Source: Daucus carota subsp. sativus
Taxonomy: Eukaryota > Streptophyta > Magnoliopsida > Apiales > Apiaceae
Reading direction: 5' to 3'
Assembly (NCBI RefSeq): GCF_001625215.2
Contig: NC_030381.2
Span: 37,260,689-37,324,688, forward strand
Length of the DNA stretch: 64,000 nt
How positions within the stretch are numbered: position 1 is the stretch's first letter; the number at the start of each line of letters is the position of its first letter. The notes below the pieces were generated by a model. The model did no database searches and was not told the origin of the DNA. It saw only the letters and a program-made list of their open reading frames with translations. The position numbers were made by a program, and so were the translations under genes. Below, in pieces: positions 1-64,000 of the stretch.

Positions 1-994
1 TCATAAATAATCTGAAATACAATCAAATTTTGAAACTTAGTTCTAATATACCCGGGAAAAAAAGTAGTTCTAATTTTTGATATTTTTCATCCAAAAATTC
101 CAGAAAATTAGAAAAATAGAACGGAGCGATGTGAGAGGCGTCACCTACACGCCTCTCGCTTCTTCACCATATTTTCCTATATACAAAATAAATCATATAA
201 AAATTAACAACAACGAACATGTCTAATGAACAAAACAAATATTATAAAGAATAACCAACAAACATACATCACTAATAGTTAATTTATTGATATCATCCAT
301 CAATATCATATCAAGACTATATTTTTTTTCCCGTGTTTGAATTTGTCGACTCCCACATAGCGATGTATAACTACCTTTACTTGCAACAATCTTTTATTTT
401 TAATACTATATAAACAGCCTTCACTTATCGTTGCAGAAGAACGGCACCACCGAGTTAAAAATCAAGCAAGAGAACTATCACCAGAGAGACGTAGGGTTGT
501 GGTATTGAGAGAGAGGAGGTTGTGTTCAGATGATCCAAAACCCAACAATCTATAGGGGTATTTTTCGGTGCTAAGAGATTTGTTTGCAACTTTTTCCCAT
601 AATTAAATAATCTGAAACAAAATCATATTTAAACTTTCAAACTACTACATTCCATAAATAATCTGAAACAAAATCAGATTCTGAAACTTGTTTTTACCAG
701 AAACTAAAAAAAGTAGTTTTAATTTTTGATATTTTTCATCCAAAAATTCCAAAAAATTAGAAAAATAGTACAGAGCGATGTGAGAGGCGCCACCTACACG
801 CCCCTCGCTTCCATAAATAATCTGAAACAAAATCAGATTCTGAAATTTGCTTCTAATATACCCGAAACTAAAAAAGATAATTTTAATTTTTGATATTTTT
901 CATCCAAAAATTCCTGAAAATTTAAAAAAAAACAGAGCGACGTGAGAGGCGCCACCTACACGCCCCTCGCTTCTCCTTTATACAAGTATATTGA
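1..994 (-). mobile_element. Non-autonomous Helitron, copy A (3' part lies outside the window)
   Basis: The 5' terminus lies at 993-994. On the minus strand it reads TCAATATACTTG and the next base is the host A, as expected for Helitron insertion between A and T. The 5' module ('agcgaggggcg' followed by an AT-rich stretch) occurs about three times in this copy, near 1-160, 650-812 and 813-972. The middle part (about 170-600) matches 7565-7995 in copy B and the reverse complement of about 55.98-57.0 kb in copy C. No coding capacity for Rep/helicase is seen, so it would depend on an autonomous partner. The 3' CTAG end is not in this window. Confidence 0.75.
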
Positions 995-2636
995 TGATTT
1001 AAGGAAAATATATGTGCAATTATCAAAATTTTAACTATTTAAAATTTGTAATGACTAGCTTTTTGTCATTGGATGGGATTGACGGGGATTCACACCAAAA
1101 ATAGCGTTCGGGCATTAGTGGGTTGTTTTTTCAGTTTTTCTATTATCTGGGACTATAGCCTTTCAAAAAACATGTACCACTATAATTCTATTTTATTATA
1201 TCATGCAACATTACATTTTAGATATGTTTTCAAAGTACACGATTCTACCTTCCTTTTCACTAATTTTCTTTTTTATCAAGATAACTTAGGTGACCGAGAC
1301 ACATGCATTGTCACTTTCATGAAATGAGCTGTTTTTCGTAAAGGTAGTGCTCTGGTAGATATAAATGAAAATTATGTTTAGACGATGCCAAAGAAAACAT
1401 GTTAAATTTACCAATACAAATATATTGAATGACTTTAACCCACAAAGAGTGACATACGAAGAAATGATGCCATACCGTAAATCGGACCCGTTCTAAATTG
1501 ATAAAATATTCCCTTACATGTACGTATGGACCTAAGATCAATCAAAGCTTATATATACATGGGTCAGCCATCAGCTGAGAACAGTTTTTAGCTTGGGAAT
1601 AGAATAATATTTTTCAGCGGCAGGATAATACAATATTCAAAAAATAAAAAAAATCAAAATAATTAGTCCACACTTACTAAAAAATGTAGAACAACTGTTC
1701 TCACTATTCTCACAAACAAAATATTCCCGCATGAATCACGACCTATATATATAATATAACCAACTCAGCAACGTGATCCGAATTTTTGACCAAATTCAGC
1801 AGCGTGATCTAAATTCCGATCCAAATTATTTTTTGTATATTATATTACAAAAATTTCATGTTAAACCATGCAATCTTTAATTTAATATTTAATCATTATT
1901 AACTATTTATATTATATTGATAAATTTATTAAAGTAAAAATATTTTTTTAAATATATGTAAAAATATATAAACTTAATTGCTAATATTATTAAACATAAT
2001 AATGTGCTTGTGATTTGATAAAAAAAATAAAAACAACTAATTTTTCGAATTAATAAACAAAATACATTATGCATACTAATTTTTTGAATTAGTATATTCT
2101 CCATAAATGTTCAGTTAATGCATCTCTAAGTGCAACATGAATCTCTATTTTTTTATCTTGTATATTCTATATTATAATTTTTAATTCATGCATTTCATGT
2201 GTTTTTTATTGGATGGATTCAACAGCGCACGCGAAACTTAGATACCATCTTCAAATTAAAAAAAATTATTTAAACTTCGTTTGGGCTCTTAAATCTCCCA
2301 ATTCTTTCTTCTATAGCCAAGGTCGGATAAGGCCTACCAGCAATCCACTAATTTCCTTTTAATTCATCCTGAATTAATTTTTTTATTCTAATTCCTTGCA
2401 AGTTTAGAAATTTCTTACTTCCTACAATAAAACAAATAAATCTCTAATAAATATTCAATTAAATATCAAATATAATAAATATCAGAAATAAAAATTATAT
2501 AAATATATACTCTATCAGTTAGTATCTGAAAAGCGAAATACAGGCTACATAGAATAATATTGGGGTGGTTTTTTTTTTGAAAATTCAAGAGATGATCTTC
2601 GCAAACCGTGGAGGTCCCCCATGTTGCACATGCCCC
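995..2636. other. Intergenic, no gene recognised
   Basis: This is AT-rich sequence with only short open frames and no recognisable domain. Short inverted pieces are present around 1575 and 1690 ('gagaacagt' against 'actgttctc'), which suggests an old MITE remnant. Nothing else can be supported. Confidence 0.5.
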
Positions 2637-2646
2637 CTTCCCTTTT

Positions 2647-3807
2647 GGGTTTTATATCAAATTGCCCACGGAACTCGTTAAAATGTATCAAGTACCTACC
2701 CGATCTCCACAACGACTCATTTAAAACACTGAAATGATAATATATATCACTTTGTTAACTTTCTGTTAATCTTTTAACGGAAGCATTGTTTTGGACAACG
2801 ACATGTATTTTTTTGATGAGTTGGCACGTAACAGTTGGTACATTCAAATGGACTGCAAACATGGCCTCTGGTAATATGTAATGTATTAGACGTATCTCTT
2901 CTGGTCATTAATTAGCTCTTCTGGTCATTAGGGTTTATCAGCAAACTCAAGTGCCTCTCCCCAAAAGATGCAGTACCACATGCCTGACTAACGAGGACAT
3001 TCTTGAAGACGAGTGTTCCGGTATGAGGTTTGCATTTATCGGACTTGGTTTATGATGCACTGCCATGGCCAGAAGCAAGACATTTGCGTTGTGTACTCAC
3101 TCAAGTACCGTTTTCGCCATATATTACAATGTTTATTCAAAGACATTGGATATATATTGATTCTTTGAGAGAGTTCTCGACGGCTAAATTCTCTTCCTTA
3201 CAAAAGAAAAGGGGTTTCATATATAAAGGGGACAAGTTAAAGATACATCATAATCTAGGATATAGAAAAAGAACTCATATTTCCTTTCTTTTAAACGAAA
3301 TGAAAGATAAAGCAGGTGCAGCTTGGCTTTGGAGTTTCTGGTAAGCTTTTGATATATTTCATGTTAATCCATAGACATTGATTATGTTTAAAAGTTTTCT
3401 TGACGGATCACGTCGTAAATAAGGTCCAGTTTTCTAAATCATTAACTTGATGACTGTCCAATGTAGCGGATTGTAGTTTGTTATATCAACTCTTGACAGT
3501 ATCTCCAAGCTCCGTCACAGAGGTCAGGATACTGCATCCTTCATAAAGAGGCACTTAAATTTGTTGATAAACACTAATGAGTAATCACCAGAAGAGATAT
3601 GCGTCTAATATATTTGCAGTCCAGTCAAATGCCAACTCATAAAAAAATACACCTCATTTTCCAGCATAGCACTTCCGTTAAAGATTAACGGAAAATTAAC
3701 GGAGTGATATATATTATTATTTTAGTATTCTAAATGAGTCGCTGTGGAGATCGGGTAAATACTTGATATATTTTAACGAGTTTGGTGGGCAATTTGATAT
3801 AAAACCC
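2647..3807. mobile_element. Mutator-like non-autonomous element with long terminal inverted repeats
   Basis: The ends read GGGTTTTATATC at 2647 and GATATAAAACCC ending at 3807. They are flanked by a perfect 10-bp direct repeat, CTTCCCTTTT, at 2637-2646 and 3808-3817, in the size range of Mutator target duplications. The inverted repeats run inward for about 260-310 bp: the blocks at 2647-2800 and 2880-2960 match inverted blocks at 3655-3807 and 3540-3615. About 580 bp of unique sequence lies between. It includes a 104-codon open frame at 3030-3344 that I do not recognise. No transposase is seen. The structure is that of a MITE-sized or Pack-type MULE; capture of a host gene fragment is possible but unproven. 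Confidence 0.85.
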
Positions 3808-3817
3808 CTTCCCTTTT

Positions 3818-4338
3818 GTTATCTTTCATTTTATTTATAGTCCATTCATAACATTATACTCCTGCTTAGTACTACGTACGTGAAATCGAGGGCTGACTTC
3901 TGAATTTATAAATTAAAAACATTTATGTGTATTATTTGAATAAAAAATGAAAAAATATTTATTAAAAGTGAGAAATATTGACTTTTGTTTCACGGTTTTT
4001 ATTTCTTTCCCAAATCTTTTAGTCACTCGTAAGTCTTAATTTGCTTCTTATTTTTACTTCGCTTTTTTATTTTAAACCAGAAACACTTATTTTAAACTCA
4101 GCCAAACGGCCCCAGAATATTGGTTAATAATTTTGAGTTGTATATGTATTTTATAATTCAATAATAATTATATAATTATAAATACTTAAATTCTAATTTT
4201 ATAAGTCATGAATACTTTAGAAAGATAAATAGAATGCATCATACTTATTAGTAAAATCAAATAAATATAATAATGATAAATATATGATAAAATTCGAATC
4301 GTTAGTATTTATTTACATAATCAGAGTCAATAATCTAA

Positions 4339-4380
<42 letters not shown>

Positions 4381-5256
4381 ATGTTGTTAACATAATTCAA
4401 ACAATTAGTTTAAATACTAAATATGAAATATACATTGATTAAATATAAAAAATATAAAAAGGTCTCATGTTCAAAATAACCATACTCAAACCAGTCCAGA
4501 TCAAAAACTTTCATATTTTGTCTCAACTTCAACGGCAGATAGAGATGTTCAGTTTAATCAAATTATCAAAAATTAAATAAACTCTAGTTGTGATGATATA
4601 AATTAGTACATAGATAATACATGTATCACAAAAATAGTAGTTTTTATTGTTGAATATGAGATAGTAGGGGAAGATAGTGGGTGTAATGATGAGAAAAATT
4701 TACTATTTATAGTAACGTAAAGAAATGAGAAGCACATCCTAAAATAGTAATCGTAAAGAAATGAGAGGGACAGAGGGAGTACATTTTTCTTGATCTCCGT
4801 GTCCAATCCCAATGCAAATAATCCACCGGGACAGAGTGAGTAATATATTAGATATAAAAAATAGTATAATAATAATAAAATATGATAAATTACTTTTTAA
4901 ATTGATCCTACACATATTTGCAAAGTCATTTTCTTAAAATAAGTCAAAAAACTTTCAAATTCATAAGTTGGCTTGTAACTTATTTATATACAAATAAAAC
5001 AAATTACCTAATCCTAAAATGGGGTGCGAAAAAAAAAATCGTAGTTCAACATGCCCATAATCCTCTCCTCGATCTCATTTTCAAAATTGTTGTCTAAAAT
5101 GGCTGATTGAAAAAATACGAAATATTAATTATTTTTCTCTTTAAAATTTAAACCGTCGTGTTTCAGTGGAACTGATTATGTTTATTAATTATACTTTAAA
5201 AGTAACATGTGTATATATATATTATAATAAATTATTATAAATATATATATATATAT
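3818..5256. other. Intergenic repeat debris
   Basis: No gene is recognised. About 3880-4115 resembles the small 'GGGTGTTTGG' inverted-end family also seen at 35.3 and 41.7 kb, with only the right end (near AAACGGCCCC) clear. A TA tract lies near 4340-4370. Stowaway-like termini occur at 4600-4843 and are listed separately. Confidence 0.4.
4600..4843. mobile_element. Degenerate Stowaway-like MITE with two right termini
   Basis: Two Stowaway-type right ends lie about 60 bp apart: one near 4765-4780 ('gggacagagggagta') and one near 4825-4842 ('gggacagagtgagta'). No clean left terminus is paired with either. This suggests a rearranged or nested pair of Tc1/mariner MITEs. Confidence 0.4.
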
Positions 5257-5590
5257 AGGGAAGTGCTCAAATACAAACTAAGTTAGTGTACAAACTACAA
5301 ACTCAATATAAGCCCTTGGATGAATCTAATCCAATGGCCCCGCAGGGGCAACCACACACCAGTTAATATACACCCTGTCACACATGATCTGCAGATTCCC
5401 CTCCGTTTTTAATTTGAATTTTCCCGTTAATCGGTGAACTTTTTTTGAAATCCGACTTCACTGTATTTTTGTTCATCTCGCAACGATCAATTTCCATACC
5501 ATATGTGCTATATTTCGATTTGATTTAGAGACTTTTTAATTTTAGTTTGTAGTTTGTACGTTAAAATGGTTTGTACCATAGCAAGACCCT
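5257..5590 (+). mobile_element. 334-bp inverted-end element inserted in a TA tract, copy 1
   Basis: The element begins AGGGAAGTGCTCAAATAC and ends GCAAGACCCT. Both ends carry related sub-terminal blocks built on 'acaaactacaaact', and both flanks are (TA)n. A second copy of exactly the same length lies inverted at 60589-60922. The insertion in a TA microsatellite recalls the rice Micron-type MITEs; assignment to a superfamily is not possible by eye. Confidence 0.75.
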
Positions 5591-7062
5591 ATATATATAT
5601 ATATAATTTTAATATGATAACAACTTATATTAACTTTTTTATACTTATCCGGGAATTCCAAATATATTACTAGTAGTGAACACCAGGGAGATTGGCGTCA
5701 AGAAAAATGTTTTATAAGAGTTGATATTTTTGATATAATTTTCATAATGTAACTCTACTAATAATTTTGTATAGTTGATTGGCAGGAGATGTTCTAGAGA
5801 TATGTTTTCATTCCACACAGCGCTTAAAGTTGTTCGCGGGGGCTCTTGTCAACATGATACAGCACATGTCAGCGAGGATGCACATAGTCGCAAGTCATGC
5901 AGAGGAATACGCAGGCCGAAAGCATCTCGATTGGCCGGGACCCAAAATTTTAAGAGATTCGGGACCAAGTTATCTTAAGGTTCGTATTGAACAAAATCTA
6001 AAGTATATTATATCGTTTGTTAAAATTACTCGTGGTTAAATATACTTATATTATGCTTAATTCCGGAGGTCATGAATTTCGATCAATGTCCAGTCCAATT
6101 CACTAGCATTTTATAATAGAATAAAAGGGAGGGGCAAATATGGGCATGTGAGTGGGGAGATAAGAGCATCGAAGATATGATGAAGATGATTAATCCAACA
6201 TCACACCCTCCGCATACTTTTGTTTATAGGAAAGCCACGGTCTGCCTCTTTCACTACATACATTGGCCGACACATCCTATACTTTCACTTTCATACTATA
6301 CATACACTTTCAATCCCATATACTCCATATCATTATGTTTTTGCACTATTTTTCCTATCTACTCAACCGCACCTTATCGATTAAGTTGTCAAAAATCGAA
6401 ATTAATTAGTTGATCTATTAACTGAAAATTTGTTAAATATTTATTAGAATTTATTTGATAACTAAGAGATTTTTAGTTGAATTAGAGTATAATAGTGAAT
6501 AATATTTTTTTTAAATTAATAGAAATTTTTAAATAAATCGGAAAATTTTAAAATACTGATTATAATATTCATAAAGATCAAAAATCACTTCTATTCAATC
6601 ATGTTTTTAAAATTCGAGCACTCGTAGGAATTTTGGATACTCAATTCAATGTCCGAGTTGAGTATTTGAAAACAAAATCCTATTAAATTTATTACGGTTC
6701 TCGAGTATTAATATGAGTATTCGATTAGACCAATCTTCTTCTATCACACTATTTATGTATCATGTAATATTCAATTATGTTTTTAAAATTCAAACACCCA
6801 TACGATTTTTGGATACTCAATTCATGAATGTTCAAGTTGAGTATTTGAAAACAAAATCCAATTAAATTTATTATGATTCTCGAGTATTAATACGAGTATT
6901 CGACCATGCCAGCCTACTTCTATTTTACTATATTTTACTATTTATCATAGCAAAATTGAAAGAAAACTAATGTTCAGTTGGTTATATATAGCTGTTGAAG
7001 CGAGCAACGAAGGAACAAGACAAGGGGCAAAGACCCCAAACATGCAACTCAAATATAAAAAA
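5591..7062. other. Intergenic, one unrecognised open frame and a tandem repeat
   Basis: An open frame at 5779-6039 (86 codons counted from a non-ATG start) overlaps a 67-codon one in another frame. The stretch before 5979 ends in a plausible splice donor (AAG|GTTCGT at about 5979), and its base composition is more balanced than the flanks, so it may be a captured or relict exon. I do not recognise the protein. The rest is AT-rich, with a 176-bp tandem duplication listed separately. Confidence 0.3.
6593..6940. repeat. 176-bp tandem duplication
   Basis: Two head-to-tail units start at 6593 and 6769. Each begins 'attcaat(c/t)atgttttta' and contains 'gagttgagtatttgaaaa' (or 'aagttgagtatttgaaaa') and 'tctcgagtattaata'. 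The copies differ by scattered substitutions, so the duplication is not recent. No coding content. Confidence 0.8.
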
Positions 7063-8545
7063 CTAGTTGAGAAACCGCGCGTTGCGGCGGCATGTAAAAA
7101 TTATATTAATGATTCATTATTAATATTTGTAGAATGCAATAATTTTGTGGCTGTCTATAAAAAGTATATTAATTATTAAAAATTAATATTTGTAGGTAAA
7201 ATAAATTTTATTTATAAAATCTTGATGTAATACCAATACTAATATATAAAATTGCAAAATTGGACGATAATTCATGCTGAAAAAATGAAAATAAATTTCT
7301 ACACGTAATTAACAAATTTAAAGCACGACGAATCTTAATTTTTTTTTGTTTTTTTTTTTAAAAGTAATCATATTCTTACATTGTCACCTTCCTCCGGTTT
7401 TTTGAATTGATTGTGTAAAAAAACATCTAACTTAAATCCGTGAGATAGTGGTCTATAACTACTCTTACTTGTAACAACCTTTATTTTTTAATACCGTATG
7501 AATAGTCTTCACTTAGAAGTTGCTTGAACGGAGCAAACAGATAATGCATGAATAATTTTTTCCTTGTGTACAAAGAAAATCATATAAAAATTAACAACAA
7601 CAAACATGTCCGATGAACAAAACAAATATTATAAAAGAATAACCAACAAACATACAAATATTATAAAAGAATAACCAACAAACATACATCACTAATAGTT
7701 AATTTATTGATATCATCCATCAATATCATGTCAAGACTATATTCTTCTCCCATGTTTGGATTGTCGACTCCCACGTAGCGGTCTATAACTAACTTTGCTT
7801 GCAACAACCTTTATTTTTTTAATACCATATAAACAGCCTTCACTTATCGTTGCAAAAGAACGACACCATCGAGTTAGAAATCGAGTAAGAGAACTATCAC
7901 CAGAGAGAGGTAGGGTTGTGGTATTGAGAGAGAGGAGGTTGTGTTTAGATGATCCAAAACCTTACAACCTACAGGGGTATTTATAGGTGCGGAGAGACTT
8001 GTGTGCTACTTTTTCTCATAATTAAATAATCTGAAACAAAATCAGATTAAAACTTTCAGGCTGCTATATTCCATAAATAATCTGAAACAAAATCATATTC
8101 TGAAATTTGCTTCTAATATATCCGAAACTAAAAAAGGTAGTTCTAATTTTTGATATTTTTCATCCAAAAATTCCAGAAAATCAGAAAAATAGAACGGAGC
8201 GATGTGAGAGGCGCCACCTACATGCCCCTCGCTTCTCCTTTATATAGAAACAAAATCAGATTAAAACTTTCAAGTTACTATATTCCATAAATAATTGAAA
8301 CAAAATCAGATTCTGAAATATAGAAACAAAATTAGATTAAAACTTTTAAGCTACTATATTCCATAAATAACTAAAACAAAATCAGATTCTGAAACTTGCT
8401 TCTAATATATCCGAAACTAAAAAGGATAATTCTAATTTTTGATATTTTTCATTCAAAAATTCCAGAAAATTAAAAAAATAGAACGGAACGATGTGAGAGG
8501 CGCCACCTACACGCCCCTCGCTTCTCCTTTATATAAGTATATTGA
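7063..8545 (-). mobile_element. Non-autonomous Helitron, copy B (complete, 1.48 kb)
   Basis: The minus-strand 5' end is TC at 8544-8545 (TCAATATACTTATATAAAGG...), followed outside by host A. The minus-strand 3' end is CTAG at 7063-7066, followed outside by host T. A GC-rich stem-forming stretch (GCGCGG..., about 7074-7090) sits just inside the 3' end, as in canonical Helitrons. The 5' module is repeated (8086-8235 and 8375-8525). A TATAAATA box on the minus strand (7978-7985) is conserved in copy C. No Rep/helicase is present. Copies A and C belong to the same family. Confidence 0.85.
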
Positions 8546-9990
8546 TGGTCCCCATGAAATCTTGTGTATCCAGTTTACGAAGAAACCAACATTTTAGTTT
8601 CTGACCTCTTGTTTGAAAAATTCAATGCTAGAGGATTCTTCGTATCATAACTAACAAATACTATCAATTTTATTCAAACACCATCTTGTTAGGCCACTCA
8701 CAAGATCATCACCATACTAGACACTTCTTATTGCATGCTAGCTTTTAAATTCATTTCTTCATATATTAATGTTCACAGGCACAAGTTTGGCAAAATTGTT
8801 ATATGGGGTCAGACAGATTAGGTGATTGTACATGTCGATTAGGTTAGTATATGCTTCAAGGATCTTCCAGGACCGAACCTTATTCTACACTCATCTAACA
8901 ATTAAAGTGGTACGACTTTTTTCTTTATTTGATTTTTGTTGTTGTTAATTTTAGTTGTTGAATCAATAATTGATACACAAGGCATTATTAGTGACTATTT
9001 AAAAGTTGTTGGTATATGAAATCCATCTAACTAGTGTGGGTGTTTAACAAAGTTCTATAAAAACAAGACGTGCACAAACTGATTGCATTGCATCACAATA
9101 GGCGCAGCAGAGAAGGTATTTATTTCCAAGGGAGAAGTAGTTCTTAATTTCTTATTTCATGTGTGTGGTTAAATTTGTTTATATTTATAAATTGTGAAGT
9201 ATAAAATTATTAATATAATAATTAAATATTATAAATTATATTCTAAAATAATCACATATTTTTTATAACATCAAATTTCAAAAATAAATCACAAAAATTT
9301 AGAATTTTTCTCTTTCAGATTCTAACTTATAAATCAAATATTTGACTTAATAAATTTTATACACAAAAGATACACGAATAAGTTGTGTGACTTGTGAGCC
9401 ACAAATTAGGCTCGGTCAAACACCACCAACAACAGCTCAATGCTCTCACATTGCCTGTAAACCAATATGATTATGAAATGTAGACTCCAATGCTCCATTT
9501 AAAATGTGAACTCCATATAACTTGGTGCTGAAATATACCGTATGTAGAATAGTAATAATTAGTGAAATAAAAATATCTCTCCATATTATGCATAGAATCT
9601 TTTTTAATATTCGGAACCATCGCTAACGTTACAAGAAAAATGATTATTTTGTTCAAAAAAAAAAGAAAAATAATTAATACATTCATAGCTCTTGCATAAG
9701 TACTTCTTATGTCCCACTCATTTTTTACATTAATTTTTGACATGTTTTTTCACACTCATATAGTTCTATAATATACTTTTTTAACTTTTGTTTAAGAAAA
9801 GAAAATTTTAAAAAAATATTATGAAATTATATTTTATCGGAGCCTCAAAATATCTGTAGACAGTGAAAAACAACCACGGAGTAACAAGAAGGTTGTGCAA
9901 CTGTCAACTAAATAACTTACTTTTTCACCGTAAAGAACTCTTCCAATAATCACAAACCCTTTTTTTTTAAAAAATACGTTATTTTTGATA
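8546..9990. other. Intergenic, no gene recognised
   Basis: AT-rich, with short open frames only. No RNA gene or repeat with clear ends was seen. Confidence 0.5.
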
Positions 9991-10239
9991 CTCTCTCCGT
10001 CCCAATTTATTTGTCTTTTTTGACTTTTTGTGGTCAAATTGACCAAATTTTGACCGATAATTAGTAATTATTTTTATATTATCTTGAAAATTTAAAAATA
10101 CATATTAAAGTAGATTAAATGTAGATTCTAATAATATTTTTCTTATAATCTTTCGAAATTATTTAACATATATAAATTACAGTCAAAATTTGGTCAATTT
10201 GACCGAAAAAATCAAACATGACAAATAAATTGGAGTGGG
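9991..10239. mobile_element. Stowaway MITE
   Basis: Left terminus CTCTCTCCGTCCCAATTTAT at 9991. The right terminus is its approximate inverse ending at 10239. TA dinucleotides flank both ends (9989-9990 and 10240-10241). The inverted repeats extend about 65 bp and share the block around 'ggtcaaattgaccaaatttt'. Such a foldback is typical of Tc1/mariner-derived Stowaway MITEs. Confidence 0.8.
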
Positions 10240-11447
10240 TAATATTTATGAGCGAGAGTTCTCGCACCAATTTGGCACCAACCACTAAAATCCATAAACC
10301 TTGATCAAAAATATTTTACTTGTTAAAAGAACACGTGAAAGCACAGAACTATAAATAAATCTCCTCCTAAAAAAATCATAAATAAATTTATATTCGATAC
10401 ATGTGGATTGATATTCACTTACTAAATAATTGCTCCTTGAAATTAAAAAAATCGAGCATGCGGCGGTACCAAATTATATACAAGGTAAGGTATGTACTCA
10501 ATTCATGTGAAGTATTTGCAATTTATTCCATATTTTATACTAAAGACATGTTAAGGGTGGTTAACCATTAAAAAGCTGTGTTTTAATAATGGTGAACAAG
10601 TCAACAACAGATTAAAATAATTTAAGCTTTCCGGGGGACAAAAGCGTATCTGCAAAAATCCTCAAATTCGATTCAGTCGCTTTAAATATTTGGTTACAGA
10701 ACATATTTCTCTGCATTTTCATTTTCTTTAAATAATAAATTACTTGGTACCCAACACCACAGCAAAAAATTCAGACACAAACTCATTTTTGTTCAAATTT
10801 GTACACAACCCACGTTCACTTTGATTGTACAAAAGCAGATTCATCTCAATTCTTACACAATACACACAGTCAAATGTGTTTAGTTTGATTAGCTAAACTC
10901 TTCTTTTGTGTTTTGTTAAAACAAAGTGCACCATACTTGTCTGGATTATTCAACTTAAACACTTAAACACCACGCTTGCACACAAAAACACACACACACA
11001 CAGAGTGTATGATTAGAAGTCTTGTCATTTTATAATCCATTCAAACCCTGGAAACCCCATTTGGGAATTTGCATTGGAATGTGAGCTCTGTGCATCTTTT
11101 GATAACTGCAGTAAGCCATGCTTGTTCCATGATGATTTTGGTGAATCTTTCTTTTCTTGTGCTTGTGTGTGTTTATTTATAAAGAATCATTGAATTGTTT
11201 GTGCTATAGAGACTCACACAAAACAATGCTGTGACAATAATTTACTTGGGGTGAATAAGTAGCCTTTTTCTTTGTGTAACAGCAAAAGTGGTTCTGAAAA
11301 ATTCTCCAAGTCTTTTGATAAAGCTGTGGCAGCTGCCCATGTGTCTGGGATAAATATATTTTATTGGGTGTTTGTCTTTTAGTTTGGATATGAATTTGAA
11401 GAGGGGGAAGAAGAGACAGTGGAAGGGTTGAATTTTTGGTGTTAGTG
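10240..11447 (+). promoter_or_regulatory. Upstream region and probable 5' leader of the cytokinin receptor gene
   Basis: This lies between the Stowaway element and the receptor start codon. It contains a short CA tract (about 10988-11003). From about 11000 onward its composition is less AT-rich, which looks like transcribed leader. A leader intron is possible but I cannot fix its ends. No specific cis-element is claimed. Confidence 0.3.
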
Positions 11448-14400
11448 ATGGGCTTGAAATTGCAGGGTCATCATATGTTGGCTGTGAAGTTGAATGATCA
11501 ATCTGGGACTAAAAGAAAGTATACTTTTATTAATAGGGTATGGCTCCCTAAAATTCTGTGGCTTTGGATTTTATCAACTATTTTTGTCAGTAGAGTGATT
11601 TATAATAGGATGAATGCTGATAATAAGGAGAGGAGGGATGAAGTGCTTGTGAGTATGTGTGATCAGAGGGCTAGAATGTTACAAGACCAGTTCAGTGTTA
11701 GTGTTAATCATGTTCATGCTCTTGCGGTTTTGGTATCGACTTTTCATTATTACAAGAACCCATCAGCAATTGATCAGGTTTGAGCTGATTATTTGTTCTG
11801 CGATTTATTAAATTTCTTAATGGTAATTTTTAGCTTGTTTTGATTTTTGTAATTGTTTGGGGACAATGTAGGAAACTTTTGCTGAGTACACAGCTAGGAC
11901 AGCTTTTGAGAGGCCATTGTTGAGTGGTGTAGCATATGCTCAGAGGGTTGTGGATTCAGAAAGGGAACAATTTGAAAAGCTACATGGGTGGACGATAAGA
12001 ACAATGGAGAGAGAGCCTTCACCTATTCGAGATGAGTATGCGCCTGTTATATTCTCTCAAGAAACTGTTTCGTACATTGAATCTCTTGATATGATGTCGG
12101 GAGAGGTAATTTTTAGCTCCCCAGTTGCTAGTATTGCAGTTTATTGTTGAGGTCTTCTCCGTTTTAACTTTTGTAAATTCACTATTCTGTTGCAGGAGGA
12201 CCGTGAAAACATATTGAGGGCTAGAGCTACTGGAAAAGCAGTTCTTACTAGCCCCTTTCGACTGCTCGGTTCTCATCATCTTGGGGTTGTACTGACATTT
12301 CCAGTCTACAAATTCAAGCTTGGCTCGAATCCGTCCTTGGCACAACGAATCGAAGCCACTGCTGGGTAAGCATGTTCGTTGTCCTCGTCTCTAATATTGT
12401 TATTCGGTGCATTCACATTACTTCATTACAGTTTGATTTCTGGAAGATGTAAGTTTGATTTGGTTATATTTTGTCAGTCACCCATGAGCAGTGAAGGTGT
12501 TTATATGCAATTTAAGATAACTTTTGAATTTCTTAACCATACAATGTATTTGGTACAATGCCAAATATGTATTTGACCTAATTTGCTTGTTCTGATTGCC
12601 TCTGGTTGTAATTTTACTGTTGAAACATAGCATGAAAGATGTAACTCTATACAGCGTAAGAGCCAAACTATATGTTTTTGTTGCCCACTTCTGCATTTCT
12701 AGGTTCTGACAAGTTCACTTGAAATGTTTAGCTTAGAAACTAAGCCTATCTTCCCCAATATTCTGTAAAATAGTAGGTATATGAATTTCCAAAACTTTAT
12801 TGTGATATCTGATCCCCGCAATCAAATTTTTTGTGCATAGTAATTGCAACTTTGTTATGAAATCAGTCTACTTTGAATTGTTGCCTTTTTCAGTATTTTA
12901 GTGGAAAAGGCTTGAGACTCCCTATCTTAATCTAATATTCAATGCAACCAAATTGAAAAGCTAACAGTGACATGCTAATATGCTATATATGCATAATCTT
13001 TCTAGGTCAATGATGCCTACCTTACTCCTGATATCTATTTCCTACAGCAATTTTGAGACTTTAAAGTTTTGAATTCCATTCAGTACTGTAGAACTGTAGA
13101 CATTTACTGGTGTCCAAGGAGAACCGGTAGCGGTACGTCTCAAGTGATGATGTCATTCACTTCATGGGTTTGGACCGAATCCCTAACATAGGAGTGTTGC
13201 AGCATACCACCAGGGGTTTTTACCGCTGAAAGACATTAACCCTAAATTTTTGATGTAAATGGGCTACAGTGTCTTCCAGCAGGAAAATCACTAATCCTGG
13301 GAGAATTTTTATCCTCTAGCGGTTTTTTGCTGCTGGTAGTATGCTGCTAACATACATTTGACTGTTCTGGACCATTACCCATTAATCATTTGGCGAGCAA
13401 TTCTGTGAGAAGGAAAATAATCTTGCTTATCAACGTTATGGAAAAAAAGAAGTAAAAATTAGCAACAAAGATCTCGAAGTTTTAGGTTATAGTATATCTT
13501 TGAATTGATGCTTCTGTAGTTAACAGGTCTATCACTTGCGAATACTCGTCTCAACGTACCAAGAAACATTGACGTGATCTTGGTCCCGTATACCAAATTC
13601 AGTTCTTAGAAGCAACAGAGCAAATATTATATATTAACTAAAGTAAGGTAAATTTTGGAAAAAAGCTAGGTGATACATTTGCCTTGTGAATATAGGAAAA
13701 AAATTGGACGGGATGCAGTTATTCTGTACTATTACCGTAATATTTAATTAATTATTTCTGCTTTATATATTTTGTTGGTACTTATTTTATGATTTTTGTT
13801 ACCATCTGACAAGATACTCACATATGGTACATATTAGACACCTCAATGTTAATATCATAATATGTAATGCAATAGCTGAACATCCCCTTCAATTTTTTGA
13901 GTGGATGGCATAAAATGGCACTTGATGGTTTTAAAAGGACCCCTACACCAATACTCACACACAGATGTGACTTGAATCCTTCACCTCCCACTGAAGGGAG
14001 AGGGTAAATTCGACTGGAGCACTCCCTCTTAAGTACTAGTATATATTTATTGACACTTCACAATGTGTTTATATCCAAAATATAATGGAAATTATAATTG
14101 GAGAATCTTCTCGAAACATAAGACGGACAAATAAATTATACACTCTAGTACTGTACCATCAATAAGTAATGAAGTATTAGCAAATAACAACGCAAAGTTC
14201 CAGTGACTTCTTAGTTTTTCCCTGATGTAGAAAATTGGGTTAAAAGTGATCCAATATGGCTAAAGTAGATCTTATGCTTAACAGATACATTGGAGGAGCC
14301 TTTGATGTTGAGTCCCTGGTGGAAAATCTACTTGGGCAGCTTGCTGGGAACCAGGCAATTGTTGTGAATGTATATGATATAACCAACTCCTCTGACCCCC

Positions 14401-17400
14401 TAATCATGTATGGGCATGAAAATCAAGATAGTGACATTTCCCTCGAGCGTGTAAGCATGCTCAACTTTGGGGATCCATATCGAAAACATCAAATGACCTG
14501 TCGGTGCGTACACTAATCTTATATATTTTGAGGAAAAATCTATAATTTTTGTAAGAACAAAGAAACTAAATCTGTACTTTTGATGCACAAATTCATACTA
14601 TATCAGGTATCTTAAGAAGGCACCAACACCATGGACAGCAATCACCACTGCGTTCCTGTTCTTTGTGATTGGTCTATTGGTTGGCTACATGACATATGGT
14701 GGAGCAATTCATATTGTTAAAGTGGAGGATGATTTCCATGAAATGCAACTACTGAAAGTTCGAGCAGAAGCTGCTGACGTTGCTAAATCACAGGTTTCAA
14801 TCTACCACTTTTTTTTTAAATTTTAATTATGGTAATATTTATATTTGATTTGTTGTTTGAATTGATACCTTTATCAGATAAACACTTTCTGAATTTTATG
14901 TATGTTTTCCTGTTCAGTTTCTAGCTACCCTTTCCCATGAGATTAGAACTCCGATGAATGGCATTCTTGGTGGGTTCTTATTCCTTTCCAGTTCCCTGTT
15001 ATTGGCTGGAGTCAATTTCTATTATAAGATATAGTCTGTTAACTTTACATATCTTATTATAGGGATGCTTGCCTTGCTTCTTGATACGGATTTAAGCTCA
15101 ACCCAAAGGGATTATGGTCAAACTGCTCAGGCTTGTGGAAAGGCGCTGATAACTTTAATTAATGAAGTCCTTGATAGGGCCAAAATTGAAGCCGGAAAGT
15201 TAGAGCTAGAGGCAGTCCCATTTGACATCCGCTCCATATTAGATGATGTCCTTTCTCTATTCTCTGAGAAGTCCAGGCACAAGGGTATCGAGGTAAGATA
15301 TACTCAAATGTTTTAATCGGTTTATCACTTTCTTGCAGTCATAACTATGATGGCTAATGTGCTGGTAATAACATTCCAATCTTTTCTTTCTTGCTTTGTT
15401 ATATTGTATTTGATTCTTATTCTGCTGGGGAAGTAAAGTTGGCCGTGTTTGTATCTGACAAAGTTCCAGAAATGGTTATGGGGGATCCTGGAAGATTCAG
15501 GCAGGTTATTACAAATCTTGTGGGCAATTCTGTCAAGGTAAGGAATTATTAACCCCATGCAGATTTCTTTTCCTTCTTTTCTGCATGAAACATCATACAT
15601 GACTAAATTGTAGATAATCTCCCCTTTAAAGTATAAAGTATCCTCTGAGTTATCTTTCTTTTGAAATGGGGCAGTACTTTATACAATATATCCCTCACTA
15701 AATCTACTTTTCGACAGTTTACAGAACAAGGACATGTTCTTGTTCAAGTCCATCTTGCTAATCATGCAGAAACTTTAATGAAGACAAAAGCTGACAGCTT
15801 CATTAATGGAGATTCTGAAGGTGTAGTTTTATCAGGTGGGAATCGGTTTAGTACTCTAAGTGGTCGTGAAGTGGCTGAAGATATGCATAGTTGGAAAACC
15901 TTCAAGAATTTGATTCTTGATGAAGAGTCCCAGTACTTAGACAGTCAAAGAGCAAGTACCGCAGATGAAGCATTTCAGAATGTCAAACTGATGGTATCCG
16001 TCGAGGATACAGGAATTGGGATCCCCTTAGGTGCACAAGAACGCGTATTCACACCGTTCATGCAGGCAGATAGTTCAACTTCTAGAAATTATGGGGGTAC
16101 TGGTATTGGATTGAGCATTAGCAAGTGCCTGGTTGAGTTGATGGGTGGTCGGATTAATTTTATTAGTCACCCTCAGATCGGAAGTACATTTTCATTTACT
16201 GCCAGCTTTAGAAGGTGCCAGAAAAATGCAAATGGTGATATGATAAAACCTCACTCCGCTGATTTACCTGTGGCATTCAAAGGACTGAAAGCAATTTTAG
16301 TGGATGAAAAAAAAATTAGAGCTACTATAACAAGATACCAATTAAAAAGACTTGGTATACTGGTTGAAGTTGTAAATAACATTAGGACCGTACTCTCCAA
16401 CTCTGGCAGCAAAAATGGTTCTGTAGGATCAAAGTAAGTTTTATCATTCTGTTCTATTTTATCTTTCCATCTTTCTGACTGTCGCAACTCAATTTGATCT
16501 GTTACTTAAATTACTACATGTTGTGGCAGCAGTGATTGGCAGCCAGATATGATTCTCATTGAGAAGGATTCATGGTTATCCGGTGAGAATGATTGCTTTG
16601 ATATACGACTTTTGGAATGGAAACAACATGGCCATATGGTTAATCTGCCCAAGATAATCCTTCTTGCAACTAATATCACTAGCACTGAGTTTGAGAAAGC
16701 AAAAGCAGCAGGTTTTGCAGATACTGTGATCATGAAACCTTTAAGAGCAACCATGGTGGCGGCATGCCTTCAACAAGTAATGGGAACGGAAAAGAAAGCA
16801 CAGCATGAGAGAGACATGATAAATGCATCTGCTTTTCTTCGTAGCTTGCTTTGTGGCAAGAAGATACTGGTGGTTGATGACATTAGGGTAAACCGCAGAG
16901 TTGCTGCTGGCGCACTCAAAAAGTTTGGAGCTAGTGTGGAATGTGCCGAGAGTGGGAAAGATGCCCTCGCATTGCTTCAGCTACCACACAATTTTGACGC
17001 ATGCTTCATGGATATTCAAATGCCTGAAATGGATGGGTATGTTTTAATGTCCTCTGTGAAATAGTAGATGTTAAATACATCTTCATTTTTGAGTTTCATA
17101 CTGAATTTTGCCGATTAAATCAAACTTTAAAATATCGGGAGTATACTTGTGGCTTTATAAATTATGATACTACAATTTTATACTCTGCAGTTTTGAGGCA
17201 ACTCGTCTTATCCGAATGTTGGAGAGCAAGGCAAATGAGCAGATAAATGGAGGAAACGATGTTGAAGGAACTGCAAAAGGGGGGAAGTGGCATTTGCCAA
17301 TATTAGCTATGACAGCCGATGTCATCCATGCCACTTACGAAGAGTGCCTGAAATGTGGAATGGACGGTTACGTTTCAAAGCCCTTTGATGAGAAGAGTCT

Positions 17401-17452
17401 GTATCAGGCTGTTGCAAAATTCTTTGAACCCAGGTCCACTGCAGACTCATAG
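11448..17452 (+). CDS. Cytokinin receptor histidine kinase, AHK4/CRE1/WOL type (11 exons, 1001 aa)
   Basis: Membrane receptor that binds cytokinin through a CHASE domain and starts a His-Asp phosphorelay to HPt proteins. Exons read from splice sites: 11448-11777, 11872-12105, 12196-12365, 14285-14503, 14607-14793, 14918-14969, 15063-15292, 15439-15537, 15718-16433, 16530-17036, 17191-17452. They total 3006 nt in one open frame. First membrane segment is near residues 30-48, CHASE about 50-317 (contains VVLTFPVYK), second membrane segment about 328-348. The phospho-acceptor is His387 in LSHEIRTPMNG. ATPase boxes are VGNSVKF, VEDTGIGIP and GGTGIGLS. A receiver-like domain is followed by a true receiver with VVDD, Asp907 in FMDIQMPEMDG, and Lys in VSKPF. 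The sequence is closest from memory to Arabidopsis AHK4 (about 1057-1080 aa), with a shorter N terminus. Start chosen at 11448 because upstream in-frame codons are not ATG. Oddities: the receiver reads VVDDIRVN where AHK4 has VVDDN, and intron 3 is 1.9 kb. Confidence 0.93.
13197..13349. repeat. Inverted-repeat (MITE-like) insertion in intron 3 of the receptor gene
   Basis: The left arm (TTGCAGCATACCACC, then a GGTTTTTACCGC block) is matched in inverse by the right arm (GCGGTTTTTTGCTGCTGGTAGTATGCTGC, starting near 13319). Arms are about 30 bp and the whole is about 153 bp. No clear target duplication was found, so the family is unassigned. Confidence 0.5.
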
Positions 17453-17872
17453 AAAACCTCTGTTATATTGTAAAATGCTTTATGAAAATTGGATGGCTTG
17501 ACCTGTACCACCCTGCAGTCCTTCACATACTCTGCTGCTGGTTCTTTTAGCTCAAAGTGTGTGCCGATGCTCGCAGAATTTGCTGGGATGAGTTCATGAT
17601 TGGGGAGGCAGTGTTTGAATTCTAACCACTGACAACATCTAACTTGTTTTTCTTGATTGCAGGTCAATGTATACAATGTTAAGATGTACAACTCAGCTGT
17701 TTGTATTAGTGTATAGCTCTTTAGTGGTTATGACGCTTTTAGTTTATCGACCCATGTAACACTATTAGTATATAGTAATTCATATCAAGCACTCTTTAAA
17801 TCCTAATCAAAAGAAGCATCGTTTATGGAGAGCTAGTTTGCATTGAGGTCGTTGATTGGTACGAATGTGGAC

Positions 17873-17952
17873 TTTGTCATGCTTTGCTCCAGCTACCACA
17901 CAATTATAATAAAGTACATGCTTCAGAATATACAAAGCCTGAAATGGACACG
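17873..17952 (+). pseudogene. Decayed duplicate of the receptor's receiver-domain exon
   Basis: About 420 bp after the receptor stop codon, 'cagctaccacacaatt' and 'gcctgaaatgga' recur in the order and near-spacing found in exon 10 at 16979-17034 (encoding the LQLPHNF...QMPEMDG stretch). Substitutions and small indels lie between, and the reading frame is lost. It is best read as a remnant of a partial tandem duplication of exon 10; chance is unlikely given two exact blocks of 12-16 bp in register. Confidence 0.65.
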
Positions 17953-19265
17953 TACGTGCTCGGGAGCGGGTGAAGTTTGAACCCGATGTCCTCTTTAAAT
18001 TAGCGGTTATAATATAAAAAAAATCGAAAACGGATTTGTAGAAACACTAACGGGAAGGTCCGCTTTTTCTAAAAACACAAAACCTCCTTTCAGGGTTGCT
18101 GACTTGCCGTCAGCAATAACAACACGGCGCCTCTGCAGGCAGCCAGCTTATTACCCGAAAACATAGCCTGATTATAGTAAAAAACAACAATAATAAAGAA
18201 ATAAATATAACAATGTCATGTTTGGAAATATGGATTAATTTTGGATTTGATCAAATAACTTGTTTCAGAATTTGGATTCATTTGAAATTCAGAAATTCAG
18301 ACACTAGTATAAATCTGGAAATTTGGCTCAAATCCTATCATTTAAAATTCACCATTTGAAATGAAATGCTGGTTTCCAAACCGCCCTCTAATATTAAACA
18401 GTAAACGCATTAACCTTGATTATTAACCGAAGCTGTAGTTTCCTTCTAAGAAGATATTTGGCCATGGCGTTATTTTCACGAGATTCACCTATACATGCAT
18501 ACAGAGCAGAGAGCACTCCCTTTGCGTAGATTAAAATTCGTCACTCCCAAAAAGAAAAGGAAAAAAATTCCTCTACGATTATGTTTATCTTCTACTCTCC
18601 GTTCCACACGCATACGCCAGCTCTACTTTCCTATTATACACAAGTCCACACACAAATATATATATGCTAGAAAAATGTCTTAACGTCAATTATTATAACT
18701 TTATTTAACTTTTTTCTAATTATATTTGTCTCTTGATACATTTTTTAGAAAGTACTTTTACAATAAGCTAATTTAAAATATCTTTAAATAATCCATCAAA
18801 AATACTAGCAAATATCAATTCCGATTTAGAGCGTTTTTGCATGACTTTTTATATCCGGATTTTATGTCGAAACAACTTTAACATGTAAATAATCTGTTTA
18901 TGTAATGAATTAGAATTCCACTTAAAAATAGAAAAACGGACTTAAAATAAAAAATTGATAAGATATATCTCTTTAATCAGTTTATTTTATTTTATAATTT
19001 TATTAATAAAATTCAATTTAAAAACTTTTTTTAATTTTTTAAATAATATATGGATCATCTATAATATAAAATTTCCAAACAAATAATTTAAACTTAATCG
19101 TAAATTTAAACCCCAAACGATCTCTCAATCTCGACCCAGTCACTTATTGTCTCTGTCACTTTGCTGCTCATTTATTCCTTTTTCACCTTTACTATTAAAC
19201 ACATAAATCCACAAATATAAATTTCTCTTACACACATAGGAAAAAGAAAATCTCTTACACATATA
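17953..19265. other. Intergenic, no gene recognised
   Basis: A slightly GC-richer stretch at 17940-18170 is unidentified. About 18219-18385 has inverted ends (GTTTGGAAA / TTTCCAAAC), a likely small MITE without a clear target duplication. The remainder is AT-rich. A 62-codon open frame at 18495-18683 has no recognisable content. Confidence 0.4.
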
Positions 19266-19495
19266 CTCCATCCGTCCCACCAGATTCTTTACAGTTTCCT
19301 TATTTGGCCGTCCTACCCATCCCACCACTTTCCCACTTTTTCTTCCTTTTTACACTACTTTTACTCCACTAACTCTCTTTTATATATTAAAAATCAGTGG
19401 GTCCCACCACTTCACCCACTTTTCCACTACTTTATACATATTTCTTAACCTCCGTGCCCAAACCCAATGTAAAGAATTGGGTGGGACGGAGGGAG
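19266..19495. mobile_element. Stowaway MITE just upstream of the TMK-type kinase gene
   Basis: The left end is CTCCATCCGTCCCACCAG at 19266 and the right end is the inverse, GGGTGGGACGGAGGGAG, ending at 19495. TA flanks both sides. The terminus ends 113 bp before the start codon of the kinase gene, so it probably lies in the proximal promoter or 5' leader. Confidence 0.85.
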
Positions 19496-19608
19496 TATAT
19501 CCCATACATATCACCTCTATCACCGCCGTTTAATCTGCCTGAAATCACACAAAACATACTTAAAAAGCTTCAATTTTTCTTGAAACCCAGCTCAAATCGA
19601 CCCAAAAC

Positions 19609-22600
19609 ATGAAGCCCCCAGGAGCTCATCTCTTCATACTCATCTTCCTCACCACCCTTTTCATCACAGCCCACTCAGACAATGATGCCTCAGTAATGCT
19701 AGACTTAAAAAAATCACTCGACTCACCTGACTCACTGAGTTGGACTGACTCGGACCCGTGTCAATGGCCTCACATACAATGCAACAAAGACCAGAGGGTC
19801 ACAAGAATTCAAATAGGTAATCAAAAACTCACTGGGAAGCTCCCACAAACCCTAAAAAACTTAACTTCTTTGCAGGTTCTTGAAGTTCAGAACAATCAAC
19901 TCAGTGGGTCAGTACCGAGTTTGGCAGGCTTGAGTTCTTTACAGTCACTTTTATTGCATGATAATAAGTTTGATTATATGCCCTCTGATTTCTTTGATGG
20001 TATGTCTTCTTTGCAAGATGTTTATATAGGTTATAATGAGTTTAAGGCTTGGCAATTACCTGATAGTATAAAAAGTGTGAGTAATTTGCAAAGGTTTTCA
20101 GCTACTCAGTGTAATATTACTGGAAACATTCCTGCTTTTTTTGGTGGGGATACTTTTGCTAGCTTGACTTTTTTGGACTTGGCTTTTAATTACTTGGAAG
20201 GGGAATTGCCTGCTAGTTTTTCGGGTTCTTCGATACAGACATTGTGGTTAAATGGTCAGCAAAGTTTGTCGAAATTGAATGGTACTATTGAGGTTTTACG
20301 GAATATGACTGACTTGACGGAGGTTTGGTTGAATATGAATTCGTTCACGGGTCCTATACCTGATCTTTCAGGGTTGGGGCAGTTGCAGAATTTGAGTTTG
20401 AGGGATAATGAGTTGACGGGTCCTGTGCCTGCGTCACTGGTTGGTATGTCGTCACTTGTGGAAGTGAATTTGACGAATAATATGTTGCAGGGGTCACCGC
20501 CGAAGTTTAAAGATTCAGTGAAGTTGGATATGGTTCAGAATACTAATAGTTTTTGTGTGAGTGCTGCTGGGGTTCTGTGTGATCCACGTGTGGATATGAT
20601 GCTTGCTGTTGCAGAATCAGTTGGTTATCCGAGTAAGTTTGCTGAGAACTGGAAAGGAAATGATCCTTGCACACCGTGGTTAGGTCTCACGTGTGATAGC
20701 GGCGGGAATATTACCGTTATTAATTTTCAGAAAATGGGTCTCACGGGTAGTATTTCACCTAATTTTTCATCTATTACCTCATTGCAAAGGTTGATTCTCT
20801 CAAATAATTATCTTAGCGGTGTTATACCTGAAGAGCTCACAAGTTTGGCTAATCTCAGGGAATTAGATATTAGTAACAATCAGATTCATGGTAAAATCCC
20901 ATCTTTCAGGAGTAATGTGATGGTTAAAACTGATGGTAATGTAAATATCGGAAAGGATAATGTTCCTAGTTCAACACCAACAACGCCTTCTGGTAAAACA
21001 CCAGGTTCATCCCCTGGTTCCACTGCAGAGTCTCCCGAAAGCGGGGGTAAAAAATCTTCATCAGGATTGATTATTGGCTCTGTTGTTGGTGGTGTTTGTG
21101 CATTTTTCTTTGCGGGATTGCTAGTTGTTTGTGTCTACAGAGCTAAGCATAAACGTACTGATGTAGAGCCTTCTCCTAGTACTGTGGTGATTCATCCACA
21201 GCACTCGGGATCAGACCAAGATGCCGTGAAGATCACAGTTACTGGTTCTAGTGTTAACGGCGGGCCTACAAGTGAAACTTTGAGTCTTGGAAGTAGTGGA
21301 CCTAGAGATATGCATATTGTTGAGGCTGGAAACATGGTAATATCAATCCAAGTCCTAAGGAACGTGACTAACAACTTCAGCCAAGATAATATACTGGGTA
21401 AAGGTGGTTTTGGAACTGTTTACAGTGGCGAGTTACATGACGGAACTAAAATCGCAGTTAAGAGGATGGAATCGGGGGTGATGAGTGAAAAGGGTTTGGA
21501 TGAGTTTAAGTCGGAGATTGCTGTTCTTACTAAAGTCCGGCACAGGCATCTGGTTGGGCTTCTAGGATATTGCCTTGATGGAAATGAGAGACTTCTTGTT
21601 TATGAATACATGCCTCAGGGGCCCCTTAGTAGATATCTATTTAACTGGAAGGAAGAAGGATTGAAACCTCTCGAGTGGTCAAAAAGGCTAATCATTGCAT
21701 TGGATGTTGCTAGAGGTGTAGAGTATCTGCATGGTTTGGCTCAACAGAGTTTTATACATAGGGATCTCAAACCTTCTAACATACTTCTGGGAGATGATAT
21801 GCGGGCTAAAGTTGCAGACTTTGGACTTGTTCGTCTTGCTCCAGACGGGAAAGCTTCACTTGTGACAAGGTTGGCAGGAACTTTTGGGTATTTAGCACCA
21901 GAATATGCAGGTTATTTCATCTATCACAGAACACTTGTAGCATATAATTTCATACCTATTTTGCTCTTTTTATGGTCTGCCTAGAAGCTAAAGATTTTTT
22001 TAGCATATTTGTTCCTTACGCGTCCATATCCTTGATTCTAAATTGGGAAGTCCTTAACTTTAATGGAGGTCCTTTTGAATGCATCTGTTGTATTATTTGA
22101 TGGCGTACATTATAAGATGATATCACTAGTAATATTGAGTATTTGGAAATTTTAAATGATTGTGAAATTTAATCCTGTTTCTGAATATATCACTAATATC
22201 TTCAATGTCCATTATTGATGATCATATCAATTTATGAAATGTATGGTGAGTAATAATATAATAATTTATCTTCTTGACAGTGACGGGCCGAGTAACTACG
22301 AAGATTGACGTCTTCAGTTTTGGAGTGATTCTTATGGAGCTGATCACGGGACGAAGGGCACTAGATGAGACCCAAGAGGAGGAGAGTATGCACCTTGTCC
22401 CATGGTTCCGCAGAATGCATCTCAACAAGGACACATTCCAAAAGGCAATTGACCCAACTATTGATCTTGATGAAGAGGTCCTTTCTAGTGTAAGCACAAT
22501 ATCTGAATTGGCTGGTCACTGCTGTGCAAGGGAACCCCACCAAAGGCCTGATATGAGTCATGCAGTTAACGTTCTTTCATCTCTAGCTGAGCTCTGGAAG

Positions 22601-22807
22601 CCATCAGACCCTGATCCTGATGACATATATGGGTTTGATCTCGATATGACGTTGCCACAGGCAGTCAAGAAATGGCAGGCACTTGAGGGATTGAGTGGCA
22701 TGGATTATTCTTCCTCTGGAATTGGCAGCAGCGATAACACCCAGACCAGCATACCCACCAGGCCGTCAGGTTTTGCAGATTCTTTCACTTCATCAGATGG
22801 ACGTTGA
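19609..22807 (+). CDS. TMK1-type leucine-rich repeat receptor-like kinase (2 exons, 942 aa)
   Basis: Plasma-membrane receptor kinase; in Arabidopsis TMK family members act in auxin responses and cell expansion. Exon 1 is 19609-21910 and exon 2 is 22281-22807. The intron falls at APEYA|VTGRVT, a position I recall as typical for TMKs. Signal peptide is about residues 1-23. LRR block 1 (with an N-terminal [10 protein letters not shown] cysteine pair) runs to about 315, then a non-LRR island carrying a second pair ([12 protein letters not shown]), then a short second LRR block to about 440. Next come a Ser/Pro-rich juxtamembrane stretch and a membrane segment of about 486-511. Kinase: glycine loop GKGGFG about 597-602, Lys618, HRD 717-719, DFG 737-739, GTFGYLAPE activation segment. 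All catalytic residues are present and it is an RD kinase. The C terminus, [17 protein letters not shown], matches TMK1, and 942 aa equals the length I recall for Arabidopsis TMK1. Reading through the intron would stop at 21984, giving a truncated kinase. Confidence 0.94.
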
Positions 22808-24476
22808 TTGAAGAGATCAAAGGACTGGATAGCTTGATTCTTGTTAATGTTTGCTAGAGGTTTGTTATGTTTATTATGCTTCTTCCTTGCCTGTTACTTT
22901 TGCAAGGTTTCTTTCAAATTTCTTATACTTCTCTCGGGGGTTATTTACTGTATTTCAAATTCCATCAGACTCCCTTACCCTCTTCTCTTACCCGAGTTTG
23001 AAATGCGAATCGATAGCCCATTCTTGTATATTGTGTTTTCTTAAGTGCAATTCCTGTTAGTTTGGATTTTGTACCTATGTGGTAGGTTTCGAGCATCCTT
23101 ATTGTATATCATAATGCCAAATAGTTTAGGTATAGATAAGTTTGACTGTTAGCAATGACATGTGGTGGTTATTATGTTTACCCAATAAGCCAAGGGTCTC
23201 TAAACCTGTGTTTGTTGTCTCTCTCTCTGTTTAAAATTCGAGAATCAGTAGAGATAACAATTGACAAGTCAGTAACTAGATACCATACAGTCAATATCTT
23301 TGTTGTCATAGATGATAGATTTATGCAAGACTACTTAGACAAGAATAGGTTGATAGATTTTGAACCTGCTTCTTGTTAGTGGTATAGTTGTTACAACTAC
23401 ATGCCAACATGTTTTGGATACATTGGTTGATGAAGTGAAAATTATGGTCCACTCTTTATTAATCTGTATGTGACATTAATATTTACTACATAGATTAAGG
23501 ATTTCACAGGTTTGGCAGTTAGGCCCTCGAGAAAATCTCTACTTAATACATGTCTGCTTATTTTAGTCAATGATTGAATAAAATGCTGTGTATAAAATAT
23601 AACATGCTGTAGTTACGTGCTACCACCACAGTGTCGATTTGTTCCGTCATGTAGATAATTATGCTAATTTAAATGGTGGGTTCTATCTAGATACAGCTGG
23701 CTGGATGCATTTGCAACTTGTCATTTGCTTGAATATATTCTATTTCTTGCAACAATGACTACTAGGATGCAGTAACACTTCGTGAGTACGTGGGAACCTC
23801 TACTCACGGGAGTCGCTATCTCTGTCTGCTATGCATCCTTCTTTTTAATATTCAACATGCTTACAACTATATAATTATTGGCGGATTTGGTGCCGATAAA
23901 TATGATTCTTAGTGATTGACTTTTTTAATTAATCTGCAATTTTCTATATATTTCCCATTTTCTATGCATCAGTGTTGACGATTTGATTGAACTGCTAAAT
24001 TACTATGTGCTCTGGATTTTCTATTCTAGTTGGATTCTGTACCTAGGATCTTTAACCCGGGTGCTTGTGCAGCAACAATATATTTATTCATTATACTTTT
24101 TTTTCTTCCTTTCGTGAAGAGGTTCCTCAGTACTATTTTATACTATGATACTACTAAATAATGCATGGTGATTTAGAAGTGATTGTGAAGGCTTTTTAGC
24201 TTCAATAGCACATTTGATTTGAATTTACTTGAATATGTTATATTCTTTACAGGATTAAATTATAGGATCAAAAAGTTATGATCTACGGCTTAGTTTGCTG
24301 CAGCCTGTACGAACCTAACATTATAAATAAACTATAGGGTTGAACAATATGCTTTAGAATTCGTAATTTTTTTATGCATTTACTTAATAATCAGAATCCT
24401 AAATATAACTCCAGATTGTCTCTGATATCTGGCCCATCTTACCAAATCTATATCTCAAGCACAATATTGTTGGTGT
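22808..24476. other. 3' flank of the kinase gene and intergenic sequence
   Basis: The first few hundred bases are probably 3' UTR, with T-rich stretches and possible poly(A) signals near 23010-23050. Short open frames at 22841-23379 have no domain. No further gene or repeat with clear ends was seen up to the hAT-type element. Confidence 0.4.
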
Positions 24477-25133
24477 TAGGGATGGGCACGGGGGCACTTC
24501 GGGGGCGGGGAGTGCTATCCCCGACCCCGATCCCCGAATTGAATACCCATCCCCGCCCCCGCCCCGAACCCCGAACGGGGATTATTTTCCTCCCCGATCC
24601 CCGCCCCGAACGGGGAACGGGGATCCCCACGGGGATTCGGGGAATTTTAGTTTTTAATAAAAAATTATAACTTTATAATATATAATATATTTTTTAATAA
24701 ACAAACAAACTCCTAACTCCTAATATACTAATAAAATATGATTATTTTATATTTTCAATATCAAATCATATTAAAATTGATTTATAATATAAATAAACGA
24801 TAATTTAAAACATATTATATTACAATATATTTATAATCAATCAATAAAAATAAAGATCATTTTCTAATTTTTATTATATTATAAAAGTTATCTATTTTTA
24901 ATAATATATTTAGTATAATATATATAAATATATTATTATTTATATATATAAACAATGGGGGTCGGGGATCGGGGCGGGGAGACATCAATCCCCGATCCCG
25001 CCCCGATCCCCGAAATTTTTTTAAAAGTTTCCCCGATACCCGCCCCGCTTTCGAAAAATTCCCCGAATCCCCGACCCGAACGGGGCGGGGATCGGATCGG
25101 GGTCGAGCGGGGCGGGGTGAATGCCCATCCCTA
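24477..25133. mobile_element. hAT-type non-autonomous element with GC-rich sub-terminal repeats (657 bp)
   Basis: Termini TAGGGATGGGCA and TGCCCATCCCTA form a perfect 12-bp inverted repeat. An exact 8-bp direct repeat, GTTGGTGT, flanks it (24469-24476 and 25134-25141), the hAT signature. Both ends, about 170 bp each, are packed with CCCCGATCCCCG / CGGGGCGGGG motifs in both orientations, while the 300-bp core is AT-rich. No transposase is present. Open frames here (for example 24374-24670) are translations of the repeats. Confidence 0.88.
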
Positions 25134-25141
25134 GTTGGTGT

Positions 25142-28100
25142 TAGTTTTTGGGCCCATAAAATATATTTGGGCTTCCTTACTCTCCTCTCTTGGTGGTTGC
25201 CAAAGTAGTCCAAGTGTTGTAACATGTAAAAGCTTTGGGTCTTTTTGATTGGTCTATGCAAAAGTTAAAAAATTAAGAAGCAGATGCTCCTCAGATTTGC
25301 ATATAGGGTCAGAGAGATCAGATTGGGAGAGAATCATTTTGCATATGGGAACTGGGAAGTCTTTAAAATACAAAGGCAGCTGTCTTTTAAAACTTATTTT
25401 GGGTCCTAAGAGCAACTCCATAAGTAAAAAATCTTTAACACAAACGTCAAAAAATCTTTACTTAAAAAGCGAGTTGGTATATTAAAAATAATATAGATAA
25501 TTAGCTGAAAATGTCACATTCAACCATACTCTTCCTTGCCTGTAATTATAAGCTTCTGTAAATGACTATATTTGTCCAATTTTTACATATATGTAAGAAA
25601 TTTGTGATTACGCATCATTTATTATTATATTGATATTGAAGTGATAATATTTAAATTATAACAATTTAAAATATTAATAACATGTTATTTTTAAATTATA
25701 GCCAATCAATATAGCCAATATTAGTGAAGCACAATGTTTTATAGGTTCAGTGATTTTACATAATGTTTTCATCTTACAAGTTCAATTTAACCGACTATCG
25801 GTTCAGTTTAAAGATTCAATTTAACCGACCACTATATCCTAACATCATCAGAAATGTTCAAATCATCCAACAATTAAATAAGTTTATTGTTTGCGGTGAA
25901 TCAAAATTGATTCATCTGTTTTGTAGTCTTATCTAGGTGACCGGTGAGTCGGTGACTGGGGAGAACTGAACTGTTGATTTCAGAATTATATATCTTGCAT
26001 GCCTTTTTTTTTTTTCCTGGAGAATTTTTTTGTAATGACGTTACATACGAGGTGGAACTATAACCATTTTCAAAATATGTAATACTCCGGACAATCGATT
26101 ATAAATAACATATATTTTTCTTTATTAAAATAAACCAAATAAGCTCTATCTCTGGGGCTATTTAACCGAGTTTAAAAAATTGAGTTATTGCGTAAAGTAA
26201 AGAAGTGAATTAGAATTGATAACTTAGTTTGGATTTATAAGCTACCAGAAGTGTTTGGATAACGTGACTTATAATTTTTTTAGACGTTTGGATAACTAAA
26301 CTAATAATTTGGTATAGTTTGGTAATTTTGTTATATAATAATTTGTTTCTTTTAAAAAATAAATTATAATTATAAAAGACTTTTTATTGTTAATACATGA
26401 AATATATTACAAGTACAAATTTTACACTCTGCAATTAAAGAAAGAAGAAGCTAGGTTTTTTTGTTAGAAAGAAGCAGAAGTTGAATCTCAAAAAGAAGTT
26501 AGGTTTCCTAAATTTTTTCGTTGACTTCTTTTCGTTTTTTTAAGCTCTTAGAAACATTTGCCAAACGGACTTATAAAAAGCGGAAATGAGCTTTACTGTC
26601 TTTTAACCCATAAGCTATGCTCCGAAACACCCACTTTTGTCTTGAGCATCTCCGATCATCAAGAGTGCTTAGTTAAAAATTAAGTTGAAATATTAAAAAT
26701 AAAAAAATATAGCCGATCTCTTAAAAAACCGCATTACAACCACACCCATATCTTATCAATAATTATAATCAACCTTCTATGAATCACCATATTTGTCGAA
26801 TTTCTACATATCTGTAAGAAATCTGTAAAAAGATTATACATCATTTATTATCATATTCGGCTGATATCTTCTATTTATAACAATCTAAAATCAATAAACA
26901 TATTATTTTTAAATTATAACCAATCATTATAGTGAATACCAATCGAAACACAACCAATTTAGCAAATGATTATAACCAACGACGTGTGAGATGCTCTAAT
27001 TAAGTTTTTGTTCGGAATTAATCAGTGAAATCTCTTATAATATTTTAATATTAAGTATTAAATTGAATATAGTAGTGAAGAATAATACTTTAATTGAGTT
27101 TGGATACCAAAATTAATTCTGGTTCTCTCCAAAACTAGCTTACAAATAAAAAATTATTGAACGTTTTGGCTAACCTTATTTTCAAAATAAAAGTTTATTT
27201 ATAGAGAAAAATTATAAAACTCTAGTTTTTTTTAAGTAAGTTTTTATTTTGTCAAATAATGAATACGAAACAACTCTTTAATATTTATATCCAATTTTTT
27301 CAAAATCTATTTTTTAATTAAAGAAATAAGGACTTTTTTTAAAAAAAAATGGAGCTGTCAAACACCCTTCATATGGTCGAGCTTATATGCTTGGAATTTA
27401 AATATTTTTTATTTTAGTTTGTTTTTATAATACATCATAAATTGGTTTAAAATTAGAATTAAATCAGAAACTGATTTAAAATTTGAAGTTAAAAGATGTT
27501 TTTTATTAAATTATTTTAATTTTATAATTTTTTAAATAAAAATCAATTTCAACATTAAAATTCATAATCTATCAAATTTATTTTTTTATTGTCATTTTAA
27601 TAAGTTATAATTCATCTATAATATCAAATCATCCAAACAAACCGTTTAAATTGAGGACATATTACATCAAATCATTATAAATCACTGGAATAATTTTAAA
27701 TCTTCCATAACGTGTCCATTATCTTTATTTATGTTCTTTTATCTATTTCCCACAAAATTTGTTATTCTTATCCATAAAGCTAATATCAAACGGGGTTTAC
27801 ATCAAAGTCTATGAATATCCACATATCCACACAATACACGTAGTTGTTGGGTTAGAATATTTGCACACTTAGAGCATATATATTTCATATAAAAATATTC
27901 AGTGTCCATATTATCGGTCACGATTTTCATCTCCGGTGTATATATCCACGTGCAGCCTGTAGTCGATCTGTGGTGTATGCATATTTTATTATTTAAAAAT
28001 GCAACACTTTCTGCATATTTGCAATGTAAACACAATTTAATATAACAATCCCGTGACTTAACGAGTCTAAGCAAAGGTATGAAAATAGATGCCAACACCA

Positions 28101-28307
28101 ACCAGTAATACAAAACAACGTTTAACAGGTCATGTGATTTTTCCATAGCCTAAAAGATTTAAATCAACGTAAAAAATTCAAAGTATTCGTGTAGGCCCAA
28201 GCTGGACTTGAATATTGTTCAACGGCGTACGGTCGCACCGTCTTGTATGAGCAGCTCGGTCTTTTACTCGTAACTTCTTTTACTCATAAATATATCGATA
28301 ATATTTA
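25142..28307. other. Intergenic AT-rich region with MITE remnants
   Basis: No gene is recognised. About 25410-25740 and 26644-26996 are related to each other (shared blocks around 'catatttgtc', 'tgtaagaaat' and 'catttattat'), listed as one MITE family. About 26155-26640 looks like a member of the 'gtgtttgg' inverted-end family. Open frames such as 27802-28146 on the minus strand have no recognisable content. Confidence 0.4.
26644..26996. mobile_element. MITE of the GAGCATCTCC family
   Basis: The left end GAGCATCTCCGATCATC at 26644 faces the inverse GTGTGAGATGCTC ending at 26996. Flanking triplets (CTT, TAA) do not match, so the target duplication has decayed or differs. A right-truncated relative lies at about 25408-25740, and better-preserved members with TTA duplications lie at 46538 and 47394. 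Confidence 0.55.
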
Positions 28308-28639
28308 TGTAGAAATAAACTATAAAACTGATGACTTCAAATTAAACAAGATGAATATATATGTACAAGAGCAAATGAACTCCAAAGACTACATTGTATA
28401 TCTCCTGATTTATTAAAAGAGATAAATCACATAATATATAAGGGCTACCCAACAAAGTGATAGCAACTAACTAGTGTCCACCTGAAACTAAACTCTACTA
28501 CTCCATGATCCTAAAAACACTCATTACTAATCCAATACTCTCCCACAATTTCTCTAACTTATCCTCTACTAATAAAACAATTAGTGATTATACTAATTTA
28601 ATTATTTCAAGTTTAGATTATTAGAATATAATTCCAACA
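28308..28639 (-). repeat. Left LTR (3' LTR in element orientation)
   Basis: 332 bp, beginning TGTAGAAATAAAC on the plus strand and ending ATTCCAACA. It appears identical to the LTR at 29288-29619. Confidence 0.92.
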
Positions 28640-28659
28640 ATCTTCCCCTTAATCTAAAC

Positions 28660-28970
28660 TTAGCTTCTATGCCCGTCTGGCAAGTTCTTCGGTGCCCATC
28701 TGACTTTCTTTATTGGCCCGTATGACCTTTTGAACTGAGCCCGTATGGCTATTTTGTTTTGCCCGTCTGGCTACGTCTTCATCTGCCCGTATGGCTTTCA
28801 ATTTAGCCCGTATGGCTTTCAACCCATTTGGTTTTCAACTTAGCCCGTATGACCCTTCTTATTTGCCTATCTGGCACGTCTTGTTTGCCCATATTGCACA
28901 CTTGTTTGCCCATCTGGCCTTTTTTTTCTTGCCCATCTGGCACTTTTTTCTTGCCCATCTGGCACGTTCA
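28660..28970. repeat. Degenerate 'GCCCGTATGGCT' minisatellite inside the LTR element
   Basis: The motif GCCCGT(A/C)TGGC and variants (GCCCATCTGGC, GCCTATCTGGC) recur roughly every 20-30 bp, separated by T-rich spacers, from about 28660 to 28970. Translation of this tract gives spurious repetitive peptides. Function unknown. Confidence 0.75.
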
Positions 28971-29274
28971 CCTCCATTTGATTTCACCGGAAAAATAGAG
29001 AACACAACTTCCCCCCGTAACTCTCTCGACTTAAAAAATCATTGCTTTTTAAGCAAAAATATCTCTCACAAACACGTTCACCTCTATATCATTTCCTGCC
29101 TTCAGTAAGCTTCTCCGGCATCGCCTCACCTTTCACGGCAGCTCCTACTACACATGCATCCCATACTACACATGCAGCTTTGCCACCATGCTTTTGCAAC
29201 GCCTACCTGTAACTATCTCGTCACACACTTATTCTGCGGCTCCACCACCACCTGGCGGCGGAACAACAAAACCT

Positions 29275-29287
29275 GGCTCTGATACCA
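29275..29287 (-). promoter_or_regulatory. tRNA-Met primer-binding site of the LTR element
   Basis: The minus strand reads TGGTATCAGAGCC directly beside the LTR. This matches the 3' end complement of initiator tRNA-Met used by many plant retrotransposons and fixes the element orientation as minus. Confidence 0.88.
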
Positions 29288-29619
29288 TGTAGAAATAAAC
29301 TATAAAACTGATGACTTCAAATTAAACAAGATGAATATATATGTACAAGAGCAAATGAACTCCAAAGACTACATTGTATATCTCCTGATTTATTAAAAGA
29401 GATAAATCACATAATATATAAGGGCTACCCAACAAAGTGATAGCAACTAACTAGTGTCCACCTGAAACTAAACTCTACTACTCCATGATCCTAAAAACAC
29501 TCATTACTAATCCAATACTCTCCCACAATTTCTCTAACTTATCCTCTACTAATAAAACAATTAGTGATTATACTAATTTAATTATTTCAAGTTTAGATTA
29601 TTAGAATATAATTCCAACA
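29288..29619 (-). repeat. Right LTR (5' LTR in element orientation)
   Basis: 332 bp, same sequence as 28308-28639 by eye. Flanked on the right by the ATTTA target duplication. Confidence 0.92.
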
Positions 29620-29624
29620 ATTTA

Positions 29625-31028
29625 TAAAGCGAAACACATGTACAAAGTCCAATGAGAACAGTTGAAATTACTTCGTTTTTTCAATGAATAAAAAATTATT
29701 AAACTATAACTTTCTAGGAAATGAGATTTTAAATATCAACAAGATACGCGTGTACCAGCCCCAGAAGAAAGTATGCAAATTTTTTTGGCAAAAATTTTCG
29801 GTTTGGTTTGTTTAAAGAAATTTTTGAAATGTGCAAAACATCCAAGGCTGATTGATAATTGAATTATTAAAATACATTAAGAATAATTGCAATTACTAAA
29901 ATGATTGCAATTATATATTTTATGTTGGGCGCAATATTTTCTCTTAAAGCTATACTTATTGTGGTATATTAGTCCCTGCAAGAGAACAGTACTATCAATC
30001 GAATAAAATTTAATTAGCTTCGAGTTGTATAATAAGATGGAAAAGAGAATTAGAGAAACAAATTAATTAAACTCATAGTTATAGAAATATAGAGATGATG
30101 ATCTTTGATCATAGAAAAAAATGGCCTGTTTGTGTGAGTTTTAACATTGAATTTCAATGTTGATTTAAGAACTTCGAAATTTAAATTCATATTAATTAAA
30201 CCCATAGTTATAGAAATATAGAGATGATGATCTTTGATCATAGAAAAAAGTGGCCTGTTTGTGAGAGTTAACATTGAATTTCAATGTTGATTTAAGAACT
30301 TCGAAATTTAAATTCATATTTGACTTTGAATTAGAAATCTTTTATATTTATATATTAGTAGAATATACTTTTTTGAATAATTTATACTAATTCTGTAGTT
30401 ATATATATAGATTACAAGTTAATATCACAAGATTAATGGATAATATATCAAATTTATTATTATTATCATTACATTTTCAATAATCTATAAATTAGCAATA
30501 GTATCAGATTATTCGAACGGACAAATTTTATTCTACAGCTATCACTTTAAATTGTTTTAGTTCACAAAAATATGATCTATAATGAACTTTACTCCATATA
30601 TAAATAAAATAACCAATTTTTAAAAATACAGTTTGACCCACACAAAAGTCTTGGCATTGTTTTATTTTGATTACAAGCAAAGAATATGACTCTGAACCTA
30701 GCCAAGAACAGTAACACCCCAAATCCATTTATTCCCACTGTTTGTAGTTTCATATTTTACCATTTCAATGGTCAATATTCAACTCCACCCTTGTCTACTC
30801 CCCTCTCATACGTTTCTAATTTCTCTATTATATTACTACAGCACGCTAGCTAGCCGCGTATGAAATCAATTTACACGGACTATCTTCTATATATACATCA
30901 CACGTACAAGGTACAACCAACAACATAACTCAACAAGTCTCATTCCTCTCAACTCTCTCTTTCGAATATACGCAAAACCCTAAAAAAAAACATTTTCGTT
31001 CACGATTTTATTAAATTTTATTTTAAAA
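29625..31028 (+). other. Intergenic region and promoter of the U-box gene
   Basis: This contains the 129-bp tandem duplication and, near the gene, a TATA-like box CTATATATA (30888-30896). Two W-box cores lie at 30633-30638 (TTGACC) and 30770-30775 (GGTCAA, inverse). In PUB20/21/CMPG-type genes W-boxes often mediate elicitor induction; here that is inference only. Confidence 0.4.
30062..30317. repeat. 129-bp tandem duplication
   Basis: Two units start at 30062 and 30191 with 'attaattaaac(t/c)catag'. Both contain 'gatgatgatctttgatcat' and 'aacattgaatttcaatgttg'. They differ by a 2-bp indel and a few substitutions, so the duplication is fairly recent. Confidence 0.9.
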
Positions 31029-32351
31029 ATGATTTCTTCATGGAGGAAGATTAGAAGATCGAGCAACAAGAAAGATGTTGCGAGCATGGAGCTTTCGATC
31101 CCGAATCATTATCGGTGCCCGATATCACTAGAGTTGATGAAAGATCCGGTGACTCTTTCCACCGGGATAACTTATGATCGAGCTAGCATAGAGACGTGGA
31201 TTGAGGCCGGGAATCGAACGTGTCCGATCACGAATCAAGTATTGAAAACCCTCGAGCCGATACCGAACCATACTCTTAGAAAAATGATTCAAGATTGGTG
31301 CGTGGACAATAGTTCATTCGGCATTGAGAGGATTCCTACGCCGAGAACCCCTCTTGGTGCACGCGAGATCGCGGAGATCCTTTCGAGACTCGTGGAGGCT
31401 CAGCAAAGAGAAGACGCTCGCGCGTGCCAGGAAATAGTAGCTAAGATCGTTGGCTTGGCTAAAGAGAGCGAGCGAAACAAACAGCGCATTTTGAAGAACG
31501 AGACTATTGGGGTCTTGGCCTCATCATTTGAAGCATTCGCAAAGTCTTCATATGATCATAACGTTGGTGTTTTAGAGCAAATCTTGTTAGCTCTCACAAT
31601 ATTGATATCATCATTAGACGGAGAGGCCAAATTTCATCTTGGATCGAATTCGTCTTTACGTTGCATGGTGTGGCTTTTGAACAGCGGAGATTTATCGACG
31701 CGAAGAAACGCGGTTCTAGTACTCAAACACGTATTATCATCCGATCAAAGAAAAATGGATGACTTCTCCGAAATTAAAGAGTCTTTAGAAGGGTTAGTGA
31801 AGGTGATCAAAGAGCCGATTTGCCCCACAACCACGAAAGCCTCGTTGGTGATCATCTACAACATAATTTTATCGAAAAAGGTCAATGAGAATGTTGTAAC
31901 AAAATTTATTAACATGGGGTTGGTGGAAAGGCTGCTAGAAATGCTTGTGGATTCGGAGAAAAGCATTTGCGAAAAGGCGCTAGGTGTTTTAGATGGAATT
32001 TGTATGTGCAATCAAGGGAGGGAAAGGGCTTATGCGAATGCCCTGACAATGCCAGTCCTAGTGAAGAAAATTCTCCGAGTGTCGGACTTGGCAACAGAAT
32101 TTTCGGTGTCGATACTTTGGAATTTAAGCAAAAACGAGAGCGCCGCGGGAAATAATGGAAATGGTAGCGTTGTTCTTGCGGAAGCTGTTCAAGTGGGAGC
32201 GTTTCAGAAGCTGTTGTTGCTGTTGCAATTTGGTTGTAGTGAAAGAACTAAGGACATGGCCTCGGATTTGTTGAAGATGTTGAATGTGCATAGAGATACG
32301 GTGGAATGTGTGGATACTAGAGATTTCAGAAATCTTAAATTGCCGGCTTGA
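31029..32351 (+). CDS. Plant U-box E3 ubiquitin ligase, PUB21 type (440 aa, no intron)
   Basis: E3 ligase that transfers ubiquitin from an E2 to substrates. The U-box is at about residues 25-98 (IPNHYRCPISLELMKDPVTL, then TYDR, W, CPITNQ, PNHTLR). It is followed by RIPTPRTPL and an alpha-helical ARM-like repeat region to the C terminus. Gene architecture (single exon, about 440 aa, basic short N terminus MISSWRKIRR) and the run of motifs match my memory of Arabidopsis PUB20/PUB21 and the parsley CMPG1 class, closest to PUB21. Members of this class act in immune and stress signalling. Start at 31029 is preceded by an A-rich leader. The frame is intact and no domain is missing. The exact orthologue cannot be fixed without a tree. 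Confidence 0.92.
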   Translation: MISSWRKIRRSSNKKDVASMELSIPNHYRCPISLELMKDPVTLSTGITYDRASIETWIEAGNRTCPITNQVLKTLEPIPNHTLRKMIQDWCVDNSSFGIERIPTPRTPLGAREIAEILSRLVEAQQREDARACQEIVAKIVGLAKESERNKQRILKNETIGVLASSFEAFAKSSYDHNVGVLEQILLALTILISSLDGEAKFHLGSNSSLRCMVWLLNSGDLSTRRNAVLVLKHVLSSDQRKMDDFSEIKESLEGLVKVIKEPICPTTTKASLVIIYNIILSKKVNENVVTKFINMGLVERLLEMLVDSEKSICEKALGVLDGICMCNQGRERAYANALTMPVLVKKILRVSDLATEFSVSILWNLSKNESAAGNNGNGSVVLAEAVQVGAFQKLLLLLQFGCSERTKDMASDLLKMLNVHRDTVECVDTRDFRNLKLPA

Positions 32352-35300
32352 ATAGTGCGAGAAACCATTCATTTATTAGATAAAGTTAATTTTCACGGAG
32401 CTATAGGTTGAACATATATTGCTGTTAATGGGAGACTACATTTACAATAATACAACTGCTTGTAATAATTTTTTACAATGTGCACAAGTTTTGTTACTGT
32501 AATTCACTCAAGTGAAGTAATAAGACTTGAGTATACGGTTTGTTTATTGATTCGAGTTTATGGTAAAGAATTTATATTTACAAAAGGTTCCATGCTTCGA
32601 GATTTCTATAATAATTAGGGAAGAATCTAGGAAGAGACGGTACCATCCGTGGCTTTTATTTTATTATTTAGATTTTTGAAATTGATAAAAGAGTAGTAAT
32701 CACTTCGTCCGTTTTATTTTTTTATTATGTTTTTCATTATTTGATTCTTATTTTAAAGTGTATATAAAATATAGTTTCATAAATATTTTCTAATTTTTTT
32801 CTATATTTATATAAATATTTAAATATTAAAATTTTATTTGAGAAAAAAGTTTAAAAAAATTTATAATATTATATTTTATAGAATTTCTAAAATATGTGTC
32901 AAAATCAGGATAAACAACTTAGAGGGACATGAAAAGTGCTTCACACACAAAATTGATTACAAAATCTTTTACAAGATGCATGACATGTGTTAAGTTTTCA
33001 TCGGAATGGATCTTCTTGCATTCGTATAAATTAAATTAATTAAAACATCTTACCTCGATTATCATTTTATTATTATGAGTTTAATATTTAATTTATGCAT
33101 GTAGGATCCCCGGAGTAATATTAAAGCGTGGAGTTGTAAGTGTGAATGGGGCAGTAAGCAGATGGCGATGGGTCTGAAGACTGAACCGTGAACTATATAT
33201 GTGTTTTACTTTTATATGAAGTATGAACACAAGTCCGACTCAACAGCAGAAAAGACAAAATTATATTACTAAATTTGAGGTAGTCCAAATATACGTGTGT
33301 TTTATCAGACAAAATGCAAAAATAATAAAAATATAATAGAGGAGTGTGATAATTAAAGTTGGAAGGATTGAGTCAGCATGGGCTGGCTGGTATTATATAT
33401 TGACTCAATTTTAGCTACCACTGACCTGATCTGATTCAACAAAACTGCTAAGTACTGTGAGATGGGGTCACGGCGACTATGTCTAATGTCAGTTTGTCAG
33501 TTAAATGCCAACTCAGCCGTCGCCTTTTGAATACGAGATTGTTTTCTCAGGTACTTGTCTACTTGCATCGCTGTTGTATCATGTATGCACACAGTGATAT
33601 TAAACTAACCATGTTTTAAATATTACTGTATTATTATTCATTTAAAGAGGCAACGTTATAAGTCGCAGAAATAAAAGTTAGTTTTGATCCACGACATAAT
33701 TCGAAAACATGTTGAATTTTCTCTTACATTTTGGATCTCAAAATTCTGAATAAGTTCCTTTTCACACGAGGTGGAGTCTTACTGCGAGTGTGAACATTGG
33801 ACTTCCCTCGGAGAATAATTTAACCTGTGTTTCGGTAGTTAGCAGCAAAACACTTGTCGAATACTACTACCACGTTCCAACTGCTTATACTTTTTGTATG
33901 TATTTCAACCATGTGTCCTTTAATTAAACCATTAGGGCATGCATGATATGCATGCTGCTGTAACAAAAGGAGTTAAATTTAAATCACGTAACCTCATTTC
34001 TACACACGTGAGGGAAAAAATAGACTAGTCAGAAAGCGGTAGTGGAATTAGAATGGTTATTTGACGAGCGGTCAGATAATGAGATGTAAATTAATAAAGA
34101 AAAATTATTATACATGATAGTATTGATTAAATATAAATAAATTTACATTTTTGTATGATGAATATTATAGAGTAAATAATATAAATATAGAATGAATCAT
34201 TGCTTCTAATCATATATGTGAGATATCTAATTCAAAAATTCTGAAATTAATGTTTGACTCGTTAATAAAAATGCAACCAACTTTAATAGCAACATATAAG
34301 AGAATGCCGTAGTTTCAACTGCCTCCTGTGGTGGAAATAATTCTAATTTAGGAGAAGAGCACTGAAGCGTCAAGAACGTGTGGGAGACGAATGAATATAA
34401 AGGCGTGTGCTTAACATATATATATGTTTATGGGCCGAGTCAATTGTACTTTTCTGTGGTTACTTTTGTTTTCATGAATCGTGAAGGCGTCAATTGTAAT
34501 TGTAGTGTAAGTTCGTAACCCCCATAACGACGCGTTTAAGTGATATAATACCTTAAATGAAAACAAGAATAAAATAGGAATTGACTCTTACTTGGCAAAG
34601 AAGCAGCATATACAAAATTACCATTCGTTAAGATTATATTTCAAACCAGTTTTTATAATAAATAAAATATAATTTCTATATACTTTTCGTGTGTATATTC
34701 AAGTTGAAACGCACAAACAAGTCAAAAACAACTTGTACACCACTGTTGCGTACTTGCCCAACTGGTCGTATGCAAGTGCTGAACTGCAGGCATGCTGTCA
34801 AAATGGAAAAATATATTTCCTCTCAACAGTAACTAAACTACAAATTCAGCTTTGTACACTTCCTACCAAACTCTTTCGAAACCTCTCAATTGTATATGCA
34901 CAATTTCAAAATGTGCAAGTCCACTCCCTATTTTCCTCAGCTGTTTCCTTTTTGTTTGCCCAAGTAATCTTTGCTTGCACAATTTCCTTTTTGAAAATTT
35001 TGAATTTTTTTATATAAATGTATGGAATATATAAGTATTTTGGTTAAAGTTTCGTAAAGACGAGGGACGTATGCCGTAGAAATTTTAGTGAGTGCGACTC
35101 ATGGGCCATTTAGGAATATAGATAAAGTTTGTCAAAGAATCGGTTACTCTAATACCTCAAGCGGTTAGAGAATGACCCTTTGTAACCCTTTGTAAGATCT
35201 TATATTCTAACAAAGTTCCATAATTTTGACCATGAACAATAAAACTGTAGATGTAACTTACACGGGATCTACTCTCTTAATGTTGTTATATAAAGTGGGT

Positions 35301-36228
35301 GTTTAAACCCCACTTCTAGAGTTATAAATTAGAAGTATTCATTCGTACTGTACTGTTAGTTTGTGTAAAAGTCGAGAAGCATTTATAAAAAATTTAGAAT
35401 CCTAACTTTTGTTTCATAACTTCTACTTTTCATAAACACTTTAATCACTTATAAGTTTTAACTAATTCTTAACTTCTACTTTACTATTCCACTTTAAGTG
35501 AAAAGTACTTATTTTAAACTCACCCAAACGGCGGCATATTTAAGTTCAAAATTTATCAATTATTTCTGAGTCATGTTTGTTACTCGTTGATACCGGAAAG
35601 ATAACACACTATAGTTTAATTTATCTTGTATTAACTATATTGGTTTTTACGATTATAATAGAGCGGATTTTCAACTATGATAATAGTCAAGACTTTTATT
35701 TGAAATTAGACGGAGTAAGAGTAGATTAATAATTTTATGATTATTAATATTGAGAGAATATGCCGAAGATATTGATATTAATGAATTGATAGATGATGTG
35801 AATAATTTTCTTTCATTTTGATTTATAACTAATATTAATATTTCATGCTTATGAATATGTTAGATTTCATAAGATAGAACTTATAATTATGATTCAATGT
35901 TTTTAGAATATTTTTATTAAATTGTGTTAAAAAAATTACTCCAACCCGGATAAAAATTAAATTATGGATCCGCCCAAACAAGTTGACACGAGACCTTCCA
36001 GTAACTTGTAAAATTGTCTAAGGTTTGCAGGCCGAACATCAACCATTGATGGTCCACAGTCCAATGCTCTAAAGTCCGATGTCTTCAAAATCTGCTTCGA
36101 AAAGATGTTGTACTCATTGGACAGGCCCAAACGTTGGTGTTTAAAAAAGTTGTGTCTTTCCGGCTTCCGTCTCTAATTGCGAGGATCCATCGTACTGGTA
36201 AGTTGTGTTCATTTGGACTGACACTGTG
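32352..36228. other. Intergenic, no gene recognised
   Basis: The 3' flank of the U-box gene is followed by AT-rich sequence. About 32695-32935 has weak Stowaway-like ends ('cacttcgtccgttttat', and an 'agagggacat' right side) too decayed to call. About 35298-35537 carries an inverted-end MITE, listed separately. Open frames at 34691-35034 have no recognisable domain. Confidence 0.4.
35298..35537. mobile_element. Small inverted-end MITE (GGGTGTTT family)
   Basis: Left side GTGGGTGTTTAAACC; right side ACTCACCCAAACGGC. The interior 'cactttaatcacttataagttttaa' block (35439-35463) is shared with the element at 41687-41933, which shows they are one family. Termini and target duplication are not sharply defined. 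Confidence 0.5.
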
Positions 36229-36965
36229 TTTGGTTGGGAGGAATGAAATTTGTTAAGAATGCAATGAGATTAGGAATGGAATGGTGAAAGAATGGAAAGA
36301 AGGTTGAATGGAATGATCAATTCAAAACTCTTGTTTGGTTCATTTTTTTTAAGATTGGAATGGAATGAACCATTCCATTCATTTGAGTTGTTTGGTTACT
36401 CAAAGGAATGGAATGGTAATTAATTATTTTTTTAGCAAATTTTTTCATATGAATTTTAACTTCCAGAATTTATAAATCAAATAGACAAATGGATTAATTT
36501 CATGTCAATAGCATACTTCACATTTCATTACACAAATTAGTAGTACCTAAATCAACTATAATAAATATTAAAAATTTACAAAAAACCAAACTTTCGCCAC
36601 TACTAATTCTCCTTCATAATTTACAAATAAAATACAAAATTTCTCCAAGAAAAGGTCAAGATTTTGAACTATTACTAGCCCTGCCACTTCTCCAGCATGA
36701 CCAAGATCACTTTCCAAGCCAGCATCAGGGAATAAAGCACTCTGAACAATATCAGAAATTTAAGATGAAGCCGCATTCAGTCAAAGATGCAGATCTGGCT
36801 GCGAACAAATTTAGTAGTTTAGCCAAAATTCAGAAAATTGAATGAACTGCATAGTAAAGAACTTGACAGGAAACTTTGTTAGTCCACATTGACAAAACCA
36901 CAACACTGTTTTGTTGGAACACTTCAAATGCTACCAATCAGGACATTACAAAACACATACTTTAT

Positions 36966-37150
36966 TAGGGTTAAAAATGGGGTGGGGAAAATGGGGAACC
37001 CGCCCTAACCCGCCCCGAATGGGGCAGATCCGCCCCGCTAATATGGGGAATGGGGCAGTGACGGGGAATGATTTTCTGCCCCGCCAAAATATGGGGCAAG
37101 TATGGTATTTGTTGAATCCCCGCGGGGATTCCCCGCCCTGCCCCGCATAT
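36966..37150. mobile_element. Truncated hAT-like GC-rich terminus
   Basis: It begins 'TTAGGGTTAAAAATGGGG' and then carries dense CCCCGC / GCGGGG motifs in both orientations, recalling the sub-terminal arrays of the element at 24477-25133. No matching right end is seen before about 37270, where different repeat sequence begins, so it appears truncated or interrupted. Confidence 0.45.
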
Positions 37151-37254
37151 ATTTAATATAAATAAATAATTATATTAAATACAATATTTTTATTATATTT
37201 AATATAATATATTTATTATATTTAATATTATTATTTTTAATACACAAAACTATA

Positions 37255-37571
37255 ATTTTACAATGTATAACATGTAACAACCGTGAAATTTCAAGTACGT
37301 AAATCATTTAATTTTATGAATTGTGAGTTTGTTAATAAAAATATTGGTACGTAAAATATTTAAGGCTAGTGCGAGTTTAGATTATATTGGCTGGCGAATT
37401 AAATCTAGTGACATATCATTAAAGTTTAAATATCATGTACGTGGACTAGTTGGTAGATATATAGTGTTATGTTACGACCCGAAAATAAATATTACGGGTT
37501 AGCTAAAATGAATTTTTCCGTCATAATTAATTAATAAATTTCGAAATATTTAGAAAGTATTGGAAACATTA

Positions 37572-37632
<61 letters not shown>

Positions 37633-38580
37633 GTAGCGTTAAGCAAGTCGGGATCGGAATATTCAAGAATAAAACGAAACAAATTGATTAAAACCGAAAC
37701 GTTACTTGGTGTGCAAGTAAAGTAATAAAATAAAATTAAAATTATAATAATAATAAAATATATAAATATATAAAATAAATATATAGTGCTTGGGGGCCAA
37801 GTACACTTGGGGACCAAGTAATTTTTAGTTTTAGTTAACTTCGATTAATGTGCTAATGATGATTAAGTGTATGTATATAAAGCAAAGAAAAGAGTCTATT
37901 TTTCTTTGACAAAGACCAGTGAATTTAGAGGAAGAGCTGGTCAGGAGGATAAACCAAGTATCGGGTAATAGAAAAGGAGCAAATCACTGCACCTTCAACT
38001 ATTCTAAACAAGGTAAGTCTTAACTTATCTTTATTAATTGAAATAAATAGATAAATATTTATGGTGATGTGGACTGCTGTGCTTACTATGGAGTTTTAAT
38101 AATTAAAAAGGAAGCTTGTTTCAAGGAAAAAGAAAAGAAACACACACTATATATATATGGACCGCTAAAATAATTAACATACTAAATGGAGAATTTAATT
38201 AGGGTTCTTGACAATTGGGGATTTGTATTCAAGAAGGAGTAAGTTGAAATTGTGGGTTGATTGTTTGTTGTGGTTGTTGGTTATGTAAAAGAGGTAGGCT
38301 GAGCAGGTGGGAAGAGGCCGGAGTCAGCCGCGGCGTTGCCGCCAGCGGCGACTCACGGCGTGGTGGCGGTGTAGCAGTGAAGGAGAGGGGAGAGAAAAGG
38401 GAAGGGGGAGAAAGGGAGGCTGTATGTGGGTTGTGGAGCGATGCAGAGAGAGAGAGAGAGAGACGGAAGAGGGTGGCAGTCGCCGGAAAGGTTACCGGAC
38501 AGCGGTGGTGATGTTGGATGGTGGAGGAGGAAGAAAGGAGGGATGGGGGAGATGATGGTGAGGGTAACATGGTAATTTTA
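37255..38580. other. Possible LTR-like remnant, AT microsatellite and low-complexity GC-rich tract
   Basis: The phrases 'tgtaacaaccgtgaaatttcaag' (37273-37295) and 'tgttacgacccgaaaataaat' (37471-37491) recall Gypsy-type LTR starts, but no paired LTR, primer site or polyprotein is seen. An (AT)n run of about 50 bp lies at 37579-37627. 38257-38580 is GC-rich with a GA repeat. Its overlapping open frames on both strands are low complexity and are not called as genes. Confidence 0.3.
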
Positions 38581-38814
38581 TAAGCTGGGTATATTCAAAT
38601 AATTTAGATAAATTAGCACAAGAGATAATAAAATAAAAGTATGCAATATAAGATAATAATTAGGTGATGTGTAAATTTATGTGTAGGAATTAATGTATAA
38701 TATATAGTCAGGGAATGATATTGGAGATGAGGTTTAAAACAAAGTGAAAATTGTAATTAGAATAATAATGGATATATGAGAATTCGAAATAAGCAGAGAT
38801 TTTGGTGAATATAC

Positions 38815-39115
38815 CAGTGACTAACAAGCTGATGAAAACCAGAGTCATGTGCCAATAAATGAGCTTTAGCGAGCTTCCAAGCCAAACACTTGTCGCATCA
38901 AACCCTGGAGAATATGCTTTCTTCCACTGAGGTTTCCCATTCATTGGAGATCGGACAAGCTCAATGGCTACTGGCTTCAATGTGCCAATAGGAGTTAGAA
39001 AAAACAAGGCCCTTGATCCATATAGAGATGTCCCTTTTATCTGCCTCACTTTCTTCACATATGGTAGTAGCAAATCATGGTAATCTATCATGAAAAGTTT
39101 CTTCTGCTTTATGGC
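38815..39115 (-). pseudogene. Broken lipoxygenase exon (13-LOX-like)
   Basis: On the minus strand one exon-like block begins after an acceptor (gcag at 39116-39119). It encodes LOX motifs DYHDLLLPYVKKV, GTSLYGSR, FFLTP.GTL and GKPQWK..., up to the DAT. region. At about 38878-38884 one base is missing compared with the family pattern W-L-W-K-L. The downstream segment with the iron-binding histidines (HDSG.HQLVSHW) therefore lies in another frame. The block ends at a plausible donor (CACTG|GTATAT). No other LOX exon is found nearby, so this is a captured or orphaned fragment, not a gene. Confidence 0.82.
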
Positions 39116-40260
39116 CTGCATTGATATTTATAATTATCATATATAAGCTGATTGATATGTATTATTATCATATATAAGGGTTTTTGAACCCTTGAACCAC
39201 TCCCTATAGAGTTTTATGCCACAGATGGTGAGATTTAGGCTCCTAAGTTTTAACCTGGCAACCAAAGTTGTTTCGACACATCAAAATGAATGACCAGCTT
39301 TGTACCCAACAGTCCAAAATGAAGCAATAATAACAAAACATTTCAGACTCATTAAACACAATTCTTTCTTAAACACCAAACAAATAACCAGCTTGTCTGG
39401 CTAGAAATTCTTCCATCCATTCACCATAATCCAGTCATGCATTAACCGTAAATCCTACTGAACCCCCATGAGAACATAATTATGAAAGCACTGCAGTCTT
39501 ACCAAGATAACAGAAGCACCCATTTTCAGAATAATAAGCTATACCCTTGTTTATATGACCAAACAAACCTAAAAAAATCCCTAAAAAAATGCCAGATCAC
39601 TCTATTGATTGTGGCGCAGTACTCTACTCCTTCAAGCAACCCCGTAAAATTGTTCCTCAACCAATTCACTTCTCCGATCCCTAATCAACACTTCTACTTT
39701 TGATTTTTTGGTTTTATTAAGTACATTACCCCCTGAAGTGCAACCATAAAAAACACTCCCGAGCCGTAACAATTAAAATCATACAAAAAAAACCCATACT
39801 TTTAGTTAGTGAAAGTCTTGCCATTGCTGTAATTCATCATATAGTTGTTAGAGGCTTTTTATCGAACACCTAATACACATCATTCAAACACAAAAATCAT
39901 ATAATCAGTAATAAACACAAAAAATCGAAAAGTAACTGGAATGTCAGTGATAGAAAGAAACATTAACACATAAATTAGCCAGATTAACAGAGAATTCATC
40001 TAAATCAATCTACAAATTACACAATTTAACAAGATTAGTGAAAAATATTCAAATGGATAAGCTCGAACCAGTATGCTCAGATTGATTTAGGTTTCAAAAT
40101 GGTTGCAAATGGTAAAGTGAATCGCTGAAATGCGTCGATCGGATTTTGAGCTTATTGAAATCGGCGGAGTCGAAGATGCGAGAGTTTGAATCGTCCTTGC
40201 CTGAATAGCGAGAGTCTGAAGCTCGATCGGATGCTTCGAGCGTGTTTTTTTGTTTTAGCC
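39116..40260. other. Sequence between the LOX fragment and the right-hand repeats
   Basis: No domain is recognised. 40100-40240 is more GC-balanced and on the minus strand may be an exon-like leader from another gene, but it cannot be identified. Confidence 0.25.
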
Positions 40261-40806
40261 GAGAGATTAGAATGGGCTTATCCCACCGTTTTCAGCAGGA
40301 AAAGAATATAAAACAATGCTCCAGAATGGAATGAGTTAAAGAATGGATCATTCCATTCCTTTGGCCCAACCAAACAGCAATTTTTTTGTTGGGCTGAATG
40401 TATCATTCCATTCTGTCCAAGATCCATTCCATTCATGCCAACCAAACAGAGCCTGAATGGAATGGAGGGAGAATGGAATGAAATTTGTACTATAAAATGG
40501 TGTTGATCAAAGAAAATGTAAATAATTTTCATTCCTTCAATCACTCTAATCTTACTATTTTAACTATAATTTTAACCCACATGTTTTGGAAGAATGCTCA
40601 TTCTTTTTCTATATCATGTTTCTTAACAATCTTTCTCACAAAAATTTAACTACATTCATATTTTGTCACCATTATTTCATACTTTCTTCTTTCTCCTTAA
40701 ACTTTTTATATAATTTTTCATTCCATTTTCCGCTCATTTCATTCCATTTAAACTTTTTATATAATTTTTCATTCCATTTTCCGCTCATTTCATTCCATAA
40801 ACACAG

Positions 40807-42083
40807 CCGTAGATAATGGAGCACAACCCGTTGCTAATTTCGCCGGCCCAGAGATGCAGAAATATATGTTGTTTTTGATAAGCACAAGAATTGTAATTTC
40901 GCTGTACATTTCATCGATACTGTATTAATATATGAGGATAATTTGTAATATTAAATTTTAATGAAAAATATTTGGAAGTATTCATGTTTTCAAATTTTAT
41001 TTTAAAAATAAGGTCAAAATTGTATGTATGATTGCCATGTTGAAAACGGTTGATTTCTAGGTTATAAGAGTTACAATTGAAATTGTATATGTAGTTGCAC
41101 AGTATCTTTGAATTTTTATTACAAAATTTTGATATTTTTGTAAGAAAACTCAATTTTATTATATTGATCATCCCTATACCTTAGCTTTAAAAAATTTGTA
41201 CTTATTCTTATTTTTTTTTGTAAGGGTACTCATTCTTATTTAAAAAAGTAAAAAACAAATACTAAAAAACCATCTCTTCACAGCTACAAACTAATTTAAA
41301 ATTTATAAAACAATGATCATTATTTTTCATACAAAAATAAATTCGGGAGATTTCATCATCCCAAAAGACCACGAACAAAAGTTTGAATTAATGTAACATC
41401 TCTTATTTTGTTTACAAGACTAAACCAATATTGATTTCACACTATTCACAAAACCACGTCATGAGTTGCATAATATTCTCGTGAATTCTTTTTCCAGGGG
41501 TTATGACTATTCCTCTGGAATTTGGCCATTCAAAGGCTATGTAATTTTTTTTTTCCCAGAGTTTATGACTATTCCTCTGGAATTTGGCTATTCAAAGGCT
41601 ATGTAAACGTGTCAATAGAAACTTCAGGAATCACAATTTATGCAAATTCACCGTGCACACTGCACACCATGGAGCTACCGCACTGTGAGGGTGTTTGGCC
41701 GGGGCTTAAAAGTCCGGCTTTTAGGTTTATAAGTGAAAAACACTTATTCGTATCGTTTGCGTAAAAAGTCAAAAAACACTTAAAAAGAAGTTGCAAATGT
41801 TAGTTTGTGTTTCACGGCTTCTACTTCCTTCTCAAACACTTTAATCACTTATAAGTTTTAATTTGTTTCTAACTTTTATTTCACTTTTTTACTTTATACA
41901 ATAAGCACAAATTTTAAGTTCACTCAAATGGCTTATATATAACTTTGACGTGATTGAGAAAACTTGTACGATAGACGGTTGATCGTCAAATATGGGAATA
42001 ATTTATAGTAATATACTTCCTTTGTCTTGACTTTTTGTGGTCAATAATAAAAGAAGTAAAACTAGTATCAATAATATATATTA
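40807..42083. other. Intergenic with small repeats
   Basis: No gene is recognised. A tandem repeat of about 60 bp lies at 41494-41605, both units containing 'tatgactattcctctggaat'. A MITE of the GGGTGTTTGG family lies at 41687-41933. Confidence 0.45.
41687..41933. mobile_element. Small inverted-end MITE (GGGTGTTTGG family)
   Basis: Left GAGGGTGTTTGGCC, right TTCACTCAAATGGC. It shares internal blocks with the element at 35298-35537. Probably Tourist/hAT-like; no clear target duplication. Confidence 0.5.
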
Positions 42084-42638
42084 CTCCCTCCGTCCCTATT
42101 TATCTGTCCACTTTGGAAGTAAAAACTTGTCCCCATTTATCTGTCCATTTATATAACCAAAGTATAATTTTTCATTTAATAACCTGAAGAGTCTTTGATT
42201 TTGTTTTTCAAGCCATAAATATCATGACTACTCCCTCCATTCCAAAATAATAGTCGCTTTGACTTTGTGCACGTATTTTGAGGTGTAAAAAAAAACATAC
42301 TTCCACACATTATTTTTGAAATTTTCTTTTTCTAAATAAAAATTTAACATCTCTATCTTTATTCAGAAAAAGAAATTTTTAAAAATAATGTGTAAAAATA
42401 CGCTTTTTTTACACCTCAAAATACGTGCACAAAGTCAAAACGACTATTATTTTGGAATGGAGGGAGTATTATTCACTGATTCATCAAATTTGTATTGGAT
42501 ATTGGAGTAATCCCACTAGTATTTTCCTACAATTAAGGCATTAAATAAGGGTATTGATAGAAGTTTTTTATCAAACTTAAATTTTCTTAATATTCGTGAA
42601 AATGTTAAAAGTGGACAGATAAATAGCGACGGAGGGAG
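42084..42638. mobile_element. Outer Stowaway MITE, interrupted by a second Stowaway
   Basis: Left CTCCCTCCGTCCCTATTTAT at 42084, inverse right end ATAAATAGCGACGGAGGGAG ending at 42638, TA on both flanks. Removing the inner element (42231-42466) leaves about 317 bp. Confidence 0.88.
42231..42466. mobile_element. Inner Stowaway MITE nested in the outer one
   Basis: Left CTCCCTCCATTCCAAAATAA, inverse right end ending GGAATGGAGGGAG, TA on both flanks (42229-42230, 42467-42468). The inverted repeats are nearly perfect over about 100 bp, so the element is nearly a complete palindrome and inserted after the outer one. Confidence 0.9.
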
Positions 42639-42775
42639 TAATATTAAAAAATATTTATAAATAGATGATAAACATATATATTATTTTAATTACTCATCTA
42701 TAATATATAAATATATTTTGTAAAATCTAATCCCTGAAAAAGAACATAATCAATTTGTTAATACATTATTATTAT

Positions 42776-43350
42776 GGGAAAATTAATTCTAAAGTCCCTG
42801 AACTATAGGCACTTTTTTTTCTAGGTCCCTGAACTATAAATGTCAATTCATAAGTAATTCAACTCTTGATTTTTTTCCTATCTGGGTCTGGTTTGACGTC
42901 GTTAGTTTTTCCGGCGAACTTGGTCGGAAAAGCTCAGATCCGGTGGCTCGAATTTTCCGACGAGGCTAATTTGAACATTAAAAATCACGAAAATTATATG
43001 AACATGCTCATAATCACACGATCTATCAATCTACATCATTATAATTCGAATAAAAGCTATTAAAATGAAAACTAATATTCAACTCAAAATTCGGAAATTA
43101 CCAAACTAAATTTTGATGGTATAGATGGATAGGGGATCGAAAAACGAGCAATTTGATTACTCAAGTTTCAAATTTGGATACCGGAATCACCTTCAAAGTT
43201 ATCTTTGATCACGGCGTCAAACAAGATTTAACGGAAAGACCCAGATAGGACAAAATCAAGAGTTGAATTACTTATGAATTGACATTTATAGTTCAGGGAC
43301 CTAGAAAAAAAAAATGTCTATAGTTCAGGGACTTTAGAATTAATTTTCCC
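42776..43350. mobile_element. Mutator-type MITE with long inverted repeats (575 bp)
   Basis: Termini GGGAAAATTAATTCTAAAGT and the inverse. The inverted repeats extend about 120 bp. A perfect 9-bp duplication TATTATTAT flanks it (42767-42775 and 43351-43359). The homologous upstream segment of the second P450 copy (about 46440-46520) lacks it, giving an empty-site comparison. Confidence 0.9.
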
Positions 43351-44035
43351 TATTATTATTAATATTTCATATAAAAAAGAATACAATAACGTAAACAATA
43401 AAATTATAAATACACAATTTTGAATTAAATACTTTTTTTTGTGTTCGGCACGGTTTAAGCTAGTTTTTATGATCAAACATGCTTTTGTAATTTATTTTCT
43501 TTTTCCTTGTCAAACAAGGTAACAACAAAAACTTTCGTCAAATCCACTTTGTACAATTATTAACGAAATAAGTGAAAACGCAAAATTTGTGTAAGGGAGG
43601 ATGACTACCACTACAAGCCAGATCAATTCACATTTTCATATGAAATTCGAGAGGTTTATTAATAATGCTTTGGTTTGAAATAAGTGCTCGAGTTTTTCTG
43701 GAAGCCAGAGTAGAAGAAAAGAATCTACCTGAGTTGCCGGGTTGCTACATCCGCTGATCAATTACTTGAATATAAAATACTAGGAAATATTAGGTAAGTA
43801 CGTATGTAAGTTTATAATCAGTTCTGAAATTATGATTTAATTAGGGCTACATTTTTTAATAATTAATATACTTGATTTTTCCTCACATGAAAGCGAATTA
43901 GGCTGCATGTATAGTACTTTTATTTACATGCAAATGCAAGTGTATGGCATTGACGAAGCTCAGCTATTTCGACGCCCGCACGATTGATTCATCTTGAGCC
44001 ACAATCGTCAAAGGGATCATATTTTAAATCTTGCA

Positions 44036-44042
44036 TATAAAT
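44036..44042 (+). promoter_or_regulatory. TATA box of P450 gene 1
   Basis: TATAAAT lies 64-70 bp upstream of the start codon, in a context (GCATATAAATT.GGAGCTC) conserved in the second copy. Confidence 0.7.
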
Positions 44043-44105
44043 TAGGAGCTCCAGCTCATTACGATATACACTCTCTCCTCTTGATAACTCCTGCAAGCAG
44101 TGATC

Positions 44106-46177
44106 ATGGAGATTTACTCAACTATTATTGCACTAGTTTTCTTCATCTTCTTGATCAAACTGCTCAAGAAATCTAAAACCTCCAAAACAAGTACGAAAAA
44201 TCTTCCCCCAGGTCCACTAAAACTACCCTTTGTTGGTAATCTGCCACAAGTAGCTGCAGCCGGTAAAGTTCCTCACCTAGGCCTGCAAGCATTAGCCAAG
44301 AAACATGGGCCTGTCATGCAACTTCAGCTTGGAGAGATCCCTCTAGTTGTCATTTCATCAGCTAAAGCTGCAGAACAAGCACTACGAACCAATGACCTTG
44401 CTCTCGCGGATAGGCCATCGCTTCTACTTGGTGAAATTGGCCTGGCAAATTGTAGAGACATTGTTTTTGCACTCTATGGGGATTACTGGAGACAAATGCG
44501 CAAGATATGCAAATCGGAACTCCTGAGTGTCAAGAAGGTCAGGTCATTTCGTGCTATTCGAGAAGATGAGTCCCAGCATCTCCTGGAAAATATTAAAAAT
44601 TCTGTTGGATCGCCTTTCAATTTCAGTGAAAGTGTCGCGGGTATGGCACATGGGGTGATTTCTAGAGCGACAACTGGAAAGAGAAGTGATGATGAGCTTG
44701 TGAGGATTGTTGAGGAGATTTCGTATTGGGGTGCAGGTTTCCTGGTTCCTGATTTGTTTCCGTCAATCAAGTTCCTCCCTACTCTTACTGGGATGAAAAA
44801 GGAGATACAGAAGTTGAGAAACGCGGTTGATCCTATATTTGATTCGATCATTGAGGAGCATAGAGAAAAATTGGCTAGAAAAAAAGAACGAAAAGCAATG
44901 GATAACGACGCAGATGAGGAAGATCTCATTGATGTCCTGCTGAGAGTTAATGAGAATGAACGCCTCGAGTTTCCTATGACATCAAATGACATTCAAGGAA
45001 TTGTACTGGTAATGAACTCATTTATTAGTAACTGCTTTATAATTATTTTATTTTGGAGTAAGTTACATTTTGCACCTCATAAGTTTAAGCGTTTTTTCGA
45101 TTTGGTATCAAACAAAAATTTTTATCAATACACACCCTAATGTTTAAAAAATGATTCGATATGCAACCTTTTAACCATATTCCGTGACTGTTAAAATTAA
45201 CGGATGCAGGGTTAAAACAGTAATTTTGTAAACTCTCTTCTACTGATTCTTTCCATACAAAATTATTGGAACTCCTGTAATCGTTAATTTTAATAGTCAA
45301 CTTCACGTGATATGATCAAATGGGTGCATATCGAAGCTCTTTTTCAACATTAGGGTGCGTATTGACAAAAAATTTTGTTTGAGACTAAATCGAAAAAACG
45401 ATTAAACTTATAGGGTGCAAAGTGTAAATTAATCTTTATTTCATTAGTAACTGCATTATAATGAACTCTAGAATTTTCAATTTCTAAAAATCCTGTTTCA
45501 ATCCTGGTTTGGTCGCTGCAATTTAAGATGTTCCTCGTAATTATGTGATGCAGGACCTGTTCACAGCCGGAATAGATACCACTTCAGCTGTGATCGAATG
45601 GGCTATGACGGAGTTAATGAAAAATCCTAGAGTCATGAACAAAGTGCAAGCAGAAGTACGTCAAGTCCTCAGAGGAAAAGAAACGATAAATGAAGATGAC
45701 ATTCAAGGATTGAGTTACTTCAAACTGGTGATCAAAGAAGCTCTCCGATTGCACACACCTCTTCCCTTACTATTACCTAGACAATGCAGAAAAGAATGCG
45801 AGATTGATGGTTACCACATTCCTGTGAATACCAAAGTCATTATCAATGCATGGGCTATTGGAAGAGACCCTAAATTTTGGGTTGATGCTGAAAGTTTCAA
45901 ACCGGAGAGATTTGAGAACAATCCTGTTGATTTCATCGGCCTCGACTATGATTACTTACCCTTTGGATCAGGGAGGAGAATGTGTCCAGGCATGAATTTT
46001 GGTATAGCAGGAGTGGAGCTTCCTCTCATTCAACTGCTCTACCATTTTGACTGGGAGCTTCCTAATAATATGAAACCTGAAGATCTTGACGTGGAGTATG
46101 GCATTGGATCAACTACTAAGAGAAAGAATCACTTGATCTTGATTCCCACCTCTGAATATGCAGCTCAGATGGCTTAA
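44106..46177 (+). CDS. CYP71-clan cytochrome P450, tandem copy 1 (2 exons, 508 aa)
   Basis: Membrane-anchored haem monooxygenase; substrate unknown. Exon 1 is 44106-45008 and exon 2 is 45554-46177. N-terminal membrane anchor about residues 4-20 (IALVFFIFLIKLL), proline hinge LPPGPLKLP, I-helix oxygen motif AGIDTT 306-311, ExxR 363-366 (EALR), PERF 418-421, haem loop FGSGRRMCPG with Cys445. The single phase-0 intron before (D/E)xFxAG is the standard CYP71 position. The pattern fits the CYP71D/CYP71BE part of the family, often used for terpenoids, but no substrate can be inferred. It differs from copy 2 at scattered sites, including the B-C loop. The 545-bp intron contains an inverted-repeat insertion absent from copy 2. 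Start 44106 chosen as the first ATG; the upstream in-frame codon is GTG. Confidence 0.93.
45057..45436. mobile_element. Inverted-repeat MITE in the intron of P450 gene 1
   Basis: Left arm about 45057-45148, starting near 'agtaagttacattttgcacc'. It is matched in inverse by the right arm about 45346-45432, ending near 'ggtgcaaagtgtaaattaat'. Arms are about 85 bp. A 20-25 bp repeat ('attagtaactgc.ttataat') occurs on both sides at 45024-45045 and 45444-45465. Copy 2's intron lacks the element. Confidence 0.75.
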
Positions 46178-46537
46178 TTACTTGCTTGGTTTGAGTTACT
46201 ACTTGCAAGACATGCAAAGGATATTCATCAAACAAATAACAGAAATTAGGCTTTGAGAATAAAATTATAAGGTTTGTACTGTCTTTGTAGAGGTTTTAAC
46301 ATATTCTCTGTAAGAAAAGGGTGTTCTTCAGTTCATTTTAGTCCATCACACTTTCAATTTTATGGAATTTTATTGCTCTGCTCTCTATCGAAGATAATCA
46401 ATTTACAATATATAAATAAATATTGTAAAAGCTAAATCTCTGAAAAATAACATAATCAATTTACCAATAATATCTAATTATATTTCAATATATTATCGTC
46501 TGATTTTCCATATAAAAAAGAATATATAATGACATTA

Positions 46538-46862
46538 GAGCATTTCCAATAGTCTTTTAACTCACTCCTAAATATGATATAAATAATAAAATATTGACTT
46601 TTAGTCATTTAATGTTGGTTCGAGATCCAACAACACTTCTTATATTCACTCTTTATTTTGTTTTTATAGTATTAAAAGTAAGTCATGTGCATAAAAGTTA
46701 AAAAAAAGTGGATGGAGAGAGAATTTTTGCTCACAAACTCTTAATACTAAGGAGAGAGAAGAAAATTTTAATGAATTTAAGAGTGACTACAAATCTATTG
46801 TAACAAATCATCTTCAAATTTCAATTTAAGAGACACTGCAAAAATGTTACTTCGAGATGCTC
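46538..46862. mobile_element. MITE of the GAGCATCTCC family with TTA duplication
   Basis: GAGCATTTCCAATAG at the left, inverse CGAGATGCTC at the right, TTA on both sides (46535-46537 and 46863-46865). TTA duplications suggest PIF/Harbinger. It is absent from the homologous segment upstream of P450 gene 1. Confidence 0.7.
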
Positions 46863-47159
46863 TTAAAAATTAACTTATAAATACAAAGTTCTAAATAAAA
46901 TACTCGCTCATGCTTGTGGTTCGAGACTAGTTTTTATAAAATCCAATCATACTTTAATTTTATTTCATTTTTCCTTGTCAAAGGAAAGGTAACAATAAAA
47001 ACTTTCGTCAAATTCATTTTGTAAGAGTACAATTATTAACGATATAGGCAAAAACGCAATTTTTTAAAAGGAAGGATGGCTACCCTAGTGACTGACTAGT
47101 CCACTACAAACCAGTGTTTAACAGTGCGTTTGTTTGAAATAAGTGCTCGAGTAGAGAAC

Positions 47160-47985
47160 AAGGGACGTGTTCAACGGGAATTTTAGTGAATTGTTTTTAA
47201 TTATTAATTGTATACGATTTTGATTTTATACGGATTCTTGATAAAATTTCACAAAATTAATATAAATTCTGTAGGATTTTAATATAATGAGATTTTGTCG
47301 AGATTTCAAAACGTTTAAAATATGCTGAACAATCTAATAAAATTCATCATTCTATAAAATTCAAAGAAATCCGTTAACATTTGAATACCATTAGAGCATC
47401 TCCAGCAGCTTCTCTAAATGTTGTCCTAAACTATTAATATAAGGAATATGACATAAAACACAACTCCAGCAGAGTCTTAACCATCCCTTAAAAAGTTAGG
47501 ATGCCCACTTCATTCCTCATTTTTAAGGATTGTGGAACCATTCCTCATACTATTTTGAACAATAAAATATTCACTTTTCTCCTTTCCCCCCTCTTTCCCT
47601 CCCTTCTCTCTCCTATTTACAAGTTGAATATAATATTATAATAATAATAGGGAATAGAAATAGGGAATGTTGTTGGAGTTCCCATTCAATAAAATGTAGT
47701 AATCCCTTAAAAAATGAATATTTTATTATATATTTAGGGAACATATTAGGACTCTGCTGGAGATGCTCTTAGATTTTAATATCTTTTAATCAATCTCAAT
47801 TGAATATCATCTGATTTTTAAATATAATCTAAAATACTAATTAACTACCCAGATTTTATAATATAATTTGAAATCTTAGTTGAATATTCGAAGATTTTGA
47901 TATATTTTTTTTAAAAATCTGAAATAAATATTTTCTAATTACACAAGTAATTTTTTTTTAAATCTCAATTGAACACATGGGCTTG
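47160..47985. mobile_element. Outer inverted-end element interrupted by a TTA-flanked MITE
   Basis: The left end 'GGACGTGTTCAACGGGAATT' and the right end 'AATCTCAATTGAACACATGG' are inverse, and the interior is AT-rich with inverse blocks. The segment is missing upstream of P450 gene 1, where the flanking sequences (ending near 'aagtgctcgag' and resuming near 'agaagaaa') are nearly contiguous. The inner MITE is at 47394-47768. Confidence 0.6.
47394..47768. mobile_element. MITE of the GAGCATCTCC family, nested
   Basis: Perfect-looking termini GAGCATCTCCAGCAG and CTGCTGGAGATGCTC, with TTA target duplications at 47391-47393 and 47769-47771. Probable PIF/Harbinger MITE inserted in the outer element. 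Confidence 0.85.
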
Positions 47986-48386
47986 AATTTTCTTTAAGCC
48001 AAAGCATAAGAAGCAGAAGAAATGAATCAACCTGAGATGCCGGGGTGCTACAACCGCTGATCACTTCTGAATGTAAAATATTAGATAAGGACCAGCAGGA
48101 GCGTGGTAAGAAATTTAAGTCAGTGATGTCAAAATTTTAAATTTTCAACAAATCTAAAATATATTATATATATAATTATTTTATTTGGATCAAAATATTG
48201 ACTAGCCTTTATATATTAATAATATTTTGTATGGAAACTTAAATATGAAACTTTTTTACTAATTTAAGGTGGAAATGTGTGATGGAGTGCTGGTCAAGAA
48301 AGGAGCACTGCTGCTGCTATAGTACGAGTATTTCATTTCACCGAGTACTACTTTTATTTGCATGCAAGTGTGCGGCATTGACGAGA

Positions 48387-49023
48387 ATCCAGACAAATGG
48401 CTCATAGATTACGGCATCCTAAAAGATTCTGCAACAACTTAAACTGTTAGTCAAGTGGTGACACCTGATAGTTCTGACTAATGGATATTTATAAATTCGG
48501 ACATTTATAAAATGAAATTTATTATGATAGTAAAAATGATCGAATTCGGGTTATTCTGACACATCAGAAATGTGTCAATTTACAATAACGCAGGAAAATG
48601 AAGATTAAGACTGGGGAAGAAGAAGAGTAATACATTCTGAAAAACTAAACTTAAAGAATGTCCATTGTGTTTATTTATACAATTGGGTTTTGGTCCATGA
48701 CAACCGATTGTCATGGAGCTCTTATCTAACACACAGCTCCATTATCATCAGATCAGATCTGTATTTCAAGGGTTGTGATTGAAACTTTTTTATTAAGTAT
48801 CCGCTACAATTTTTTTTTTTAAGTATGTGTATGTGATCACACGATAACAATTCTTGTGATATAGTTTTATTGTTTCTAATAATCTTGTCTAAAAAATGTT
48901 TATTAATAAAAAATTTCTATATAAAAATAATTGTGAGTGTGTTACACGACTAGAAAGACCCTTCTTATAAAAGTAGCAATGACTTGAATTTTCTTTCAAA
49001 CGGAATATTTTTGTCTTTATACC
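48387..49023. other. About 640-bp insertion in the upstream region of P450 gene 2
   Basis: Upstream of gene 1, 'gcattgacga' (43948-43957) runs within about 20 bp into 'cgacgcccgc'. In copy 2 the same two blocks (48377-48386 and about 49042-49051) are separated by about 640 bp. The inserted sequence has no recognised termini or coding content. It places new DNA about 200 bp upstream of the start codon. Confidence 0.7.
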
Positions 49024-49152
49024 GCAAGCCATTCAGCTGTGTCGACGCCCGCGCAGTTAATTCATCTTGAGCCACAATTTTCAAAGGGATCATATTTCAA
49101 ATCTTTCATGTACCTATTAGCTTCACCACCCTACCCAATTAAGATATATGCA

Positions 49153-49159
49153 TATAAAT
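49153..49159 (+). promoter_or_regulatory. TATA box of P450 gene 2
   Basis: TATAAAT, 68-74 bp before the start codon, in the same context as gene 1. Confidence 0.7.
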
Positions 49160-49226
49160 TGGGAGCTCGAGATCATTACGATATATCAACACTCTCTCCT
49201 CTCGATAACTCCTGCAAGAAGTGATC

Positions 49227-51163
49227 ATGGAGATCTACTCACCTATTATTGCACTAGTTTTCTTTATCTTCTTGATCAAACTACTCAAGAAATCTAAAAC
49301 GTCCAAAACAACTAGGAAAAATCTTCCCCCAGGTCCACTGAAACTACCCTTTGTAGGTAATCTGCCACAAGTAGCTGCAGCTGGTAAAGTTCCTCACCGC
49401 GGTCTGCAAGCATTAGCCAAGAAACACGGGCCTGTCATGCAACTTCAGCTTGGTGAGATCCCTCTAGTTGTCATCTCATCAGCTAAAGCGGCAAAACAAG
49501 CACTACGAACCAATGACCTCGCGCTTGCAGATAGGCCAGCTCTTGTACTTGGCGAAATCATCTTGGCAAACTGTAGAGACATTGTATTAGCACTCTATGG
49601 GGATTACTGGAGGCAAATGCGCAAAATATGCACATTGGAACTCTTGAGTGCGAAGAAGGTCAAGTCATTTCGTGCTATTCGAGAAGATGAGTCCCAGCAT
49701 CTCCTGAATGACATCAAAAATTCTATTGGAACGCCTTTTAATCTCAGTGAAAGTGTCGCTGATATGGCACATGGGGTGATTTCTAGAGCGGCAACTGGAA
49801 AGAGAAGCGATGATGAGCTTGCCAAGATTGTTGAGGAGATATCGTATTGGGGTGCGGGTTTTCTGATCCCTGATTTGTTTCCATCAATCAAGTTTCTTGC
49901 TACTCTGACTGGGATGAGAAGGGGTATACAGAAGTTGAGAAATGCGATTGATCCTATATTTGGTTCGATCATTGAGGAGCATAGAGAGAAGTTGGCTAGA
50001 AAAAAAGAAGGAAAAGCAATCGATAACGATGCGGACGAGGAAGATCTCATTGATGTCCTTCTGAGAGTTAACGAGAATGAACGCCTTGATTTTCCTATGA
50101 CATCAAATGACATTCAAGGAATTGTCCTGGTAATATAATTACTTAATTTATCATTAATACTTTCAATATCGGGTTCTGTATATGCAGGGGCGGACATAGT
50201 CTCTATATACTCAGCTGGTTAGCTAAGCGAGCCTAACTCCACATTTGTCCGTTTTGGGCCTAACTCACTAGACTTTGTTTTTAAGCACCTCTCAAAAGGT
50301 CTTGTATTATTAGAGTTGTTCTGACGGCTTATATTCTAGCTTTATGCCCCTCAATATGGGACAACTCTTAACAATGGAGACTAAAGACCTCGAATACCAT
50401 ATATATTCTGCAAGGAGAACATTCTAAAATATATTACCATGCAACATAAGCTTACATCCATATAATAATTAGTTAATTTTATTGATTGCATGCACTACAC
50501 TTTTCAAATTTTAAAGTTCCTCGTGATTATGTGGTGCAGGACATGTTTACAGCCGGAATAGATACCACTTCAGCTGTAATCGAATGGGCTATGACGGAGT
50601 TGATGAGAAATCCTAGAGTAATGAACAAAGTGCAAGCAGAAGTACGTCAAGTCCTCAGAGGAAAAGAAACAATTAATGAAGATGACATTCAGGGATTGCC
50701 TTACTTAAAGCTGGTGATTAAAGAAGCTCTTCGATTGCATACGCCTCTTCCCTTACTATTACCTAGACAATGCAGGAAAGAATGCGAGATTGATGGTTAC
50801 CACATTCCTGTGAATACCAAAGTCATCATCAATGCTTGGGCTATTGGAAGAGACCCTGAATATTGGGCTGATGCTGAAAGTTTCAAACCGGAGAGATTTG
50901 AGAACAATTCTGTTGATTTCATCGGGCTCGACTATGATTACTTACCGTTTGGATCAGGCAGGAGAATGTGTCCAGGCATGAATTTTGGTATAGCAGGAGT
51001 GGAGCTTCCTCTCATTCAACTGCTCTATCATTTTGATTGGAAGCTTCCAAATAATATGAAACCTGAAGATCTTGACGTGGAGGATGCCTTTGGATCAACT
51101 ACTAAGAGGAAGAATCAGTTGGTGTTGATTCCCACTTCTGAATATGCAGCTCAGAAGGCTTAA
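49227..51163 (+). CDS. CYP71-clan cytochrome P450, tandem copy 2 (2 exons, 508 aa)
   Basis: Second member of the tandem pair, same length and exon sizes: exon 1 49227-50129 (903 nt), exon 2 50540-51163 (624 nt). All diagnostic motifs are kept: LPPGPLKLP, AGIDTT, EALR, PERF and FGSGRRMCPG. The proteins are very similar, with changes that include the B-C loop (RPALVLGEIILANCRDIVLA here against RPSLLLGEIGLANCRDIVFA in copy 1). That region corresponds to substrate recognition site 1 in P450s. The intron is 410 bp and lacks the MITE of gene 1; it contains 'caggggcggacat', possibly a transposon terminus. The upstream region carries three insertions that gene 1 lacks, so expression may differ. Both genes look functional; the substrate is unknown. 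Confidence 0.93.
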
Positions 51164-52320
51164 TAAATTATTTGGTTTGAGTTAGTACTTGCAGGACATG
51201 CAACGGATTAAGGATATACATCAAACAAATAACAGATATATTAAGCTTTGAGAAAAAATAATATCCCTTCACAACCTCTCTTATTCACTTGAAATTGTAT
51301 ATTTAAATAAATAACCTGTTTGGTGAGTATGAATTTGAATTTTATTTATTAGTATAAATTTGACAATATTCTGAAGTGATACCTCAATTATATTATAGTC
51401 CAATCATATAATTGAAATGAAATACACATTTCCCAATGCCCGCTAAAATTTTTATATTATAAAATTTAACTATATTTGATAAATTTTAAAATTTAAATTA
51501 TTATTAGGGATATTCTTCAAAGGAAAATGTGAAGAAATAATTGGTAGGAAATATATGTTAATAGGTCCACGGTATGCCCATTTTTCTTAATTTTTTAAAG
51601 TTATTTCACAATTTCTTTTTAATCTCGATGACCAAATTCAATATAAATAATTGAATGAGATGGAAAAATGAAATAATAATTATTATTAACTTAAGATATA
51701 ATAAGTGTAAGTTTGATTAATGTGATGTGTTCCTTGAAATTTTAGAAAAGCTTTACAATAGTATGAAAATTATATAATATAAATAATTGACACTATTCAT
51801 CTCATATAAATTTTATAACGTCTTTTTCAAAGAGTTCGGTTATAATCGTCGACTAAATATATCATTTTAATAAGTTAATAAGTGATTTGTAATCTTATTA
51901 CAAACTTTTTATAGGCATATAGTGTAACGACGAATATAGTCATCAATAAAAAATTGGCTACAGTTATAGATAAGGGTGTGTATGATTGAGTGTCATTTTC
52001 CGGGGTTAGAGTATAATTTTTATTTTTGTTATGTCAACTGAAATTTAAGTTGAGCCTTCTCATGATTGGAGATGCTTTACCGGTGTAAAAACGGGGAGAG
52101 CTGGATTTAAAATGAGTAGTGCTAGATGCACATAATTGTGTACATAATTTTTGTACATAAAAATGTGGCAAGTGATGTGGACTGGGGTTGTTGATATAAA
52201 TGCATGGGCTCATTTCAATTAAAACTCACCACATATCATTATATACACGTTTTTTTATACAAAATACAATCATGGGCACCGTCAAAAAAAAACACGAACA
52301 CGAGATGCTTTATAAACTTG
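51164..52320. other. Intergenic, no gene recognised
   Basis: AT-rich 3' flank of P450 gene 2. No element with clear ends was seen. Confidence 0.45.
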
Positions 52321-52330
52321 CTTTCCACAA

Positions 52331-52430
52331 TTGGGCCAGAAGGCCCATGGCAATCTAAAACCTTAAGCCCGTAACTGAGAAAAGCCCATGCTCTCGCTCC
52401 CTCCTAGGGTTTGTAGACGGCGCTATATAT
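52331..52430 (+). promoter_or_regulatory. Promoter of the snoRNA cluster: site II motifs, telo-box, TATA
   Basis: TTGGGCC (52331-52337), GGCCCAT (52342-52348) and AAGCCCATG (52382-52390) are site II-type motifs. TAGGGTTT (52405-52412) is a telo-box and CTATATAT (52423-52430) a TATA box. In plants this combination is known from snoRNA and ribosomal-protein gene promoters, and the order here (site II, telo-box, TATA, then snoRNAs 160 bp later) fits that plan. Confidence 0.75.
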
Positions 52431-52588
52431 CTATGCATCTTCTCCGAAACAGAGTAGTCTGTGGCTGAGCTAGGCGTATCAGACCCTACTGTAGAATTTA
52501 TAGTTCTTCTTTTCTTAAGATATATCGTTATTATTTATTTTCATTGCTATGTTTTAAAATTCTAGGATTGTATAAAATTTTGAATTGA

Positions 52589-52675
52589 GTCTCTGATGAT
52601 GATTCACAAAATACTTTCGTTCTTCTGAGATTAAAGTCTATGTGGAAATTTTATGGAGACCTGAACTGAAGAGAT
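52589..52675 (+). ncRNA. Box C/D snoRNA 1 (U59/snR54-like guide)
   Basis: C box ATGATGA (52596-52602), D box CTGA (52666-52669), and a short terminal stem TCTCT/AGAGA. Inside, ACTTTCGTTCTT followed by CTGA forms a D' guide that is antisense to the 18S rRNA sequence AAGAACGAAAGT as I remember it, the target of human U59 and yeast snR54. The box-D guide (ATGGAGACCTG) is complementary to a conserved 25S segment (CAGGTCTCCA). A 2'-O-methylation guide function for both rRNAs is inferred. Confidence 0.82.
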
Positions 52676-52742
52676 TTGCGCATTCAATTATATTATATTT
52701 TTTGTTATTTTGGTGTGTGTATTTTAGTAGTTAGACATGTTT

Positions 52743-52828
52743 GCTTCTAGTGATGATTTCAAAAATACTTTCGTTCTTCCGAGATTAAATTCTGTGAGGA
52801 AGATCATGGAGACCTGAACTGAAGAAGC
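52743..52828 (+). ncRNA. Box C/D snoRNA 2 (U59/snR54-like guide)
   Basis: C box GTGATGA (52750-52756), D box CTGA (52819-52822), terminal stem GCTTCT/AGAAGC. That stem differs from the stems of its neighbours yet still pairs, which is compensatory support. The same 18S-directed block ACTTTCGTTCTT is present but is followed by CCGA, a weakened D' box. It shares the box-D guide ATGGAGACCTG. Confidence 0.82.
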
Positions 52829-52877
52829 CTTGATATGTTTGATTTTGTGTACAATAGTACTATTGCAGTGTTAATTC

Positions 52878-52959
52878 AAATCTCTAATGATGATTACCGT
52901 TAAAACTTTCTGAATTAATGTTGTGCTGAAAGTTATGGAGACCTGAACTGAAGAGATTT
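52878..52959 (+). ncRNA. Box C/D snoRNA 3 (shares the D guide, lacks the 18S guide)
   Basis: C box ATGATGA (52887-52893), D box CTGA (52948-52951), perfect 8-bp terminal stem AAATCTCT/AGAGATTT. The box-D guide ATGGAGACCTG is kept, but the sequence before the D' box (CTGA at 52910-52913) is GTTAAAACTTT instead of the 18S-directed block. Either it guides a different site or the D' guide has decayed. Confidence 0.75.
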
Positions 52960-53092
52960 CAAGTTTTTGTTGTGAGTCAATTTTGTTATGACATTTCTAA
53001 GTACATTTCAAAATCCGGTGTTTTATATATTTAGCTCGTTTTTTATTGGTGTTGATTTTATATATGCAGAGGGTCTACTCTTATCGAGAATT

Positions 53093-53350
53093 ATTCTCTC
53101 CATTTCAATTACATATCCACTTTAAAAAAATCACATAATTTAAGAAAAGCGAATTTTGAGAAAAAAGAATAGTATTAACTCATTGAACATTCTATGTGAT
53201 ATATGATTGATCTTAGAAATACAAATTAGAAATATATGAAAGATAATTATTTTGGAAATATAAGCTTACGTTGAAAGTTGAAGTCGACAAATATTTTGAA
53301 ATAATAAATTTTTTATAAAATGAACATGTATTATGAAACGGAAGGAATTT
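53093..53350. mobile_element. Degenerate Stowaway-like MITE
   Basis: Left CTCTCCATTTCAATTACAT; inverse right near ATGTATTATGAAACGGAAGGAAT. Ends are degenerate and the TA flanks unclear. Confidence 0.4.
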
Positions 53351-54180
53351 AAGTCAATTAAAATAAGTTAAATTTGTAAAATTTAGTATTTAGTATGTGC
53401 TCATGGACATATCATTGTAAAATCTTTTAAAAAAATGTTCAAAAAATTTCTTTGAAAAAAGTGAGACATGTATTTTGACATAAATTCTTTTCTAAAAAGA
53501 CATGTAGTAATGATTCAAAGAGTAAGTCCAAGGATGTCCTAAATAGGGATGACAATCGTTTCGTGTTTTGTGTACCGGAAGGTGAAACCCATATTCGACT
53601 GTTATTAATTTCGTGTACCTAATTTGAACCTTATCCAATGCGAAAACGTTTCGTGTATCTTTCGTGTACTTTTTGTGTACTTTTTACATTAAAATATTCA
53701 TATAAATAAATACTCTAACAGTATCCTAGAACAATAAATATTGTAAATGGATCGGATATCCAATCCGATCTGATACGTGGTTAAATAAATGAATATAGAT
53801 TCGATCTGTTAATAATCTAGTCCAATAAAAAGTGGATATGAATATTGTCAAATCCGATCTGTTAATAATCCAATCCGATCCACGTTTAGCTATATTATAT
53901 CGTATCGTAATATATTATATCATAATATATAATATTATGTTATTACATGTAAATTAAAATTTTCTTAAAATACAAGACAAAATCATAAATCATATTTTCT
54001 TATAACCGATCAGACCATAATATATATAGTACTATTTTTAATTTAAGTTTTCTAAAATCGTAAATCATATTTTTTTTTTTAAATATATAGTACTGTTTTT
54101 AATTTAAGTTTTTTAAAATTTTCCATTGCTCACTTTCGGGAGAGAAAACATACATTTAAAATTTTTAAAAATCTAAATTC
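53351..54180. other. Intergenic, one hAT-like terminus
   Basis: 'TAGGGATGACAATCG' at 53545-53559 looks like a hAT-type end followed by repeats of 'tcgtgtac', but no matching right end was found. No gene is recognised. Confidence 0.35.
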
Positions 54181-54184
54181 TACT

Positions 54185-54396
54185 TGGATTTGGTAGAACC
54201 CGAATTAAACCCAATTAGGGTCCCAGCCCCCAATTAGAGAATCTCTCGCTCTCCGTCTTCAGCAAGCTACTCTTTGTCTCAAATTCAGGTACATTCTTCT
54301 TTTGTCTACGTTTTTTTAGTATTGCCCTAATTAATGAGGTTTTTACATGCTTTGTAATTGTAAAAAAACAATTTCAAGCCGGATCTTGATCTGAAA
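54185..54396 (+). repeat. Deneddylase promoter/leader segment, copy A
   Basis: Contains 'cccaattagagaatctctcg', 'cttcagcaagctac', 'caaattcag|gtacattctt' (possible splice donor) and 'cctaattaatgaggttttta'. The same blocks in the same order occur at 57778-58010 and 60036-60236; the third copy lies closest to the DEN1-type coding exon. A second partial repeat of this copy's left flank (54120-54195) lies at 54590-54668. Confidence 0.8.
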
Positions 54397-55189
54397 TCCA
54401 TATGACCAAGCTTTCTTTTGATTTTTCCATATGATATCGGTGTAAATGTAGGAATTGAAGTAGATATTTTTAACTCAGTAATTCTTTTTCATCAAATATC
54501 ATGGACGGATTAAACTATTTCGTCTTTAAATCAGAAAATAAGGGATATTTCAAAATATATGCTACCATTTTTAATTTCAGTGTTTAAAATTTTTCCATTT
54601 CTCACTTTCGGGGGAGAGAAAGCGTGCATTTAAAAATTTTAAAAATCTAAATTCTACTTGAATTTGGGCCTCGTTTGGTTACCAAACGCAGTAACCCATA
54701 GTTCCATGGAACTTGTACCAGTTACATCGTTTGGTTGCATGACTTTGTAGTTGTACACTGGAACTCAAACTTCCACGCAATTTGTAGTTACGCTAAAACA
54801 CTGTAACCTAGTTACACACCTCAAGCGCGGGTACCGTAAGTTACATAGCTATCATATTTAAAATATACACTATATCAAAATTATAATCAAATATCAAATT
54901 TTAAATTTAAAAAAACTAATCCAAATTAAATGTTGTTTTACAATAATATTTGAAATTTAGTTATATTATCATTATATATATACAAATCATTTTAGATTTA
55001 AGATTTATATTCAGTTTGAATTATGGTATATATATACTTTATTTTCTATCATGGTTAATAATATTATACATACATACATATATATATATATATTAGATTT
55101 TATCATTCATTTATTCATGTTATAATAATAATATATGTTAATTTATTGTCATCTATTTTTCTTAATTTGTTTGTTATTTTTTTTATTAT
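54397..55189. other. Intergenic repeat debris
   Basis: 54560-54668 repeats 54070-54190 ('ctcactttcggg', 'aatctaaattctacttg'). From 54667, 'GGGCCTCGTTTGGTTACC' looks like a MITE left end without a seen partner. The rest is AT-rich. Confidence 0.4.
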
Positions 55190-55590
55190 TATTTTTTTTT
55201 GAAATCAAACCCAAAGATTACATTAATTCAAAAGATCGAATGAAAGAGCCTCCAACAAATACGCAGGAGGAGACGCGTAAACATTTTAGATATTAGCTAA
55301 ACAAGGGATTCTAGCCATTTCATATGCTACCCTGTTAGCATTTCTCCGAATAAATTGAATAGAAATATTAGGTGAATTCCTCAGCATCTGCTCGCATTCT
55401 GCTAGAATTTCTCCCACCTCCAGATGGTTCCTTTTATCACCCTTTATAGCACTTAGTGATAGCAAAGAATCTGACTCCAGCAACACTTCTATCTCATTAA
55501 TCTGGTGACCTTGAATCACGACAGAGCCTCCCTGATTCCCATAGTTTCAGCCTCAAATACTGATTCTACTCCTGACAAACATATTTTTTA
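55190..55590 (-). pseudogene. LINE-type RNase H-like (RVT_3) fragment
   Basis: On the minus strand, 55286-55519 translates to an RNase H-like C-terminal domain: an LLESDSLL stretch, then an EILAECEQML stretch, then FIRRNANRVAYEMAR (the family pattern is hRxxNxxAhxLA). Just upstream (about 55520-55560) an 'FEAETMGIREAL' piece in another frame completes the pattern, so there is a frameshift. The minus-strand 3' end (55190-55200) is A-rich, as in a LINE tail. Most likely a 5'-truncated LINE insertion. Confidence 0.65.
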
Positions 55591-55769
55591 AAACTAAAAC
55601 TCTAATAATAATATATTATTAAAATATTAACTCATTATAATATTTATTCAATTTTAAAGTCTTATTATTGTTATTTGAATTCTACATTTATTTTCTCTAT
55701 TTAAAATTTGTTAAATTTATTTTATTATACACACAACCTAATCATCAATATACTTATTATATAAAGGAG

Positions 55770-56405
55770 AAGCGAGGGGCGTGTAGGTGGCGCCTCTCAC
55801 ATCGCTCCGTTCTATTTTTTAAATTTTATGAAATTTTAGATGAAAAATATCAAAAAGAACTACCTTTTTTAATTTCGGGTATATTAGAAGCAAGTTTCAA
55901 AATATGATATTGTTTCAGATTATTTATGGAATATAGTAGCTTGAAAGTTTTAATCTGATTTTGTTTTAGATGATTTAATTATGAGAAAGAGTAGCGCACA
56001 AGTCTCTCTTCACCTATAAATACCCCTGTAGATTGTACGGTTTTAGATCATCTAAATATAACCTCCTCTCTCTCTCTCAATACCACAAAGCGAGGGGCGT
56101 GTAGGTGGCGCCTCTCACATCGCTCCGTTCTATTTTTTTAATTTTATGAAATTTTAGATGAAAAATATCAAAAAGAACTACCTTTTTTAATTTCGGGTAT
56201 ATTAGAAGCAAGTTTCAAAATATGATATTGTTTCAGATTATTTATGGAATATAGTAGCTTGAAAGTTTTAATCTGATTTTGTTTTAGATGATTTAATTAT
56301 GAGAAAGAGTAGCGCACAAGTCTCTCTTCACCTATAAATACCCCTGTAGATTGTACGGTTTTAGATCATCTAAATATAACCTCCTCTCTCTCTCTCAATA
56401 CCACA
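55770..56405 (+). repeat. 318-bp near-perfect tandem duplication in Helitron copy C
   Basis: Units 55770-56087 and 56088-56405 differ by about one base by eye. Each contains the 'aagcgaggggcg' module and a TATAAATA box (56015-56022 and 56333-56340). Very recent, or an assembly artefact. Confidence 0.9.
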
Positions 56406-56635
56406 ACCCTACCTATTTACGGTGATAGTTCTTTTGCTCGATTTTAAACTCGGTAATGCTAACTTCTGCAACGATAAGTGAAGGCTGTTTATACAGTATT
56501 AAAAAGATAAAGGTTTTTGCAAGTAAAGGTAGTTATAGACCGCTATGTTGAAGTCGACAAATTCAAGCACGGGGAAAGAATATAGTCTTGACATGATATT
56601 GATGGATGATATCAATAAATTAACTATCAGTGATA

Positions 56636-56874
56636 CTCCCTTCGTCCCGTCAGATTGTTTACATACACTGTTTGCACGCATTTTGAGGCTCTCGTAAAGT
56701 ATAGTTCCATAACGTATTTTTAATTTTTCTTTTTTTTTGAATAAAAGTTTAAACGTCAAACTTTTTTTAAATTTTTTTTTTTATAAAAAAATATATAATA
56801 TAAGTATACTTTATAGGAGCCTTAAAATGCGTGCCAAAAAGTAACGTAAAGAACCTGGTGGGACGAAGGGAGTG
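56636..56874. mobile_element. Stowaway MITE nested in Helitron copy C
   Basis: CTCCCTTCGTCCCGTCAG at the left, inverse GTGGGACGAAGGGAGTG at the right, TA at 56634-56635 and 56875-56876. Copy B has the uninterrupted sequence at about 7688-7700. Confidence 0.85.
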
Positions 56875-57293
56875 TATGTTTGTTGGTTATTATTTTATAA
56901 TATTTGTTTTATTCTTCGGACATGTTTGTTGTTATTAATTTTTATATGATTTACTTTGTATAGAGGAAAAAATTTATTAATGCATTATCTGTTTGCTCCG
57001 TTCAAGCAACTTTTAAGTGAAGGCTGTTTATACAGTATTAAAATATAAAGCTTGTTACAAGTAAGGGTAGTTATAAACCGCTATCTCACGGATTCAAGTT
57101 ACATGTTTTTGTGCACAATCAATCCAAAAAAAAATTGGAGTAAGGTGACGATGTAAGAACATGATTTTTTTTCAAAAAAACACATAAATAAAATTAAGGT
57201 TCGTCGTGCTTTAAATTGTTCAATACGTGTATAAATTTATTTTCATTTTTTCACCATGAATTATAGTCCGATTTTGCAATTTTATATATTAGT

Positions 57294-57477
57294 AGGGAAT
57301 TGATAAATAAACTCCAAACTTTACTATTTAAGTTCCAATTCTATTTTTTTTCTTTATCCAAATGACATTATCACCTATAATAAGTATGAAACATGCATAG
57401 AAGCATGGATAAATGTGATATAAAATTGACAATTGGAGCTTAAATAGTAAAATATGGAGCTTATTTATCAATTCCCT
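57294..57477. mobile_element. 184-bp inverted-repeat MITE nested in Helitron copy C
   Basis: AGGGAATTGATAAATAAACT at the left and its inverse at the right; arms are about 45 bp. AGT flanks both sides. In Helitron copy B the corresponding sequence (about 7237-7250) is uninterrupted, which confirms insertion with a 3-bp duplication. Confidence 0.8.
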
Positions 57478-57777
57478 AGTAGTATTGGTATTACATCAAA
57501 ATTTTTATAATATAAAATTAATTTTATCCTACAAATATTAATTTTGAAACATTAATATACTTTTTATAGACAGCCATAATATTTTTTATTCTACAAATAT
57601 TAATATTGAATTATTAATATAATTTTTATAGCCCGCCGTGCCTTCTCAACTAGTTTCTTATATAATAATTAATCTAAAATTCTGTTACATACTTATGTCT
57701 ACCAAACACAGGTTTTAATTTGCACAGGAAGTTCACAGGCAGTAAGCTAGTTCCAAGGATAAACTGCTTGCGGTGTA

Positions 57778-58010
57778 TATATATATAGGCCTCCCTCCAG
57801 TTAAGGAGCCCCCGCCCTCAATTAGAGTCCGAGCCCCCAATCAAAGAATCTCTTGCTCTCGCTCTCCGTCTTCAGCAAGCTACTCGTTCTCTCAAATTCA
57901 GGTACATTCTTCTTTTGTCTAAGCTTTTTTTATGTATTGCCCTAATTAATGAGGTTTTTACATGCTTTGTAATTGTAAAAAAAAAACAAATTCAAGCCGG
58001 ATCTTCATCT
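57778..58010 (+). repeat. Deneddylase promoter/leader segment, copy B
   Basis: TATATATAGGCC box, 'cccccaatcaaagaatctct', 'cttcagcaagctactcg', donor-like CAG|GTACATT at 57899-57907, then 'cctaattaatgaggttttta'. It shares more of its sequence with copy C than copy A does (both have 'ataggcctccctc'). About 300-500 bp of probable leader-intron sequence follow. Confidence 0.8.
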
Positions 58011-58611
58011 GAATTTGGATCATGATTCAGCCGGAATATCGATCTAATTGCTTCATGATCCAATTGACCTCACGATTGCCTGGTGATTGCTGATTGTATA
58101 TGTTTTTTTCGATTTTTACTTCTCTTCTTTCTATCTCTGAATCCGCGGAGGAAAGTGCTTGGGGAAATTGGTACACCTGTGGTTTTGATCGGATAATTAC
58201 TGATTTCTAGTTTAATTTGAATTCTGTTTGTGATTGTTAATCAAAACTAATTCAAATCCACAATCATGTCTAGTTCCCTGTTTGTGATTGTGGTTGTGAA
58301 TCAAACTAATTTAAATCCACAATTTTGTGATTGTGAATGAAACTAATTCAAATCACAATCATGTACTAGTTTGTGATGGTAAGAATCAAACTAATAGAGA
58401 AATCTGATAACCTGCATGTACAGCCTCTACTAGTTCCAACAGAACCAGCTAATTTCATTTGCAGAAGTCAAGGTTCATTGGCAGATAGTTAGATATAATG
58501 GTTCTTAGACCACATAAAATCCGACCAATTTGTGGTAAAATGTTTTGCCACTTGATTTCGAGCAGAAAGCTAGATATAGAATTAAGAGCAGCTATTTAGT
58601 TTATAGGCTAA
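58011..58611. other. Probable old leader-intron sequence
   Basis: T-rich, with repeats of 'gtttgtgattgtgaatcaaactaat' (58226-58390). No gene is recognised. Confidence 0.35.
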
Positions 58612-59621
58612 CTAATGGTTTTTAAGTGTGTTAATATATCTTCTGCTCTGCCCCTCAATTCCTTTTCCTTCTGCGTATCTATTCCTCCTCCGCATAGGCC
58701 TCACACACATAGCTGCAGTCAAAATTAATTAATCAGTCACTTTTTTTAGCAAAGCAATTTTGTCATAATTCGTATTTACCAATAAGCATTTATACCTTTC
58801 ACCTTCTCTTCGTACTCTTCCTCTGATTCCCGAAGCAACTCACTAGCCTCAGTATTGTAGGGATCCTCAAAGTTCGGCTGGCACAACAATTGTGGCAGGA
58901 CATAATCGAAACTGTTTTCAAGACCTGCATTTCAAAGTGCAAACACAGCCAACAAATCACACACCCAATGCTAACACTTCTTCTCACATATTTGACTTTT
59001 AATTTAGAAAAGGAGGCTGCTAATATTAGGTAGCAAACAATACGGTAATTTTTATTAGTTAGAGTAATGACAGGGAATACGGAAAACTTACTTGACTCCT
59101 CATTCCAATTTTCATTCTCTAATGCAGAGATGCAGGGGAAGCCATTCCTGTTAAAGAGAGGCAGGCAGATTATAATTAACATTGATATCGTAAAAACTGT
59201 TTTTAGCGGAGAAATCAAATGTTAATTCTTACTCGTAGTCAATGTTAGGGTGATAAATTTTGGTGGCAAAGGACACGATAGGTGCTGTAACAGGGTAGTT
59301 CTCGTCCAGTTCAACATTTACTTTGAACCCATAGCCGTAGTATAGTGCTGCAGAATATTAAAATAACGGGAGTTATTACGATGGAATTGAAATTAGAAAA
59401 TCCGCTTAATCTAATTATACATATTTTTGTAGCTCAAAGTTTAGACCCAAATACCTTTGCTTCACACAACTTGTTAATCTTATTGTATTGGGTAAAAAGA
59501 GAACACAAAGTACGTATAAGCAAGAGGAATAAGAGGAAACTTACATTCCCTGGGAGCGCTGAAATGAATGATCATTTTGGTAACATCGTCATTTACAAAC
59601 TCCACATCATGGGACTTGGCA
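58612..59621 (-). pseudogene. UBC12/RCE1-like NEDD8-conjugating E2, 5'-truncated fragment
   Basis: Five minus-strand exons with GT/AG borders: 59545-59621, 59233-59347, 59092-59147, 58796-58924, 58612-58712 (stop). They join in one open frame. Readable E2 landmarks are [22 protein letters not shown] (compare [21 protein letters not shown] in RCE1), then an NGFPCISAL segment whose Cys sits where UBC12 has its catalytic Cys. Next is a W, then CQPNFEDPYNTEASELL (compare TEPNYEDPLNHDAA). The N-terminal third (the KD.SELNLP region) is not found upstream; that space is taken by the third leader copy. Introns are kept, so it arose by DNA duplication, not retroposition. It could encode nothing useful, or be the tail of a diverged gene whose first exons lie elsewhere. 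Confidence 0.72.
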
Positions 59622-59649
59622 CTATTTTATTTAAAATAAATGTGAGATC

Positions 59650-60035
59650 AGTAATGATATAAATTAGTAAACAATAAATATAAAGAAAAGTGCACTTTGT
59701 CTACGTGGATTATTAGGGTCCATGCACTTTCAATATTACATTTCAAAAGCTATACTTGCGAGTCTACTCTAGTTAAACTTTTGCAGTTTGTATAATTCTG
59801 TCAAGTTAACTAACATGGTAAATGAACAGTTAAAAATGAGAGGTTCAAATTTATCTTGTACACTTTTCACTCTAATTTATGATACACTCACCCACTGCTG
59901 TTGTGAAATAGAATCAATCTTAGATAAATACACACAATTTTATAGGCACAAGATCTTACAAATACACATACAACAATATCTATACACACAAATAACTACT
60001 TGAATTTGGTAGAACCCAAATTAAACCCGAGTTGT
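59650..60035. other. AT-rich spacer, nothing recognised
   Basis: Searched by eye on the minus strand for the missing first exon of the E2 fragment; not found. From 60001 the sequence 'tgaatttggtagaaccc' repeats the flank of leader copy A (54188). Confidence 0.4.
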
Positions 60036-60236
60036 ATATATATAGGCCTCCCTCTCGTTAAGGAGCTCCCGCCCCCAATTAGAGTCCCAGCCCCCAATTA
60101 GAGAATCTCTCGCTCTCACTCTCCTCCGTCTTCAGCAAGCTACTCGTTCTCTCAAATTCAGGCACATTCTTCTTTTGTCTACGCTTTTTTTATGTATTGC
60201 CCTAATTAATGAGGTTTTTACATGCTTTGCAGTTTC
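60036..60236 (+). promoter_or_regulatory. Deneddylase promoter/leader segment, copy C (nearest the gene)
   Basis: Same TATATATAGGCC box, CT-rich leader and 'cttcagcaagctactcg' as copy B. At the conserved donor position it reads CAG|GCACATT instead of CAG|GTACATT, a GC donor. Probably the first, non-coding exon of the DEN1-type gene, spliced to the acceptor just before 61702; copies A and B could serve as alternative first exons. Confidence 0.55.
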
Positions 60237-60588
60237 AGATATCGCGCGTGCGTTTGTGCTTGTGAATACAGTTAAACCTCTTTAAAGTAATACTTTATCG
60301 ATAAAGTAATATTTTATTATTTTACTGAATTTTTATAAGTTTTCAACTTATAATTCATTATTTTTTAAAAAAAGAATCAGTGGCATGCAATGTATTTGAT
60401 TTAAAATTACTTTTATAATAATTAATCATATGTGAAAACTAAATTCATGCATGCACTAGATAGAGTATACATGTACTGTAACATGTGCAAAACATACCAG
60501 GAGTTATTAATGCTTTACATAAAGTCAAGGATGGTTAATTTTGGCCTTGGCGGAAAGAAGAAACAATCTACTATATATATATATATAT

Positions 60589-60922
60589 AGGGTCCTACTC
60601 TGGTACAAACCATCTTAGCGTACAAACTACAAACTAAAATTAAAAAGTCTCTAAATCAAATTGAAATATAGCACATATGGTATGGAAATTGATCGTTGCG
60701 AGATGAACAAAAATACAGTGATGTCGGATTTCAAAAAATGTTCACCGATTAACGGGAAAATTCAAATTAAAAACGGAGGGGAATCTGTGGATCATGTGTG
60801 ACAGGGTGTATATTAACTGGTGTGTGGTTGCCCCTGCGGGGCCATTGGATTACATTCATCCAAGGGCTTATATTGAGTTTGTAGTTTATACACTAACTTA
60901 GTTTGTATTTGAGCACTTCCCT
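60589..60922 (-). mobile_element. 334-bp inverted-end element in a TA tract, copy 2
   Basis: Inverse of 5257-5590, same length, ends AGGGTCCTACTC and GAGCACTTCCCT, flanked by (TA)n. It lies in the putative leader intron of the DEN1-type gene. Confidence 0.8.
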
Positions 60923-60979
60923 ATATATATATTTTCATATTCATATTTTAAAAAGAACTGAATTTTGTAATTCATATGC

Positions 60980-60981
<2 letters not shown>

Positions 60982-61022
<41 letters not shown>
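60982..61022. repeat. (TA)n microsatellite
   Basis: About 40 bp of uninterrupted TA. Copy number may be unreliable in an assembly. Confidence 0.9.
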
Positions 61023-61028
<6 letters not shown>

Positions 61029-61701
61029 CATGAATTATTACTTTACATATTACACGGGCCTTTAATGAATTTTTAAGTTTTTATTATCTTATGCTTTTAG
61101 CGAAAATATTACTTTACAACATTGGCCCAAGTTGGGACCATCGAAATTTATTACTTAAACGAGGTTATTACTTTATCGGATATTATTTAATCGAGGTTTA
61201 ACTGTAAGTGAATTGATTAATGATTTCATGCTCTTGCTTTTTCCATATATATATTTAAATTGATTGATGATTTTGATTGTGTTTTTACAAATTTTATCAA
61301 GTACGTTATGTGTTTGTGTGTCTAATTATTTTAAGTAGTTATGATTTGTGTAGTATTATCGCATTAATCTTGTTGAATGACATTTATACTTTATATCTCT
61401 CGCACTGTATTATCATATGAATATCATCGTGTTGCTTAATGTAGTAGATACAAGACTCTCTCTCTCTCTCTGTATCGGATAGTTTGAAACATCTTAGTAT
61501 GTGGATGAGTAATAAAGGATTGAACTAGACAACTAGTGTACATTAGAATGTCCAGTTTGGAATTGTTTACGCACGAGTCACTTTTGATTTTTAACCCTCT
61601 GGAAATGTTGACCTACAAGAGTTCTCTCAAGTCAGCTGTAATATTTATGTTGGTTCAATTATGGTGTTCTACTAAAATTTTCTTCTTCTTTTTTTACAGA
61701 C

Positions 61702-62502
61702 ATGGGAGATAAAATGGTATCCAACTGCAAAGATATTGTTTTAAGAAATTCAGATATTGACACTCTAAAAGGACCATGCTTTCTCAGTGACCAGATCATT
61801 GCATTCTACTTCACTTATTTGTCTTGTTCCTTCAACACCAAAACTGATATGCTGTTAGTACCACCTTCCATTTCTCTGTGGATTGCTAATTGTGAGGATA
61901 CCACTTGTGTTGAAGACTATGTTCGGTCTTGTGAGATGTCGAGCAAGAGGCTTGTCCTTTTTGTCGTAAATGACAATGAGGATTTTGGCGGGGGAGACGG
62001 TGGAAACCATTGGAGCATCCTTGTGTATGATAGGACGAAGAATCTATTTCTTCATTTTGATAGCATGATGGGAGTGAATACTCCTTATGCTGTGAAGCTT
62101 TACGATGCTCTCAAGGAATTCATGGGGCCAGGTGGCGAATCTTCAATCCCACATACTTCATCTTCGCTGACAAAACAACAGAGGAAAAAGAAGAAAAGCG
62201 GGCCATCTGTTCAAAGAGGGTCAAAACCCACCCAGCCACCTGTAACCAGAGAATCAGAAGCCACTGTAGTTTCTGGTTTGCCCATGTTTGCCGAATGCGA
62301 GACGACCCCTCAACAACAAAATGGATATGATTGTGGTCTGTATGTGCTAGCTATTGCTAGGGCTATCTGTCAGTGGTGTTCCGAGGAACATAAGAGGACT
62401 GACATGATTTCAACAATAGAGAAGAACGTTGATTCTTCTGTGGAGATGAAAATGCGAAGTCAGGTGTTGGAGATCATACGCGAGATGGCTGCGGATAATT
62501 GA
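61702..62502 (+). CDS. DEN1/NEDP1 (SENP8)-type NEDD8-specific protease (266 aa)
   Basis: C48 (Ulp1) cysteine protease predicted to process NEDD8/RUB and remove it from non-cullin targets. The catalytic triad is His103 (GGNHWS), Asp120 (LHFDSM) and Cys211 (NGYDCG), with oxyanion Gln206 five residues before the Cys. The N-terminal pattern (LLRNSD/LKGPCFLSDQIIAFYF) and short length are typical of DEN1 and not of SUMO proteases, which carry long N termini. A basic linker (KQQRKKKK, about 159-165) lies between Asp and Cys. The coding part is one exon. The start is two bases after a TTTTTACAG acceptor, so a non-coding first exon upstream is expected; candidates are the leader copies at 60.1, 57.8 and 54.2 kb. 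All catalytic residues are present. Confidence 0.92.
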   Translation: MGDKMVSNCKDIVLRNSDIDTLKGPCFLSDQIIAFYFTYLSCSFNTKTDMLLVPPSISLWIANCEDTTCVEDYVRSCEMSSKRLVLFVVNDNEDFGGGDGGNHWSILVYDRTKNLFLHFDSMMGVNTPYAVKLYDALKEFMGPGGESSIPHTSSSLTKQQRKKKKSGPSVQRGSKPTQPPVTRESEATVVSGLPMFAECETTPQQQNGYDCGLYVLAIARAICQWCSEEHKRTDMISTIEKNVDSSVEMKMRSQVLEIIREMAADN

Positions 62503-63329
62503 GAGGTCAAAACTATTGTTTAACTTGTTTGGCAACAGCTTCCTTGATTCTTATACAACTCTTTATTAAAATGCTAAATTTTCCAATCTGCTGTTTTTGC
62601 ATGTCTGAGGGTTAAAAAATGTGTGCACCAAATTATCAAATGCTTGGCTTAAATGTCAACTCACCATCTATGTTTTCCTTGTTAGCAGTAGTTTCGTTGT
62701 TGTACTTCTGTCACTTAATATTGTTATCATGTAACAATCACTAGTCAACTTTCATGGCGTTGGTTTACTGTGGTTGTCTAAAACTGATCTTTTTGATTGA
62801 TTGAGAGAGTTGTATTATAATAATATTAAGAAAATTAGAAGATAAGAATCATCGGATAAATGATTAGCCATCCACTCAATAGACTATCATTGTAAAAATT
62901 ATTACTAAATGATCATAGTGTCATACAAATTTTGTTCATCTGTATACTGTAGAAAAGAACCTTTTTGATGGCCATATTTAAAAGTCTCAGATGTACCAAT
63001 CCCATTATAGCCTATCCTTCTGAAATATTGGATATACATATTACATCTATTAAAATAGAAGTCTTCATTATTTTCTTATTAACAAGAGGTCAGAAGTCAA
63101 AGTTTTTGAACTTTTGTAATTAACCCTAACAAGATAACAGTAAAGAGTCACTCATAATGTAAAACCATTTGGAAATTTTAGTGAAATTGTAAAAAAAATT
63201 ACAAATCGATGAATGTGGATTCTGTACATGCATGCAATCTTATAAGTTGTTTAGGATTGATATGAGAATCAAACAGAAAAACAGAAATTGCAGAGAATGA
63301 CTAAGCTGAGAGGTCATGATGTTTCGCAG
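62503..63329. other. 3' flank of the protease gene, no further gene recognised
   Basis: Probable 3' UTR for the first few hundred bases, then AT-rich sequence. Confidence 0.4.
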
Positions 63330-63703
63330 GTTCATAAAGATATATGGGAATCATATAATAGTGGGACTGGACATAGGAGGACAGAACACAGTGGTGGTAA
63401 AGCAAGATAAATCATCAAACTTGGAGGCATCAGAACTTAAAAAGAATTTTTTATGAACTTGGAGATCAGTTGTTTAATGGGACTTGCACCTTCACTCCCA
63501 AAGATCGAAAGCACAAGGTTAGTTGTTATGATAACTACTCCATATGTTTACTGCAAAAAATTCGTACTAGAATCTTGCAATGATTAAAGTTTAAACTAAT
63601 TATCTACCACTGACAATTTCAGGCTCCACCAGTTTTTACTGTTTTTGATCATGAGTCTCCGTTTCTAGATAACTTATCAGCAGTCAAGTCAAAGAATGGA
63701 AGC
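63330..63703 (+). pseudogene. Fragment of a plant MACPF-domain protein gene (CAD1/NSL1 family), broken
   Basis: Two exon-like blocks (63330-63517 and 63623-about 63703) have an acceptor before the first and GT/AG borders between them. The first reads FIKIYGNHIIVGLDIGGQ and continues in the pattern of plant MACPF proteins, which modulate cell death and immunity. Around 63449 a T-run is one base too long compared with the family pattern. The frame runs into a stop there, and homology resumes in the next frame. The second block keeps family similarity (APP.FTVFD) and then stops abruptly. Introns are kept, so this is a DNA-level fragment. No upstream MACPF exon was seen. Confidence 0.7.
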
Positions 63704-63731
63704 CGGATTCTCCTAATTTGTTACATCAGTG

Positions 63732-63964
63732 TACAAGAGGACCACAACTTGAGCAATCCTTCTGGATTATGATGGTAATTTGGTGCCTCACTCTGCAATT
63801 GATAAGAGCCCAACCCCCAAAACCATAGAAGTCTTGAACAATTTGTGCAGGGATAAGAAGAACATGGTTTTTATCGTTAGTGCAAGAGGCCGAAACACTC
63901 TAGGCCAGTGGTTTTCTGCTTGTGAGAACTTGGGAATTGGAGCTGAACATGGTTTTTTCTTAAG
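63732..63964 (+). pseudogene. Fragment of a class II trehalose-6-phosphate synthase gene (phosphatase domain), with an in-frame stop
   Basis: It reads YKRTTT, stop (TGA, 63750-63752), then AILLDYDGN, then SPTPKTIEVLNNLCRDKKN, VFIVSARGRNTLGQWF, and LGIGAEHGFFLR up to a donor at 63965. This is the start of the TPP-like domain of class II TPS proteins (TPS5-11 group). Arg is expected where the TGA lies (CGA to TGA). DYDGT has become DYDGN. It sits directly after the MACPF fragment with no TPS sequence upstream. A downstream open frame could start within it, but the context says pseudogene. It may continue past the window end. Confidence 0.8.
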
Positions 63965-64000
63965 GTTTGTATCATGCATGTTCTGCTATTAATAATTGTT

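Follow-up and report, generated by a model that had tools for sequence, protein, structure and literature searches.

The stretch of carrot DNA analysed here, referred to below as the window, comprises 64 kb (G000:C1:37260689-37324688, from an assembly of 441 Mb in 11 contigs) and carries a cluster of three box C/D snoRNA units arranged in tandem, with a group of promoter motifs upstream (Table 1). An Rfam scan of the whole window assigned all three units to family RF00160 (snoZ159/U59), each above the curated gathering cut-off of 39 bits, with E-values in the 64 kb search of 6e-13, 1.8e-8 and 2.4e-5 for units 1, 2 and 3. At the gathering score these units, all on the + strand, are the only Rfam matches in the window. 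A scan of positions 51801-53600 at a loose Rfam threshold gave eight further matches to other C/D families, all under their own cut-offs, and ARAGORN found no tRNA genes in the window. An earlier note, made from the letters of the sequence, had placed three C/D units at 52331..52959, likened them to U59/snR54 and suggested an Rfam check; the scan finds all three at that place and agrees with the family. The length of 82-87 nt given in that note is right for units 1 and 2 (87 and 86 nt between the Rfam ends) and too long for unit 3 (78 nt). The starts of the units are spaced by 154 nt and then by 137 nt.

Table 1. Features of the snoRNA cluster in the window and of the second locus (window positions, unless a contig is named)
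Feature	Position	Strand	Score or pairing
Site II element TGGGCC	52332..52337	+	
Site II element (GGCCCA on + strand)	52342..52347	-	
Site II element (AGCCCA on + strand)	52383..52388	-	
Telo-box AAACCCTA (TAGGGTTT on + strand)	52405..52412	-	
TATA-like motif TATATAT, probable core promoter (putative function)	52424..52430	+	
Unit 1 (W1), long form, snoZ159/U59 C/D snoRNA	52589..52675	+	RF00160, 73.9 bits
Unit 1 boxes	C 52596-52602, D' 52625-52628, D 52666-52669	+	
Unit 1 18S guide ACTTTCGTTCTT, upstream of D'	52613..52624	+	12 bp with AAGAACGAAAGT, 18S fragment of same genome
Unit 1 25S guide TGGAGACCTGA, upstream of D	52654..52664	+	11 bp with TCAGGTCTCCA, 25S fragment of same genome
Unit 2 (W2), long form, snoZ159/U59 C/D snoRNA	52743..52828	+	RF00160, 56.7 bits
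Unit 2 boxes	C 52750-52756, D' CCGA 52779-52782, D 52819-52822	+	
Unit 2 18S guide	52767..52778	+	
Unit 2 25S guide	52807..52817	+	
Unit 3 (W3), short form without 18S guide, snoZ159/U59 C/D snoRNA	52880..52957	+	RF00160, 44.6 bits
Unit 3 boxes	C 52887-52893, D' 52910-52913, D 52948-52951	+	
Unit 3 25S guide	52936..52946	+	
Intronic long copy	C1:40637018-40637098		RF00160, 62.0 bits
Intronic short copy	C1:40637170-40637246		RF00160, 40.0 bits

Two tandem cytochrome P450 genes of similar sequence lie upstream of the cluster (window 44088-46177 and 49209-51163), and the first large ORF of each matches PF00067. Other genes of the window are a piece of a histidine kinase that includes a CRE1/AHK4-type receiver domain (15649-16437) and one for an Ulp1-type protease (61642-62502).

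The motifs upstream of the units follow the published definitions of the telo-box and the site II element, a combination described as the signature of plant snoRNA clusters (see PMC4660826). The telo-box/site II promoter claimed previously is thus present, with a telo-box, three site II elements and a TATATAT motif upstream of the units; both kinds of element are found within 1 kb and together with a TATA motif, as in plant snoRNA genes of the telo-box/site II type. This is the sole place in the window with a telo-box and at least three site II elements within 100 bp, and only one of 300 mononucleotide shuffles of the window produced a telo-box with three site II elements in that distance. A hairpin in the 5' leader (52425-52520) was considered as an RNase III-type processing signal and rejected, since its folding is no better than that of shuffles (z -0.20 and -0.54).

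All three units have the elements expected of a box C/D snoRNA, i.e. a C box (RUGAUGA; ATGATGA, GTGATGA and ATGATGA in units 1-3), a D box (CTGA throughout) and a terminal stem, as had been noticed earlier; their D' boxes read CTGA, CCGA and CTGA. The earlier description of stems that differ in sequence and still pair also holds in the five copies of the family considered here, three in the window and two at a second locus (see below). The inner six pairs of the terminal stem are formed in 30 of 30 cells, three of them with changes on both sides, and the outer two pairs in 5 of 10. When the pairing partner was slid by 1-3 columns, 32-60% was paired, against 87.5% for the unshifted stem. Column shuffles separate the stem less clearly, as is to be expected with five related sequences: the covariation score is reached by 53 of 500 and the paired share by 78 of 500. 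In a set of this size the covariation of the stem is therefore not beyond shuffles, which counts against the interpretation given below. The folding energies of units 1-3 are also no better than those of shuffles (z 0.58, 0.14 and -0.41). Weak folding energy relative to shuffles is common among C/D snoRNAs.

The RF00160 consensus is self-complementary around D'/C' (GUUCUUC/GAAGAAC; window 52613-52652), such that the snoRNA would itself contain a piece of the 18S sequence that it targets. A conserved inner stem of this kind, with its letters exchanged but its pairing retained in the short form (unit 3 has AACUUUC/GAAAGUU), was sought in the single copies. The longest runs, with G-U allowed, are 5, 6, 7, 7 and 8 pairs in units 1, 2 and 3, the intronic long copy and the intronic short copy, and were reached by 1515, 1102, 200, 348 and 150 of 2000 shuffles of the 3' side, respectively; single copies are thus not clear of shuffles.

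On both strands taken together, the window has the 12-mer ACTTTCGTTCTT in two places (units 1 and 2) and TGGAGACCTGA in three, one per unit. Alignment of the guides to rRNA, proposed in the earlier note, was performed on rRNA fragments of the plant's own assembly (18S at C5:18497078, 25S at C4:28461668), and complementarity was found for both: 12 bp with the 18S fragment in three of the five copies, and 11-13 bp with the 25S fragment in all five. Both guides (to 18S AAGAACGAAAGT and 25S CAGGTCTCCA) are present in units 1 and 2 and in the intronic long copy. Unit 3 and the intronic short copy retain the D guide only, the longest D' match to the 18S site being 6 nt in each. The claims that the 18S guide is confined to units 1 and 2 within the window, and that all three D guides are directed at 25S rRNA, are thereby upheld. 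In C/D snoRNAs the methylated base is set by counting five bases up from D or D' (the D+5 rule). By this count the predicted marks are the last A of AAGAA in 18S and the first G of CAGG in 25S, the same bases as had been named before.

The same 25S site is found in the Rfam eukaryotic LSU consensus. The Rfam SSU consensus reads AAGagCG (lower case denoting variable positions) versus AAGAACG in the fragment and the guide, which counts against the proposed 18S target. Exact-pattern searches of the assembly gave a single hit for the 18S site, located in a partial SSU fragment, and two for the 25S site, of which one is in an LSU fragment of 469 nt and the other in a short LSU-like stretch that stays below the Rfam gathering score. 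The 469 nt piece, used as DNA query in a search that skips very common words, retrieved itself and six shorter partial pieces. There is no intact rRNA gene among these matches, and intact genes may lie elsewhere in the assembly; because the pairing was scored on fragmentary pieces, the evidence on the sites of the working rRNA is indirect. Partial 18S/25S fragments are scattered in the nuclear assembly (L011:7979-8503, L015:711-1001 and L016:4662-5130). A scan of genome contigs for the 25S site also returned a eukaryotic LSU rRNA fragment (L001:4128-4482, 188.3 bits) in a single bacterial record, a 1.16 Mb contig of Mangrovicoccus ximenensis; its presence there may reflect contamination or misassembly. 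None of three pattern scans for relatives in viral contigs gave a match.

A genome scan with RF00160, in which 62 of 106008 candidates were scored and matches to E 10 were retained, listed seven matches, five of them over the cut-off; the other two, at 25.5 and 25.0 bits, are treated as chance. Among 14 control genomes, 11 also gave matches, none of them over the cut-off. Five copies is a lower bound, because only that share of the candidates was scored. So far, at least five copies with the 25S guide and at least three with the 18S guide have been found. The two copies outside the window form a second locus on the same contig (C1:40637018-40637246, or L012:5019-5247), 3.3 Mb from the cluster. 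This long-short pair sits between two exons (joined by eye) of a gene with a 121 aa product that matches PF00428, 60s Acidic ribosomal protein (36.7 bits, cut-off 28.1), and which we take to be P3 (ribosomal protein P3-like). Exon 1 of this gene has one match in the genome, namely itself, and a search with its 67 residues by themselves gave no match in Pfam (E 0.001) or PDB (E 0.01).

Comparison of the five copies suggests that the long-short pair was probably copied as a unit, because the long copies (unit 2 and the intronic long copy) are 90% identical without gaps (73/81), the short copies (unit 3 and its intronic counterpart) 87% (67/77), and both loci end in a short copy without the 18S guide. 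Within a locus, long and short copies are less alike (67% for units 2/3, 73% for units 1/3, 71% for the intronic pair), and therefore, judged from these pairwise identities, the 18S guide had probably been lost before the pair was copied, unless the order has been obscured by gene conversion. Unit 1 is 80% identical to unit 2 and 81% to the intronic long copy. In a low-stringency blastn comparison of window 50001-56000 with 9.9 kb around the P3-like gene, one alignment ran from unit 2 to unit 3 across the spacer between them (74.6% over 236 columns), and unit 1 was aligned too. For the promoter and both P3-like exons nothing better than E 2 was obtained, and the idea that the window cluster arose from the P3-like gene by losing the exons is thus unsupported. 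Three more blastn matches (E 8e-6, 3e-4 and 3e-4), away from the snoRNAs and in opposite orientation, look like dispersed repeats.

What the short form represents can be read in several ways. One tentative possibility is that selection maintains it as a stable isoform of snoR59 with a single guide, in tandem with the double-guide form at two separate loci. It is rather unlikely that unit 3 is a decaying pseudogene which has lost its 18S guide by drift and yields no stable snoRNA. Unit 3 is indeed the lowest-scoring of the three window units, the D' guide region is poorly kept, the short copies differing at 4 of the 12 positions that precede D' (by eye), and the other short copy may itself be decaying, because its C box (AGGATGA) deviates from the consensus. 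Nevertheless, in unit 3 the C box agrees with the consensus, the D box is kept, the 25S guide is identical and every pair of the terminal stem is formed, the short copies are still 87% identical over the 77 positions compared, and the block TGGAGACCTGAACTGAAGA, covering the 25S guide and the D box, is invariant in all five copies. We regard it as quite improbable that unit 3 has acquired a new D' guide against another RNA, which would make the short form a different double guide. This reading could draw on the retained D' box CTGA of unit 3 and on the stretches GATTACCGT and TTTCTGAATTAAT-like, which are common to both short copies; a common D' target is nevertheless unlikely, because of the same 4 of 12 differences before D'. 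Finally, chance resemblance without any snoRNA genes is a negligible prospect, refuted by the Rfam scan of the window: short motifs are common, with 11 instances of ATGATGA on the window's + strand, but the three units have the E-values given above and lie in tandem, on one strand and below a telo-box/site II promoter.

The family, the boxes, the guide complementarity, the promoter motifs and the second locus were all observed by computation, and on the strength of the sequence the locus is very probably a polycistronic box C/D snoRNA gene of the plant snoR59 (snoZ159/U59) family, with transcription, processing and methylation as its presumed activities. We propose that RNA polymerase II would read a single precursor from the telo-box/site II/TATA promoter at about 52330-52430. 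Cleavage and end-trimming of this transcript would release three C/D snoRNAs, each of them held together at its ends by the terminal stem and assembled with fibrillarin and the core C/D proteins. In all three units the D guide would target the first G of 25S CAGG for 2'-O-methylation, and in units 1 and 2 the D' guide would do so for the last A of 18S AAGAA; by inference, we equate these sites with Arabidopsis Gm1855 and Am978, respectively. Unit 3, short and with a single guide, would act only on the 25S site, and this form appears old enough to be common to the second locus in the P3-like intron.

The cluster is well-formed and ordinary, a further representative of a known plant snoRNA family, and constitutes a routine annotation that protein-based gene finding would miss. 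It also offers a well-resolved case of plant snoRNA gene spread, with a pair that occurs both free-standing with its own promoter and within a ribosomal-protein intron, and of which one partner has dropped one of its two guides. The recurrence of the single-guide partner at the end of both loci is its only uncommon trait, and a modest evolutionary point. If the short form is indeed a selected isoform, the dose of 25S Gm1855 could be set apart from that of 18S Am978.

The double guide and both targets are already known, because Arabidopsis SnoR59 is listed as guide for 18S A978 and 25S G1855 in the tables of a RiboMeth-seq map (PMC8053127); the promoter type is known as well. A snoR59 form lacking its 18S guide is not mentioned in the passages and listings covered, which came from searches under other terms, and this silence is no evidence of absence. 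The table in PMC8053127 does not give the SnoR59 gene variants. In an older numbering, SNOR59a and SNOR59b are listed for LSU G1845 (PMC6461891, as tabulated there), presumably the same site as 25S G1855. Equivalents of the 25S site are Gm1857 in tomato and tobacco and Gm1731 in the alga Ostreococcus tauri, according to a table that has no human or yeast entry for it (PMC11542601). For the 18S site, one table row holds AtsnoR59, human U59 and yeast snR54 (PMC3511168), and the human (Am1031) and yeast (Am975, in the numbering of that paper) marks are at the same 18S site. These two counterparts are designated I, and Arabidopsis snoR59 C, in the table of PMC2656528; if these letters stand for intronic and clustered, as we assume, human U59 and yeast snR54 are apparently intronic, in contrast to the clustered Arabidopsis snoR59. 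In the text of PMC5122169, snoR59 is counted among recent plant innovations, which sits oddly with its yeast and human counterparts. Plant snoRNA clusters with paralogous members are well known (PMC5122169). The carrot cluster resembles the plant polycistronic snoRNA genes of the telo-box/site II type in having a telo-box, site II elements and a TATA motif upstream of a same-strand cluster, with no notable difference seen. It also shares with Arabidopsis snoR59 and RF00160 the family, as assigned by covariance model, and guides for sites of the same kind, where the target bases are A and G; the carrot copies differ from Arabidopsis snoR59 in their number and arrangement, with three in a cluster and two in an intron, and in that two of the five copies are without the 18S guide.
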